A DNA stretch of 42,910 nt, taken from positions 1-42,910 of IMG/VR virus record IMGVR_UViG_3300025326_000082; one strand, given 5' to 3'. A program made the position numbers and the translations under genes. This stretch comes from a virus. Under the pieces are notes generated by a model, which was given only the letters and a program-made list of their open reading frames with translations, was not told the origin of the DNA and ran no database searches. Below, one piece after another: positions 1 through 42,910 of this stretch. Each line of letters begins with the position of its first letter. Positions within the stretch are counted from its first letter, which is position 1.

Positions 1-2
1 GA

Positions 3-581
3 AATGAAATCCACAAGTCTGCTGAGGACTACATCAAGTCAAAGATTGCTAAGCTGCCAAAAGAGCTGGCTAACTTCAAAGATGTGTTTGGAAATCTTCG
101 TAAGCGATTTAAACGAAAGCTCATTGCCATGGTGGTTGAAGACACCTGGGCATTTCGCAAAGATTGGTCTAAAACAACATACGATGATTGGAACAACTGC
201 TGGCTTCGCATCAAGGTTGACCTTGGGGACTTCTCAGATGACTCAGCTGGAATGGTCGTCACAGATTGGAAGACGGGTAAATTCAAAGAGCAGAAAAATG
301 AGGAATACCGAGAGCAGCTAGAGCTCTACGCCCTTGGTGCCTTGATGTTTTACCCACACATCGAGGAGGTCTACTGTCGACTGGCTTACACTGACGAGGG
401 AACTCTTTGGCCTGATAACGTTGGTCTACACTTCACACGAAAAGACCTCCCAAAGCTAATGAAGCTCTGGGAAAAACGTGTGAAACCAATGATGGCCGAC
501 AAACGATTCCCACCCAGGCCTGGCGCATATTGTACCTACTGTCACTTTCGGAAGGCCAACAATGGCCCGTGTAAGTACTAG
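3..581 (+). CDS. Cas4/RecB-like PD-(D/E)XK nuclease, 5' end missing
   Basis: The reading frame is open from the window's left edge, so the N-terminus is lost. What is seen: an IHKSAEDYI helix of the type carrying the early His/Glu motif, then a KVDLGDF strand, the core nuclease motif DWKTGK (D...ExK-type active site, here D-W-K) and a QLELYAL helix with the Q-x-x-x-Y signature of RecB/Cas4 nucleases. The C-terminus has CTYC followed by a further Cys (GPCKY), which suggests the Fe-S cluster cysteines of Cas4-like enzymes. Family knowledge: such phage enzymes resect or process DNA ends in recombination and replication. It heads a block of DNA-processing genes (methyltransferase, VRR-NUC, SNF2 helicase). 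The family call is firm; the exact role is inferred. Confidence 0.85.
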   Translation, partial: NEIHKSAEDYIKSKIAKLPKELANFKDVFGNLRKRFKRKLIAMVVEDTWAFRKDWSKTTYDDWNNCWLRIKVDLGDFSDDSAGMVVTDWKTGKFKEQKNEEYREQLELYALGALMFYPHIEEVYCRLAYTDEGTLWPDNVGLHFTRKDLPKLMKLWEKRVKPMMADKRFPPRPGAYCTYCHFRKANNGPCKY

Positions 582-590
582 GAGTTTGTG

Positions 591-1097
591 GTGGGCATAA
601 TTCACAGCTTTGGTTCAGATGATTATTTGACGCCTCCTCAAATTATTAAGGCACTAGGGCCTTTTGACTTGGACCCAGCGTGCCCACCAAACATGCCTTG
701 GAAAACAGCAAAGAAAATGCTCACCAAGGAAGACGACGGCCTCCTTGATAAGTGGTGGAAATACAAGGCGCGTGTTTGGAACAACCCGCCATACAGTAGG
801 GTATGGCCTTGGGCCCAAAGATTGGCGTGGCACGTTGACGTCAACGGTGGTTCTGGCCATTTTCTTGTTACATCGAAATCAACTGGAACTCGCTCCGGCC
901 AGTTGATGTTGAGAACGGCTGACTCGGCGTTCTTTGTTGGTGGTCGGTGGCAGTTTTATCTTCCTTCTGGCGAAATCACAGAAGGAAAGTGGGTTGATAG
1001 TGTTCTCTATAATCTCACTCCTTTTGACACGGTAAAATGTATCAAAGCAATCGACAGCGAAGTTCTCAGTGGCGTTCTTATGAGAAGGCTGTTATGA
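591..1097 (+). CDS. dam: DNA N6-adenine methyltransferase (phage Dam family)
   Basis: Matches the phage DNA N-6-adenine-methyltransferase family: an early DDYLTPPQII segment, FDLDPACP (about residues 26-33) and the catalytic NPPY motif (about 66-69), followed by a conserved strand/helix region. About 168 residues, normal for this compact family, which lacks a separate target-recognition domain. It transfers methyl from SAM to adenine N6, protecting phage DNA or marking it. The preceding stop codon overlaps the Shine-Dalgarno AGGAG (580-584). GTG codons at 588 and 591 are both possible; the 6-nt spacing favours 591. It overlaps the next gene by ATGA, so translation is probably coupled. Confidence 0.88.
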   Translation: MGIIHSFGSDDYLTPPQIIKALGPFDLDPACPPNMPWKTAKKMLTKEDDGLLDKWWKYKARVWNNPPYSRVWPWAQRLAWHVDVNGGSGHFLVTSKSTGTRSGQLMLRTADSAFFVGGRWQFYLPSGEITEGKWVDSVLYNLTPFDTVKCIKAIDSEVLSGVLMRRLL

Positions 1098-1483
1098 CCA
1101 CTAAAACAGGCGGTAGATACGAGTCTGACATCGAAGAGGCTGTCTCGAAGAGAGCCCTCAATGAGCTTGGGGTTGCCAGTGTCAAGCTTGTTATGCGGTA
1201 CGCCAGTGGGTGGCCAGATCGATTGTACTGGATTCCAGGTGGCGTTCCGCTGGTTCATGAATACAAACGCCCTGGTGAAGAACCTGAGGGATTGCAGGCT
1301 GACCGCATTGAGTACTTGAGGAAGATCAAATATGAAATCGAAGTCCACGACGACGCAGACCTCGCTTTTCAAAGCGTCAAAAGAGCGTTGGAACGCGCAC
1401 AAGTATCAGAAAAAGGCAAAAAGCTTTTTGCTAAACAACGCGTGCGCAGCTCTGTTCCTCGACCCAGGTCTCGGAAAGACTAG
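1094..1483 (+). CDS. VRR-NUC domain nuclease
   Basis: A 129-residue protein with the VRR-NUC (PD-(D/E)XK superfamily) active site: GWPDR (Asp about 42), HEYKRP (Glu 56, Lys 58) and Gln 68 in the following helix. VRR-NUC proteins of phages cut branched or recombination DNA and usually sit beside a SNF2-type helicase, as here. The start is the ATG at 1094, which overlaps the previous stop as ATGA and has GAGAAGG upstream. The recognisable domain ends near residue 100. The last about 25 residues are encoded inside the start of the helicase gene, giving an unusually long 152-nt out-of-frame overlap. Confidence 0.88.
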   Translation: MTTKTGGRYESDIEEAVSKRALNELGVASVKLVMRYASGWPDRLYWIPGGVPLVHEYKRPGEEPEGLQADRIEYLRKIKYEIEVHDDADLAFQSVKRALERAQVSEKGKKLFAKQRVRSSVPRPRSRKD

Positions 1484-2834
1484 CATCACGCTTGACGCTG
1501 TTCGAGAGCTAAAAAAATCAGGCTACCCTGTCCGCGTGTTGATCGTGGCGCCAGTTCGAATTTGCCATCTTGTCTGGCCAGCCGAAATGGAAAAATGGCT
1601 CAATTTTGATGGGCTGACCTATGAAATCCTTCATGGGGCGAAGAAAGACCAGGCTTTGGAGCGTGAGGCTGATATCTACATTATCAACCCAGAGGGGTTG
1701 GATTGGTTAATCAAACCAGAAAAATGGAAGGACCCCAGAGGCCGAACAAATGTCCACATTGACGTCAAGAGGTTCAAGGAAATGGGGTTCAACATTTTGT
1801 TGATTGATGAGCTAACAAAATTCAAGCACCACGGCACAAATAAATTCAAGATCCTAAAAGAGGTCCTTCATACGTTTGATCGACGGTGGGGTCTTACTGG
1901 GTCACCCGTGGCAAATGGTCTTCTGGACTTATTTGGTCAGATGTACATCATCGACATGGGTCGAGCGCTTGGAAAATATATCACCCATTATCGAGCAAAG
2001 TACTTTGTACCTCACCCCTCTGGATTCGGCTTTGTGCTGGCTGAGGGCAAGGAAGAGGAGATCTATGAGGCAATCTCGCCTAGCGTGTTGTCCATGCGAG
2101 CTGATGATCACATTGACATGCCGCAGCTTGTCTCAAACATAATTCCAGTTGAGCTGAGTGACACGGCCAAGAAAATCTACTCCGCCTTAGAAGACATGCT
2201 TGTGGCCGACCTTGGCATAGGAAAGGTATCGGCCTCGTCTGCCGGGGTTCGCTCAAACAAATGTCGGCAAATCTCCGGTGGCGCCATCTATGATGACCCG
2301 CAGCTTGTCACGTTTGACAAGATCATCGCGAAGAAAAAAGAGCGCGACTACTACATTATTGATAACTCAAAAATTGAGGCGCTTGAAGGACTTATAGATG
2401 AACTTCAAGGATCTCCAATTTTGGTGGCCTATGAATACCAACACGAGTATGAGCGATTGAAGAAGGCGTTCCCAGAGGCGGTCTTTTTTCCAAACTCAAC
2501 TGACATGAAGCTGGCAAAAGCAGTCGAAAACAAGTGGAACAACGGCGAAATCCCAGTGCTTTTTGGGCAGGTTGAGGCGGTGGCACGTGGATTGAATCTT
2601 CAAAAGGCTGGCAATCATGTGGCATTTTACACCGTGCCATGGAATTACGAGACTTATGACCAGCTGATTCGCCGGGTCTGGCGTCAAGGTAACAAGAACA
2701 AACGCGTCTTTGTGCATCATTTAGTGGCAGATGTGGGCATTGATCATGTTGTGATGGCCGCGATCTCGCGGAAGGAACACGGCCATGATTCATTCTTTGA
2801 AGAACTTTCGAAACTTGGCAAAAAAGCAAGATAG
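1332..2834 (+). CDS. SNF2-family DNA helicase/translocase
   Basis: A 500-residue SF2/SNF2 ATPase. Seen: a Q-motif-like WNAHKYQ (about residues 20-26), Walker A DPGLGKT (44-50), motif Ia VLIVAP, motif II LLIDE (about 155-160), motif III LTGSP (about 187), and in the second RecA lobe ARGLNLQ and the motif VI QLIRRVWRQG (about 440-449). It lacks accessory domains, as is usual for phage members. Likely role: ATP-driven remodelling of DNA during replication, recombination or transcription switching, together with the adjacent VRR-NUC nuclease. ATG 1332 has a good ribosome binding site (GAGGAAG, 7-nt spacing) and is the only start upstream of the Q motif, so the 152-nt overlap is real. Confidence 0.92.
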   Translation: MKSKSTTTQTSLFKASKERWNAHKYQKKAKSFLLNNACAALFLDPGLGKTSITLDAVRELKKSGYPVRVLIVAPVRICHLVWPAEMEKWLNFDGLTYEILHGAKKDQALEREADIYIINPEGLDWLIKPEKWKDPRGRTNVHIDVKRFKEMGFNILLIDELTKFKHHGTNKFKILKEVLHTFDRRWGLTGSPVANGLLDLFGQMYIIDMGRALGKYITHYRAKYFVPHPSGFGFVLAEGKEEEIYEAISPSVLSMRADDHIDMPQLVSNIIPVELSDTAKKIYSALEDMLVADLGIGKVSASSAGVRSNKCRQISGGAIYDDPQLVTFDKIIAKKKERDYYIIDNSKIEALEGLIDELQGSPILVAYEYQHEYERLKKAFPEAVFFPNSTDMKLAKAVENKWNNGEIPVLFGQVEAVARGLNLQKAGNHVAFYTVPWNYETYDQLIRRVWRQGNKNKRVFVHHLVADVGIDHVVMAAISRKEHGHDSFFEELSKLGKKAR

Positions 2835-2844
2835 GGAGAGAATC

Positions 2845-3006
2845 ATGAAAGACAAGAAAGGGCCACCCATTCTCTGGATGCCATTTGACCCACCGAATGA
2901 CTGCATTTATGACAAACTTGAAAAAGACAGCCGAAATTCAGTTGTGGCGCTTGTTGTTCTTATTGGGTTCATTGGCGGAGTTATCTACTATGTCTGCTCT
3001 TTGTGA
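2845..3006 (+). CDS. Small single-pass membrane protein
   Basis: A 53-residue protein not recognised as a known family. The first about 30 residues are polar and proline-containing (PPILWMPFDPP). Residues about 33-52 form one hydrophobic helix (VVALVVLIGFIGGVIYYV), suggesting an inner-membrane protein with a cytoplasmic N-terminus. ATG 2845 is supported by AGGGAGAG immediately upstream. The longer frame from 2785 lies inside the helicase gene and is not needed. Overlaps the next gene by 17 nt. Function unknown. Confidence 0.6.
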   Translation: MKDKKGPPILWMPFDPPNDCIYDKLEKDSRNSVVALVVLIGFIGGVIYYVCSL

Positions 3007-3241
3007 CCCAGTCTCAGAGGAAGCGCTTGGCGCGTTAATCGAGAAGCCTATTGCCCAGTGGAAACATGGCGACTACGTCACTGTGATCACGGCCCTCTGT
3101 GAGCTCCACGAGATCAAGATGTTTAGACATCTAAATCCATCTGACATCGACCTGGCAGGCTTGGCCTACGCATTCTCGTTCAACACCAAAGAGCAGGTTG
3201 TTGCCTACGCCAGACACGTTTTAATTCGGTTTGGCAGGTAA
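2990..3241 (+). CDS. Hypothetical protein, 83 aa
   Basis: An 83-residue soluble, helix-rich protein, unrecognised. It opens MSALCDPVSEEALGAL and ends in an amphipathic helix (AYARHVLIRFGR). The ATG at 2990 has GGCGGAG nine bases upstream; the longer frame starting at 2885 reads through the preceding membrane-protein gene and is rejected. It is the last gene before a clear internal promoter at 3249. Confidence 0.6.
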   Translation: MSALCDPVSEEALGALIEKPIAQWKHGDYVTVITALCELHEIKMFRHLNPSDIDLAGLAYAFSFNTKEQVVAYARHVLIRFGR

Positions 3242-3248
3242 TTAGTTA

Positions 3249-3277
3249 TTTACACGGTGTGATGGCCATGATATGAT
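3249..3277 (+). promoter_or_regulatory. Strong sigma70-type promoter with extended -10
   Basis: TTTACA at 3249-3254 (5 of 6 to the -35 consensus), exactly 17 nt spacer, TATGAT at 3272-3277 (5 of 6 to the -10 consensus), with TGA directly before it, forming an extended -10 (TGn). Transcription would begin near 3284, giving a leader of about 26 nt before the ATG at 3310. It begins only 8 nt after the preceding stop codon, so it serves the outer-membrane protein gene independently of the operon. Confidence 0.75.
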
Positions 3278-3309
3278 GGTCTCGCTGAGGATACTTAAGG
3301 ATTGACCAA

Positions 3310-3747
3310 ATGCGAGCCATCATAACCATTCTTTTGACCTTATTTCTTTCACCGACCTGCTTTTCTAACGACCTTTCTACAGCCAAGATTGACCTTGGCA
3401 TGAGGTCGTACCATTGGAACAAGGTTGACGGTCTTGAATATAATGAGACAAACCACGACTTCATTGGAGTTGAGTACAAAAATTTGTTTGTTTCTAGTTA
3501 TGTCAACAGCGGGTTTAAACGAACCAACTCCATTGGTTATGTTTCCGACCAATTTTGTGTAAAAGACCACTTTGTTTGTGGCGACGTCATTGTCGGGCTA
3601 GCAACAGGGTACCAGTATAAGACTGGCAGAGACATCGATTTTGTGGTGGCTCCGCGGTTGGTGGTAGAGCTTACAGATAAGATGAATCTTACTATTTTTG
3701 GGTTTCCTGGCGAGGTTATCGCCGTCGGCTTTCAACTGGAATTCTAA
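3310..3747 (+). CDS. Secreted, probable outer-membrane beta-barrel protein
   Basis: A 145-residue protein with a clear Sec signal peptide (MRAIITILLTLFLSPTCFS, cleavage near residue 19). The mature part is made of alternating hydrophobic/polar strands (FIGVEYKNLFVSSYVN, DFVVAPRLVVEL, MNLTIFG) and ends with GFQLEF; a terminal Phe preceded by alternating residues is the beta-signal of Bam-assembled outer-membrane proteins. Two Cys (FCVKDHFVCG) could form a disulfide in the periplasm or a loop. The AAGGA site (3297-3301) has 8-nt spacing. With its own promoter it looks like a moron gene that alters the host surface, for example superinfection exclusion or LPS modification. That role is inference; no named family was recognised. 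Confidence 0.75.
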   Translation: MRAIITILLTLFLSPTCFSNDLSTAKIDLGMRSYHWNKVDGLEYNETNHDFIGVEYKNLFVSSYVNSGFKRTNSIGYVSDQFCVKDHFVCGDVIVGLATGYQYKTGRDIDFVVAPRLVVELTDKMNLTIFGFPGEVIAVGFQLEF

Positions 3748-3750
3748 TCT

Positions 3751-4020
3751 ATGGATCAGCCAAAGGCTATTGACAGAGCTCTTGCCCGTGTTATCTCCAC
3801 TGCCGGGATTGCGTATTACATTGGCCGCACCAAGAGCTGGGCAAATGCTCGTCGGGTTCTAGTGCTTGAGATGAACCACTCATCACCACGGGTTGTGAAA
3901 TACATCAAGGCATTGTTGTCACATGAAGATGGCGAAATGATGTTTTTGGAAATTTTGAACCAATGGGAAAATGACTCAAAGAAGGCTTCCATTATGGGGC
4001 GCCAAGATGAAGCTCTCTAA
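3751..4020 (+). CDS. Hypothetical protein, 89 aa
   Basis: Unrecognised 89-residue protein, predicted helical throughout, starting three bases after the outer-membrane protein stop, so probably co-transcribed from the 3249 promoter. No membrane segment, no catalytic motif. It overlaps the next gene's likely start by 14 nt. No Shine-Dalgarno is obvious before ATG 3751, suggesting translational coupling to the upstream gene. Confidence 0.6.
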   Translation: MDQPKAIDRALARVISTAGIAYYIGRTKSWANARRVLVLEMNHSSPRVVKYIKALLSHEDGEMMFLEILNQWENDSKKASIMGRQDEAL

Positions 4021-5155
4021 AGATTCACCAAAATACCGTCTTGCGTGGTTCCATGCCTTTGCGTGGCGTGGAAAAGTTCGCCATTATGGGGGCTCAGAGC
4101 TAGCTGGTCATGAGGCCATCGTCACAGCTATCACGAAGACCGCGATTCAATACGTTACGCATGACATATTGAGAGTTGAGGTCCGTGAGGTTTTGATTGA
4201 AGACTTCTTTAAGCTTGTTGCCCCAGATGCGAAATGCTTGGTGAAAGAATCCGCACTTCATCTTGCTCAAGCATCAAGATGGGAGAACTGCGTTCCGCCT
4301 GCCAAAGAACTTATTGAAAAAGTCATTGTTGCGCCAGAAACATTTCAAAAATACCAGGAGGTTGTTGTGAAAGGCAAAAATGCGTCTGCATTCCAAGAAG
4401 GATGCCAGCTCTATACTGATTCCAAAAGAAGGTTCTGCCTTCGTCTTCCAATCGACACGAAAGCGAAATCTCCCACTATCCGATTTATCCATCTTATTAC
4501 CGGCACGTTTCTTGAAGTTAAGACGCTGTCAGAAGCCGAATTCAATGAGCTGTTTAAGTCACAGCCCGTTGGAGCGTACCCGCTTGAAAAAGTAGGTTCG
4601 TATTTGTACGAGTACGCCCGCATTCTGGGTGCCACCGCTGAGGTCATGAACGCTCTCAGCACAATCATTCCGATAGCAAAAGAGGATCAAGACATGGCCA
4701 TTAAACGCGGCAGTGAAGCAAAGAAAACTCTTCAAGAAAAACTTGAGGCGGCTGAAGTTGCCAAAGAGAAAGAATCTAAGAAGGACAAGAAGCTGCACGC
4801 TGGCAAGAATCCGCCATTCGAAGGTGGCACGGTGAAGAAAGCCACGCTTGGTAAGCCATCCAAGGAAGAACCGGCAAAGCCAACTAAGAAAGAAGCTAAG
4901 ACTTCAAAAGTTGCTAAGGCTGATGACCATGCCCCGGCAAAATCGACCCTTAGCAAAAAATCCTCTAAAACTGAAACCCCAGGCTCCGCGGCAGACGCAT
5001 TTCGCTCTTTGATTCGCGTGGGCAAGATGTCTGATGACCAGATCTTTGCCTCAGTGCAAGAGGCGTTTGGCCTGGACGACAGCAAGCGTGGGTACGTCAA
5101 ATGGTATCGGAATGACATGCGGAAGAAAGGCGAGAAGGTGCCTGACGCAAAATAA
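4007..5155 (+). CDS. Hypothetical protein with Lys/Ala-rich linker and C-terminal GYVKWYRN domain
   Basis: About 382 residues, three parts. Residues about 1-230 are a folded alpha/beta region without a recognised motif. Residues about 230-320 are a coiled-coil-then-low-complexity linker rich in Lys, Ala, Ser, Pro and Thr, strongly basic and resembling histone H1-type tails. The last about 55 residues form a small domain (SLIRVGKMSDDQI...GYVKWYRNDMRKKG) of a type seen at the C-termini of various phage DNA-binding proteins. A nucleic-acid-binding role is inferred from charge and from neighbouring DNA genes. ATG 4007 is taken; ATG 3971 in the same frame is an alternative. Confidence 0.7.
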   Translation: MKLSKDSPKYRLAWFHAFAWRGKVRHYGGSELAGHEAIVTAITKTAIQYVTHDILRVEVREVLIEDFFKLVAPDAKCLVKESALHLAQASRWENCVPPAKELIEKVIVAPETFQKYQEVVVKGKNASAFQEGCQLYTDSKRRFCLRLPIDTKAKSPTIRFIHLITGTFLEVKTLSEAEFNELFKSQPVGAYPLEKVGSYLYEYARILGATAEVMNALSTIIPIAKEDQDMAIKRGSEAKKTLQEKLEAAEVAKEKESKKDKKLHAGKNPPFEGGTVKKATLGKPSKEEPAKPTKKEAKTSKVAKADDHAPAKSTLSKKSSKTETPGSAADAFRSLIRVGKMSDDQIFASVQEAFGLDDSKRGYVKWYRNDMRKKGEKVPDAK

Positions 5156-5192
5156 GTTGCGCCATCCCGTTAATCGTGCCAGGAGAGTTAAC

Positions 5193-5969
5193 ATGGCTGA
5201 ACGCCAGAAAAAAGAAAAATTGCGGGATGACCGTGATTATGATACCACGCAACTTCACGAGTCGGGACATGGACAGTCCCTTCATCGTGACTACTCCGCT
5301 CATTTTTGGCGGTGGAGCTTTGCCCGTAACTTCATCAAGAAGAGCGACAATGTTCTTGAGATTGGATGTGGCCAAGACCAGCCATTGAGCAAGATTTTGA
5401 CGCGTGGCGCGACAAAATCTTGTAACCACTACACTGGCGTAGACCTCAATAAATTGAAACCGTCAAAGAATGTGTGTCTGTCATTCTATGGTGAGTTCAA
5501 TTTTGTTGAGCGCTACAAAGAGCTGTTACGACCTGAGGGTTGGGATATTGTGGTGAACTACGAGGTCATTGAGCACATGAAAATTGAGCATGGCATCAAT
5601 CTTCTCAAAGCCATGTACGCCTGCCTCAAACCTGGCGGTGTTTTGCTCTTGTCAACGCCATGTTACGACGGAGTGCGGCATGCCGCCAATCACATCCACG
5701 AGTATACGGTGCCAGAACTCCAAAAGTACGTAGAGAAAACTGGTTTCGTCGTTGAACATCGATTTGGTACGTTCATGGACATCAAGCACATTGGCAAAGG
5801 CGACAGTGGCGTGAACAGTTCTCACATCAAGTCTGTACGCGATGCATTGTCTCAGTACTTTGACAATGACGCAATCAGCTGCATCTTTGCTCCATTGTAC
5901 CCAGACCACGCGCGCAACAACCTTTGGGTGTGCCGCAAACCGACACCTGTGAAAGGAGCAAAGAAGTGA
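5193..5969 (+). CDS. SAM-dependent methyltransferase (class I)
   Basis: 258 residues with a Rossmann methyltransferase core: motif I VLEIGCG (54-60), an acidic residue after the second strand (GVDLN), motif IV region WDIVVNYEVIEH, and LKPGGVLLLSTP, the post-motif of Methyltransf_11/25 proteins. The substrate cannot be read from the sequence; a small molecule, modified base or nucleotide is possible given the four nucleotide-metabolism genes that follow. AGGAGAG lies 5 nt before ATG 5193; the longer frame from 5034 overlaps the preceding gene and is rejected. Confidence 0.85.
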   Translation: MAERQKKEKLRDDRDYDTTQLHESGHGQSLHRDYSAHFWRWSFARNFIKKSDNVLEIGCGQDQPLSKILTRGATKSCNHYTGVDLNKLKPSKNVCLSFYGEFNFVERYKELLRPEGWDIVVNYEVIEHMKIEHGINLLKAMYACLKPGGVLLLSTPCYDGVRHAANHIHEYTVPELQKYVEKTGFVVEHRFGTFMDIKHIGKGDSGVNSSHIKSVRDALSQYFDNDAISCIFAPLYPDHARNNLWVCRKPTPVKGAKK

Positions 5970-6553
5970 GCGAAAAGAAACCTGAGTCATTATCAGAGGC
6001 TTCTGAAAATCTCAGTAGGGTCTGGGGTCGGCTAAAACGTGGCATTCACTACGCGATCTCAATGTTGATTGGCAATGACGATGAGCTTGAAGATGTTCGG
6101 CTCTTCCAAAAAAAATTTGGCCAGTTGAACTTCACAATCCCAGGTCATTTAACCAAGCGCAAGCTGAAGGAGCGGTCTGACTTCTTGCAGGAAGAGCTTG
6201 ATGAGTTCAAGCAAGCCTGCCAGTCACAGGATCTCGCCCTGCAGGCCGACGCGCTCATAGACCTTGTCTACGTCGCCAAGGGAACTGCTGTGATGCTCGG
6301 CCTCCCATGGGAAACGTTGTGGGACGACGTGCAACGCGCCAACATGGAGAAGGTCCCTGGGAAAACTCACCGCGGGCATCTGGTTGACGCCATGAAACCA
6401 CCTGGGTGGGTTGGCCCACGGACCATGGAAATTTTGTTGACCACGGGTTATCAGCCCAATGCTTGGGTTGATGAGATAAAGACAGACTGGTTAAGCAAGA
6501 TCGTAGTTGACGAGGAGAAGTGCCGTGACGACATTATCCACAAGCCACAGTAA
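5966..6553 (+). CDS. MazG-like nucleotide pyrophosphohydrolase (all-alpha NTP-PPase)
   Basis: 195 residues from GTG 5966, which overlaps the previous TGA and has AAAGGAG seven bases upstream. The metal-binding EExxE motif is EELDE (76-80), followed by the second acidic helix DALIDLVYVAKG (95-106) and the C-terminal DVQRANMEKV, typical of phage HisE/MazG-type hydrolases that split (d)NTPs into (d)NMP and PPi. In phages with altered bases these enzymes remove the canonical dNTP or supply dNMPs for modification, which fits the kinase, TS-like and deaminase genes next to it. The first about 45 residues are an unassigned extension. Confidence 0.85.
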   Translation: MSEKKPESLSEASENLSRVWGRLKRGIHYAISMLIGNDDELEDVRLFQKKFGQLNFTIPGHLTKRKLKERSDFLQEELDEFKQACQSQDLALQADALIDLVYVAKGTAVMLGLPWETLWDDVQRANMEKVPGKTHRGHLVDAMKPPGWVGPRTMEILLTTGYQPNAWVDEIKTDWLSKIVVDEEKCRDDIIHKPQ

Positions 6554-7520
6554 AAGGCTTACCATTTTTGAAGGTCCAGATGGCGGGGGCAAGACAACAA
6601 CAGCCAGAAAATATGCCGAACTCACCGGTGCGCGGTACGTCCACTTTGGCCCGATGAAGAACGTCAAAGAAGGTCTTGCCCGCATGTACGTCGAAGCCAT
6701 GATCCCCGCGCTTCTTGGATACCAAGACGTGGTCTTTGACCGGTGTTGGATGAGTGAAGGTCCGTATGGACGGGCGTTCCGCAATGGGGCTGATCGAATT
6801 GGGCGTGTTTACGAGCGAATGCTTGAGCGCGTCGCCCTTCGATGCGGGGCCGTTGTCGTTCGCTGCCTCCCAGAGTGGGCCATAATTCGTGAGAATTTTA
6901 TTCAGCGAAAGCAAGATGAGTACCTTGAAACTGAGGAGCAACTTCTCCATGTATATGATTCATATACCTGGATGACATCTGCACTGCCAATCATCGATTT
7001 TGATTACATAAAACAACGTGGTACGTTTTTTGACCCGCATTTGATTGATAACTATAGGGCAATAATTCACTCTCTTGACGTGCAATCAGCTGGCTTCTTT
7101 GGCGCCACAAATATCATCGTGGGGGAGGCATTCGCGGAGGTAAAGAATCAAGAGCCATTTCTTCAGTACCCATTTGTCTCATTCTCAGGAAACGGGTGCA
7201 GTGCCTGGCTTACTGGGCAGTTGGAGAAAATGGGCGTGCCGGAGCATGACTTGCTCTTTGTCAATGCCGATCAACATCGATTAGATGAATTTCTGGAACG
7301 GGCAATTGAGGTTGTTAATGAGATTCCAAATGGCCCTAAGGCACGGGTGATTGCGCTTGGAAACGCGGCTGAAAGTCGGTTGAACGCCGTGTTTGACAAC
7401 TCCTGGATGAAAGATACTTGGTTCTTTACCAAAGTTCCGCACCCGCAGAGCTGGTTGCGGTTTAACTCAAAACAGCCCTACGAGCCTCTCCAAAAAGCGC
7501 TCAATAAGCGAGGAAGTTGA
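6525..7520 (+). CDS. Deoxynucleoside monophosphate kinase fused to a uracil-DNA-glycosylase-like domain
   Basis: 331 residues from GTG 6525 (GAGGAGAAG upstream). N-terminal part (10-190): thymidylate-kinase-like P-loop domain with Walker A GPDGGGKTT (17-25), DRCW (72-75) in the dNMP-binding strand and an Arg-containing lid (RENFIQRKQDEYL). C-terminal part (about 195-310) has the outline of the UDG superfamily: VGEAFA (199-204), PFVSFSGNGCSAWL (216-229), a FVNA strand, VIALGNAA (275-282) and VPHPQ (304-308). The canonical catalytic residues of UDG motif A are not evident (AFA replaces APG), so it may bind, not excise, a modified nucleotide. The fusion is inferred from one continuous frame. It overlaps the MazG-like gene by 29 nt. 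Confidence 0.8.
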   Translation: MTTLSTSHSKRLTIFEGPDGGGKTTTARKYAELTGARYVHFGPMKNVKEGLARMYVEAMIPALLGYQDVVFDRCWMSEGPYGRAFRNGADRIGRVYERMLERVALRCGAVVVRCLPEWAIIRENFIQRKQDEYLETEEQLLHVYDSYTWMTSALPIIDFDYIKQRGTFFDPHLIDNYRAIIHSLDVQSAGFFGATNIIVGEAFAEVKNQEPFLQYPFVSFSGNGCSAWLTGQLEKMGVPEHDLLFVNADQHRLDEFLERAIEVVNEIPNGPKARVIALGNAAESRLNAVFDNSWMKDTWFFTKVPHPQSWLRFNSKQPYEPLQKALNKRGS

Positions 7521-7521
7521 A

Positions 7522-8346
7522 ATGACCATCCATCGACAAGGACCGGCTAGTGAAGCCTGGTTTTATAATCTCAAGCACATTTTGTCAGACGGAAAACCGT
7601 CATCTCCGCGTGGTAAGGCTACCATCGAAATTCTCCAACAAACTGTTATTGTCAACATGAGACGACCTGTAGTCGTTATCCCAGAGCGCAAGTTAAACTA
7701 TCAATTCATGGCGGCGGAGGCATATTGGATTCTTTCTGGTGATGACACGGTCGAAGGAATTGCGCCATGGAACAAAAATATCTCCAAGTTTAGCGATGAC
7801 GGCATCGTCTTTGCTGGTGCCTACGGCCCTATGATCAAAAATCAAATAGGTTATGTGACCGATAAACTTATTGAAGATCGAGACTCGCGTCAAGCCGGGT
7901 TGACAATCTGGCGGCCAAACCCAAACCCAAGCAAAGACATTCCATGCACCGTGTCAGCGTTCTTTTCAATTCGAGGAGATAAGCTGAATGTTCATATCTT
8001 CATGCGGTCCAATGACATCTGGCTTGGAACCCCGTACGACGTCTTCAATTTCTCCATGCTTGGTCACTACGTCTGTGCGCGCCTAAACACGCACTACAAA
8101 GGGAATACCTCTGTGTCGCCTGGGGTCCTCTACCACACGGCGGCAAGCCTTCACTTGTACCAGGAGAACATAGACGCTGCGTTGGACTTGATTAACGCCC
8201 AGCAAGATCGTTATGGCGCTGAGTTTGAAACAAATGAAACCCCAGAAGCGTTGTTCAAGGACCCATTTCTTCTTTTAGCTGGCTTGTACAACCTCCGTGA
8301 CACGAAGCCAGGTGACCCGCTACGTTGGTGGGAAGCAAAGGAGTAA
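7522..8346 (+). CDS. Thymidylate-synthase-family enzyme, probable (d)CMP hydroxymethylase
   Basis: 274 residues with the ThyA fold signature: nucleophile Cys142 in DIPCTVS, RSNDIWLG (162-169), HLY (211-213) that binds the ribose, and Glu66 in AAEAYWI. The residue equivalent to E. coli TS Asn177 is Asp173 (motif GTPYDVFNF where TS has GLPFNIASY). In this family Asp at that place, as in T4 gp42 and MilA, switches base preference from uracil to cytosine. So a dCMP hydroxymethylase is the best reading; a thymidylate synthase or dUMP hydroxymethylase is the alternative. Starts one base after the kinase stop and is followed immediately by dCMP deaminase. Substrate assignment is inference. Confidence 0.8.
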   Translation: MTIHRQGPASEAWFYNLKHILSDGKPSSPRGKATIEILQQTVIVNMRRPVVVIPERKLNYQFMAAEAYWILSGDDTVEGIAPWNKNISKFSDDGIVFAGAYGPMIKNQIGYVTDKLIEDRDSRQAGLTIWRPNPNPSKDIPCTVSAFFSIRGDKLNVHIFMRSNDIWLGTPYDVFNFSMLGHYVCARLNTHYKGNTSVSPGVLYHTAASLHLYQENIDAALDLINAQQDRYGAEFETNETPEALFKDPFLLLAGLYNLRDTKPGDPLRWWEAKE

Positions 8347-8349
8347 GAC

Positions 8350-8895
8350 ATGAGACCAACACGTGATGAATGGGCGATGAGCTTGGTCGCCGCAACCGCG
8401 ACCAGGTCAACCTGTTGCCGTCGAAATGTAGGATGCGTCATCCTCAATGCCCGTGGCCATGTGTTAGCCACGGGCTATAACGGGGTGGCGTCTGGTCAGC
8501 CTCACTGCAACGACGTGAATCCAGATTGGTGTACCAAGATTGAACAGGCAGGTGGTTGGCAACCCACAGTTGATGGTGCAACAATTAAAAAACACCCGAA
8601 CTCATGCGCCGGCGCGCTCAGCCTGAGTGGCACAAACCTTGATGGCTGTCAGGCGATTCACGCGGAGCAAAACGCCTTGCTCCAATGTCGTGATGTGTAT
8701 GACATTGACACGATCTACGTCAGCGCGAGCCCATGCATGACCTGCATAAAATTGCTCATGAATACCAGCTGTCGCAGAGTTGTATTTTTGGAGAAATACT
8801 CACATCCGGAGGCCCTGGAGCTGTGGGAGATGTCTGGACGTCTATGGGAGTTGTTTTCTGGGAGATTGACCATGAATCTGACCAGAGGCGGATAG
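8350..8895 (+). CDS. Deoxycytidylate deaminase
   Basis: 181 residues, zinc-dependent CDA fold: HAEQNAL (104-110, zinc His104 and proton-shuttle Glu106) and SPCMTC (127-132, zinc Cys129 and Cys132). An additional N-terminal Cys/His set (TCCRRNVGC, Cys53, His82) resembles the structural zinc of phage dCMP deaminases. It converts dCMP to dUMP, normally allosterically controlled by dCTP/dTTP. AAGGAG overlaps the preceding stop. If the upstream enzyme makes hydroxymethyl-dCMP, this enzyme might deaminate that product instead; this is speculative. Confidence 0.88.
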   Translation: MRPTRDEWAMSLVAATATRSTCCRRNVGCVILNARGHVLATGYNGVASGQPHCNDVNPDWCTKIEQAGGWQPTVDGATIKKHPNSCAGALSLSGTNLDGCQAIHAEQNALLQCRDVYDIDTIYVSASPCMTCIKLLMNTSCRRVVFLEKYSHPEALELWEMSGRLWELFSGRLTMNLTRGG

Positions 8896-9171
8896 AGAGA
8901 TAGCCAGAACCTCTTAGGGAGCGGTTGCGAGTCATCATATCTCACACCTAGTCTGATAGGCTATACATCCCCAGAACGAGGATACGACTCGCGCGTTCTG
9001 GGGAGCTCGTTAAGCTGGTCATTTCTTATACAACTGTGCTAGATAATTCTTTGGTAAACACCCATGCTGCAGGCATAGCCAAGATGTATGCCTGCGCCAC
9101 CACTGCAATATCCAACCCGATCTAAATTGAGTTGCCGAACTTCTTCGGCGATCATCGATGAGGATATTCAA
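8896..9171 (+). promoter_or_regulatory. Non-coding leader with several hairpins before the glycine-rich protein gene
   Basis: 276 nt without a convincing gene. Perfect inverted repeats seen: CCCCAGAACG (8969-8978) with CGTTCTGGGG (8994-9003); GCAGGCATA (9069-9077) with TATGCCTGC (9087-9095); GCCGAA (9134-9139) with TTCGGC (9144-9149). GCGAGTC (8927-8933) can also pair with GACTCGC (8986-8992) inside the first loop, which would form a pseudoknot. None is followed by a U-tract, so they are not ordinary terminators. A TAGATAAT box at 9040-9047 might be a -10 element but has no good -35. Likely a structured 5' leader or control site for the next gene. Confidence 0.45.
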
Positions 9172-10119
9172 ATGGAAGGTCTACAGTCTGACAAGGTAAA
9201 CATCAACGTCGGTGGCGACGGGGGTAGCGGTGGTGGAGCTGGGCTCGCCGCTGTTATTGCTGCGCTTGGCAATCGCAATGAAGGTGGTGATACAGCTGGC
9301 CTGATCGCTGCACTTGGCAATCGCAACAACGATGGCTTCGGTGGTGCCGGCGCGTTGGCGATGCTTGGTCCACTGATGGCGAACAATAACAACGGCATGA
9401 ACAACCTATGGCCAATCATTCTGTTGGCTCTGCTTGGCCGTGGTCGTGGTGGCTTTGGCTTCGGTGGTGACGACGCCTCATGTGGTCCATCTTCTGGCAT
9501 CGGACCTGGCCAGGCAGCAATCTTACAGACGTTGCTTGAGGGTCAAAGTTCACTTCGTGCTGAAGTTCCGACTAGCGCGTTGGAAATCCAAAATGCAATT
9601 CAAAGTGCCATCGGCTCTCTGGCGTTGGGCACGCAGCAAGGCTTTGCCAACACCAAAGACGCCGTCCAAAACGGAATTGCGTTCCTGGATCGCGATGTTC
9701 AGTTTGTGAACCAAAATGTCAGTGCCCAAGGTTGTCAAACCCGTGAAACCGTGGCGAATGAAGGTGACAAGACCCGCACCATTATCGTCGCCAAGATCGA
9801 CAAGCTTGAAGATCGTGTCAACTCGATTCAGGAAAACAACCTGCAACGCGAGTTGGCCGTGGCTCAATCTGCGTTGGTTGAAGAACGCTTCACGCGGCGC
9901 TCACGTGATGTTGAGGTAAATGTGTCGCAGGTTGTCACGCAGGCGCAGGCACAAGCACAGCAACAGCAACAACTGCAAGCTCAGTTTGCCCAGCTGTTTA
10001 CGGTATTACATGGATTCGGTAACCAAATCCTGCGCAGTCGGCAGGACCAGGATATCGTCAACCTTGGAACCATGACAGCCTCTGGCACGCAGGCAGCGGC
10101 GAATACGCAAGTCCGCTAA
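9172..10119 (+). CDS. Glycine-rich coiled-coil protein, possibly virion- or membrane-associated
   Basis: 315 residues. N-terminal 1-115 is Gly/Asn/Leu-rich with two copies of LIAALGNRN-type repeats and a hydrophobic segment (LWPIILLALLGRGRGG). The remainder is polar, Gln/Ala/Asn-rich and heptad-like (DKLEDRVNSIQENNLQREL; a Q-rich run near residues 263-275). The protein type (short hydrophobic Gly-rich start followed by a long coiled coil with CQTRE) occurs in many phages without known function. ATG 9172 with GATGAGGA upstream is preferred to the longer frame from 9088, which runs through a hairpin. It stands alone between the early plus-strand operon and the convergent late operon, followed by a strong terminator. 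Confidence 0.65.
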   Translation: MEGLQSDKVNINVGGDGGSGGGAGLAAVIAALGNRNEGGDTAGLIAALGNRNNDGFGGAGALAMLGPLMANNNNGMNNLWPIILLALLGRGRGGFGFGGDDASCGPSSGIGPGQAAILQTLLEGQSSLRAEVPTSALEIQNAIQSAIGSLALGTQQGFANTKDAVQNGIAFLDRDVQFVNQNVSAQGCQTRETVANEGDKTRTIIVAKIDKLEDRVNSIQENNLQRELAVAQSALVEERFTRRSRDVEVNVSQVVTQAQAQAQQQQQLQAQFAQLFTVLHGFGNQILRSRQDQDIVNLGTMTASGTQAAANTQVR

Positions 10120-10125
10120 GCAACA

Positions 10126-10164
10126 AAAAGAAGGTAGGGCTGGTTGAGAGCCCTACCTTCTTTT
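10126..10164. terminator. Bidirectional intrinsic terminator
   Basis: Perfect 16-bp inverted repeat: AAAAGAAGGTAGGGCT (10126-10141), 7-nt loop GGTTGAG, AGCCCTACCTTCTTTT (10149-10164). A-run on the left and T-run on the right make it functional in both directions. It ends transcripts of the plus-strand glycine-rich gene and of the minus-strand late operon, and includes the stop codon (10153-10155) of the minus-strand HTH gene. Confidence 0.92.
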
Positions 10165-10344
10165 ATACATCATTTCAGTAAACCACTTCTCCTTATATTT
10201 ATCGTATCCACGAATATGCTTTTCAATTGTTACTGGTGACCTCTCCATCTTACGTCCTATCTCGGCAAAGCTATATCCCTCTGCTTTCAATGCAACGAAG
10301 ATCATCACCTCATCACGGAGCACTGGCTTATTTTTCTCCGCCAT
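10153..10344 (-). CDS. Small helix-turn-helix protein
   Basis: 63 residues with one HTH: SFAEIGRKM followed by SPVTIEKHIRGY, with a preceding helix MIFVALKAEGY. The layout resembles sigma-region-4/LuxR-like or terminase-small-like DNA-binding helices, too short to assign. AGGAGGT lies 8 nt before ATG 10344 on the minus strand, an excellent ribosome site. It is the last gene of the late operon, right after the spanins; its stop codon is inside the terminator stem. Could act late or be expressed alone; unknown. Confidence 0.7.
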   Translation of the reverse strand: MAEKNKPVLRDEVMIFVALKAEGYSFAEIGRKMERSPVTIEKHIRGYDKYKEKWFTEMMYKRR

Positions 10345-10367
10345 CCTAACCGCACCTCCTGCACGGT

Positions 10368-10898
10368 TTAGTATTCCAGCAAAGTGGTCGAAGTTATTCC
10401 TTCTCGCTCCCAGCATCCAGTGGCGTAGATGGCGGCTTGGTCGGCGTCGTAGGCGAATTGGAGAAGAAATTCTTCAGCCTCTCTTGAAAGTCGGCCGTGG
10501 GTGGTTTCTCTCTCATCCACGCTGGTGACTGTCTCTCCGGGCACGGGGGTGGCGGGGCAGGATTTTGCGCCAGGGTCCCGCAGCCCGCCAGAAGCAATAA
10601 GAGCGCGATTATCGCCATGTAATCGATCGATTTGGTTTTTTCGTTCACGGTTGGTCACCTCACTTTCAGTATTTTGTCTTTCCAGTTTGAGCTCAATAGC
10701 ACGTACATTCTGGGTATGCGCTAAAAGCTTGTCGGCGTAGTCTTTCTTCATGTTTGCAATCTCGGCCGACCAGATTGCATCTTTGTATTTTGCAGTCAGC
10801 CACCATGTGCCAGTGGTCGCCGCACTCATCACAGCCAACGCGACTACCGCGTAAGCCCACCACGGAATGATCAGGTTAGTCAGTTTCGGCCACATCAT
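10368..10898 (-). CDS. Rz: Rz-like inner-membrane spanin
   Basis: 176 residues: short basic cytoplasmic start, one N-terminal membrane helix (IIPWWAYAVVALAVMSAATTG), then a long periplasmic alpha-helical region (ANMKKDYADKLLAHTQNVRAIEL) and a C-terminal globular tail, as in lambda Rz and relatives. It spans the periplasm with Rz1 and fuses inner and outer membranes at the last step of lysis. GAGGAG precedes ATG 10898, overlapping the end of the holin gene. The Rz1 gene is embedded in another frame, the classical arrangement. Confidence 0.85.
   Translation of the reverse strand: MMWPKLTNLIIPWWAYAVVALAVMSAATTGTWWLTAKYKDAIWSAEIANMKKDYADKLLAHTQNVRAIELKLERQNTESEVTNRERKNQIDRLHGDNRALIASGGLRDPGAKSCPATPVPGETVTSVDERETTHGRLSREAEEFLLQFAYDADQAAIYATGCWEREGITSTTLLEY
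10394..10648 (-). CDS. Rz1: Rz1-like outer-membrane spanin lipoprotein (embedded)
   Basis: 84 residues in a different frame, entirely within the Rz gene. Lipoprotein signal with lipobox LLAGC (Cys23 acylated if translation starts at 10648; a second ATG at 10618 would give a shorter signal). The mature part is proline-rich (PAPPPPCPERQSP, PTTPTKPPSTP), as Rz1 proteins are, and periplasmic, tethered to the outer membrane. It pairs with Rz for membrane fusion, evidence for a Gram-negative host. Confidence 0.85.
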   Translation of the reverse strand: MNEKTKSIDYMAIIALLLLLAGCGTLAQNPAPPPPCPERQSPAWMREKPPTADFQERLKNFFSNSPTTPTKPPSTPLDAGSEKE

Positions 10899-11127
10899 TG
10901 GGCTCCTCTTTTTCGCCATTGAGTTTTACGACACTCACAATACGCGCCACAATGATGAATGGCAGTGCATACTTTAGCCAATCCTCTGGCATGTTCTCTT
11001 TCATCACAGGTATGTGATCATACGCCACCGCAAGAGTCGTTAGGCTGGCAGTTAGCATAACACTAGAGAACTTCCACGCTTTGCGCCAGTTTTCAATCAG
11101 GCCAACCTTACGGGCTTTTATCTTCAT
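10876..11127 (-). CDS. Holin
   Basis: 83 residues: basic N-terminus, a first hydrophobic helix (FSSVMLTASLTTLAVAYDHI), a short periplasmic turn with PEDW, a second helix (YALPFIIVARIVSVVKL) and an acidic C-terminal tail. This two-helix form, with WRKAWKFSS before helix 1, fits small phage holins of Gram-negative phages. It controls timing of lysis by forming membrane holes that release the endolysin. Overlaps the endolysin stop as ATGA, with GGAG upstream. Confidence 0.75.
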   Translation of the reverse strand: MKIKARKVGLIENWRKAWKFSSVMLTASLTTLAVAYDHIPVMKENMPEDWLKYALPFIIVARIVSVVKLNGEKEEPNDVAETD

Positions 11128-11603
11128 GCCGGGTACTCCTTCCGTCGTAGCTCGAAATGCGGACCATCGGTCAGCACCCTATAGGTTGGCCCTTTTAATT
11201 TTTTCATTCTTGCAATATACTGAACAACCTCTTCTTTGAGGTCAGAACCAAGATCGGATAACAACCGATCCCAAACCCCACCCCAAACAATCAAATATGA
11301 TTTTTCTCTAGCGATGGTTTGCATTGCCTTAGCTATTTTGTAATAGTGATCCCAATCCCATGATGGTTGGCCATTAACGATAGCTGTAAGGTCAACCGCA
11401 TGACCCGTTAGGTGGCGACTATTTAACGTTTTTGAATTTCCAGCACGTACTTTTTCTGTTTGCGCTTCAATTGTTCGCAGCCCACCATCGTCGCGGATGG
11501 AAAAATCGACCTCAGAGATCTCAATTGCCCGGTGCACCGTAGAAATAAGGACCTCATGGACGCCTACGAGGTTTCTAACTGAGCGTGGGCTGAGCTTGAA
11601 CAT
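11124..11603 (-). CDS. Endolysin, M15 L-Ala-D-Glu/VanY-type peptidase
   Basis: 159 residues of peptidase family M15. Zinc-site motif SRHLTGHAVDL (His64, Asp71) and DGPHFEL (catalytic Asp146, zinc His149) match the S-x-H-x-x-G-x-A-x-D ... D-x-x-HF pattern of T5-type endolysins. Slightly longer than the T5 enzyme, with an insertion around 105-140. It cuts peptide bonds in host peptidoglycan at lysis. No signal peptide, so release depends on the holin next to it. AGGGG precedes ATG 11603. Confidence 0.9.
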   Translation of the reverse strand: MFKLSPRSVRNLVGVHEVLISTVHRAIEISEVDFSIRDDGGLRTIEAQTEKVRAGNSKTLNSRHLTGHAVDLTAIVNGQPSWDWDHYYKIAKAMQTIAREKSYLIVWGGVWDRLLSDLGSDLKEEVVQYIARMKKLKGPTYRVLTDGPHFELRRKEYPA

Positions 11604-11605
11604 AA

Positions 11606-11956
11606 TTATTTACCCCTTGACTGTAAGAGAAGAAGCTGGTCAAGTTTACTGTCAACCTTGTCTACCCGAGACAAAATTTCAGCACGTTCCAAACGGCGCG
11701 ACTCGACATCTTCCCGTCGACGCTGATCAAAATCAACTTGAATTTGAACAATCTCTTTTTTCACCCCTTGAAGCTCAACAGCTTGGGCGTCAGTTTTTGC
11801 TCGCAGGTCAAAACCAAAAATAATCACAGCCATAATCATCGGCACCGCCGTGATAATATGCGTAAGGCTAATAGTTCCGTCAAGGTGGATTCCCCGACGG
11901 TTAGGGCCCCAGGAATGTGGGGACTCCACTCTACGCTCCTTCGGCGGTGGTGTCAT
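11606..11956 (-). CDS. Membrane-anchored coiled-coil protein
   Basis: 116 residues from ATG 11956 (AAGGAG upstream). A proline/arginine-rich start is followed by one hydrophobic helix (LTHIITAVPMIMAVIIFGFDL, about 50-70) and a long charged coiled coil (VDFDQRRREDVESRRLERAEI...). Directly upstream of the endolysin in the lysis region, so it could be a second holin, antiholin or another lysis regulator; one helix plus coiled coil is typical of small phage membrane proteins found there. No family recognised. Confidence 0.65.
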   Translation of the reverse strand: MTPPPKERRVESPHSWGPNRRGIHLDGTISLTHIITAVPMIMAVIIFGFDLRAKTDAQAVELQGVKKEIVQIQVDFDQRRREDVESRRLERAEILSRVDKVDSKLDQLLLLQSRGK

Positions 11957-12362
11957 GCAAATTCTCCTTAGTCGATCCCAAAACCAATGCGGCAAGTTCC
12001 ATACTCGCGCCAAATGCAATTAGATATTCGTACCAGTCATAGAAAAAATCAACTTTAGAGATGTAGGTTTCAAATGTTGCATAGTTAACTACAACGCACC
12101 ATGAAAGACCACACACCATCCACGTCCTTAGTTGACATTTAGGTGAGGCGAATATCCAAAGCAACAACAATGAAAAATCCAAAATTAGACACAACAAAAA
12201 CCAATCTTTCTTGAGCGAGTTAGGTGCTGGCATCAATGCAACCTGGGTTACCAGCACCAAAAGGTAAGCCCAGGCTGAGGCACGACGAAGGTCATCGCGG
12301 CTCGATACTTTGATAACAAAGGTAGAAAGAACAAGTTTTGTCAAAAGAATACCGAGCCACAT
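11931..12362 (-). CDS. Polytopic membrane protein
   Basis: 143 residues from ATG 12362, about four membrane helices: WLGILLTKLVLSTFVI, AWAYLLVLVTQVALM, WFLLCLILDFSLLLLWIFA and a Cys/Trp-rich one (VCGLSWCVVVNY), with an amphipathic C-terminal part. No recognised family; placed with the holin, endolysin and spanins, so a role in lysis or membrane remodelling is the natural guess. Overlaps the next gene by 26 nt. Frame extending to 12515 overlaps the preceding gene and is rejected. Confidence 0.6.
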   Translation of the reverse strand: MWLGILLTKLVLSTFVIKVSSRDDLRRASAWAYLLVLVTQVALMPAPNSLKKDWFLLCLILDFSLLLLWIFASPKCQLRTWMVCGLSWCVVVNYATFETYISKVDFFYDWYEYLIAFGASMELAALVLGSTKENLHDTTAEGA

Positions 12363-12372
12363 GACACACGAC

Positions 12373-12732
12373 CTACGGTTGGGTTGTTGGCGGACGGTCA
12401 GGCTTATCGCCATTGCCGCCAGATTGAGTTTCTGCCTCACCTTCGCCTGGTGGCGTTGGGACATCATCAATTCGCACTGGACAAGAGATAAACGGATGCT
12501 TCGCCAGCTCTTCATACATTAACGGAAACGGATCTTGACCTTCCACATATGGAATGCGGATATTGAATTGAAGCATTGGCTCTTGGCGGTACGTCTTTGC
12601 CTTATGAGCATCTGAATACGCACAGATGAGCGCATTCCACCCGTGGTGGCGACTACCGGAAATTTCATGAACGCGAACGTAGGCATTGGGGATCGTTGCG
12701 CCATGAAGATTGAAATCACACTTAATTGCCAT
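12373..12732 (-). CDS. Hypothetical tail-region protein, 119 aa
   Basis: 119 residues from ATG 12732 (GGAG six bases upstream). N-terminal 90 residues look beta-rich (CDFNLHGATIPNAYVRVHEI, FNIRIPYVEGQD); the end is Pro/Gly/Glu-rich and disordered. Proteins with this N-terminal pattern commonly follow tail fibre genes in siphophages. Probably a small tail or baseplate accessory protein; no firm family. Confidence 0.6.
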   Translation of the reverse strand: MAIKCDFNLHGATIPNAYVRVHEISGSRHHGWNALICAYSDAHKAKTYRQEPMLQFNIRIPYVEGQDPFPLMYEELAKHPFISCPVRIDDVPTPPGEGEAETQSGGNGDKPDRPPTTQP

Positions 12733-12743
12733 AATGCACTCCA

Positions 12744-13115
12744 TTAGTGAGGTTGTGGGTCTGTAGCAGCTGGATTTGTCAAAATAACCAAGCGTGGGGG
12801 TAGTTGGTCCTCGCGGCCCTCAAGAATCATGAACGCAGGACCTACAACAGCTAGTGGGTATGCCTTCCCAATAAAACCTTTGATGTATAAAATTTCTTCA
12901 GAGGTGAGGTCGATGACATCTTCTTTTTGGACGCGAAGTGCCATTTCAAATCGCTTAAGCTTCTCCTCGCCAGAAAGATTCTCCTCTCCTTGGTACTGTG
13001 CCATCAATGAGTTGATAATTGCAGATTTTAGTGTGAATGTCTTGTTGCTGTCGTGGTTAATGAGAGGGGCTCCGTTAATCGACAGAAGCTCTTGGTTGGT
13101 CAAAATTTTAGCCAT
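12744..13115 (-). CDS. Hypothetical protein, 123 aa
   Basis: Unrecognised 123-residue helical protein, acidic centre (EENLSGEEKLKRFEMAL) and a likely short hydrophobic strand (PLAVVGPAFMIL). Good ribosome site (GGAG, minus strand) before ATG 13115. Located between the fibre gene and the lysis module, a place where phages carry fibre-assembly or small structural proteins. Function unknown. Confidence 0.6.
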   Translation of the reverse strand: MAKILTNQELLSINGAPLINHDSNKTFTLKSAIINSLMAQYQGEENLSGEEKLKRFEMALRVQKEDVIDLTSEEILYIKGFIGKAYPLAVVGPAFMILEGREDQLPPRLVILTNPAATDPQPH

Positions 13116-13166
13116 TTTTATTTCTCCAAAATTAGCCGGGTTATCGGCTGGTTAAATTATACACAA

Positions 13167-14237
13167 TTAGGTTGCGGCCATGGCAATATAATTCACACGA
13201 ATTGCAGACCCCGCTCTATTCTCAATATAGATTTTGCCGTCGGTGTGAGCCGAGATATTCAATTTGGCGTCCGTCCCAGTTGTTCCAGACAGCACCCCAG
13301 TGGTCACAACTACGTCACTGCCAGCATAAAGGGTGGCCGTTGAGGCGCCACCTGTGTTTGGCCGCATCCATAAAATGGCGTTTCTAGTGGAGACATTAGA
13401 GGATACTACCAAGATAAAACCAGTGCTCGCCGACCCGTTTGGCGCTGTGAAGTTTATGGCCGTGTCGTCGTTTATGGATATGTAATTTCCGGCCGTCGTA
13501 AAATCAGTCGCTTTGATGCGCCCATTAAATTGGGCCAAACAAGTAGAATCGTCTGTTGGTTCCCCCACAAGCATCCGACCTGCAGAATTCCAGTACGTTC
13601 GACGCGTTCCTGTTTGCGTCGTTGTCGTAGCGCCCGTGTAGATCTCAACAAGCGTGGCCGCGTTAAATAGTGAACTTCCTCCACCAATAGCAACTTGATT
13701 CGTAGATGACTGTGAATTGCCAAAAATAGCGCCGACAGGCTCTTCAGCAGTCAGATAGTGGGGGATGCCAAGTCGCCCAATTTTATTAGTTGAGTTAGTA
13801 ACCGTTGTTCCTGTTGAATCAGCTCCGACAAGCATTGAAATAGCATTACCAACTTGGGCCTTGGTAGATGAGGTCCAAACTGGATTTTGGAAAAACTGGT
13901 CAACTAATTCCATTTGGCGACGATTAAGCGCCGCGAATTCAAGATCCCCATCGTATGGTAGCGGCAAATTGAGTCCACTAGTAAAATCACGATGAAAGAC
14001 CCCAATAGCTCCTGCGGCTGTTGCTCCCGCATATGGGGCAGTTAATGTGACTGTCGTATTTGGCGATGAATAGGATCGTGAGGCAACGTCATAACGACCA
14101 GAAAAAGCCCCATTGACAAAGAAAGTGTCGCCGACGTCTATTTCGGCTGTTGCGTCAACCCCAAGCACCGTGACCGTAGCAGAAGCATTTGTAACGTTGA
14201 CCGTGGGGAAATTTCCACCTGGTTTATATTGAGACAT
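13167..14237 (-). CDS. Tail fibre / receptor-binding protein candidate
   Basis: 356 residues, beta-rich, Thr/Ser/Gly/Ala/Asn-rich, no Cys cluster. Starts with a tail-associated beta domain (NVTNASATVTVLGVDATAE), a central helical bit (ALNRRQMELVDQFFQNPVW), then repetitive strands (TTTTQTGTRRTYWNSAGRM). The C-terminal about 100 residues are a strand-rich tip. Placed directly after the J-like tail tip gene. It probably forms a trimeric distal fibre or side fibre recognising the host. Confidence 0.7.
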   Translation of the reverse strand: MSQYKPGGNFPTVNVTNASATVTVLGVDATAEIDVGDTFFVNGAFSGRYDVASRSYSSPNTTVTLTAPYAGATAAGAIGVFHRDFTSGLNLPLPYDGDLEFAALNRRQMELVDQFFQNPVWTSSTKAQVGNAISMLVGADSTGTTVTNSTNKIGRLGIPHYLTAEEPVGAIFGNSQSSTNQVAIGGGSSLFNAATLVEIYTGATTTTQTGTRRTYWNSAGRMLVGEPTDDSTCLAQFNGRIKATDFTTAGNYISINDDTAINFTAPNGSASTGFILVVSSNVSTRNAILWMRPNTGGASTATLYAGSDVVVTTGVLSGTTGTDAKLNISAHTDGKIYIENRAGSAIRVNYIAMAAT

Positions 14238-14240
14238 CTT

Positions 14241-17200
14241 TTACTCCTTTTGAAGGTAGCGCCATTCACCGATGCTTATATTAGCCGCTCCACCAGATGC
14301 CGTGGCAGCAAGATTAAAAAATGGCGCTCTTGTTGCGTCTGATAAACCGGTAGGCAGATTTGTTGTGTGCGTCGCGATCAGAGTCTCATTTATGTAAAAC
14401 TCAGCTCTATCACCCGGATAAAACGCAAGGTAGCAGCTATAGTTCGATCCGACGGAAAGGACAGTACCCCAAATCGTTTGAGTTTCACCAGATCCGCCAC
14501 TATTGTGTGCATATATTCTCAGCTGAGAGGAGACAAACTTAACAACAAATCCCGCAGAGTACGAAGTGGTTGATGACGGAAGTTCTGTGCCAAGCCCCGC
14601 AAAAAATTCATTTTGACTGTTAAATGTTGCAGACGGCCTTAGAACAAACCTAAAAAATCTTACCTTGTCCCAGCTATGTTGAGTAAATATACCCGTATTC
14701 CATATTTTCTCCGCACGAGCCAGATCATCATCGGCGGCACCATGGCTGCCGTTACACGCAAAAGTTATAAGGCCTGTGCTGCCAAAAGTAACCGACCCAC
14801 CTGAAGATGTATTTACTGTGTATCCAGCCCCAGTTGTATTTAGCTGCTCTTGAAAATATAAGTCGTCAGATGTTATTGACTGAACAGATTGAATTTTTGT
14901 GTTTTCGCCAAGCGTTAAATCAGTACCATTAAAGCGGATATATTTTCCAGCAGTAGTATCACCAACATCCAATTGATAGACAGAGCTGCTGTACCCAAGG
15001 AAGAAGCCCGTTCCGCTTCCTGGAGTTGTCTTGCCACCTTTTACCGAGCCACCAGCAGACATGGTGATGCCGCCGCCGGTAATGGTTGTGCCAACGGTTA
15101 AAACGTTGTTGGTGGCATCTGCATCGGCTTGCCAAGCACCTGAAACACGCAATGAAACAGTTCTGGGCGTTGCATCGGTGTCAACCCAAATGTCGCCGTC
15201 AACTGGCGAAGATGGCGCTGATGCTTGGCGGTATATAACGTTTTTGGTTGCGCCCGTGGCAATGCCAGTAAGCTTCGTGCCCTCGGTTGAGTTGATGTCA
15301 CCAAGATCATTTGGGCGGTCGGTTAGGTTCGCATAGCCAGAGCCGCTTTGGATGACCAGTGTCCCTTGCAGTGTTAGCGTAGTCCCGTTCCACTGGACAA
15401 AGTTGCTGGCGTTGCCTTGAAATAAGAACGTCCCATCGTTAGCTATGTAAACTTTCCACGCCGAGCCATCGTAGTAGCCCAGGCGAGTTGAACTCATGTT
15501 GAGGCCCGTAGCGGCCGTGCCGGTCAGGTCGGCACCACGGATAACAGAGGCCACACGACCAGAAGAATTTAACCCCGTGGCGACACGGCCATCGGTTAGC
15601 TCGGTTGGCCTGCTGGTTAAATTTGTAGACCAGTTGGCGCCTAGTGTTGCGTTAAGATCGCCAGAATAAGATAGAGCAGTTGGGCGACCTGATGCATCAA
15701 GTGTTATTTCTCGTATAATTGCAAAATCGATCTCAACAGTTCCGGCAAGAGCACTGTAATTCGCGATGAATAGTGGCCTCACTGACCGTACGTTTGTGTG
15801 CAGGGCAGCTGGAGACAGTGGGTCACTGTGTGCTACGGTATCACCAGTTGCGGCGCTGCCCTTAAAATATCCAATATACTCAGTCCAAGATGATGGCACT
15901 GTGACTGCTGCTCCGGCTATATAGTGCTGGCTAGAATATGTGTTCACACCAGTCGCATTAACCAAAGTAACATCATCAGAGGCAACGCCCATTAACCCAA
16001 AATAACAAACACCGGTCCCTGCAGTTTGTCTGGCACGAAACCGAATCTCGTATAATTTATTTGGGTCTACGGCCGTTAACTTCTTGTGTGCACCCCAGAA
16101 CATATCATTACCGGAGTTGTTGCCAACACGAAGAATCCAACCACCACTTGCGTCAGAAACCCCAACTCGGCCCAACTCTGCAGAGCCATTATAATTTTGC
16201 CAATGTAGCTCAGCACCAACCACTCCAATATCATCTGTAAATAACGCCCCGCTGCTGTATTGGTTTAACATATAATAATCAGCGGGTTTATCACTGAAAT
16301 TACCGAACCCACTGCCACCAATAATGGTTATGTTTCCGCTTATGCTGGCGCCAGTCGCATTTAGAATACCCGCGGCAGTAACACTGAATGGTGATGTGGC
16401 GCCGTCGTACGTGCGAATGGCATAGTCAATTCCTGAAGCATTGTGCACCCCAATGCGAGTTTCATAAACACCTTGAGTAACACGGATAGATCCAGTTGTC
16501 TGAATGGTGAGCGTGGCAATCAAGACGCCGGTTGTAATTTTAGCGGCAGTAAGATTGGCAATCTTTGTTGAGTCAATTGCGTCACCAGCAATGTTGGCGT
16601 TGATAAACGCAAGATCAACTGGATCGACTGCTGTGGCCCATGGCCCAAGTCCAAGGTCTTCTGGATCAACCACAATTGCAGCAGTGCTAAACACAAGCTC
16701 ATCGGACATCTCGCCAGGACCAAAAGCGTCGTATGGCCGATACCGCAGATAGTAATTGATACCAGACTGTAGCCCAACAATTGTCAGAGCCGAATCAGCA
16801 CCTTGCAAAATACGATTCAAATCGTCTGGAGTAAACGACGGAGTTGTGTCCAGCCACACCTCCATCCCCGCAAAGTCAGCATCAGTTGGGCGATTATAGC
16901 TAAACTTCGCCGAGTAAGCACCCTCGACGATGTTGACTCCTGTAATGTTGTCAGGAGCTGGGTTTCGAACAGTTATCTTCGCTGGGCGTTGGCTTGAGCG
17001 GTTTTGGCGAGACCACTGATAAACCTCAAATAACAGCTCACGGCGTGGGCCAGCGAGTGAACGATAATGGGTTACGTCAGCCCGATTGCTATCTTCCTCG
17101 TTCATGGCCAAGTCATAAGTAAACTGAGGGGTTGTCCTAACAGCTTCTCGCAGTATTTCTCCGTTATCCGCGTCATAAACTAGAACTTGGTAATGGCTAA

Positions 17201-20200
17201 AATACTGGTCTTGTGGACCACTACCTGCTGGGCGACCTGTAATTGGGTCAAGCCACTCGCGGTCAGACGACCGACGCCAAGCTACAGTTACATTGGGACC
17301 GGTAAAATCGGTGTTGTTACCCTGGCCGGCAATTTCAAGGCCTGTCACGTTAGGTACAACTAAAACAACTGGAACTTGGTCGTCATCTGGATGGTCGTTG
17401 ATCAAGTCAGTCACGGTGATTGTAGCCCGCACGCCATGACCAGATTCGACCGCATTTACGGTGATAGATCGTGCCTCAAATTCGTAGGTTGTTCCATCGC
17501 TTGGAACAACTACAACGCCCTCGTCATCTGCGGCTGTTCCGTACTGCCAACTTTCTTGGCCCACAACTCGGTAATAAATTTTTGCGTAGCTGTAGTTGTC
17601 ATCAGCCGGTGGTGTGATAAGAACCTCAATGCTTGACAATGTTCCAGCTGGAGTTGGCGGTGTATTGGTCGCCTCACTCAATGAAATGGAGAGAACAGGA
17701 CGTGCTTCTTCCGGCGGGTCTTCAGTCGGAGTGTTAACTGGTGGAACAAAGATTGCCCGTGCTGCACCACCAAAGCCTGACATATCAGGCGGCGTCATGC
17801 CATACCCAATGTAGAATGAATGGCGTGGGCTTTCACCCAACCCATCCTGTGAAAATGCGACCACTGGAGAACTTGCCACGCTTGGAGGAGGTCCACCTAA
17901 GCCAATACCAAATTTCGCGGTGACCTGTTCAATTTCTGGAATGTCATTGATCAAACCATCAATGATAAACAGGGCTACTCCAGGTGCGCCACCCGCGCCC
18001 CAACCACCGTCAAATCCATTGGCTGACGGACCACTTGCGTTGCCGTAGGTGTAGAGAGTTGAGCGGATGCCATCGCCGCCGCTTACATCGACGTCACCAT
18101 TAACACCAAAGCTATGCCCGCGGCTGATGCATTTAAACGAGGCGCCACCATTACCACCAGCACCACCAGCTGAATGGGTTTCAACAGACGAGCCGCTAAA
18201 GAAGTCCTCCTCCCACATTGAATTGTGGCCAGTAGATCCAGATGTTCCCATCATTGAGTCTGGGATACCGGTAATCGTGTTTGTGGCCGCATCAAATGCG
18301 ATGTTGAAATTTGGGACTGTTGTTACAGCTCCTTCAACAGTATACCCCGCAATGCTATTGTAAGAAGTTCTGGGTGCAACCCCTTTTAATCCGCCACCAG
18401 AGACAGTTGGACCAATGTATCCAGCGGTACCGAGATTCTTCGTGTCAAACAGGCCACCTGGTGCCGGCAGTGGTTCATCGACGGCGTCAGAATCTGACCA
18501 CGGAAGTGCGGCCGCACCTGTGAGGCCACGACCTTTACCGTTGTATTTTCCGTTGGTTTGATTATGGCCGAGCACCCACAGCTCAACGTTGTTGAAAATT
18601 GGCAAATCAACGCCGTCATCCAACTGCAGATCGCCAAGATAGTAATAGCGGCCAGCCGCGAACGTGGCCCCACCAACAATCCCCGTGCCACCTGTGATAT
18701 GGCCCACACCACCGCTAGGAACAATTGTCACACCAGCGTAAGTTGCGAGGTTAACCCCTAGGGCGGAATAGGCGGCATCTGGGATGACAGCATCATCAGG
18801 GGTTTCGCCTGGCTCATCCGGGTCCTCAGGCGCAATTGGCCCTGCTGGGGCTGTTGAGGCAAAGAGCTTAAACTCAACCTCACCAGTTTCCCAGTTGATG
18901 GCTACCCGTTGAACTTCAAAAACACGATTCAATACCCCACCAGTCATGGGGTCTTTAATTGATGGCAAGTCCCCCAGAACTAAATCGCCAACCTCAAGAT
19001 GCATCATCCAAGGTTGACAAACTACAGTCATGATCATTGGAGGGCCAGCGAATCGATCACGCGCGCGGTCAAACATCCCTTCCAACGTTGTCGACGTATG
19101 GCGCGAACCGTGAAGCCCACGGAATGCCATCTTTGTAGGAACTGTTTTCTTATTCTTCGCAATGCTGGTATTATCACGAAGAATCTTCTGCCTGGTCAGT
19201 TTATTTCTGGTATGGTCCCAATTCCATTCAATTGTGATGAGGTTGCGAATCGATTTTTCGTCTAAGTGTACTTCAGATGGCTTAATGACACATGAGGTAT
19301 CCAAGCGCGCGACGTATGGTGAACCCGCAAGAACGTTTGTTAGACGCTCAATTCCAAGCTCACCATTTGAATAAACAACTGGCGCCGATGTTGCCAACGC
19401 GTGACACTGCTCTTGCAGCCATTGCTTGGCATCGGTTTCCTTTTCGCCTACAAATCGAACAATGAACGAATTTTCTGGGGTGCTAATGTCCCAGATATCA
19501 CTACCAAACCCAACAAAATCAGAAGTTCTGATCAAACTACTGTTAATTCCGCAATTCCACTTTGTAGGAAATGATTTTCCAGGTTCAGTATAGTAAGAGC
19601 CTGTTAAAATGCCAAGCATTAACTCAATCAACGGCATTTCAAGATAGACAACTGAGGAGACTTCAGTTCCACGTCCTTCACGAGAATTGGTTTCAGCTTT
19701 ATGTTCTGCTGGAACTGTGTTTAGCGCTCCACGACCAGTGGCCCCGTCAACAACAAAGCAAAGACCAAGTGTTCCGTCAGTTGTAGTATCATTCCAACGA
19801 ATAATTTCCTTGTCAATTTGAAGATACCCTACCTCATCACCCACCGCGTCAGTGAATGTTGGGCCATGAAACATTTTCTCCCACCCAGTAACCGAATAGA
19901 CAGGAACAAGAAGCTGCGTTGGCGTCATATTGGCGCTCAACGTGGTTACATCGGGGGTGAAGATATCAACTCTCTCAAATCGTTGAATATCTGAGCACTT
20001 AAAGTCATACTCATTTCCATCGATAAAGAGGTCATCAATGATTTGGGTTTGGACGTTATTAGTTTCAATGTCGGCCCAGGACATTCCGACGTACCCAAAA
20101 TAGGCACGAACAACGCGGTGGCGTAGACCCATGCCCATTACGTCATAATCATTGATTAACGTAGTAAGTGAGCCATCAAAATCAATGACACGAAACGCGT

Positions 20201-20435
20201 AATCACCAATGGTGCTTGAGTTGCGCTCAGGTTGAATTTCAAGGCTGGTTCCATTTTGGTCTGATAACCAACCATCAAATACAGTGAAACCACCTGGAAT
20301 GGTAACGGCGTCAGCGCGGGATGTAAGATAAAACTTTTCAGACCCCGCGTCATTCATAGAAATTTCGATGACGGTGATAGGCTCGTTATCAAGTCTGTAA
20401 TAGTATTCGGCAAAAGCGGGGGAAATTGTACGCAT
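14241..20435 (-). CDS. Tail tip / host specificity protein J-like, 2064 aa
   Basis: 2064 residues, nearly twice lambda J. Order seen: residues 1-600 a hub/baseplate region; about 640-820 Gly-rich low-complexity beta region (SAGGAGGNGGASF); about 910-1015, 1030-1140 and 1160-1250 three fibronectin-III-like domains (e.g. SYAKIYYRVVGQESWQYG, FSYNRPTDADFAGMEVWLD); a coil segment with GDAIDSTKIANLTAAKITTG typical of J/central fibres; about 1420-1575 a carbohydrate-binding-like jelly roll (WILRVGNNSG...LYEIRFRARQ); C-terminal about 1860-2064 a LamG-like beta sandwich. It forms the tail hub and central fibre and recognises the receptor. Gene order (TMP, small tail protein, J) supports it. Confidence 0.88.
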   Translation of the reverse strand: MRTISPAFAEYYYRLDNEPITVIEISMNDAGSEKFYLTSRADAVTIPGGFTVFDGWLSDQNGTSLEIQPERNSSTIGDYAFRVIDFDGSLTTLINDYDVMGMGLRHRVVRAYFGYVGMSWADIETNNVQTQIIDDLFIDGNEYDFKCSDIQRFERVDIFTPDVTTLSANMTPTQLLVPVYSVTGWEKMFHGPTFTDAVGDEVGYLQIDKEIIRWNDTTTDGTLGLCFVVDGATGRGALNTVPAEHKAETNSREGRGTEVSSVVYLEMPLIELMLGILTGSYYTEPGKSFPTKWNCGINSSLIRTSDFVGFGSDIWDISTPENSFIVRFVGEKETDAKQWLQEQCHALATSAPVVYSNGELGIERLTNVLAGSPYVARLDTSCVIKPSEVHLDEKSIRNLITIEWNWDHTRNKLTRQKILRDNTSIAKNKKTVPTKMAFRGLHGSRHTSTTLEGMFDRARDRFAGPPMIMTVVCQPWMMHLEVGDLVLGDLPSIKDPMTGGVLNRVFEVQRVAINWETGEVEFKLFASTAPAGPIAPEDPDEPGETPDDAVIPDAAYSALGVNLATYAGVTIVPSGGVGHITGGTGIVGGATFAAGRYYYLGDLQLDDGVDLPIFNNVELWVLGHNQTNGKYNGKGRGLTGAAALPWSDSDAVDEPLPAPGGLFDTKNLGTAGYIGPTVSGGGLKGVAPRTSYNSIAGYTVEGAVTTVPNFNIAFDAATNTITGIPDSMMGTSGSTGHNSMWEEDFFSGSSVETHSAGGAGGNGGASFKCISRGHSFGVNGDVDVSGGDGIRSTLYTYGNASGPSANGFDGGWGAGGAPGVALFIIDGLINDIPEIEQVTAKFGIGLGGPPPSVASSPVVAFSQDGLGESPRHSFYIGYGMTPPDMSGFGGAARAIFVPPVNTPTEDPPEEARPVLSISLSEATNTPPTPAGTLSSIEVLITPPADDNYSYAKIYYRVVGQESWQYGTAADDEGVVVVPSDGTTYEFEARSITVNAVESGHGVRATITVTDLINDHPDDDQVPVVLVVPNVTGLEIAGQGNNTDFTGPNVTVAWRRSSDREWLDPITGRPAGSGPQDQYFSHYQVLVYDADNGEILREAVRTTPQFTYDLAMNEEDSNRADVTHYRSLAGPRRELLFEVYQWSRQNRSSQRPAKITVRNPAPDNITGVNIVEGAYSAKFSYNRPTDADFAGMEVWLDTTPSFTPDDLNRILQGADSALTIVGLQSGINYYLRYRPYDAFGPGEMSDELVFSTAAIVVDPEDLGLGPWATAVDPVDLAFINANIAGDAIDSTKIANLTAAKITTGVLIATLTIQTTGSIRVTQGVYETRIGVHNASGIDYAIRTYDGATSPFSVTAAGILNATGASISGNITIIGGSGFGNFSDKPADYYMLNQYSSGALFTDDIGVVGAELHWQNYNGSAELGRVGVSDASGGWILRVGNNSGNDMFWGAHKKLTAVDPNKLYEIRFRARQTAGTGVCYFGLMGVASDDVTLVNATGVNTYSSQHYIAGAAVTVPSSWTEYIGYFKGSAATGDTVAHSDPLSPAALHTNVRSVRPLFIANYSALAGTVEIDFAIIREITLDASGRPTALSYSGDLNATLGANWSTNLTSRPTELTDGRVATGLNSSGRVASVIRGADLTGTAATGLNMSSTRLGYYDGSAWKVYIANDGTFLFQGNASNFVQWNGTTLTLQGTLVIQSGSGYANLTDRPNDLGDINSTEGTKLTGIATGATKNVIYRQASAPSSPVDGDIWVDTDATPRTVSLRVSGAWQADADATNNVLTVGTTITGGGITMSAGGSVKGGKTTPGSGTGFFLGYSSSVYQLDVGDTTAGKYIRFNGTDLTLGENTKIQSVQSITSDDLYFQEQLNTTGAGYTVNTSSGGSVTFGSTGLITFACNGSHGAADDDLARAEKIWNTGIFTQHSWDKVRFFRFVLRPSATFNSQNEFFAGLGTELPSSTTSYSAGFVVKFVSSQLRIYAHNSGGSGETQTIWGTVLSVGSNYSCYLAFYPGDRAEFYINETLIATHTTNLPTGLSDATRAPFFNLAATASGGAANISIGEWRYLQKE

Positions 20436-20437
20436 TA

Positions 20438-20842
20438 TCAGATCCCGATTGCGTTAAAGGACAAGCTGATATATTCGGTCACTTCCAACCGATTTTCTTT
20501 AATTGCTTTGCTAACCATCTTCATATTAGTTTCAACATCGGGAGAGGCAATTGAGCCATACACATCTACTGAGAAAGACGACCCATCAAGCACCGATGAG
20601 TAAAACTCTCGAAGCTGGTCAAGCTCTAGCTCATTAACAAACACGGTTGTGAAAACCCATGGGACCCGTATAAAATGAGTCCACCGTGAAAAAATCCCAT
20701 TTAACGATTCACGGTCTATGAAATTGCCTTCAAGACCACGGTCAATAACCTGCATGCCAATTTCAAAAGTATAGAGCACACCTGCGGAGTGGCCAGACAT
20801 TAGCATGCCGCGATCTTTGGCTGTGTATGTAAAGACACTCAT
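20438..20842 (-). CDS. Minor tail protein (distal tail type)
   Basis: 134 residues, beta-rich, between tape measure and J-like gene, the slot of lambda M/L or of distal-tail proteins. It contains RWTHFIRVPWVFTTVFVN and ends with a strand (VTEYISLSFNAIGI). Overlaps the TMP stop as ATGA. Named by position; no diagnostic motif. Confidence 0.65.
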   Translation of the reverse strand: MSVFTYTAKDRGMLMSGHSAGVLYTFEIGMQVIDRGLEGNFIDRESLNGIFSRWTHFIRVPWVFTTVFVNELELDQLREFYSSVLDGSSFSVDVYGSIASPDVETNMKMVSKAIKENRLEVTEYISLSFNAIGI

Positions 20843-23133
20843 GTCCCAGTACCTCTTAACCGCATTCCGTTGGTTGTGTTTTCTTCAATCAGCACAAAAT
20901 CGGCTTTGCCGATTAGCTCTTTGAATTCGTTAAAGATCTTTTTGGCATCATTTCCTTGAATTCCGCCGTAGATATTGATTGTCGGGCCTTGTTGCGCGAC
21001 AGCCTGTTGCTGTGGTGCCATTGTTAAACCTGACGTTGGAACACTTGCGGCTGCACCACCCATCGCTCCAGCTGAGGACGATACCGAACCTCCACCTGCC
21101 CCGCCGCCACCGTATGACGTTCCACGAATGCGATTGACCTGAGACAAGGCATTCAACCAAATCAATCCTGCAAAAATGGGGCCCATCGGCCAACCCCATT
21201 CAAGGGCTTTCGCTGCGCCAACGCCGGCCGACACAAGGGCGTTTGAAATACCAGCAGCTTTGTTTAACTCAAATTGCTTCCGACTCTCACGCGCTCCGCT
21301 GGCTGTCATCTGGACCAGCATGCCCGTGTACGTCAGTGCCTGCGCGTCCCACGAAGCTCCTTGAACTTCTTCAATGGCGTCAAGGTAGCTCTTATACTCA
21401 TTGACCTGTTCATGGCCAAACGCACGAACCATTCTATTTTCTTGTTCGCGGTATTCTCTTAGCTTGGTAAGGCGGTCAAGTTCAACCTTGTCAAGCAAGG
21501 CAATTTTTTCGTCCGCAAGCAGTTGTTCGTTGCTTCGAATAATTTCAAGACGTTCTTGATACTCATTTTCAATTTGCTCCGTTTCATTCATCAATGATTC
21601 ACGGAGGTTGTCAATATCCTTGCTACGAAGAGTCTCAATTTCTTCGTTCATCTTTTCTTCGTTGCGGACCATTAGGTCCAGCTGACGGGCACTTCCAGCG
21701 TCGGTATTCTCCAAGATGATTGCTTGGCGACGCTCATAAGAGGCCCGAATTGCCTCTTCTTCCGTGGCAAGTTGTTCGATAAGCGATTCAAATTCTTTTT
21801 CGCGCTGTTTCTTCTCAGAAGAACCCTCAGTCCGACCACGAGGAGCACCAGTGCGGAATTCAGCCAAACGATCAGACCCCTCAGCAGCTTGGCGACGGGC
21901 ATCACGTAGTTGATCGTACGACTGGCGAGCTTGGTCAGCCGCTTGGATTTGATCACGGAACGACTGAAGGGCGGCATCCCGCTCCTGTACAATTAAGTCG
22001 ATGCTCTCAAACCGCGCTGAGTTGCTCGTCTCCCAACGGTTGGCAATTCCCTCAAGAACGGCATCTGCATCCTTGTTATTCTGGATGAATACCTCATCGA
22101 TGACAGCGCCAGCTTTATCAAAAACACTTGCTGTCTCAACAGCCAGAATTTGAAGGAGACTACGGGTATTCTCAACCCAGTTTGTGGCTGCATCGGTCAA
22201 AAATGAGAAGAGACCTTCGCCTTCCGTTCCAATAATTTCCCATGTTTGTGAAAAGATCTCACCAACAATCTCAGCGCCATTGGAGATGTCCTTCGCCCAA
22301 CCGTCAAACTTTCCAAGGATAGCCCCGAGGTATCCCTCAATCTGACCACTGGCGATCATATCAGTCAGCTCTTGGATTCCTGACGTGGCACCTCGGATGA
22401 TGTCCTCGAATATCTCGCCAGCGCCTAGCTCACTGATGCTCATGAAGAGTTGATCAGTTGCGTCGCCTAGGTTGGAGAGCGCTCCGTTTAAGGTATCGGC
22501 TTGGCGTGCCATCGCCCCAGCAAACTCGACTTCTCCAATTCGCTGTAGGTATTCCTCAATCTCTCCAGCCTCTTTACGAACTGTAGTTGCAACGCCACGG
22601 AACGTAAAGGTGACGTTATCACCCTCTTGGCGAGCCTTGATGCCAAATTCCTTCAGGCGCTCAAACTCACCTGTGGACGCATCTGCAACCGCTTCAATAA
22701 GCTGGTTGAGCTCCTTGCCCATTGCCGACGCGGTATTGCCGTATGCACGTAGTGCTTTTTCAGATGGGCTGAGACCAAGGTTGGTCAGTTTAATGAAGGC
22801 GTCAGTTGCCTGCTCAACACTGTATGGCGTGGTGGCGGCAAAATCCTTCAAAGCGTCGAAGGCAACCGCAGCTCGTTGAGCAGAGCCGGTGGCCGTTTCT
22901 AACTGTGCTTGTAGTTGTTGGAACCGACGCGTGACGTCGACAAACTTAACAAATGCCGCGGTGGCCGTTCCGACAATGGCGACGCGACCAATAAACTTGC
23001 CCATTTGGTCGGCAAATTTATTGGTCGCTTTTTCAGCTCGTTCACCAGAATTCGCAAGGCCGTTAAGGTCCTTGGTGGTCTGTGTAACGCCACGAGATTT
23101 AGCTACTACTTCTAACTCAGCAACATCAGTCAC
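20839..23133 (-). CDS. Tape measure protein
   Basis: 764 residues, long helical. N-terminal about 60-200 has the tape-measure N-terminal signature (QAQLETATGSAQRAAVAFDAL ... TPYSVEQATDAFIKLTNLGL, then FGIKARQEG). Long coiled coil 370-590 rich in Glu/Gln/Arg, a hydrophobic patch (AGISNALVSAGVGAAKALEWG) and a Gly/Ser/Ala-rich end. It sets tail length; 764 residues would give a tail of roughly 110 nm by the usual about 0.15 nm per residue rule (inference). Start overlaps the end of the frameshifted chaperone. Confidence 0.9.
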   Translation of the reverse strand: MTDVAELEVVAKSRGVTQTTKDLNGLANSGERAEKATNKFADQMGKFIGRVAIVGTATAAFVKFVDVTRRFQQLQAQLETATGSAQRAAVAFDALKDFAATTPYSVEQATDAFIKLTNLGLSPSEKALRAYGNTASAMGKELNQLIEAVADASTGEFERLKEFGIKARQEGDNVTFTFRGVATTVRKEAGEIEEYLQRIGEVEFAGAMARQADTLNGALSNLGDATDQLFMSISELGAGEIFEDIIRGATSGIQELTDMIASGQIEGYLGAILGKFDGWAKDISNGAEIVGEIFSQTWEIIGTEGEGLFSFLTDAATNWVENTRSLLQILAVETASVFDKAGAVIDEVFIQNNKDADAVLEGIANRWETSNSARFESIDLIVQERDAALQSFRDQIQAADQARQSYDQLRDARRQAAEGSDRLAEFRTGAPRGRTEGSSEKKQREKEFESLIEQLATEEEAIRASYERRQAIILENTDAGSARQLDLMVRNEEKMNEEIETLRSKDIDNLRESLMNETEQIENEYQERLEIIRSNEQLLADEKIALLDKVELDRLTKLREYREQENRMVRAFGHEQVNEYKSYLDAIEEVQGASWDAQALTYTGMLVQMTASGARESRKQFELNKAAGISNALVSAGVGAAKALEWGWPMGPIFAGLIWLNALSQVNRIRGTSYGGGGAGGGSVSSSAGAMGGAAASVPTSGLTMAPQQQAVAQQGPTINIYGGIQGNDAKKIFNEFKELIGKADFVLIEENTTNGMRLRGTGT

Positions 23134-23889
23134 TTAGCATCACCTCGCGTCGAACTCGATCCAGGTCCTTTAGGAGTTTCACCTCCCAAGGTTCCAATTC
23201 ACGGCGTGTCAAACGGGCCCACGCTTCAATCTCATTAAATGACAGTTGAACATCGCCTGGTACAATCTCCACGAACCACTCCCAAAGATACTGACATTCA
23301 GTTGGGAGTGGCTCATGCTGCTCTAATTCTTTTGGCAACGTACCAGTCTGTTTATAAATTTGTTGCAGGTGAACTTTAAGCGATGTTTTACTATCTTTCG
23401 GCCTCTTTAATAATCGAAACTCCCGCCGAGCATACTCAATTATTTGATCGGCGGCGAACTGAAAAAACGGATGCGGTTTCCAGCAAACCTATCAATCTCT
23501 TCAGATATCTGAGGAGCACGAAGTAAAAAATCGCGAAGAGAATGTTCGTTGAACGGCTTATCGAAATTCCACCCCGATACCAACGACACAATTTCATCCA
23601 TCTGGCATTGTTCAATTTTCTTTGCACGTTCATCATCATCTTTAATGGCCGCGATTCGAATAGCGTTACGCATATTGCGTTGATGAACACGGCGGTACTC
23701 ATCTGAGTCAATGCCACGCACAACAAGGTACTTCTTGGTTGCGCGGCCGTCAGGGCGTGCCAAAAACATTTGTCGACCAGCGTTGGCCTCTTCACGAGTG
23801 CAAAAGTCATCAAGTGATAGGTCATCCTGCTGATCGATGTCAACAGTTTCTTCTTTCTGGTCGACTTTGGGTTGGTCTTGATTTTCCAT
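23126..23889 (-). CDS. Tail assembly chaperone, -1 frameshift product (GpGT-like)
   Basis: No start codon with a ribosome site leads into the second frame (the first available start is TTG 23338), and its frame joins the upstream chaperone by a -1 shift at TTTTTTC (23461-23467). The shifted frame is open from 23461 to the stop at 23126-23128: 143 residues of the first protein plus 111 of the extension, 254 in all. The extension ends in a domain (PTECQYLWEWFVEIV...RLTRRELEPWEV) characteristic of the DUF1799/gpT-type part. Lambda G/GT logic: the fusion recruits the tail tube subunit, the short form coats the tape measure. Coordinates span both frames. Confidence 0.85.
23440..23889 (-). CDS. Tail assembly chaperone, short form (GpG-like)
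   Basis: 149 residues from ATG 23889, ending at the TAA 23440-23442 in the unshifted frame (GNRIRFFSSPPIK). Helical and acidic with AGRQMFLARPDGRATKKYLVV and a DDDERAKKIEQC central helix, as in phage tail tube assembly chaperones. It lies between the tail tube gene and the tape measure. It shares residues 1-143 with the fusion. Confidence 0.85.
   Translation of the reverse strand: MENQDQPKVDQKEETVDIDQQDDLSLDDFCTREEANAGRQMFLARPDGRATKKYLVVRGIDSDEYRRVHQRNMRNAIRIAAIKDDDERAKKIEQCQMDEIVSLVSGWNFDKPFNEHSLRDFLLRAPQISEEIDRFAGNRIRFFSSPPIK
23461..23467 (-). promoter_or_regulatory. Programmed -1 ribosomal frameshift slippery site
   Basis: On the minus strand the codons CGT TTT TTC form the canonical X XXY YYZ heptamer T TTT TTC, in frame with the chaperone. 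Slippage gives TTT TTT followed by CAG and opens the 111-codon extension. Six codons later the unshifted frame stops, typical of tail chaperone frameshift sites. Confidence 0.85.
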
Positions 23890-23890
23890 G

Positions 23891-24799
23891 TTACACGTTC
23901 CTCGTAATCTTGATGTTGGTTGCTTCAGTGCTGTCGTACAACGCCTGGAATGGCATCTGAAGGATGATCGAGCCTTCGCCAGACGTGTCAGGTTGGCCGC
24001 CAGTATACTTAATTTTTGGCAGTAAGAACGTCATCCCAGAGCCACTGCCACCCAAGGTAAAGCTGAGTGATGAAGAGGTCTCGTTGATGAACTTGTTCAA
24101 CATTACTTCATCTTCGAAGTACGCTGAGAGGCTACCGGTAATTAAACTGCGGCCGATGGTAGCCTGAAGTCCTGAGATGCTGCCAATCACCGGGTTGGCC
24201 TGGAGGTTGTTATTGAGGTTGATTGAAACCTCAGTCACAATCGCAATTGCGGATCCACCTTCGTTGATAGCACCTGAGAAGCCGTCATACGGAGATGACG
24301 TTGGGGCGGCTGGGTAAGTTGACCCAGCAATGGCCGTGCTGGCTGTTGCGTCCTGGTCCTTGCCCATCATGCCAAATGTGATACCGCAGATTGCCTCTGG
24401 GGATACCGTTAATGCAAGGGTATTCACCTCACAGCCGCGATACCGCAGGTAGCGCGTGATGTCCGCGAAATACCGTTCAACCGTGAAGCTGCGACGAACG
24501 ACACCTGCTTTCAGCACATCTGCGGCCCAGGTGCCACCAAGTGCTGCCTGAAGGAAATCGTCGTAACTGCCATCGGAAAGTTCACCGACGATATCGCCGG
24601 CAACAGAACGTTGGCCAAGACGGAAGTCAACCAACATACGGTCATCACGAATTTCTTCAGATTGGAGGGTGCCGCGTTGTAAAGCTAGCGTGGCGCTGTT
24701 ATGGCGGATGGCTGACAGCGTGGGGGTGGCCGGCGTGGTGCCCCATGTTGTTTCGGCCACGTAGGTCATGCGGTGGCGAGCGCCTGATGCAGTAGTCAT
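23891..24799 (-). CDS. Major tail tube protein
   Basis: 302 residues, beta-rich, beginning MTTASGARHRMTYVAETTWGTT, a start typical of phage tail tube proteins (TTP_4/TTP-like). LRYRGCEVNTLALTVSP and SFTLGGSGSGMTFLLPKIKYTG lie in the core. Its gene lies directly upstream of the tail chaperones and after the tail terminator, the standard order. It polymerises into the tail tube. Confidence 0.85.
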   Translation of the reverse strand: MTTASGARHRMTYVAETTWGTTPATPTLSAIRHNSATLALQRGTLQSEEIRDDRMLVDFRLGQRSVAGDIVGELSDGSYDDFLQAALGGTWAADVLKAGVVRRSFTVERYFADITRYLRYRGCEVNTLALTVSPEAICGITFGMMGKDQDATASTAIAGSTYPAAPTSSPYDGFSGAINEGGSAIAIVTEVSINLNNNLQANPVIGSISGLQATIGRSLITGSLSAYFEDEVMLNKFINETSSSLSFTLGGSGSGMTFLLPKIKYTGGQPDTSGEGSIILQMPFQALYDSTEATNIKITRNV

Positions 24800-24814
24800 T
24801 TACAACCTCCTGAT

Positions 24815-25231
24815 TTAGCTGCGCAGGATTTGCGCGTACCATTGAATAGTTACAACCACCTTCCACCAACCGTCCACCGGACGACCCGAGCTGCGACCGC
24901 AACTTGTGATTAAGACCTCCTGGTTGTCAAAATATAGTCGATCGCCAGGAGTGAAAACATTCGGGAATTGATCAGCCTTGTCCTTTGATTCTTTCGTTCC
25001 CTTGTTTAAGGGGAAGTTTAAATCAACCTGGAAAATTCCATCGACCTCATCATATCCATCACTTCCAAGTGTCGACACACTGGGAAGATTTGGGAGGAAG
25101 AAAACTGCACCCCACGCTTCGGCAGTTGGCTTTGTAAACAACTCGTTCTCAAACGCAGTCTTGCCAACAGCAAAGAACTCAGCATCGCGATATGCTTTCT
25201 GGAGTGCAGCCTCGACCTTTCCAACACTCAT
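24815..25231 (-). CDS. Tail terminator / DUF4128-like protein
   Basis: 138 residues, with GAVFFLPNLPS, GIFQVDLNFPLNKG and the terminal WWKVVVTIQWYAQI, the pattern of phage tail terminator proteins (DUF4128/gpU-like). It would cap the tube and join tail to head. Overlaps the upstream gene's end by 4 nt; located between the connector genes and the tail tube. Confidence 0.72.
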   Translation of the reverse strand: MSVGKVEAALQKAYRDAEFFAVGKTAFENELFTKPTAEAWGAVFFLPNLPSVSTLGSDGYDEVDGIFQVDLNFPLNKGTKESKDKADQFPNVFTPGDRLYFDNQEVLITSCGRSSGRPVDGWWKVVVTIQWYAQILRS

Positions 25232-25674
25232 TTTTGGTTTCTCACTTTCTTAGCTTCTTGGCGAACCAAGCGCTCAAACCGGGCTACATTCCGACGCATC
25301 ATCCCTTGAAGTGACTTAGACGAATAGCCGTCATATTCAATGCGACGGGCGTAGGGTAAATTGTTCGTCATATAGATGCTGTCTTCAGAGCCCGCACTTA
25401 TAACTTGGTTCACTACCTCGTTGGTAGTAGCTGTTCCGGTTTTATCAACTCGGTCCGTTGTGCCGGTAATTGGGTTCTTTGCTTTCGTCTGCCAGTTCCC
25501 GCGCAACCGACCTTCAAGAACTGGAGTGTCTAAGATGATCGCACTAAATAATTGAATTATCACGGTACGACGAACTTTGTCACACTTATCGATGGACTTC
25601 ACGGCGAAATCGGATATCTTTCTTGTGAAAGGTTTCCCACTCGCGTAAGAAAAACCACCGGGGTTCTTAGCCAT
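25228..25674 (-). CDS. HK97 gp10-like neck/tail completion protein
   Basis: 148 residues from ATG 25674 (GGAG seven bases upstream; the longer frame to 25755 overlaps the preceding gene). The middle has TPVLEGRLRGNWQTK and SIYMTNNLPYARRIEYDGYSSK, the core pattern of HK97 gp10-type neck proteins, with an Arg/Lys-rich C-terminal helix. It sits between the head closure protein and the tail terminator, as expected. Confidence 0.8.
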   Translation of the reverse strand: MAKNPGGFSYASGKPFTRKISDFAVKSIDKCDKVRRTVIIQLFSAIILDTPVLEGRLRGNWQTKAKNPITGTTDRVDKTGTATTNEVVNQVISAGSEDSIYMTNNLPYARRIEYDGYSSKSLQGMMRRNVARFERLVRQEAKKVRNQK

Positions 25675-25676
25675 GT

Positions 25677-26066
25677 CTATCTCCGCCTTGCGCCCATCTT
25701 GTAGATAATTGGAATGCCAGCTGGTGATAATGGCGTGACACCAATAATCTCCCAAGATATTGAGTCAAATTGAACTTCATCCAATGCACGCGGTTCAAAT
25801 GACGCGTCTGACGCCGCCGCGATGATATACCTCATGTTGTCAAGCATCAACGGTTGGTCTTTTAGCTGGTTGTCAAATGCCCCTATGGTGCCTTTCGACG
25901 CTGGCAACACCACTGCGGTAATTGTGCCATTGGTCGTGACGGTGACAACCGTGCCATCGACCGGGTCAGAGCTAGTGTTCTCCCGTCGAACAATCGGGAT
26001 CGTCCGACCCTTTTCCTTAATCAGCCTTAGCGCGGAAGCAGCGGTAGATTCGTAGAACCCGCTCAT
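25677..26066 (-). CDS. Head-tail joining/head closure protein candidate
   Basis: 129 residues, short helix then beta strands (IPIVRRENTSSDPVDGTVVT, ITAVVLPAS), a fold and length matching phage stopper/head closure proteins (SPP1 gp16-like). The gene overlaps the upstream DnaT-like connector as ATGA. Assigned from position and pattern. Confidence 0.65.
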   Translation of the reverse strand: MSGFYESTAASALRLIKEKGRTIPIVRRENTSSDPVDGTVVTVTTNGTITAVVLPASKGTIGAFDNQLKDQPLMLDNMRYIIAAASDASFEPRALDEVQFDSISWEIIGVTPLSPAGIPIIYKMGARRR

Positions 26067-26566
26067 ACGCGCACCGTTAGAATTCCGCTGTCCAAGCTGT
26101 GCTTTAGCAACGGCTCAAGAAGTGCCCTGGCCTTTGTTAGCTCAGGCTGGGCATTCGTGATTCCCGACTCGGCGTATTGGGTCTCAATCACATCAACCTT
26201 TTCTCTCACCACCTCACGACCCGCGCCCGTAGGCATTAGGTCTTGCGCGATAGCATCTACGGACAGCTGCGACTGGGCTTGCTTGAGCACCGCTGGAATG
26301 ACGTCTGACGCAATATCGACCCCATCAACCTGAGCTCCGTACCGTGGCCATTGCAGTGGTTGATTTGGGTCTGTTTTTGAACCCCAGAATTGCCGGCGAA
26401 ACGACTCAATGTAGTCATTAGCCTGGATGAGATACTTTTCAGCGTCGGCATCCACGGATGGAAAGGTATACCCGCGCGATTCAGCGTAGGTTCTTGCCTC
26501 GGCCACCGTAATATAGCTGTTGGCATTAGGCTCATCGCCTGTTCCATCTTCAACAATGATCGCCAT
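26063..26566 (-). CDS. Head-tail adaptor (DnaT-like/gp6-like)
   Basis: 167 residues beginning IIVEDGTGDEPNANSYIT followed by AEARTYAESRGY, the signature of the phage DnaT-like/gp6-type adaptor family that attaches to the portal. Later helices (YIESFRRQFWGSK, VLKQAQSQLSVDAIAQDL) fit. Position after the major capsid region and before the closure protein agrees. Confidence 0.8.
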   Translation of the reverse strand: MAIIVEDGTGDEPNANSYITVAEARTYAESRGYTFPSVDADAEKYLIQANDYIESFRRQFWGSKTDPNQPLQWPRYGAQVDGVDIASDVIPAVLKQAQSQLSVDAIAQDLMPTGAGREVVREKVDVIETQYAESGITNAQPELTKARALLEPLLKHSLDSGILTVRV

Positions 26567-26581
26567 CGCCGGCTCTCCGTA

Positions 26582-26935
26582 TTACGCGTTAGCTGCTGGT
26601 TGGTCATCTTCGCCGTCGTCAAGGTCACCGACCTTCTTAAGCGCCTGCTTGCACACCTTGAGAATTTCCTTCTCAGAGTCGTGCGCGCACTCGAAAACTT
26701 GGGTTTCCGACTTGTGGTAAAAGTCCATAACCGCAGCAATTTTTTCTGCAACCTTGTCGTTGTTTTTCAACTTGGTTGGGTCAATTGCAAAAATCACGCC
26801 TGCCGCGGGCTCATGACGATCAGAGCCGAAGGACGCAGAAATATCGCGGTGGCGAATGTGAAAATCTCGCACTTTCTCGAAAAGTTCACGATCAATTGTG
26901 CCAAGGGTATACAGGATAATAATTTTGCGCGCCAT
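26582..26935 (-). CDS. Hypothetical protein between capsid and connector genes
   Basis: 117 residues from ATG 26935 (AAAGGAG upstream). Begins with a short strand (KIIILYTLGTID), contains DFHIRHRDISASFGSDRHEP and ends in a very acidic tail (DLDDGEDDQPAA). Unrecognised; likely minor head or connector accessory protein by position. A stem-loop precedes its ribosome site. Confidence 0.6.
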   Translation of the reverse strand: MARKIIILYTLGTIDRELFEKVRDFHIRHRDISASFGSDRHEPAAGVIFAIDPTKLKNNDKVAEKIAAVMDFYHKSETQVFECAHDSEKEILKVCKQALKKVGDLDDGEDDQPAANA

Positions 26936-26951
26936 GTTGCTTGCTCCTTTC

Positions 26952-26982
26952 AAAACCAACTAGAGACCCTCCAGTTGGTTTT
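26952..26982 (-). terminator. Stem-loop after the major capsid gene, weak terminator
   Basis: Perfect 10-bp stem AAAACCAACT/AGTTGGTTTT with an 11-nt loop, ending in four T, between the capsid gene stop (26999) and the next ribosome site. It may partly terminate transcription or protect the capsid transcript's 3' end, giving more capsid than downstream connector protein. Confidence 0.5.
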
Positions 26983-26998
26983 GTGATGTTAGGTTGTA

Positions 26999-27958
26999 TT
27001 ACTGGGTCAGCAACATGACGCCGGCGGTATCCTTGTTGTCCGTCGCAGTCTTGTCCCAGTTGGTGCCAGTGCCCAAAGCGGCATCGGTCGGAGATGCACC
27101 GCCATTGGCCTTGTCCCAGGTGTAGCCCTTAACGCCGAGGTTGTAAGTCCACTCCGCTTGGTAAGTGCGCTTGATGTTGTTGGCGCCAGTTTTTTCTTCG
27201 ATGGCGGCGTAGAAGTCATTGTTCTGATCAACAAGGACCGCATTTTCCACCAAACCCAACGTCCGGTAGTTATCCGGAGTGCCCGTAACAATCAAGTTCG
27301 GGCTGTCAGTGATAACAAACAGACGACCAAACGCATCGGAGACAACCGCCACAGTTCCAAATTGGAACAACTGACTGCCGTTGGCGACCGCGTTCAAATG
27401 CAGGTCTGTCATTACCTTGGAGTGCATAACCCAGGCGCGGACTGCCGCAGAACGATCGCCAAACTTACCAGCCGCGGTAACAAGGCCAGCAAAGTCAGCT
27501 ACAGCACCAGTCGCACTATGCTTCAAGGCCGCGACGGCGTTGATGGCCGCACCAGTGGAGTTGATGGCCGCGTTGAGCATATCCTGCATCATCGCCTTTG
27601 CCAGCTGCTCACCAATGACCACCGCAGCTTGCTCTGGATTTTGTTGAATCCAGGTATATTGCTGTGGTTCAAAGTCAATCGGTGGGGTACCAGCAGCCAC
27701 CTTGACCGACGCATTTTCCAGGTGCGCCAGAGCAGCGGCTGTCACAGCAGTGCTGGATTGGTCGTACGCATTACGGCGACGAATCAAACCAGAGATTGCT
27801 TTGAACGAGGCTTCTAGCGAGAAGTCACCTTGGTTCGCCGCAGGACGCAGAATGATTGCGCCACGACTGGCCTCATTGAATTTCGCTGTTTCTTGTGCGA
27901 CGACTTCAGTCATCGCGGCGTAGGTGTATTGGTTAAACACCTTCAAGTCAAATGCCAT
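26999..27958 (-). CDS. Major capsid protein (Gp13-like)
   Basis: 319 residues: MAFDLKVFNQYTYAAMTE opening, FDLSLEAS-type region (here QGDFSLEASFKAI), VRAWVMHSKVMTDLH and a beta-rich C-terminal half with FVITDSPNLIVTGTP, typical of major capsid proteins of the Gp13-like HK97-fold group. No N-terminal delta domain is seen, matching the separate scaffold gene upstream. Followed by a stem-loop. Confidence 0.88.
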   Translation of the reverse strand: MAFDLKVFNQYTYAAMTEVVAQETAKFNEASRGAIILRPAANQGDFSLEASFKAISGLIRRRNAYDQSSTAVTAAALAHLENASVKVAAGTPPIDFEPQQYTWIQQNPEQAAVVIGEQLAKAMMQDMLNAAINSTGAAINAVAALKHSATGAVADFAGLVTAAGKFGDRSAAVRAWVMHSKVMTDLHLNAVANGSQLFQFGTVAVVSDAFGRLFVITDSPNLIVTGTPDNYRTLGLVENAVLVDQNNDFYAAIEEKTGANNIKRTYQAEWTYNLGVKGYTWDKANGGASPTDAALGTGTNWDKTATDNKDTAGVMLLTQ

Positions 27959-27984
27959 GTTTCACCTCTCGTTAACCGTTAAAA

Positions 27985-28701
27985 TTACTGCGGAACGCGG
28001 TTATTCGCCCTCAGCCAATCGGCTTTCTGTTGAGGGTTTTTGCATTCCGCCATAGTTTTCGGGAGGTCACCGCCACCCTTACCCTTGTCTTTGCCATCAC
28101 CGTGGCCACCGCCACCAGTGCCCTTGCTTCCAATAATGATGGCCGCGAAAGACGGGCTGGAACGAAACTCATCGGCAAGCTCGTCCAGTGTCAACGCGCT
28201 AGGACTCCCATCCGCGTTGACAACTTTCGTTACGGCCACACCATCGGTAAACTCAGGCTTGAGCCGCGCTTTGACGTGTGGCAGAATAACATCTGGCGCG
28301 GTGCTGATTCTCGCAGCAATTTGTGTTGCGACGTTATCGACCAACAATTTGTTAAGCGAGCCCGTCATAACACCAAGTTGATTTTCATACTCTGACTTCT
28401 GTTTGTCCAACTTACCTTGCCAAGATTTTTCGAGCGCATCAACATCGCCCTTTTTCTTGTGTCCTTCTTCTTCTTCTTTTTGTTGCTTGGACTTAAAACT
28501 ATTCAACTCTTCTTCTAAGGTACGTGACCGTTCTTCTGCTTTTCGAGCACGTTCTTTTTCATGATCTTTTGCACGTTTCAAAGCACCGGTGTCTTCCAAG
28601 TCGTCGACAAGCAAATGAAACTTGTCATCTTTCTTGGTGTAAAGCTTTTGCGTTGCCTCATCGACACCGTCAAGCGAGTCAAGCACAAGTTTGAGTCCCA
28701 T
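27985..28701 (-). CDS. Capsid scaffolding protein
   Basis: 238 residues, charged coiled-coil (about 35-110, Glu/Lys/Arg-rich) with Gly/Asp-rich linker near the end (GTGGGGHGDGKDKGKGGGD) and a C-terminal helix. It occupies the slot directly upstream of the capsid gene on the late transcript. Scaffolds of this kind guide procapsid assembly through the C-terminus. No protease domain is seen. Confidence 0.8.
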   Translation of the reverse strand: MGLKLVLDSLDGVDEATQKLYTKKDDKFHLLVDDLEDTGALKRAKDHEKERARKAEERSRTLEEELNSFKSKQQKEEEEGHKKKGDVDALEKSWQGKLDKQKSEYENQLGVMTGSLNKLLVDNVATQIAARISTAPDVILPHVKARLKPEFTDGVAVTKVVNADGSPSALTLDELADEFRSSPSFAAIIIGSKGTGGGGHGDGKDKGKGGGDLPKTMAECKNPQQKADWLRANNRVPQ

Positions 28702-28715
28702 ATCATCCTCTCTGT

Positions 28716-29810
28716 TTAAGGTTTACCAACACCGGCTCTTTCAAAAACAATCGGAGCCTTTTTCCTCATTTCATCGAGCGTGAGTGGTTGGAAGTCACGA
28801 CCGAGATTGAGCCTTGCAAATTCATCTGCTGAAAGACCACCTTGACGAAACAATTTTGCACGAGTTTCACCAAGAGCTTCTTCTTGAAACGTTTTTGACT
28901 GCCCCTTAAGCCATTGATAGTAACTCAAATCGGCTGAAACGTAACCTTCAGCGCTTGAGCGTGTTCCTCCCTCATCAGGGATCGCATATTTTTGGTTAAC
29001 TTCGGCGATTGTTGTGCTGCGACAGCCTGGGTGGATGGGTGGAAGTGGACCTTCTCCTATTGGAAAAACCTGTTGATCAAGACTGCGACATTGGATGGTC
29101 GTTTTTGAATCTAAGGTTGAGATCCATCGATACCCCACCAAAATATCGCTGTTAGCCGCCCATACGGCGGCGCGCGACGTCGACGCAACATGCTGAACTG
29201 ACGTGCGAACAACCATCGCGGCGTTACGCTCATCACGTGCAAGTATTCCGTCTTGAAAATTATTGGCCTTTGTGCCACGGATAAGCGTGATGATCTGTTG
29301 GTTAGTTAACCCGTTCGTAAAACCCTGTCGAATTGTGTTGTTAATCATGGCAATTTCGCCACGCGTCCAATCTTCGACGAACGGCGTAAGCAGCTCACCT
29401 GTTGCGGAGATTGGCCTGGCCAAGGTTGCCGCATACGCATTCATTGCCGAAACAGCTTGGACGCGGGCAGATGCAGTAGTTAGCTCACGTAAAAATGCCG
29501 CTTCAAAATCTGCCTCATCACCAGAGAGAATGCGAAGCTGGTCGAATAATTTACGCGACCACGTTTCATACGTTTGCTCTTGCTGCAGCTTTAACTGGCG
29601 AAGTAAATCGTCGAGTTGTTGACGAGCCGCTGGTGAAGCGGTATCTAACAGGCCAACTGTCTCACGCACGGCACGGTCTAATTGGCGTGTCACTGATGCA
29701 TAGTCACGAATCATGCCCGCTTTAATTCTTTCAAGCAGAACCTGATGGCGAGTAGCAATGTTTACCGCGTGCTCGTTAGCTGGGCGTGCGGTGCGGGGCT
29801 TTTTAGCCAT
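28716..29810 (-). CDS. MuF-like minor head (head morphogenesis) protein
   Basis: 364 residues. N-terminal half helical; centre NFQDGILARDERNAAMVVRT; then the conserved MuF/SPP1 gp7 core: YRWISTLDSKTT followed by CRSLDQQVFPIGEGPLPPIHPGCRSTT-type sequence (Cys-Arg... HPGCR). A few copies enter the capsid with the portal. Overlaps the portal stop by 8 nt. No toxin domain is fused to the C-terminus, which ends after a short helical tail. Confidence 0.87.
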   Translation of the reverse strand: MAKKPRTARPANEHAVNIATRHQVLLERIKAGMIRDYASVTRQLDRAVRETVGLLDTASPAARQQLDDLLRQLKLQQEQTYETWSRKLFDQLRILSGDEADFEAAFLRELTTASARVQAVSAMNAYAATLARPISATGELLTPFVEDWTRGEIAMINNTIRQGFTNGLTNQQIITLIRGTKANNFQDGILARDERNAAMVVRTSVQHVASTSRAAVWAANSDILVGYRWISTLDSKTTIQCRSLDQQVFPIGEGPLPPIHPGCRSTTIAEVNQKYAIPDEGGTRSSAEGYVSADLSYYQWLKGQSKTFQEEALGETRAKLFRQGGLSADEFARLNLGRDFQPLTLDEMRKKAPIVFERAGVGKP

Positions 29811-31377
29811 TGTTGGTGACTACCTTATCAGACTGAACATCTTCGCTAGGTTGGTCTAAGCTGCTTGTGCCAGCCCCAATCCCTTGGCTCATCTCGTTTT
29901 CAAGCTGGTCTTTGGCTTCCTCATCATCGAGATGCGCCTTCCCAGCGGCCCGCAATTGTGCACGCATTTCTTCGAACGTGATTGCGCCAGACATCCATGA
30001 GGCAACGCATTGTTGTTGTTCTTGTGGCGTCATAGTTGAAATCGTGAAATCAGTTGGCAGCTCAAATTCAATCGCGTCGTCTCCAGTTGAGGACACAAAG
30101 CGTTGAGCTGCCTTAAGGGCATTTTCGTAGGCGGCCGAAACATTCTTTGAGATGGTTGACAACACCGAGGTTTCAGCCGCCTCTTCTTGGCCAGCTTCAG
30201 TGGCCGTGCGCTGCACATCCCGTTGCTCCACCAGCTTCGCGCCCAAGGCCGTCATCTGTCGCTCTTTCTGGTCCATCGCCTCTTTAGTCATGGTGTTTGG
30301 TGCAACTTGCATCAAGCCAGCTGCCCCGTTCTCTGGCAGTAGCACGCTTCCACGTGAACCCAAGAACACCTGTCCCTTCATCACATCATCAACCCATTGT
30401 TGCGTCAGGCCTGAGAACCAAGGGGTCGGCTGGCCAACCATGTAGCACGCATCTTCATAGTCGGCGCTGTTCCGGTAATGCGCGATGTTTATTGTGGCGA
30501 TGTCATACAGCGGCGGTTCATCAACCGTGGTGTTGTTGTTATCAGAGCCGATGAAATAAAACGGAATGGTGTCCATCAAGGAACCTGAGTTGTCACGCGG
30601 GAACACACGGTCCTTGAGGATAAACTCTTCTTGCTTAGCATCAGCACCCTCATTGCGCACCCAGGTCTCCACCGTATAGATGCGGCCAGTTGGCGCGACT
30701 AACGGCCCATTCACATAGGCGGTGGGCGCAAAGCCATTGCGAATAGCTTGATCGGCAACCTCTTCAGGTGAGTAGATGCGCAGGGCACGCCACTGGTCCT
30801 TGACCTGCTCTTCAAACCCATCGTCCGAGGTCACATAGGTCTCTTCCAACACAACCAAGACAAGCATTGACTCAGCACCAATCTTCTCAACACGCCAGTT
30901 GATGATTGCCAGCGGATGGTAACGGCCAATGGTCGGGCGGATGTTAAACGCCTCTTGTTCGGCGATTGAAACAAGGCCTGAGGTCGTTGGGTAGTCCACA
31001 TAGAGCCCTGAGCGGCCAAATGAGGTGGCGTCACGCAATGAGGCCTGTGCAAGCAGGGGCAAACTAATGCCCGAGCCATCGGCGTCTTCCTCGAGGTCTT
31101 GAAGCGTGGATGGAATTTCTACCACCGGCTCTTTCTGTGTCACCTGTCCCACAAGACCACGAAGTGTGCGTGCGGTAACCGGGTAGAAGACGGCACGCGC
31201 GACGTACGCAGTGTAGCGGTCGGTGTTTTGCTGGCTGGTGTCACTGGCATTCGGCTTGGGAAGATAAACAGTCGTCTTACCCTTTACTGCATCCTGACCA
31301 TCGATGCAATCTGCGATAAGCGCCCATTTCTTTTCCATCAGACGATATTCAGCGTGCCTGTAGTTGATCTTCGGCAT
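29803..31377 (-). CDS. Portal protein (DUF4055 type)
   Basis: 524 residues with the DUF4055 portal pattern: FYPVTARTLRGLVGQV near the start, GRSGLYVDYP, IGRYHPLAIINWRVEK, FYFIGSDNNN and IAHYRNSADYEDACYMVG. It ends in a Gln/Glu/Asp-rich tail. The portal forms the dodecameric DNA gate of the head. ATG 31377 has GAGGA upstream. Directly after TerL, before MuF. Confidence 0.9.
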   Translation of the reverse strand: MPKINYRHAEYRLMEKKWALIADCIDGQDAVKGKTTVYLPKPNASDTSQQNTDRYTAYVARAVFYPVTARTLRGLVGQVTQKEPVVEIPSTLQDLEEDADGSGISLPLLAQASLRDATSFGRSGLYVDYPTTSGLVSIAEQEAFNIRPTIGRYHPLAIINWRVEKIGAESMLVLVVLEETYVTSDDGFEEQVKDQWRALRIYSPEEVADQAIRNGFAPTAYVNGPLVAPTGRIYTVETWVRNEGADAKQEEFILKDRVFPRDNSGSLMDTIPFYFIGSDNNNTTVDEPPLYDIATINIAHYRNSADYEDACYMVGQPTPWFSGLTQQWVDDVMKGQVFLGSRGSVLLPENGAAGLMQVAPNTMTKEAMDQKERQMTALGAKLVEQRDVQRTATEAGQEEAAETSVLSTISKNVSAAYENALKAAQRFVSSTGDDAIEFELPTDFTISTMTPQEQQQCVASWMSGAITFEEMRAQLRAAGKAHLDDEEAKDQLENEMSQGIGAGTSSLDQPSEDVQSDKVVTNNG

Positions 31378-31388
31378 TTATCGTATCC

Positions 31389-32936
31389 TCAAGTTGACAC
31401 ATTAACGGTCAGTTTTGTTGCTGCCCGGTTGTTACCAGCAAGCACGCGGTATCGCACAACATCATATGGGTGGTCTTCAGAATTCGTATCGACGTCATCT
31501 GGATCATCATCGTCACGCGGCAGCACTGGCAGCGTCGACCGTGCCCCGATGCAATGATCCATCACAAAGAAACCTGGTTCTTCAGCCGCGTAATCCTTGG
31601 TTGTGGCCTCAAGGCGCTCACGAAGAAGTTGCAATCCATTCTTACGTGACCCTGGGCTCTTATCAGAAACAGTCCACATGACGCCATGGTCACTCATTTT
31701 CTTTTCGATGGTGTCAACGTCTTTTTCCTTGACATCACGAATCTGGTTGTCAGCAGGCCCGGCTGATGGCATCTTCGACATCCATTTTTTCGCATAAAGT
31801 TCATTGTCCCGTTTGAGAATGCCCTTTGCGATATCCTTGGCCGACATCTTTAGGCCTTCATTTGTGCCAATGGTCTTAGTGCCATACCACTCATGAAATA
31901 AAATCAATGAACCTTTTTTCGGGCAGAACACACGGCCACCCTCCAACACAACTTCTTCGCCATTAGCTTCTGCAAACCAACCTACATAGAATGGGTGAGT
32001 TGAGCCCCAGTCAAACCCACGATCAAGGCGCCATCCTCTAGGAATCTTAAAGCGAGGCAATACCACTCTATCTGACCAGACATCATCAAGCGCACCACCT
32101 GAGGTAATGTCCCAATCACCCCACAGCCAGGCACGTCGCTTGTTCTCTTCTTTAATGCTCTCCAACTCCATGATGTACTCAGGAGTTAGATAGATGTTCT
32201 CTTTATAGGAGCCAAAGATGCGGCAACGGGTCTTAACCGTAATTTCTCTTGTCTGTGTTTGTGGGTTAAAAACCTCAATCTCACGCTTCACCATTTTACC
32301 GGGGCTCGCAGCATCGATGTATTCGAGCTTCACCCAGTTGTGCCCAGGACCATATGGGTTGGTGGTCGCGAACACCTCTAGTGGAATTGGGGGCAAGAAA
32401 TACTTCTTCTTCGTTTGTGGGTCTATGGCTGGATAATCCTCAGGGCGAAATGACGAGCGATTAAGGCTCATCATCATGTCATAGAGCTCACGTGTGGCAT
32501 GCTTCGTCAGCTCATTCCACCCCACAAACGGATATTCGTGACCGTGGTATGCCCAGTAGTCTTTCTTGTTCTTCACCACCCGAAAGAGGAGTTCCTCGCC
32601 TGTTGGCCACGTCCACTTATAGTCGGCTTTCGACTCAAGGAATTTTGCGCCATCATCAAATTGTGGGAACCAGCGCTTCGACTTCTGCACAAGGTCGTCA
32701 AGGTTCTTGTACTCAAGGTCGAAGATAACACCACGCCAGAATGCGCCGTAGCCAAGGCCAACCAACCGTCGATACCGCATCAACTGAACATCAGTCTTGC
32801 CAGGACCACGTGTGCCCTCGTACAAAATATGATGAGCAGGGCACGACATGGCAAGGACTTGGCTTCCACGCAGCGGCTCCCAAACCATGCGAGGCGAGAT
32901 GATGTCAATTTGTTGGTCGGTCGCCACGGCGTTCAT
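31389..32936 (-). CDS. terL: Terminase large subunit
   Basis: 515 residues. ATPase domain with Walker A GTRGPGKT (41-48), a Walker B strand YPFVGWNEL and the coupling motif FATTNPYGPGHN; nuclease domain with GFDWGSTHPF (first acidic residue) and later DNQIRDVKE. It cuts and pumps DNA into the head through the portal. The stop of a small upstream gene overlaps its start as ATGA-type coupling. Confidence 0.93.
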   Translation of the reverse strand: MNAVATDQQIDIISPRMVWEPLRGSQVLAMSCPAHHILYEGTRGPGKTDVQLMRYRRLVGLGYGAFWRGVIFDLEYKNLDDLVQKSKRWFPQFDDGAKFLESKADYKWTWPTGEELLFRVVKNKKDYWAYHGHEYPFVGWNELTKHATRELYDMMMSLNRSSFRPEDYPAIDPQTKKKYFLPPIPLEVFATTNPYGPGHNWVKLEYIDAASPGKMVKREIEVFNPQTQTREITVKTRCRIFGSYKENIYLTPEYIMELESIKEENKRRAWLWGDWDITSGGALDDVWSDRVVLPRFKIPRGWRLDRGFDWGSTHPFYVGWFAEANGEEVVLEGGRVFCPKKGSLILFHEWYGTKTIGTNEGLKMSAKDIAKGILKRDNELYAKKWMSKMPSAGPADNQIRDVKEKDVDTIEKKMSDHGVMWTVSDKSPGSRKNGLQLLRERLEATTKDYAAEEPGFFVMDHCIGARSTLPVLPRDDDDPDDVDTNSEDHPYDVVRYRVLAGNNRAATKLTVNVST

Positions 32937-33283
32937 TTTATTTTAATCCGAAGCTCAAATGTCTTATCACGCGCTGGCGATGAGTCAGTGATAACACGGA
33001 ACAACAAGGTATACTCAGTATTTACTACCCCGCCGGTAATCCAAACAAGCACAACCGTGTTCGTCGGGAAGGTTCCTTGAACAGGGTCATTGATTGGCTC
33101 AGTATTAAGCAGCTCGCCAATCTTTGTCAGACCGGCAGGAACAGTCACTGCAATTGAGTCAATCAACTCACCTTCAAGGAGCCAATCACGAAAGGCAAAC
33201 CCGTAGACGTCAATGTCCACGGGTTTTTGCGTTCCGTAGATGCCGCGCGAATCTTCACGCAAACCATCTTCGACTGTGATCAC
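32933..33283 (-). CDS. Hypothetical structural-type protein, 116 aa
   Basis: 116 residues from GTG 33283, overlapping the previous stop as GTGA. Opens MITVEDGLREDSRG and is mostly strands (VVLVWITGGVVNTEYTLLFRVI), like an Ig-like or decoration-type beta sandwich. The pattern DGTVVDD/EYTLLFRV is common in small phage head-adjacent genes of unknown exact role. Lies between the M14 peptidase block and TerL. Confidence 0.65.
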   Translation of the reverse strand: MITVEDGLREDSRGIYGTQKPVDIDVYGFAFRDWLLEGELIDSIAVTVPAGLTKIGELLNTEPINDPVQGTFPTNTVVLVWITGGVVNTEYTLLFRVITDSSPARDKTFELRIKIK

Positions 33284-33504
33284 GGTTGAACCGCCACGCT
33301 ATCAATGTCGATTGGTGATGCACCAGGCACAAACGGGCCTGAGGCGATAACGCCATCTTCATCCTGAGCCCAGCCCTTGGAGATGTAGAACAACGCATCT
33401 TCATCGGCTACCTCAGATGGCACCATGCGGATCGCGCCTTCTGGATAGTTCTGACCCTTGTCCTTCGTGCCGCCGTTAATGAAGCGGATCTTCTGTAGTG
33501 ACAT
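33280..33504 (-). CDS. Hypothetical protein, 74 aa
   Basis: 74 residues, SLQKIRFINGGTKDKGQNY start, acidic middle with YISKGWAQDEDG. Small beta-type protein, probably of the structural set with its two neighbours. Overlaps the next gene by 4 nt. No family recognised. Confidence 0.6.
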   Translation of the reverse strand: MSLQKIRFINGGTKDKGQNYPEGAIRMVPSEVADEDALFYISKGWAQDEDGVIASGPFVPGASPIDIDSVAVQP

Positions 33505-33508
33505 GCTC

Positions 33509-33715
33509 TTACTCCTTTGGTTCGGCCGGAACCTCTTTTACAACCAGGTACCGGTGAGAGTGGATGCCGAAATCGGCCAGGTCTGTTGGATGACCTAACA
33601 CCTTTTCCTCCGCTAATTGGTCGGGTATATCTGGATCCGACGATTTGTTGAAGACCTGTACCAACACCTTCCAATCGGAGGTGTCAGCGTTCTCAATGCG
33701 CACTTTCTTCGTCAT
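33509..33715 (-). CDS. Hypothetical protein, 68 aa
   Basis: 68 residues (VRIENADTSDWKVLVQVF, then HSHRYLVVKEVPAEPKE), a small beta protein of the kind found beside head decoration genes. Four-base gap to the next gene. Unknown function. Confidence 0.6.
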   Translation of the reverse strand: MTKKVRIENADTSDWKVLVQVFNKSSDPDIPDQLAEEKVLGHPTDLADFGIHSHRYLVVKEVPAEPKE

Positions 33716-33724
33716 GGCGTCGCC

Positions 33725-34093
33725 TTACGTTGGATCACGGAACTCGGCATCGAAGGCGCTGGTCGAAACCGTGCCACCCGATGACAGAGCCTGTGAGCCG
33801 CACGTGGTTACGGCTTTCATCACCGTTCCTGTACACAGTGCAACATGGGTTGCAGTGCCGTTGGCGGCGATGCTAATGCCAGACTCCGCGTTCTTGGTGA
33901 TGCGACGTCCAGACGTGGCCCCGTTGGCAGGGCCGGTGTAGTTCGAGCCAGTCATGCCAGTGCGAGTTGCCAATGCAAGCGTGATCGCGTTAGCACGGTC
34001 AGTAGGCTCTGCAGAGCAGATGTACATCTCAGTGCATGTTTTGATATCGTCACACGGCAAGTCAAGCACGGCGTCGGTAATAACTTTTGCCAC
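33725..34093 (-). CDS. Hypothetical virion-type protein, 122 aa
   Basis: 122 residues from GTG 34093 with AAGGAG upstream. Thr/Ala/Gly-rich beta protein with CDDIKTCTEMYICS and AESGISIAANGTATHVALC; several Cys could pair or bind metal. Similar Ala/Thr-rich proteins are head decoration or fibre subunits. Named by resemblance in composition only. Confidence 0.6.
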   Translation of the reverse strand: MAKVITDAVLDLPCDDIKTCTEMYICSAEPTDRANAITLALATRTGMTGSNYTGPANGATSGRRITKNAESGISIAANGTATHVALCTGTVMKAVTTCGSQALSSGGTVSTSAFDAEFRDPT

Positions 34094-34104
34094 AGCGTTT
34101 CTCC

Positions 34105-35115
34105 TTAATCACGAACAGAGATCAATTTACCGCGGCCTCTGCGAAGATTGATCACACGAGCAAGTGACACCGCCAACTCACCAGTGATAAGCAGGGTCCC
34201 GGAAATCGTTGGGCTGACAACAACCCCATGAATAACAAGCGCAGGGACCGACGGCTCCAACGTCGTTGCTTGGAGTGTATCGATCACCTGCAGGTTGTCG
34301 GGCGAGATAAGGAACCCGACGGTTGCGACGCTATCACTGACAGCAGAGGCAATTTGAAGCGAAGAGACATTCAGCCCGATAGCTGAGATGTCTCCGTTAA
34401 GAAGAGCGATGGTCACCGCCATGCTATTCACAGGGATGAAGTCAACGGAAACAACAGGCACTTGAAGTACCGGTGCGATTACCGCTGAATCCACGTCAAG
34501 AGTAATGCCGGTTGATAAGGTGGTAGATGCAAGAGCAATGGTCACCGCCATGCTATTCGCAGCAATATCGTACTGTGAAGAAAGTGACGACGAAGAAACA
34601 GCTGTATCGCTGACCAACCCGGAAGCAATAAGCAAAACGTCCAACGCCGTTGCACCAAGAGTGGTGCTAATGACCAGGGAGTCTGGTGTGATTGTGTAGG
34701 CATGCGTAAGCGTTGAAGCATCAACAACAGAAGTTACATCAAGTGAATTTGGCGTTATTGGAGTGGCGGTATCCAGAGTTGTAGTTGCAAGGGCACAGAC
34801 CACTGCCGCATTGTTTGGCGTGATTGTGTACTCATGGGTAAGTGACGTTGTTTGCTCAGCACAGACCACCGCCATGTTGTCCGGCGTGACGCTGGCCTCA
34901 GATGAAACCTCCCACGGAATAAGACGAATGAAATCCAGGTCCATGTCATTCTGATAGCGTGTTGAGCCGGCGGTGATAGTTTGCTTAAAGCGAATCTTAC
35001 CACTGGTGCTGGTCTTCGCGCTAAGGTTGACACCCTCGTTGCGGTAGCCCACCGCAGCCATGTTTACAGATGTTGACCACGCTTCGACGTAGCCAGATCC
35101 ATCATCAATCTCCAC
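34105..35115 (-). CDS. C-terminal half of the split M14 protein: MAM-like end plus tandem beta repeats
   Basis: 336 residues from GTG 35115, overlapping the preceding TAG. Residues 1-68 (VEIDDGSGYVEAWSTS, ending DMDLDFIRLIP) complete a MAM-like jelly roll whose first half is the last about 90 residues of the preceding M14 gene. Residues about 70-300 are about ten imperfect repeats of roughly 24 residues (ITPDNMAVVCA, ITPNSLDVTSV, ITPDSLVISTT), probably beta-solenoid or stacked hairpins for extension. No good ribosome site precedes GTG 35115. So either a frameshifted single gene or a coupled second subunit. Confidence 0.65.
   Translation of the reverse strand: MEIDDGSGYVEAWSTSVNMAAVGYRNEGVNLSAKTSTSGKIRFKQTITAGSTRYQNDMDLDFIRLIPWEVSSEASVTPDNMAVVCAEQTTSLTHEYTITPNNAAVVCALATTTLDTATPITPNSLDVTSVVDASTLTHAYTITPDSLVISTTLGATALDVLLIASGLVSDTAVSSSSLSSQYDIAANSMAVTIALASTTLSTGITLDVDSAVIAPVLQVPVVSVDFIPVNSMAVTIALLNGDISAIGLNVSSLQIASAVSDSVATVGFLISPDNLQVIDTLQATTLEPSVPALVIHGVVVSPTISGTLLITGELAVSLARVINLRRGRGKLISVRD
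34403..34558 (-). repeat. Near-identical DNA repeats inside the beta-repeat gene
   Basis: A 27-nt stretch beginning at 34403 recurs at 34532 with one mismatch (AGAGCRATGGTCACCGCCAT, then GCTATTC), 129 nt apart. These copies encode the NSMAVTIAL repeat twice. The near identity suggests recent tandem duplication or recombination in the repeat region, which can change repeat number. Confidence 0.75.
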
Positions 35116-36662
35116 TAGAACGTGCTGCTGGTACAGCCGAAGCGAGCGTAAGAGAACTGCATTTCTGCGTAAAGGGTAAGGTTGACGTTTTCACGCACAA
35201 GATCGAAGACCGTTCCCTCCGCAACTGGGGCACCGCTTGTTCCTGCCTCAGTGAAGACACGGTACGTTCCAGAACCTTCAACACCGAAGTCGTTGCCTGT
35301 GTTTGTGGTAGGTGTTGCGGCGTTGCTGCGGGTCCAAGCAGTTCCCGTCACCCCAGTGGACCATGAGCCAAGCCCACTCGTGAATGACTCAGAAACCGTG
35401 TTTGCGTAATCGATGTTTGTGCCATCCCACGAGTCAAGGAGGCTTTGATCGTACATCTCGGCAACTGCTTTTGCGACGTTGGCACCAATTTCCTTGCATC
35501 GTGCAATGGTGTTACGCTCATCCCGAACTTCGATGGTCATGCACGCGATGCCATTGCGTTTTACGTTGAAGTATTCAATGGTGGTACCTGTTACGCCAAC
35601 CGCCACCGCATTTAGCTCAGAGTCCGCCGCAATGAGGATATCACTGATGGCAGTTAAGTTACTTTGTGTTGAGTAGTAATTCCAATACGCATTGCCATCG
35701 GTATCATTTAACTTTGTGGCATCGTGGAAGTCGATATGGCCCACCACATTATGCAGGAAGACCCCATGTTGCTCGTCAAGAATTTCCTGCCATTCTTTTA
35801 CAGTGAGAATAGAGCCATCAGCATCAGCCCATTCACGATTCATATCCGCGCTGGTAGTTGTGGAGTTCAAGGCCTCATTGCGCCTGAATCCAAGCTCACT
35901 GCCACCCTTCGCTAAGAGTGGGTAGCAATAAATGTTGATGTTCTCGCGAGCTGCGATGCCCTTTGTGGTGGAGGTAGTTAGCCACTCATCCATAAAGCCT
36001 TGGAGCATGTGGAAGCCATGCCACTCACCTACGTGTGTGCCGCACTGAATGACAAACTCGCGTTTCGCGTTAATTCCAGAAGGCACCACGCTGTCATCAC
36101 CCACCCGAAAGCCGTATGAAGGCAGGTTCGAGACGGTGCGTGAGAGGTCATCGCGGTACGTGCCGCCATTACCACAGACGTAGGCGCCAATAGCCAATCG
36201 CACGCGTGGAATGAGGTCATCATGGATGAGAGATGAATAGTTGGTTTCAAGTTGCTGCATCCACGCCAGACAACGGAGGCGATGGTGCGGTGGCACAGAA
36301 GCATAGTAGCGGGTTGCGACGTCTGGCGTGTCGGTAAACGTCATGAAGCCGCCAGAGTCATCGTAGCTGGATATCTTCACCCAGGTATCAACACCATCAA
36401 CAGTGTCGCAACGCCATGGCCCGTCATAGGTGGTTTCGTAGACGGAGTCTGTCTCTTTCCCAGTGAGGTCTACGCTAAATGAAAGGGTCTTGCCATTAAC
36501 GTCTGAGAGACCAACAATCCACTGCTGCCAGGTACTTTCACTAGGATCCGCGTTGTAAACTTTGACATTGATCGTCGGGGTAGACGTATCTGGGTTGGTA
36601 ATGGTGCTGGTGGACGTATTTAAATTAGAGCCTGGAAAATCAGTTACGTACGCGGTGGTCAC
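35115..36662 (-). CDS. M14 zinc carboxypeptidase (CCP-like) with truncated MAM-like domain
   Basis: 515 residues from GTG 36662 (GGGGA upstream). Residues 1-125: beta N-domain (TWQQWIVGL, DTWVKISSY) ending in RYYASVPP, like the N-domain of cytosolic carboxypeptidases. Residues 125-405: M14 catalytic domain with zinc motif HVGE (His210, Glu213), MNREW (Asn275-Arg276), DFHD (zinc His313) and TIEVRDE (catalytic Glu378); all key residues are present. Residues 425-515: start of a MAM-like jelly roll (SFTSGLGSWSTG...LTLYAEMQFSYARFG) that breaks off at a TAG. It should hydrolyse a C-terminal residue of a peptide, perhaps peptidoglycan or a surface protein. The position between TerS and TerL is odd. 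Confidence 0.85.
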   Translation of the reverse strand: MTTAYVTDFPGSNLNTSTSTITNPDTSTPTINVKVYNADPSESTWQQWIVGLSDVNGKTLSFSVDLTGKETDSVYETTYDGPWRCDTVDGVDTWVKISSYDDSGGFMTFTDTPDVATRYYASVPPHHRLRCLAWMQQLETNYSSLIHDDLIPRVRLAIGAYVCGNGGTYRDDLSRTVSNLPSYGFRVGDDSVVPSGINAKREFVIQCGTHVGEWHGFHMLQGFMDEWLTTSTTKGIAARENINIYCYPLLAKGGSELGFRRNEALNSTTTSADMNREWADADGSILTVKEWQEILDEQHGVFLHNVVGHIDFHDATKLNDTDGNAYWNYYSTQSNLTAISDILIAADSELNAVAVGVTGTTIEYFNVKRNGIACMTIEVRDERNTIARCKEIGANVAKAVAEMYDQSLLDSWDGTNIDYANTVSESFTSGLGSWSTGVTGTAWTRSNAATPTTNTGNDFGVEGSGTYRVFTEAGTSGAPVAEGTVFDLVRENVNLTLYAEMQFSYARFGCTSSTF

Positions 36663-36672
36663 ATCCCATCCC

Positions 36673-37077
36673 CTATGTACGCACGTCCTCTTTCAGCTTT
36701 GTCTGAAGAGCAACGGCCATTTTTTCCCATTCAGCAGGATCTGAGGCCACCGGCACAACCATTATCCCGCCACGTATCGAAAACTCAGTTTCGTTTTTTG
36801 TGACGATTGCAGTGGGTAGTTTCTGGTGCATGTATGGCCCAAGAAACTCGCATGCCCACTTCTTTTCTTTCATCGGAGCGAGTTCATCGCGAAGCACCGA
36901 TGCCGCGTACTCTAATGGGGTGATGCCACCTGCGGCGAGCGCCATTGCCTTGCGTTGCTCGTCATTCAGGGTTTTATTCCGATCTTTTTGCCCTTTCTTA
37001 CGTCCACTCCCTGGTGGCTTTGCTCGCTTTGTTTTGGGCGGCTTGACCACGACAGGTTTTTTTGTGGGAGCTACCAC
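36673..37077 (-). CDS. terS: Terminase small subunit-like protein
   Basis: 135 residues from GTG 37077, which has GGAG eight bases upstream; GTG 37134 in the same frame gives 153 residues but has no ribosome site. Basic Pro/Lys linker (GSGRKKGQKDRNK), then a helical core LDDEQRKAMALAAGG-type with ITPLEYAASVLRDELAPMKEKKWACEFLGPYMH, the pattern of small terminase-like phage proteins ending in an amphipathic helix. First gene of the late operon. It would bind the packaging start site. Confidence 0.75.
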   Translation of the reverse strand: MVAPTKKPVVVKPPKTKRAKPPGSGRKKGQKDRNKTLNDEQRKAMALAAGGITPLEYAASVLRDELAPMKEKKWACEFLGPYMHQKLPTAIVTKNETEFSIRGGIMVVPVASDPAEWEKMAVALQTKLKEDVRT

Positions 37078-37291
37078 CGGCAGATCTCCATCTAAGGTGT
37101 GATGTATGGAACACTTTGACTGTTGGAATTTCACGGAGCTGAGTTCCGAGTTCCAATGGGGTCGATTCTAATACTTTTTCCGAAGAGGCGCTGAACAAGG
37201 TTCCAAATTTTGCCCGTAAAGTCAGTTTATCAACATTAAGTTGTTGTTTTTCAAGGCGATTTAGTGCCCGGTCGATAATCTGAAGCAACAT
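36998..37291 (-). CDS. Possible short gene upstream of TerS
   Basis: From ATG 37291 a 97-residue frame is open. Its first about 55 residues read like protein (ALNRLEKQQLNVDKLTLRAK), but the rest is in a shadow frame of TerS and is low complexity. No ribosome site is seen before the ATG. It contains one copy of the 20-nt direct repeat. Kept only as a weak candidate; it may be leader sequence. Confidence 0.25.
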   Translation of the reverse strand: MLLQIIDRALNRLEKQQLNVDKLTLRAKFGTLFSASSEKVLESTPLELGTQLREIPTVKVFHTSHLRWRSAGGSSHKKTCRGQAAQNKASKATREWT

Positions 37292-37324
37292 TGAGAGCAA
37301 GTACTAAGTTGTTGTTTTTAAAGG
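37237..37324. repeat. Direct repeat pair upstream of TerS
   Basis: TAAGTTGTTGTTTTTCAAGG (37237-37256) and TAAGTTGTTGTTTTTAAAGG (37305-37324): 19 of 20 identical, 68 bp start to start. They lie in the divergent control region just upstream of TerS, so they could be terminase (pac) sites or repressor/activator sites. Confidence 0.7.
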
Positions 37325-37455
37325 ATAAATGGATGTTTTTGCTTCAATGCTCTTTATTTTTATACTTCTTCTAGGAAAAGAAAGAGTAGAATATATATAT
37401 AATAGGTAATACATGTTAATATGCCCCATATAAATACATTAGACTGGATAATTCG

Positions 37456-37480
37456 TTTTTAGCCTATAGTGGGCTAAAAA
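37456..37480. promoter_or_regulatory. Palindrome, candidate operator
   Basis: TTTTTAGCC (37456-37464), 7-nt centre TATAGTG, GGCTAAAAA (37472-37480). Nine-base perfect arms. T-run before and A-run after make it a poor terminator in either direction, so a protein-binding site is more likely. Confidence 0.45.
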
Positions 37481-37561
37481 ATTCTGAATCGAGAGCATAG
37501 AACGTGGAGCAACGCAAAAACAATCAAAAACCAAGAGCAGAGATGCCTTAGTCAATGATTC

Positions 37562-37579
37562 TTTGATATTTTTATCAAA
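37562..37579. promoter_or_regulatory. Palindrome just before the regulator gene, candidate operator
   Basis: TTTGATA (37562-37568), centre TTTT, TATCAAA (37573-37579), seven-base perfect arms, ending 22 bp before ATG 37602. Size and position fit an operator for self-regulation of the downstream gene. Confidence 0.45.
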
Positions 37580-37601
37580 TTAACCTTGAAGGAAAAATTT
37601 T

Positions 37602-38135
37602 ATGTCCGCCGAATCTGAGGTATTTACCAATATAAGGTCGCAGTTTATCAATGACATTCAAATTATTCAAAAGAGTTTGGAAAAAGACCCCTTAATTGCA
37701 AGGCGCTTATTAAAACAGCATAAAGAAGCCATCGTTAAGTTCATTGATAAACTTATTCTCGATGATTTAGTGAAAAATCGAGGCAATTCTTTAAGGCGAA
37801 AAAAAGCACTTGAACGTTGGGCGGACCCCGATTTTCGAGCGCGAATGACTGAGGTTCAACGCGCAAGGCGTGTGCGCGAAGAAGCTGGTGGAACCCTCCA
37901 AATGTATTTGGTAAATTCAAATGAATTTGGCGAGTCTGAGTTAAAGGGAGTTGAGGCAACAAAGCTTTTGCGCGTAACACGAGCCGCACTTGATGCCGCG
38001 ATCAGCCGTGGAAATGGAAAGGCCGTTTACCGTGGAAACTTCTTTAATGCCGATATTGAGTCGTTGGTAACCGTAGTCAAGGTCGTTAAGTCCACCAAAG
38101 AACCTATTCCCCTCATAAAGAAGAAAGGAAAATAA
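37602..38135 (+). CDS. Hypothetical, possibly DNA-binding (NUMOD-like) protein
   Basis: 177 residues, first gene of the plus block. Residues 1-60 helical, 66-95 a basic segment (RRKKALERWADPDFRARMTE) recalling the NUMOD3-type motif of homing endonucleases, 110-150 an HTH-like stretch (EATKLLRVTRAALDAAIS followed by YRGNFF) recalling NUMOD1. No nuclease motif, so more likely a regulator than an endonuclease. AAGGA precedes ATG 37602. Downstream lies the structured non-coding element. Role inferred only. Confidence 0.6.
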   Translation: MSAESEVFTNIRSQFINDIQIIQKSLEKDPLIARRLLKQHKEAIVKFIDKLILDDLVKNRGNSLRRKKALERWADPDFRARMTEVQRARRVREEAGGTLQMYLVNSNEFGESELKGVEATKLLRVTRAALDAAISRGNGKAVYRGNFFNADIESLVTVVKVVKSTKEPIPLIKKKGK

Positions 38136-38146
38136 ATCAAGGTTTA

Positions 38147-38380
38147 CAGGAGACGGCGATCTATCTATAGTTTCTTTCGCTGCTGCTCTTACCGGCCGCG
38201 TCTTGCACACCGCCATCTCCTGGTTTCCAGGTCTCGGTTGCTCGTCAAGCGTCCTCAGCAGACCTTGGTCGGTAGGAGCAGCAGCCTTCTTTCCCCACCC
38301 CTAGTGCTGAGGTATGGTGGCGGGCCGCGAGCTGAGCGCGGGTGACGAGCAGACCCTCGCGGGTCGTTATATAACCGAGG
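38147..38380 (+). ncRNA. Highly structured non-coding element with interlocking helices
   Basis: The 301 nt between the regulator and the primase-helicase hold many long complementary arms. (1) 38147-38158 with 38211-38222, 11 of 12 pairs. (2) GCTGCTGCTCTTACCGGCC (38179-38197) with 38267-38285, 19 pairs, the two non-Watson-Crick ones being G-U. (3) CTCGGTT (38233-38239) with AACCGAG (38373-38379), continued by GCTCGTCA (38240-38247) with TGACGAGC (38343-38350). (4) CCTCAGCA (38253-38260) with TGCTGAGG (38305-38312). (5) Hairpins CCTGG/CCAGG (38219-38231), CCGCG/CGCGG (38325-38341) and GACCC/GGGTC (38352-38365). Helix 2 crosses 1, 3 and 4, so it forms pseudoknots or an alternative fold. G-U-tolerant pairing suggests RNA, but a replication origin on DNA is also possible. 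Confidence 0.6.
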
Positions 38381-38436
38381 ACAACCCACATGGTCATTTA
38401 CTGGACCTGTGTTGCCCATTGTATGAGGCGCATAGG

Positions 38437-40539
38437 ATGACAAGCCCCACAAAAAAGAAAATAGCAAAAAGACCAGCCGGTGGTGAGGCGTACGACCTAG
38501 CGCTTGAGAAAATTACGAGCTCTGGGCTTGACCTTCACGACTTTGAGATTCTTGGATTCGAGATCCTCGACGCCAACGTGGTCCCCACCCTTCATAAGAG
38601 CTTCCGAGCTCGCCACGCGCTGCGCATCAACTACTACCACCCCATCACCCGGAAGCCAATGGTGCCTTGGCCGTCATGGCCTGCGTTCTATCGGCTTCGC
38701 TATCTTGCCCAGAAAGCGGTGCAGGAGTTCTCCGACGTCACGGAGAAGGACAAGAAGAAAAAAGACCCGAAGTACGTGCAGGAGCCTGACAGCGGCATCT
38801 GTGCATACTTTCCCATGAACGTCGATTGGACAGACATCCTCAAGGACGCGGACACGCCTCTTATCATCACTGAAGGTGAGTTCAAGGCGGCAAAGGCGTG
38901 CAAGGAGGGCTTTTATACCATCGGGCTTGGTGGCGTGTATTCCTTCCGCAGCTCGAAGCTTGGTGTTCCCTTCCTGAAGGAGCTGGAAGAGGTTAACTGG
39001 GTCAAGCGCTACGTCTACATTGTCTATGACTCTGACCTACGCAGCAACCCACATGTGTGCGATGCTCTCAACGAGCTGGCGGAACAGCTGCTTGAACGGG
39101 GTGCGCTACCTCATGTGGTCTTTCTGCCAGATGTGGTGGATGAGGGCAAGACGGGTCTGGATGATTATCTGGTAAGCCTGTCGAACCCCACGGAGATGTT
39201 TGCCCAGTTCATCCGCGACACAGCACAGCCCTTAACCCTGGCACGAACCCTATTTGACCTGAACAAGAAGGTCACGTACGTTCGGAACCCGGGGATGATC
39301 ATCAGCAAGGTCGATGGAATGAAGATGTCGCCCAATGACTTCTCAGGCCATGCCTTCAGCCACCAGGAGCACTCAGAGCAGCTCATTAAATCGGATGGGT
39401 CTATCAGCATGAAGGCGGTGCCAGCGGCGCAGGCGTGGCTTCGGTGGCCGCTACGTCATGAGGTTAGCCGCATCACCTACGCGCCTGGCAAGCCTCAGAT
39501 TACCGCACAGAACGAGTGGAACAGCTGGAATGGCTGGGGCTGCACACCTCGGAAGGGAGACATTGGGCCATTCCTTGAGCTCCTCAAGCATCTCTTTACC
39601 GGTGCTGAGCGTGACGCCATGGCGTGGTTCCTGAAATGGTTGGCCTACCCCATTCAGTATCCTGGAACGAAGCTCTTCACCTCCGTGCTCTTTCATGGTA
39701 TCCATCACGGGACCGGGAAGTCCCTGATTGGCTACACCATGCAGAAGATCTACGGCGAGAACTTCACTGAGATTAAGGAAAAAGACCTTCACGGCAACTT
39801 TAACGAGTGGGCGGAGAACAAGCAGTTTATCCTCGGGGACGACGTTACCGGGTCCGACAAGCGCCAGGACAACGAGATGTTGAAGAACCTCATAACCCAG
39901 CGGATGCTACGGCTCAACCCGAAGTTCATTCGCAGCTACACCGTCCCAGACTGCATCAACTACTATTTCACCTCCAACCAGCCAGATACCTTCTTTCTCG
40001 AGGACCACGATCGTCGCGGCTTCATCCATGAGGTTCTTGTTGGTCCGCTTGACGAGTCATTCTACATGGACTACGTGCTGTGGCTCGATACCACGGGTGG
40101 CCCATCGGTCTTTGACTATCTTCTGAAGATAGACCTCAGTGACTTCAACCCATCGGCGCCTGCCTTCATGACGTCGGCGAAGCAGCGGATGATTAGCGAT
40201 GGCAAGAGTGACCTTGGCTCATGGGTACAGCAGCTGAAGGACAACCCAGTGAACATCCTGAAGATGGGGTCCATCCCACTGCGCTCCGACTTCTACACGA
40301 ATAAGCAGCTGCTCGCCATGTACGACCCGGAAGGCAAGACGAAGGTCACCGCCAACGGCCTTGGGCGTGAGCTCAAGCGCGCCGGGTTCCGCCAGGCGAT
40401 TGACGGCCGCCAGATTCGCTGGGCAGGTGGGGCTGAACGGCTCTATTGCGTGCGGAACCAGGCGTCATGGGCAAATGCCAGTGAATCGCAGATCGCGAAG
40501 CATTTGAATGAGACATCGAAAGGCCTTAAGCGGAAATAA
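38437..40539 (+). CDS. Primase-helicase (DUF3854 TOPRIM-like plus DUF5906/SF3-like helicase)
   Basis: 700 residues from ATG 38437 (TGAGG, 8-nt spacing; the frame is open further up to 38314 but runs into the structured element). Residues about 60-260: DUF3854/TOPRIM-like domain with PLIITEGEFKAAKA (about 140-153), GLGGVYSF and VYIVYDSD. Residues about 390-560: helicase with Walker A HHGTGKS (about 422-428), Walker B FILGDD (about 463), sensor YYFTSNQPD (about 508) and arginine finger DRRGF. A C-terminal winged-helix-like region follows. It unwinds and primes at the phage origin. Base composition is visibly richer in G and C than its flanks, so a separate origin of the gene is possible. Confidence 0.85.
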   Translation: MTSPTKKKIAKRPAGGEAYDLALEKITSSGLDLHDFEILGFEILDANVVPTLHKSFRARHALRINYYHPITRKPMVPWPSWPAFYRLRYLAQKAVQEFSDVTEKDKKKKDPKYVQEPDSGICAYFPMNVDWTDILKDADTPLIITEGEFKAAKACKEGFYTIGLGGVYSFRSSKLGVPFLKELEEVNWVKRYVYIVYDSDLRSNPHVCDALNELAEQLLERGALPHVVFLPDVVDEGKTGLDDYLVSLSNPTEMFAQFIRDTAQPLTLARTLFDLNKKVTYVRNPGMIISKVDGMKMSPNDFSGHAFSHQEHSEQLIKSDGSISMKAVPAAQAWLRWPLRHEVSRITYAPGKPQITAQNEWNSWNGWGCTPRKGDIGPFLELLKHLFTGAERDAMAWFLKWLAYPIQYPGTKLFTSVLFHGIHHGTGKSLIGYTMQKIYGENFTEIKEKDLHGNFNEWAENKQFILGDDVTGSDKRQDNEMLKNLITQRMLRLNPKFIRSYTVPDCINYYFTSNQPDTFFLEDHDRRGFIHEVLVGPLDESFYMDYVLWLDTTGGPSVFDYLLKIDLSDFNPSAPAFMTSAKQRMISDGKSDLGSWVQQLKDNPVNILKMGSIPLRSDFYTNKQLLAMYDPEGKTKVTANGLGRELKRAGFRQAIDGRQIRWAGGAERLYCVRNQASWANASESQIAKHLNETSKGLKRK

Positions 40540-40549
40540 GGAACGCATC

Positions 40550-40777
40550 ATGTCGAGAAGACTTCCACAAGGCATGGTCGTCGCTGTTGATGGGCCGTAT
40601 GTCGGCAGAGCCATTCCGCATACCACCTTGAAGTTCAGTGTCGCCCACATACTGGATGAGATTGGCGCAAGCACTGGGATAGTGAATGGAACCTATCGCC
40701 ATTATTGGCGAGGTCGCTACACCAGCGGCATGTGGATTGGCGAGGTTCACGCTGTGACGAAGGTATCTCCTACATGA
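40550..40777 (+). CDS. Hypothetical protein, 75 aa
   Basis: 75 residues from ATG 40550, AAGGAA overlapping the previous stop. Small basic beta protein (GMVVAVDGPYVGRAIPH, TYRHYWRGRYTSGMWIG). No family recognised. Overlaps the next gene as ATGA. Confidence 0.55.
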   Translation: MSRRLPQGMVVAVDGPYVGRAIPHTTLKFSVAHILDEIGASTGIVNGTYRHYWRGRYTSGMWIGEVHAVTKVSPT

Positions 40778-41100
40778 ACATACTTACACATCGTGTGCAG
40801 ATTGGCGACCTTATCCGGGTCATTGTCCGCAACACCACGGAATATGGTGGCGTTAGTCTAACCCACCTCTCAGCGACGCTCGGCGTAGACCCTGCCACCA
40901 CTAAACGGTGGATCGCACGCCTTCGAAGTGAGTACGATGCTCCGATAATTGGAAACCAGAACGGCTATGCTTGGAGGCCATCACCGTTAGCCGAGGATGA
41001 AACTTACGCGTTGGCCTTGAGGTCCGTCTTTTGTCGTCAGAGTGTGAAGAAACTTACACGTTTTGAATGTCCTAAGAAAGAAGATTTTTGGTCAATCTAA
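40774..41100 (+). CDS. Winged-helix DNA-binding protein
   Basis: 108 residues from ATG 40774. Contains GGVSLTHLSATLGVDPATTKRWIARL followed by a wing (APIIGNQNGYAW), a good HTH/winged-helix arrangement. Could be a small transcriptional regulator of the plus operon. Its C-terminus is basic (RQSVKKLTRF). (HTH at about 29-54.). Confidence 0.65.
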   Translation: MNILTHRVQIGDLIRVIVRNTTEYGGVSLTHLSATLGVDPATTKRWIARLRSEYDAPIIGNQNGYAWRPSPLAEDETYALALRSVFCRQSVKKLTRFECPKKEDFWSI

Positions 41101-41116
41101 AAGGAGGAAGGTAATC

Positions 41117-41323
41117 ATGAACAGCAACCATAAACAAGCGCTGCAATATGTTCGCAATACAAACGGTGGTGCTACCCGCCAACATTTTTTTGAGGACCAC
41201 GACCCGATTGGCGAATTGCTGTGGAACGAGATTTACAGCCTCGACTACGTCATCGCAGACGCTGCCGGCCGCATCCGTCTGACCGATACCGGTGTGCAGG
41301 CGCTTGACGAGGTGCAATCATGA
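41117..41323 (+). CDS. Small winged-helix-like protein, 68 aa
   Basis: 68 residues from ATG 41117 with AGGAGG upstream. Helical start (KQALQYVRNTNGGATRQHFF) and a wing-like end (DYVIADAAGRIRLTDTG), as in the winged helix of small phage regulators. Follows the HTH protein; overlaps the next start as ATGA. Confidence 0.55.
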   Translation: MNSNHKQALQYVRNTNGGATRQHFFEDHDPIGELLWNEIYSLDYVIADAAGRIRLTDTGVQALDEVQS

Positions 41324-42087
41324 CAATCATTCGAGATGATTGGAAGCCAACGGAGGGAAACATCAACCTGCTGCCAGACCCGTTGCGGCGCTATATCCAT
41401 GACTTGGAGACAAATGCGGATCCTGCGTTGACGATTCGAGAGAACATCCGGGTCAAAGAGGAAAACGATTGCCTACAACGCGCCGTTGCTGATCTGAACG
41501 TACGTCTTCAGAGCAATGAAGTACATAATGTTGTGCCATTCCCCGAGCCCGAAGATGAGGTCGAAGACGAGACCATAGATGAAATCGCCGCTGCACGATT
41601 AGCAACGGCTGATCCCTCAACGTTTATCAGTCTCGAAGATATGGAACTGGCATTTGCTGAACCACCACCTGAGCCGCCTTCTTCAGGAGCCACGGTGAAA
41701 ATAAATTACGGCGTAAATGCCACAGCTTCGGACGTGGGTGAGCAAATACTTAACATTTTAAAGGAAAAAGCCCGAGTTGATACGATTCTCATCCCGTCGC
41801 ACTCAAAACAGGCGGAAATGCTGAAACCCGCACCTCGCATCTACAACCATTATTTCAAAGATGTCCGCGCCTTTACCCATATTGACGTGTACCGCGTGCT
41901 ACAGCTCTTTGCGGTTACTGACCCATGCCTGCAGCACGCAATCAAGAAGCTGCTTGTGGCAGGTGGCCGCGGCGCGAAAGACATTCGAAAGGATGTTGAA
42001 GAAGCAGTTGTGTCCTGCAATCGGTTTTTGGAAATGCGTGAAGAAGATCTTACCGCGGCAATGGGCCTAAAGGTGTCACAGCCATGA
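41320..42087 (+). CDS. Hypothetical protein, 255 aa
   Basis: 255 residues. Coiled coil 35-65, acidic Pro/Glu-rich linker 70-125 (PFPEPEDEVEDETIDE), then a folded helical half (VGEQILNILKEKARVD, DVYRVLQLFAVTDPCLQHAIKKLL) ending in another acidic helix. No recognised motif. The half with an all-helical core recalls DNA replication accessory proteins but this is not a firm link. Confidence 0.6.
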   Translation: MTIIRDDWKPTEGNINLLPDPLRRYIHDLETNADPALTIRENIRVKEENDCLQRAVADLNVRLQSNEVHNVVPFPEPEDEVEDETIDEIAAARLATADPSTFISLEDMELAFAEPPPEPPSSGATVKINYGVNATASDVGEQILNILKEKARVDTILIPSHSKQAEMLKPAPRIYNHYFKDVRAFTHIDVYRVLQLFAVTDPCLQHAIKKLLVAGGRGAKDIRKDVEEAVVSCNRFLEMREEDLTAAMGLKVSQP

Positions 42088-42269
42088 GAGTCTTTCTCTG
42101 GACCATGTTTGCCTTGTTTCTTCTCACGGTGTTGTGCCGAGCGCTTTTACTCATGTTTGTTGAATATCCAAGAAATCAAACTTTTGACCGGCCTACGGAG
42201 GTGGTGAGGTTGTTATTTGAGATTGCGTTTCTGATGTGGGTTTCTCATCTTTTATTTTATGGAGAATGA
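42084..42269 (+). CDS. Small two-helix membrane protein
   Basis: 61 residues: helix VFLWTMFALFLLTVLCRALLL, polar turn with RNQTFDRP, second helix LLFEIAFLMWVSHLLFY. Overlaps the upstream gene as ATGA. Adjacent to a gene with a signal peptide, so an envelope function is possible; unknown. Confidence 0.55.
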   Translation: MRVFLWTMFALFLLTVLCRALLLMFVEYPRNQTFDRPTEVVRLLFEIAFLMWVSHLLFYGE

Positions 42270-42270
42270 C

Positions 42271-42910
42271 ATGAAAATCTATGCCCGAGCGTTGTGTTTG
42301 CTGGCCATGCTGTTGAGCCTCCCGCTCCACGCCGCAACGCACAAATACCAGTACGAGCAGGACCAGCTGTTTCAATCAATTCCGACAGATTTCACGCCCT
42401 CGCGGCTACAAGGCGGCGCCCCGTATGACTGGCGGGGTATAGGTGCCACCGCGACCCATGTTGACAAAAGCACCGGTTGGGCGTGGAAAAACATCGGTGG
42501 AGATTGGATTGACCGCGATGGGGTTCCGCAGGGCTCAGCACATTGGATCACATTTGGCGCAAACGCAGTTAGCGGAGCGACGGCAAGCAGCCGATACTCA
42601 GTTGACGTGACCTCACTATTGCGGCAAGTCCGTAGCACGGGAACTTGGAACGCATTTATTCTCAAACCGGGCGCCGTCGGTCGCACTATTGCCGGAGCCA
42701 AGCATATTGCCGCCCCGGTGATTAGCGTTGTCTACACCGACGGTACGGCGGAAGCTTTGAGCTGCTTGTATTCTACGCGTCTGACTACCAGCACGGTGTT
42801 TGTCAGCTCCAACAGCCCGACCCACGCACTACCCGCTGTGTTGGAATTCGAGAAGCCGAAGAAAGCCGTTTCAAGCGCGGTGTTGCTCCTTACCGTTACG
42901 TCGCACCCGT
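42271..42910 (+). CDS. Secreted protein, 3' end beyond the window
   Basis: Open from ATG 42271 to the edge, 213 codons. Signal peptide MKIYARALCLLAMLLSLPLHAA, cleavage near residue 22. The mature part is beta-rich with WAWKNIGGDWIDRDG, DVTSLLRQVRSTGTWNAFIL (the DVT-L...GF-L strand pattern of carbohydrate-associated beta domains) and later TSTVFVSSNSP. GGAG precedes the ATG. Secreted phage proteins are rare outside morons. Could be a virion-associated or periplasmic enzyme; the catalytic part, if any, is outside the window. Confidence 0.7.
   Translation, partial: MKIYARALCLLAMLLSLPLHAATHKYQYEQDQLFQSIPTDFTPSRLQGGAPYDWRGIGATATHVDKSTGWAWKNIGGDWIDRDGVPQGSAHWITFGANAVSGATASSRYSVDVTSLLRQVRSTGTWNAFILKPGAVGRTIAGAKHIAAPVISVVYTDGTAEALSCLYSTRLTTSTVFVSSNSPTHALPAVLEFEKPKKAVSSAVLLLTVTSHP

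Follow-up and report, generated by a model that had tools for sequence, protein, structure and literature searches.

A candidate structured RNA with a Shine-Dalgarno-bearing pseudoknot in the leader of a phage replication primase operon

The viral DNA analysed here (the window, 42,910 nucleotides, positions 1 to 42,910 of IMG/VR record IMGVR_UViG_3300025326_000082) carries, upstream of its replicative primase-helicase gene, what comparison with its relatives strongly supports as an uncatalogued family of structured RNA, associated with the replication primase in a single group of phages. On the same comparative evidence its probable function, which we favour with reasonable confidence, is that of a cis-acting 5' leader controlling translation of the replication operon by hiding a Shine-Dalgarno (SD) sequence in a pseudoknot. 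The element occupies the position of a 5' untranslated region, lies on the same strand as the gene it would control and has a promoter of its own, and the SD of the first ORF falls in a conserved, sequence-specific helix.

The noncoding gap concerned extends from the stop codon of a gene for a 177-amino acid protein (37602-38135) to the primase start at 38437. The longest call of the primase ORF begins at 38314, inside the RNA, and the true start is probably 38437. The features recognized are:

38143-38171, + strand: sigma70-like promoter TTTACA-17-TATAGT, the -10 box ending 7 nt before P1
38179-38197, + strand: P1, 5' strand (inverted repeat), the inferred RNA 5' end being at about 38178-38179
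38219-38231, + strand: hairpin H1, CCUGG-UUU-CCAGG, with UCUCC just 5' (direct reading; the equivalent hairpin covaries in relatives)
38232-38238, + strand: P2b, 5' strand, partner of the SD region 38374-38380
38239-38247, + strand: P2a, 5' strand, within the P1 loop (permutation test of P2)
38253-38259, + strand: CCUCAGC of hairpin C, unchanged across the aligned relatives and able to form kissing pairs with loops A and B
38267-38285, + strand: P1, 3' strand (inverted repeat)
38295-38320, + strand: hairpin A, stem 38295-38299/38316-38320 and loop GCUGAGG 38306-38312 (the stem covaries in relatives)
38325-38341, + strand: hairpin B, CCGCG/CGCGG with loop AGCUGAG (the stem covaries in relatives)
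38343-38351, + strand: P2a, 3' strand (permutation test of P2)
38374-38380, + strand: P2b, 3' strand, overlapping the SD GAGGA at 38377-38381
38390-38440, + strand: putative leader ORF of 16 codons, MVIYWTCVAHCMRRIG (by direct reading only, relatives not confirming it)
38437-40539, + strand: replicative primase-helicase of 700 amino acids, DUF3854 + DUF5906 (domain matches)

The original prediction, made from this one sequence, was of a 19-bp helix (38179-38197 with 38267-38285) crossed by other helices. The 19-bp helix, our P1, was recovered directly as an inverted repeat whose remaining pairs are G-U, and the crossing helices likewise appeared as inverted repeats; the window holds one of 21 nt (81%) at 38239-38259/38331-38351 and one of 12 nt at 38147-38158/38211-38222. 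The latter had been counted as part of the structure and was removed from the RNA because its first arm sits in the 17-nt spacer between TTTACA and TATAGT, upstream of the inferred 5' end and outside the conserved structure. The end proposed for the element, 38380, also had to be revised, as it extends to the SD (38377-38381) and the leader ORF (38390-38440). A long-range repeat (38103-38117/38422-38436) was discarded; it starts upstream of the promoter. None of 200 dinucleotide shuffles folds as well as the core (38140-38300, 161 nt; z -4.2). The folding energy of the whole 302-nt stretch is ordinary (z -1.3), so that energy alone is insufficient to settle the structure; the relatives did so.

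Neither a Pfam or PHROG match nor a relative was found for the gene at 37602-38135; the G+C content at 37201-37800 is 0.33, by comparison with approximately 0.50 for the record, so this region may be a recent insertion. Elsewhere in the window (35115-36662, - strand) is a gene for a 515-amino acid protein with a match to zinc carboxypeptidases (M14), adjoining one for a 336-amino acid protein without a match, both located between a small terminase-like gene and other packaging genes.

The -10 box lies 5-9 nt before P1 in 37 of 40 elements, and 6-7 nt before it in most. Since the box is phased to P1 the RNA should begin there, and we infer a transcription start at about the first base of P1.

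Primases of the DUF3854-DUF5906 type that are 50-52% identical to that of the window are found in Pseudoxanthomonas phage PW916, Stenotrophomonas phage AXL3 and a metagenomic phage, each with a noncoding gap of the same layout upstream of the gene. As a DNA query the stretch found no similarity match among phage records because of divergence, the window being at most 49% identical to any aligned relative. Viral contigs contained no exact match to the P1 arm, nor any match with the primase alone or the upstream gene alone as query. With an alignment of the four primase proteins as the query 80 IMG/VR loci were fetched, over half of which display TTTAC-N-TAxxxT, a long helix strand, CCTCAGC and then one or two copies of GCTGAG. 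Covariance models were constructed from nine close sequences (R1) and from 35 sequences with the window left out of training (R2). In a search of 408 kb R2 scored 25.3 bits at 38182-38353 of the window (E 9e-4), and over the whole record (E 9e-5) it revealed no second site.

The element is present at E ≤0.01 in all 46 phage sources searched, including the isolates AXL3 and PW916; one further match at this threshold was antisense and spurious. Clustering at 80% identity places the 47 aligned matches in 34 groups; the element is single-copy in 28 of the 29 records searched. A pattern scan of viral contigs returned 53 stretches, of which 32 were confirmed by the model, and among the pattern matches listed for bacterial genomes none matched R2. 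Within the sequences scanned, the element thus appears restricted to this phage group. A bacterial locus with a weak match to a model R3 (L191), antisense to a long coding frame and without a primase, was judged to be a chance occurrence. Five loci (L045, L050, L051, L052 and L073) carry shortened forms which keep P1 and CCUCAGC and are without hairpins A and B.

Compensatory substitutions, which the original prediction called for in relatives, occur far more often than in shuffled controls, and the structure and its conservation are well established at this comparative level. In the 35- and 47-sequence alignments, which were fitted to the model and therefore lean towards the structure, 95% and 92% of cells are paired, with 300 double changes against 74 shuffled and 495 against 149, respectively; the covariation scores are 0.735 (0.192 shuffled, 0.06-0.09 when slid) and 0.797 (0.199 shuffled), with slid scores of about 0.1 or less for both. 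A nine-sequence MAFFT alignment fitted to no model contains 24 double changes against 7.4 shuffled. Within P1, double changes are seen in relatives at 11 of 12 pairs.

The cells that are not Watson-Crick comprise 58 G-U and 12 A-C, and the + strand is therefore the RNA. This excess and the phasing of the promoter to the first helix do not support the DNA origin suggested at the outset. Such a replication origin, or a primer RNA whose transcript primes or loads the adjacent primase-helicase, would suit an element that has a promoter, is single-copy and adjoins the primase-helicase gene wherever downstream sequence exists. Conservation nevertheless tracks RNA pairing, and P2 (below) goes with the SD of the next ORF, whichever that is, an inserted gene included. 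No iterons or direct-repeat array of note were found in 37900-38700, an absence still compatible with an origin. Overall we regard an origin or primer as very unlikely.

In the helix P2 the P1-loop strand just before CCUCAGC pairs with the stretch after hairpin B, thereby crossing P1. It was assessed by comparing the best contiguous helix of each sequence with those formed when partners were swapped between unrelated sequences; true and swapped partners were poorly resolved by RNA duplex energies that allowed free internal loops, and clearly resolved by contiguous helices. For 20 unrelated representatives the sum for own partners is -249.5, compared with -142.3 for swapped ones (sd 25.9), and none of 20,000 permutations was as good. 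The helix of the window (UUGCUCGUCA/UGACGAGCAG) was matched or bettered in one of 62 swaps. Its sequence in three relatives is UCCUUCUUGUCA/UGACAAGAAGGA (L053), GGUCUACGUCA/UGACGUAGACC (L059) and AUCUCCGGU/ACCGGAGAU (L015).

Sixteen of the 17 recognizable SDs of first ORFs lie in a helix with the strand before CCUCAGC, and among nine representatives none of 20,000 permutations with swapped partners covered the SD as well. The pairing of P2 is weak in L014 and L002; a strong SD is not recognizable in L002, L004, L014 and L085, and L039 is without a convincing SD helix. P2 is not clear among the shortened forms (L045, L050-L052, L073), two of which (L045 and L050) have a UCCU next to the loop that might pair with the SD directly. 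Most relatives also carry, 5' of H1, the motif UCUCC (38216-38220 in the window), which is complementary to an SD and may provide a second strand for hiding it.

The SD covered in the window is that of the putative leader ORF, and control of the primase therefore needs coupling. Translational coupling is suggested by the overlap of the leader ORF's TGA with the primase ATG as ATGA. A comparable small ORF can be read directly in L013. Of 26 loci checked, 25 have the primase downstream; at the remaining one the sequence beyond the element ends after only 183 nt. At four loci (L034, L040, L046 and L066) an inserted small gene separates the RNA from the primase, and it is the SD of the inserted gene that is covered. 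The inserted genes of L066 and L040 are HNH-like, that of L066 matching HNH weakly and under the Pfam cut-off, and those of L034 and L046 are of another type. Possibly these are homing endonucleases which took over the SD of the leader.

The CCUCAGC motif occurs in every tabulated element, having served as the anchor for finding most of them, and is retained in the matches aligned by covariance model too. Loop A forms 6-7 bp with it in most relatives and loop B 7-11 bp; in the window the order is reversed, with 7 bp for A and 6 bp for B. Since A and B both display GCUGAG(G), only one at a time could pair with CCUCAGC. The loops vary mainly by A-to-G changes, which keep the pairing with U, and the base next outward of the kissing loop, which forms C/G in some lineages and U/A in others, is consistent with pairing to loop B. 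Together with covariation and the P2 permutations, the two competing partners strongly support the original prediction of a regulatory RNA or switch with a pseudoknot or exclusive folds. The leader might be a bistable kissing-loop switch, in which CCUCAGC would pair with A once A is transcribed and then be captured by B, setting P2 and the SD on or off. We consider this doubtful; if true, it would be a new kind of timer or sensor, its tuning governed by how strongly each of two near-identical loops pairs relative to the other.

An element with its own promoter, in which a single loop can pair with two target copies, also recalls a discrete trans-acting small RNA of the antisense or immunity kind, such as phage P4 CI or P1 C4 (Rfam RF01695), whose exposed CCUCAGC loop would pair with GCUGAG targets, including those of its own leader. 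In P4 the CI RNA is positioned before the primase operon and has a loop complementary to two sites, and the element described here shares both properties. A sub-threshold C4 match was obtained on L015 (14.5 bits against a gathering cut-off of 45, E 2.9), and the leader ORF of the window is preceded by a GACCC-GGGTC hairpin with a short run rich in T after it. In most relatives, by contrast, the structure reaches to about 20 nt from the start codon without a terminator, and both GCUGAG copies reside in cis, in conserved, covarying hairpins 3' of the loop on the same molecule. P2, moreover, is a separate covarying helix tied to the SD, and the C4 match remains below threshold, all of which makes a trans-acting RNA unlikely in our view.

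We therefore return to the cis-acting leader and its probable operation. The stretch would be transcribed as the 5' leader of the replication-operon mRNA and would fold into P1, crossed by P2 to form the pseudoknot, with the CCUCAGC hairpin loop inside the P1 loop. With P2 closed the SD of the first ORF would be held in a helix, and translation of the primase would be low, either directly or through the coupled leader ORF; were P2 to open in the cell, translation would proceed. The signal setting the state would most likely be a protein of the replication machinery such as the primase, or alternatively the passing of the kissing loop from A to B during transcription. Autoregulation by the primase or another replication protein appears to be the likeliest trigger, and is proposed because T4 gp32 and gp43 repress their own mRNAs (PMC3014915). 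Simple SD hiding would not require so elaborate a fold.

A ligand-sensing riboswitch with translational output would likewise place the SD in the switching helix. Its predicted pocket would be made up of the conserved unpaired CCUCAGCAAG, ACCUUU and UCUCC, stretches which are highly conserved in an otherwise divergent RNA, and kissing loops occur in known aptamers. The known Rfam riboswitch classes are without a match and, within what was searched, the element is found only before the phage replication operon, and we judge this alternative decidedly unlikely, even though sequence comparison does not tell it apart from a protein-controlled leader.

As recommended with the original prediction, the window and 19 relatives were compared with Rfam 15, resulting in no matches at or above the gathering threshold and, below it, only weak ones far under the cut-off. 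The earlier failure to match tmRNA also stands, as ARAGORN finds no tRNA or tmRNA in the stretch. A literature search found no description of this element, and the AXL3 paper mentions neither a promoter nor a noncoding element. The occurrence of the element in the cultured phages AXL3 and PW916 opens it to testing. A case as widespread and ornate as this would illustrate how the timing of replication in lytic phages may be set at the level of RNA, and it offers a natural competition between kissing loops for study.

Topologically, with P1 crossed by P2, one hairpin inside (P3) and one outside (P4), the RNA resembles the nested pseudoknot of self-cleaving HDV-like ribozymes, whose helix order is P1, P2 5', P3, P1 3', P4, P2 3'. 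These ribozymes include the phage theta ribozymes (PMC10879173). The element differs in having no match to the HDV families in Rfam, a longer P1 (8-20 bp rather than 7), two hairpins replacing P4, and a conserved loop pairing that is loop-to-loop. Since P1 starts at the inferred transcription start, HDV-type cleavage would have no leader to remove, and we consider a ribozyme extremely improbable.

A functional parallel is the operator of ribosomal protein S15 (rpsO), a bacterial gene, which is a small fold not known to have kissing loops. There a pseudoknot forms part of the translational operator of the protein's own mRNA (PMC3014915), as is proposed for the present element; no sequence relation between the two was found. 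Among phages there is a likeness to T4 gene 32, where a leader pseudoknot on the mRNA of a replication protein serves in the translational repression of that gene, and a 2010 review named the T4-type gene 32 as the sole viral pseudoknot known in translational autoregulation (PMC3014915). The gene 32 pseudoknot is small and lies 67 nt upstream. It nucleates the cooperative binding of protein to a ribosome-binding site that is A+U-rich and unstructured. The element described here, by contrast, spans approximately 170-200 nt and has the SD itself in the pseudoknot helix, and its binding protein is only supposed. Control of translation by leader pseudoknots is already known; it is unusual for two nearly equal kissing partners to compete for one loop beside an SD-bearing pseudoknot helix.
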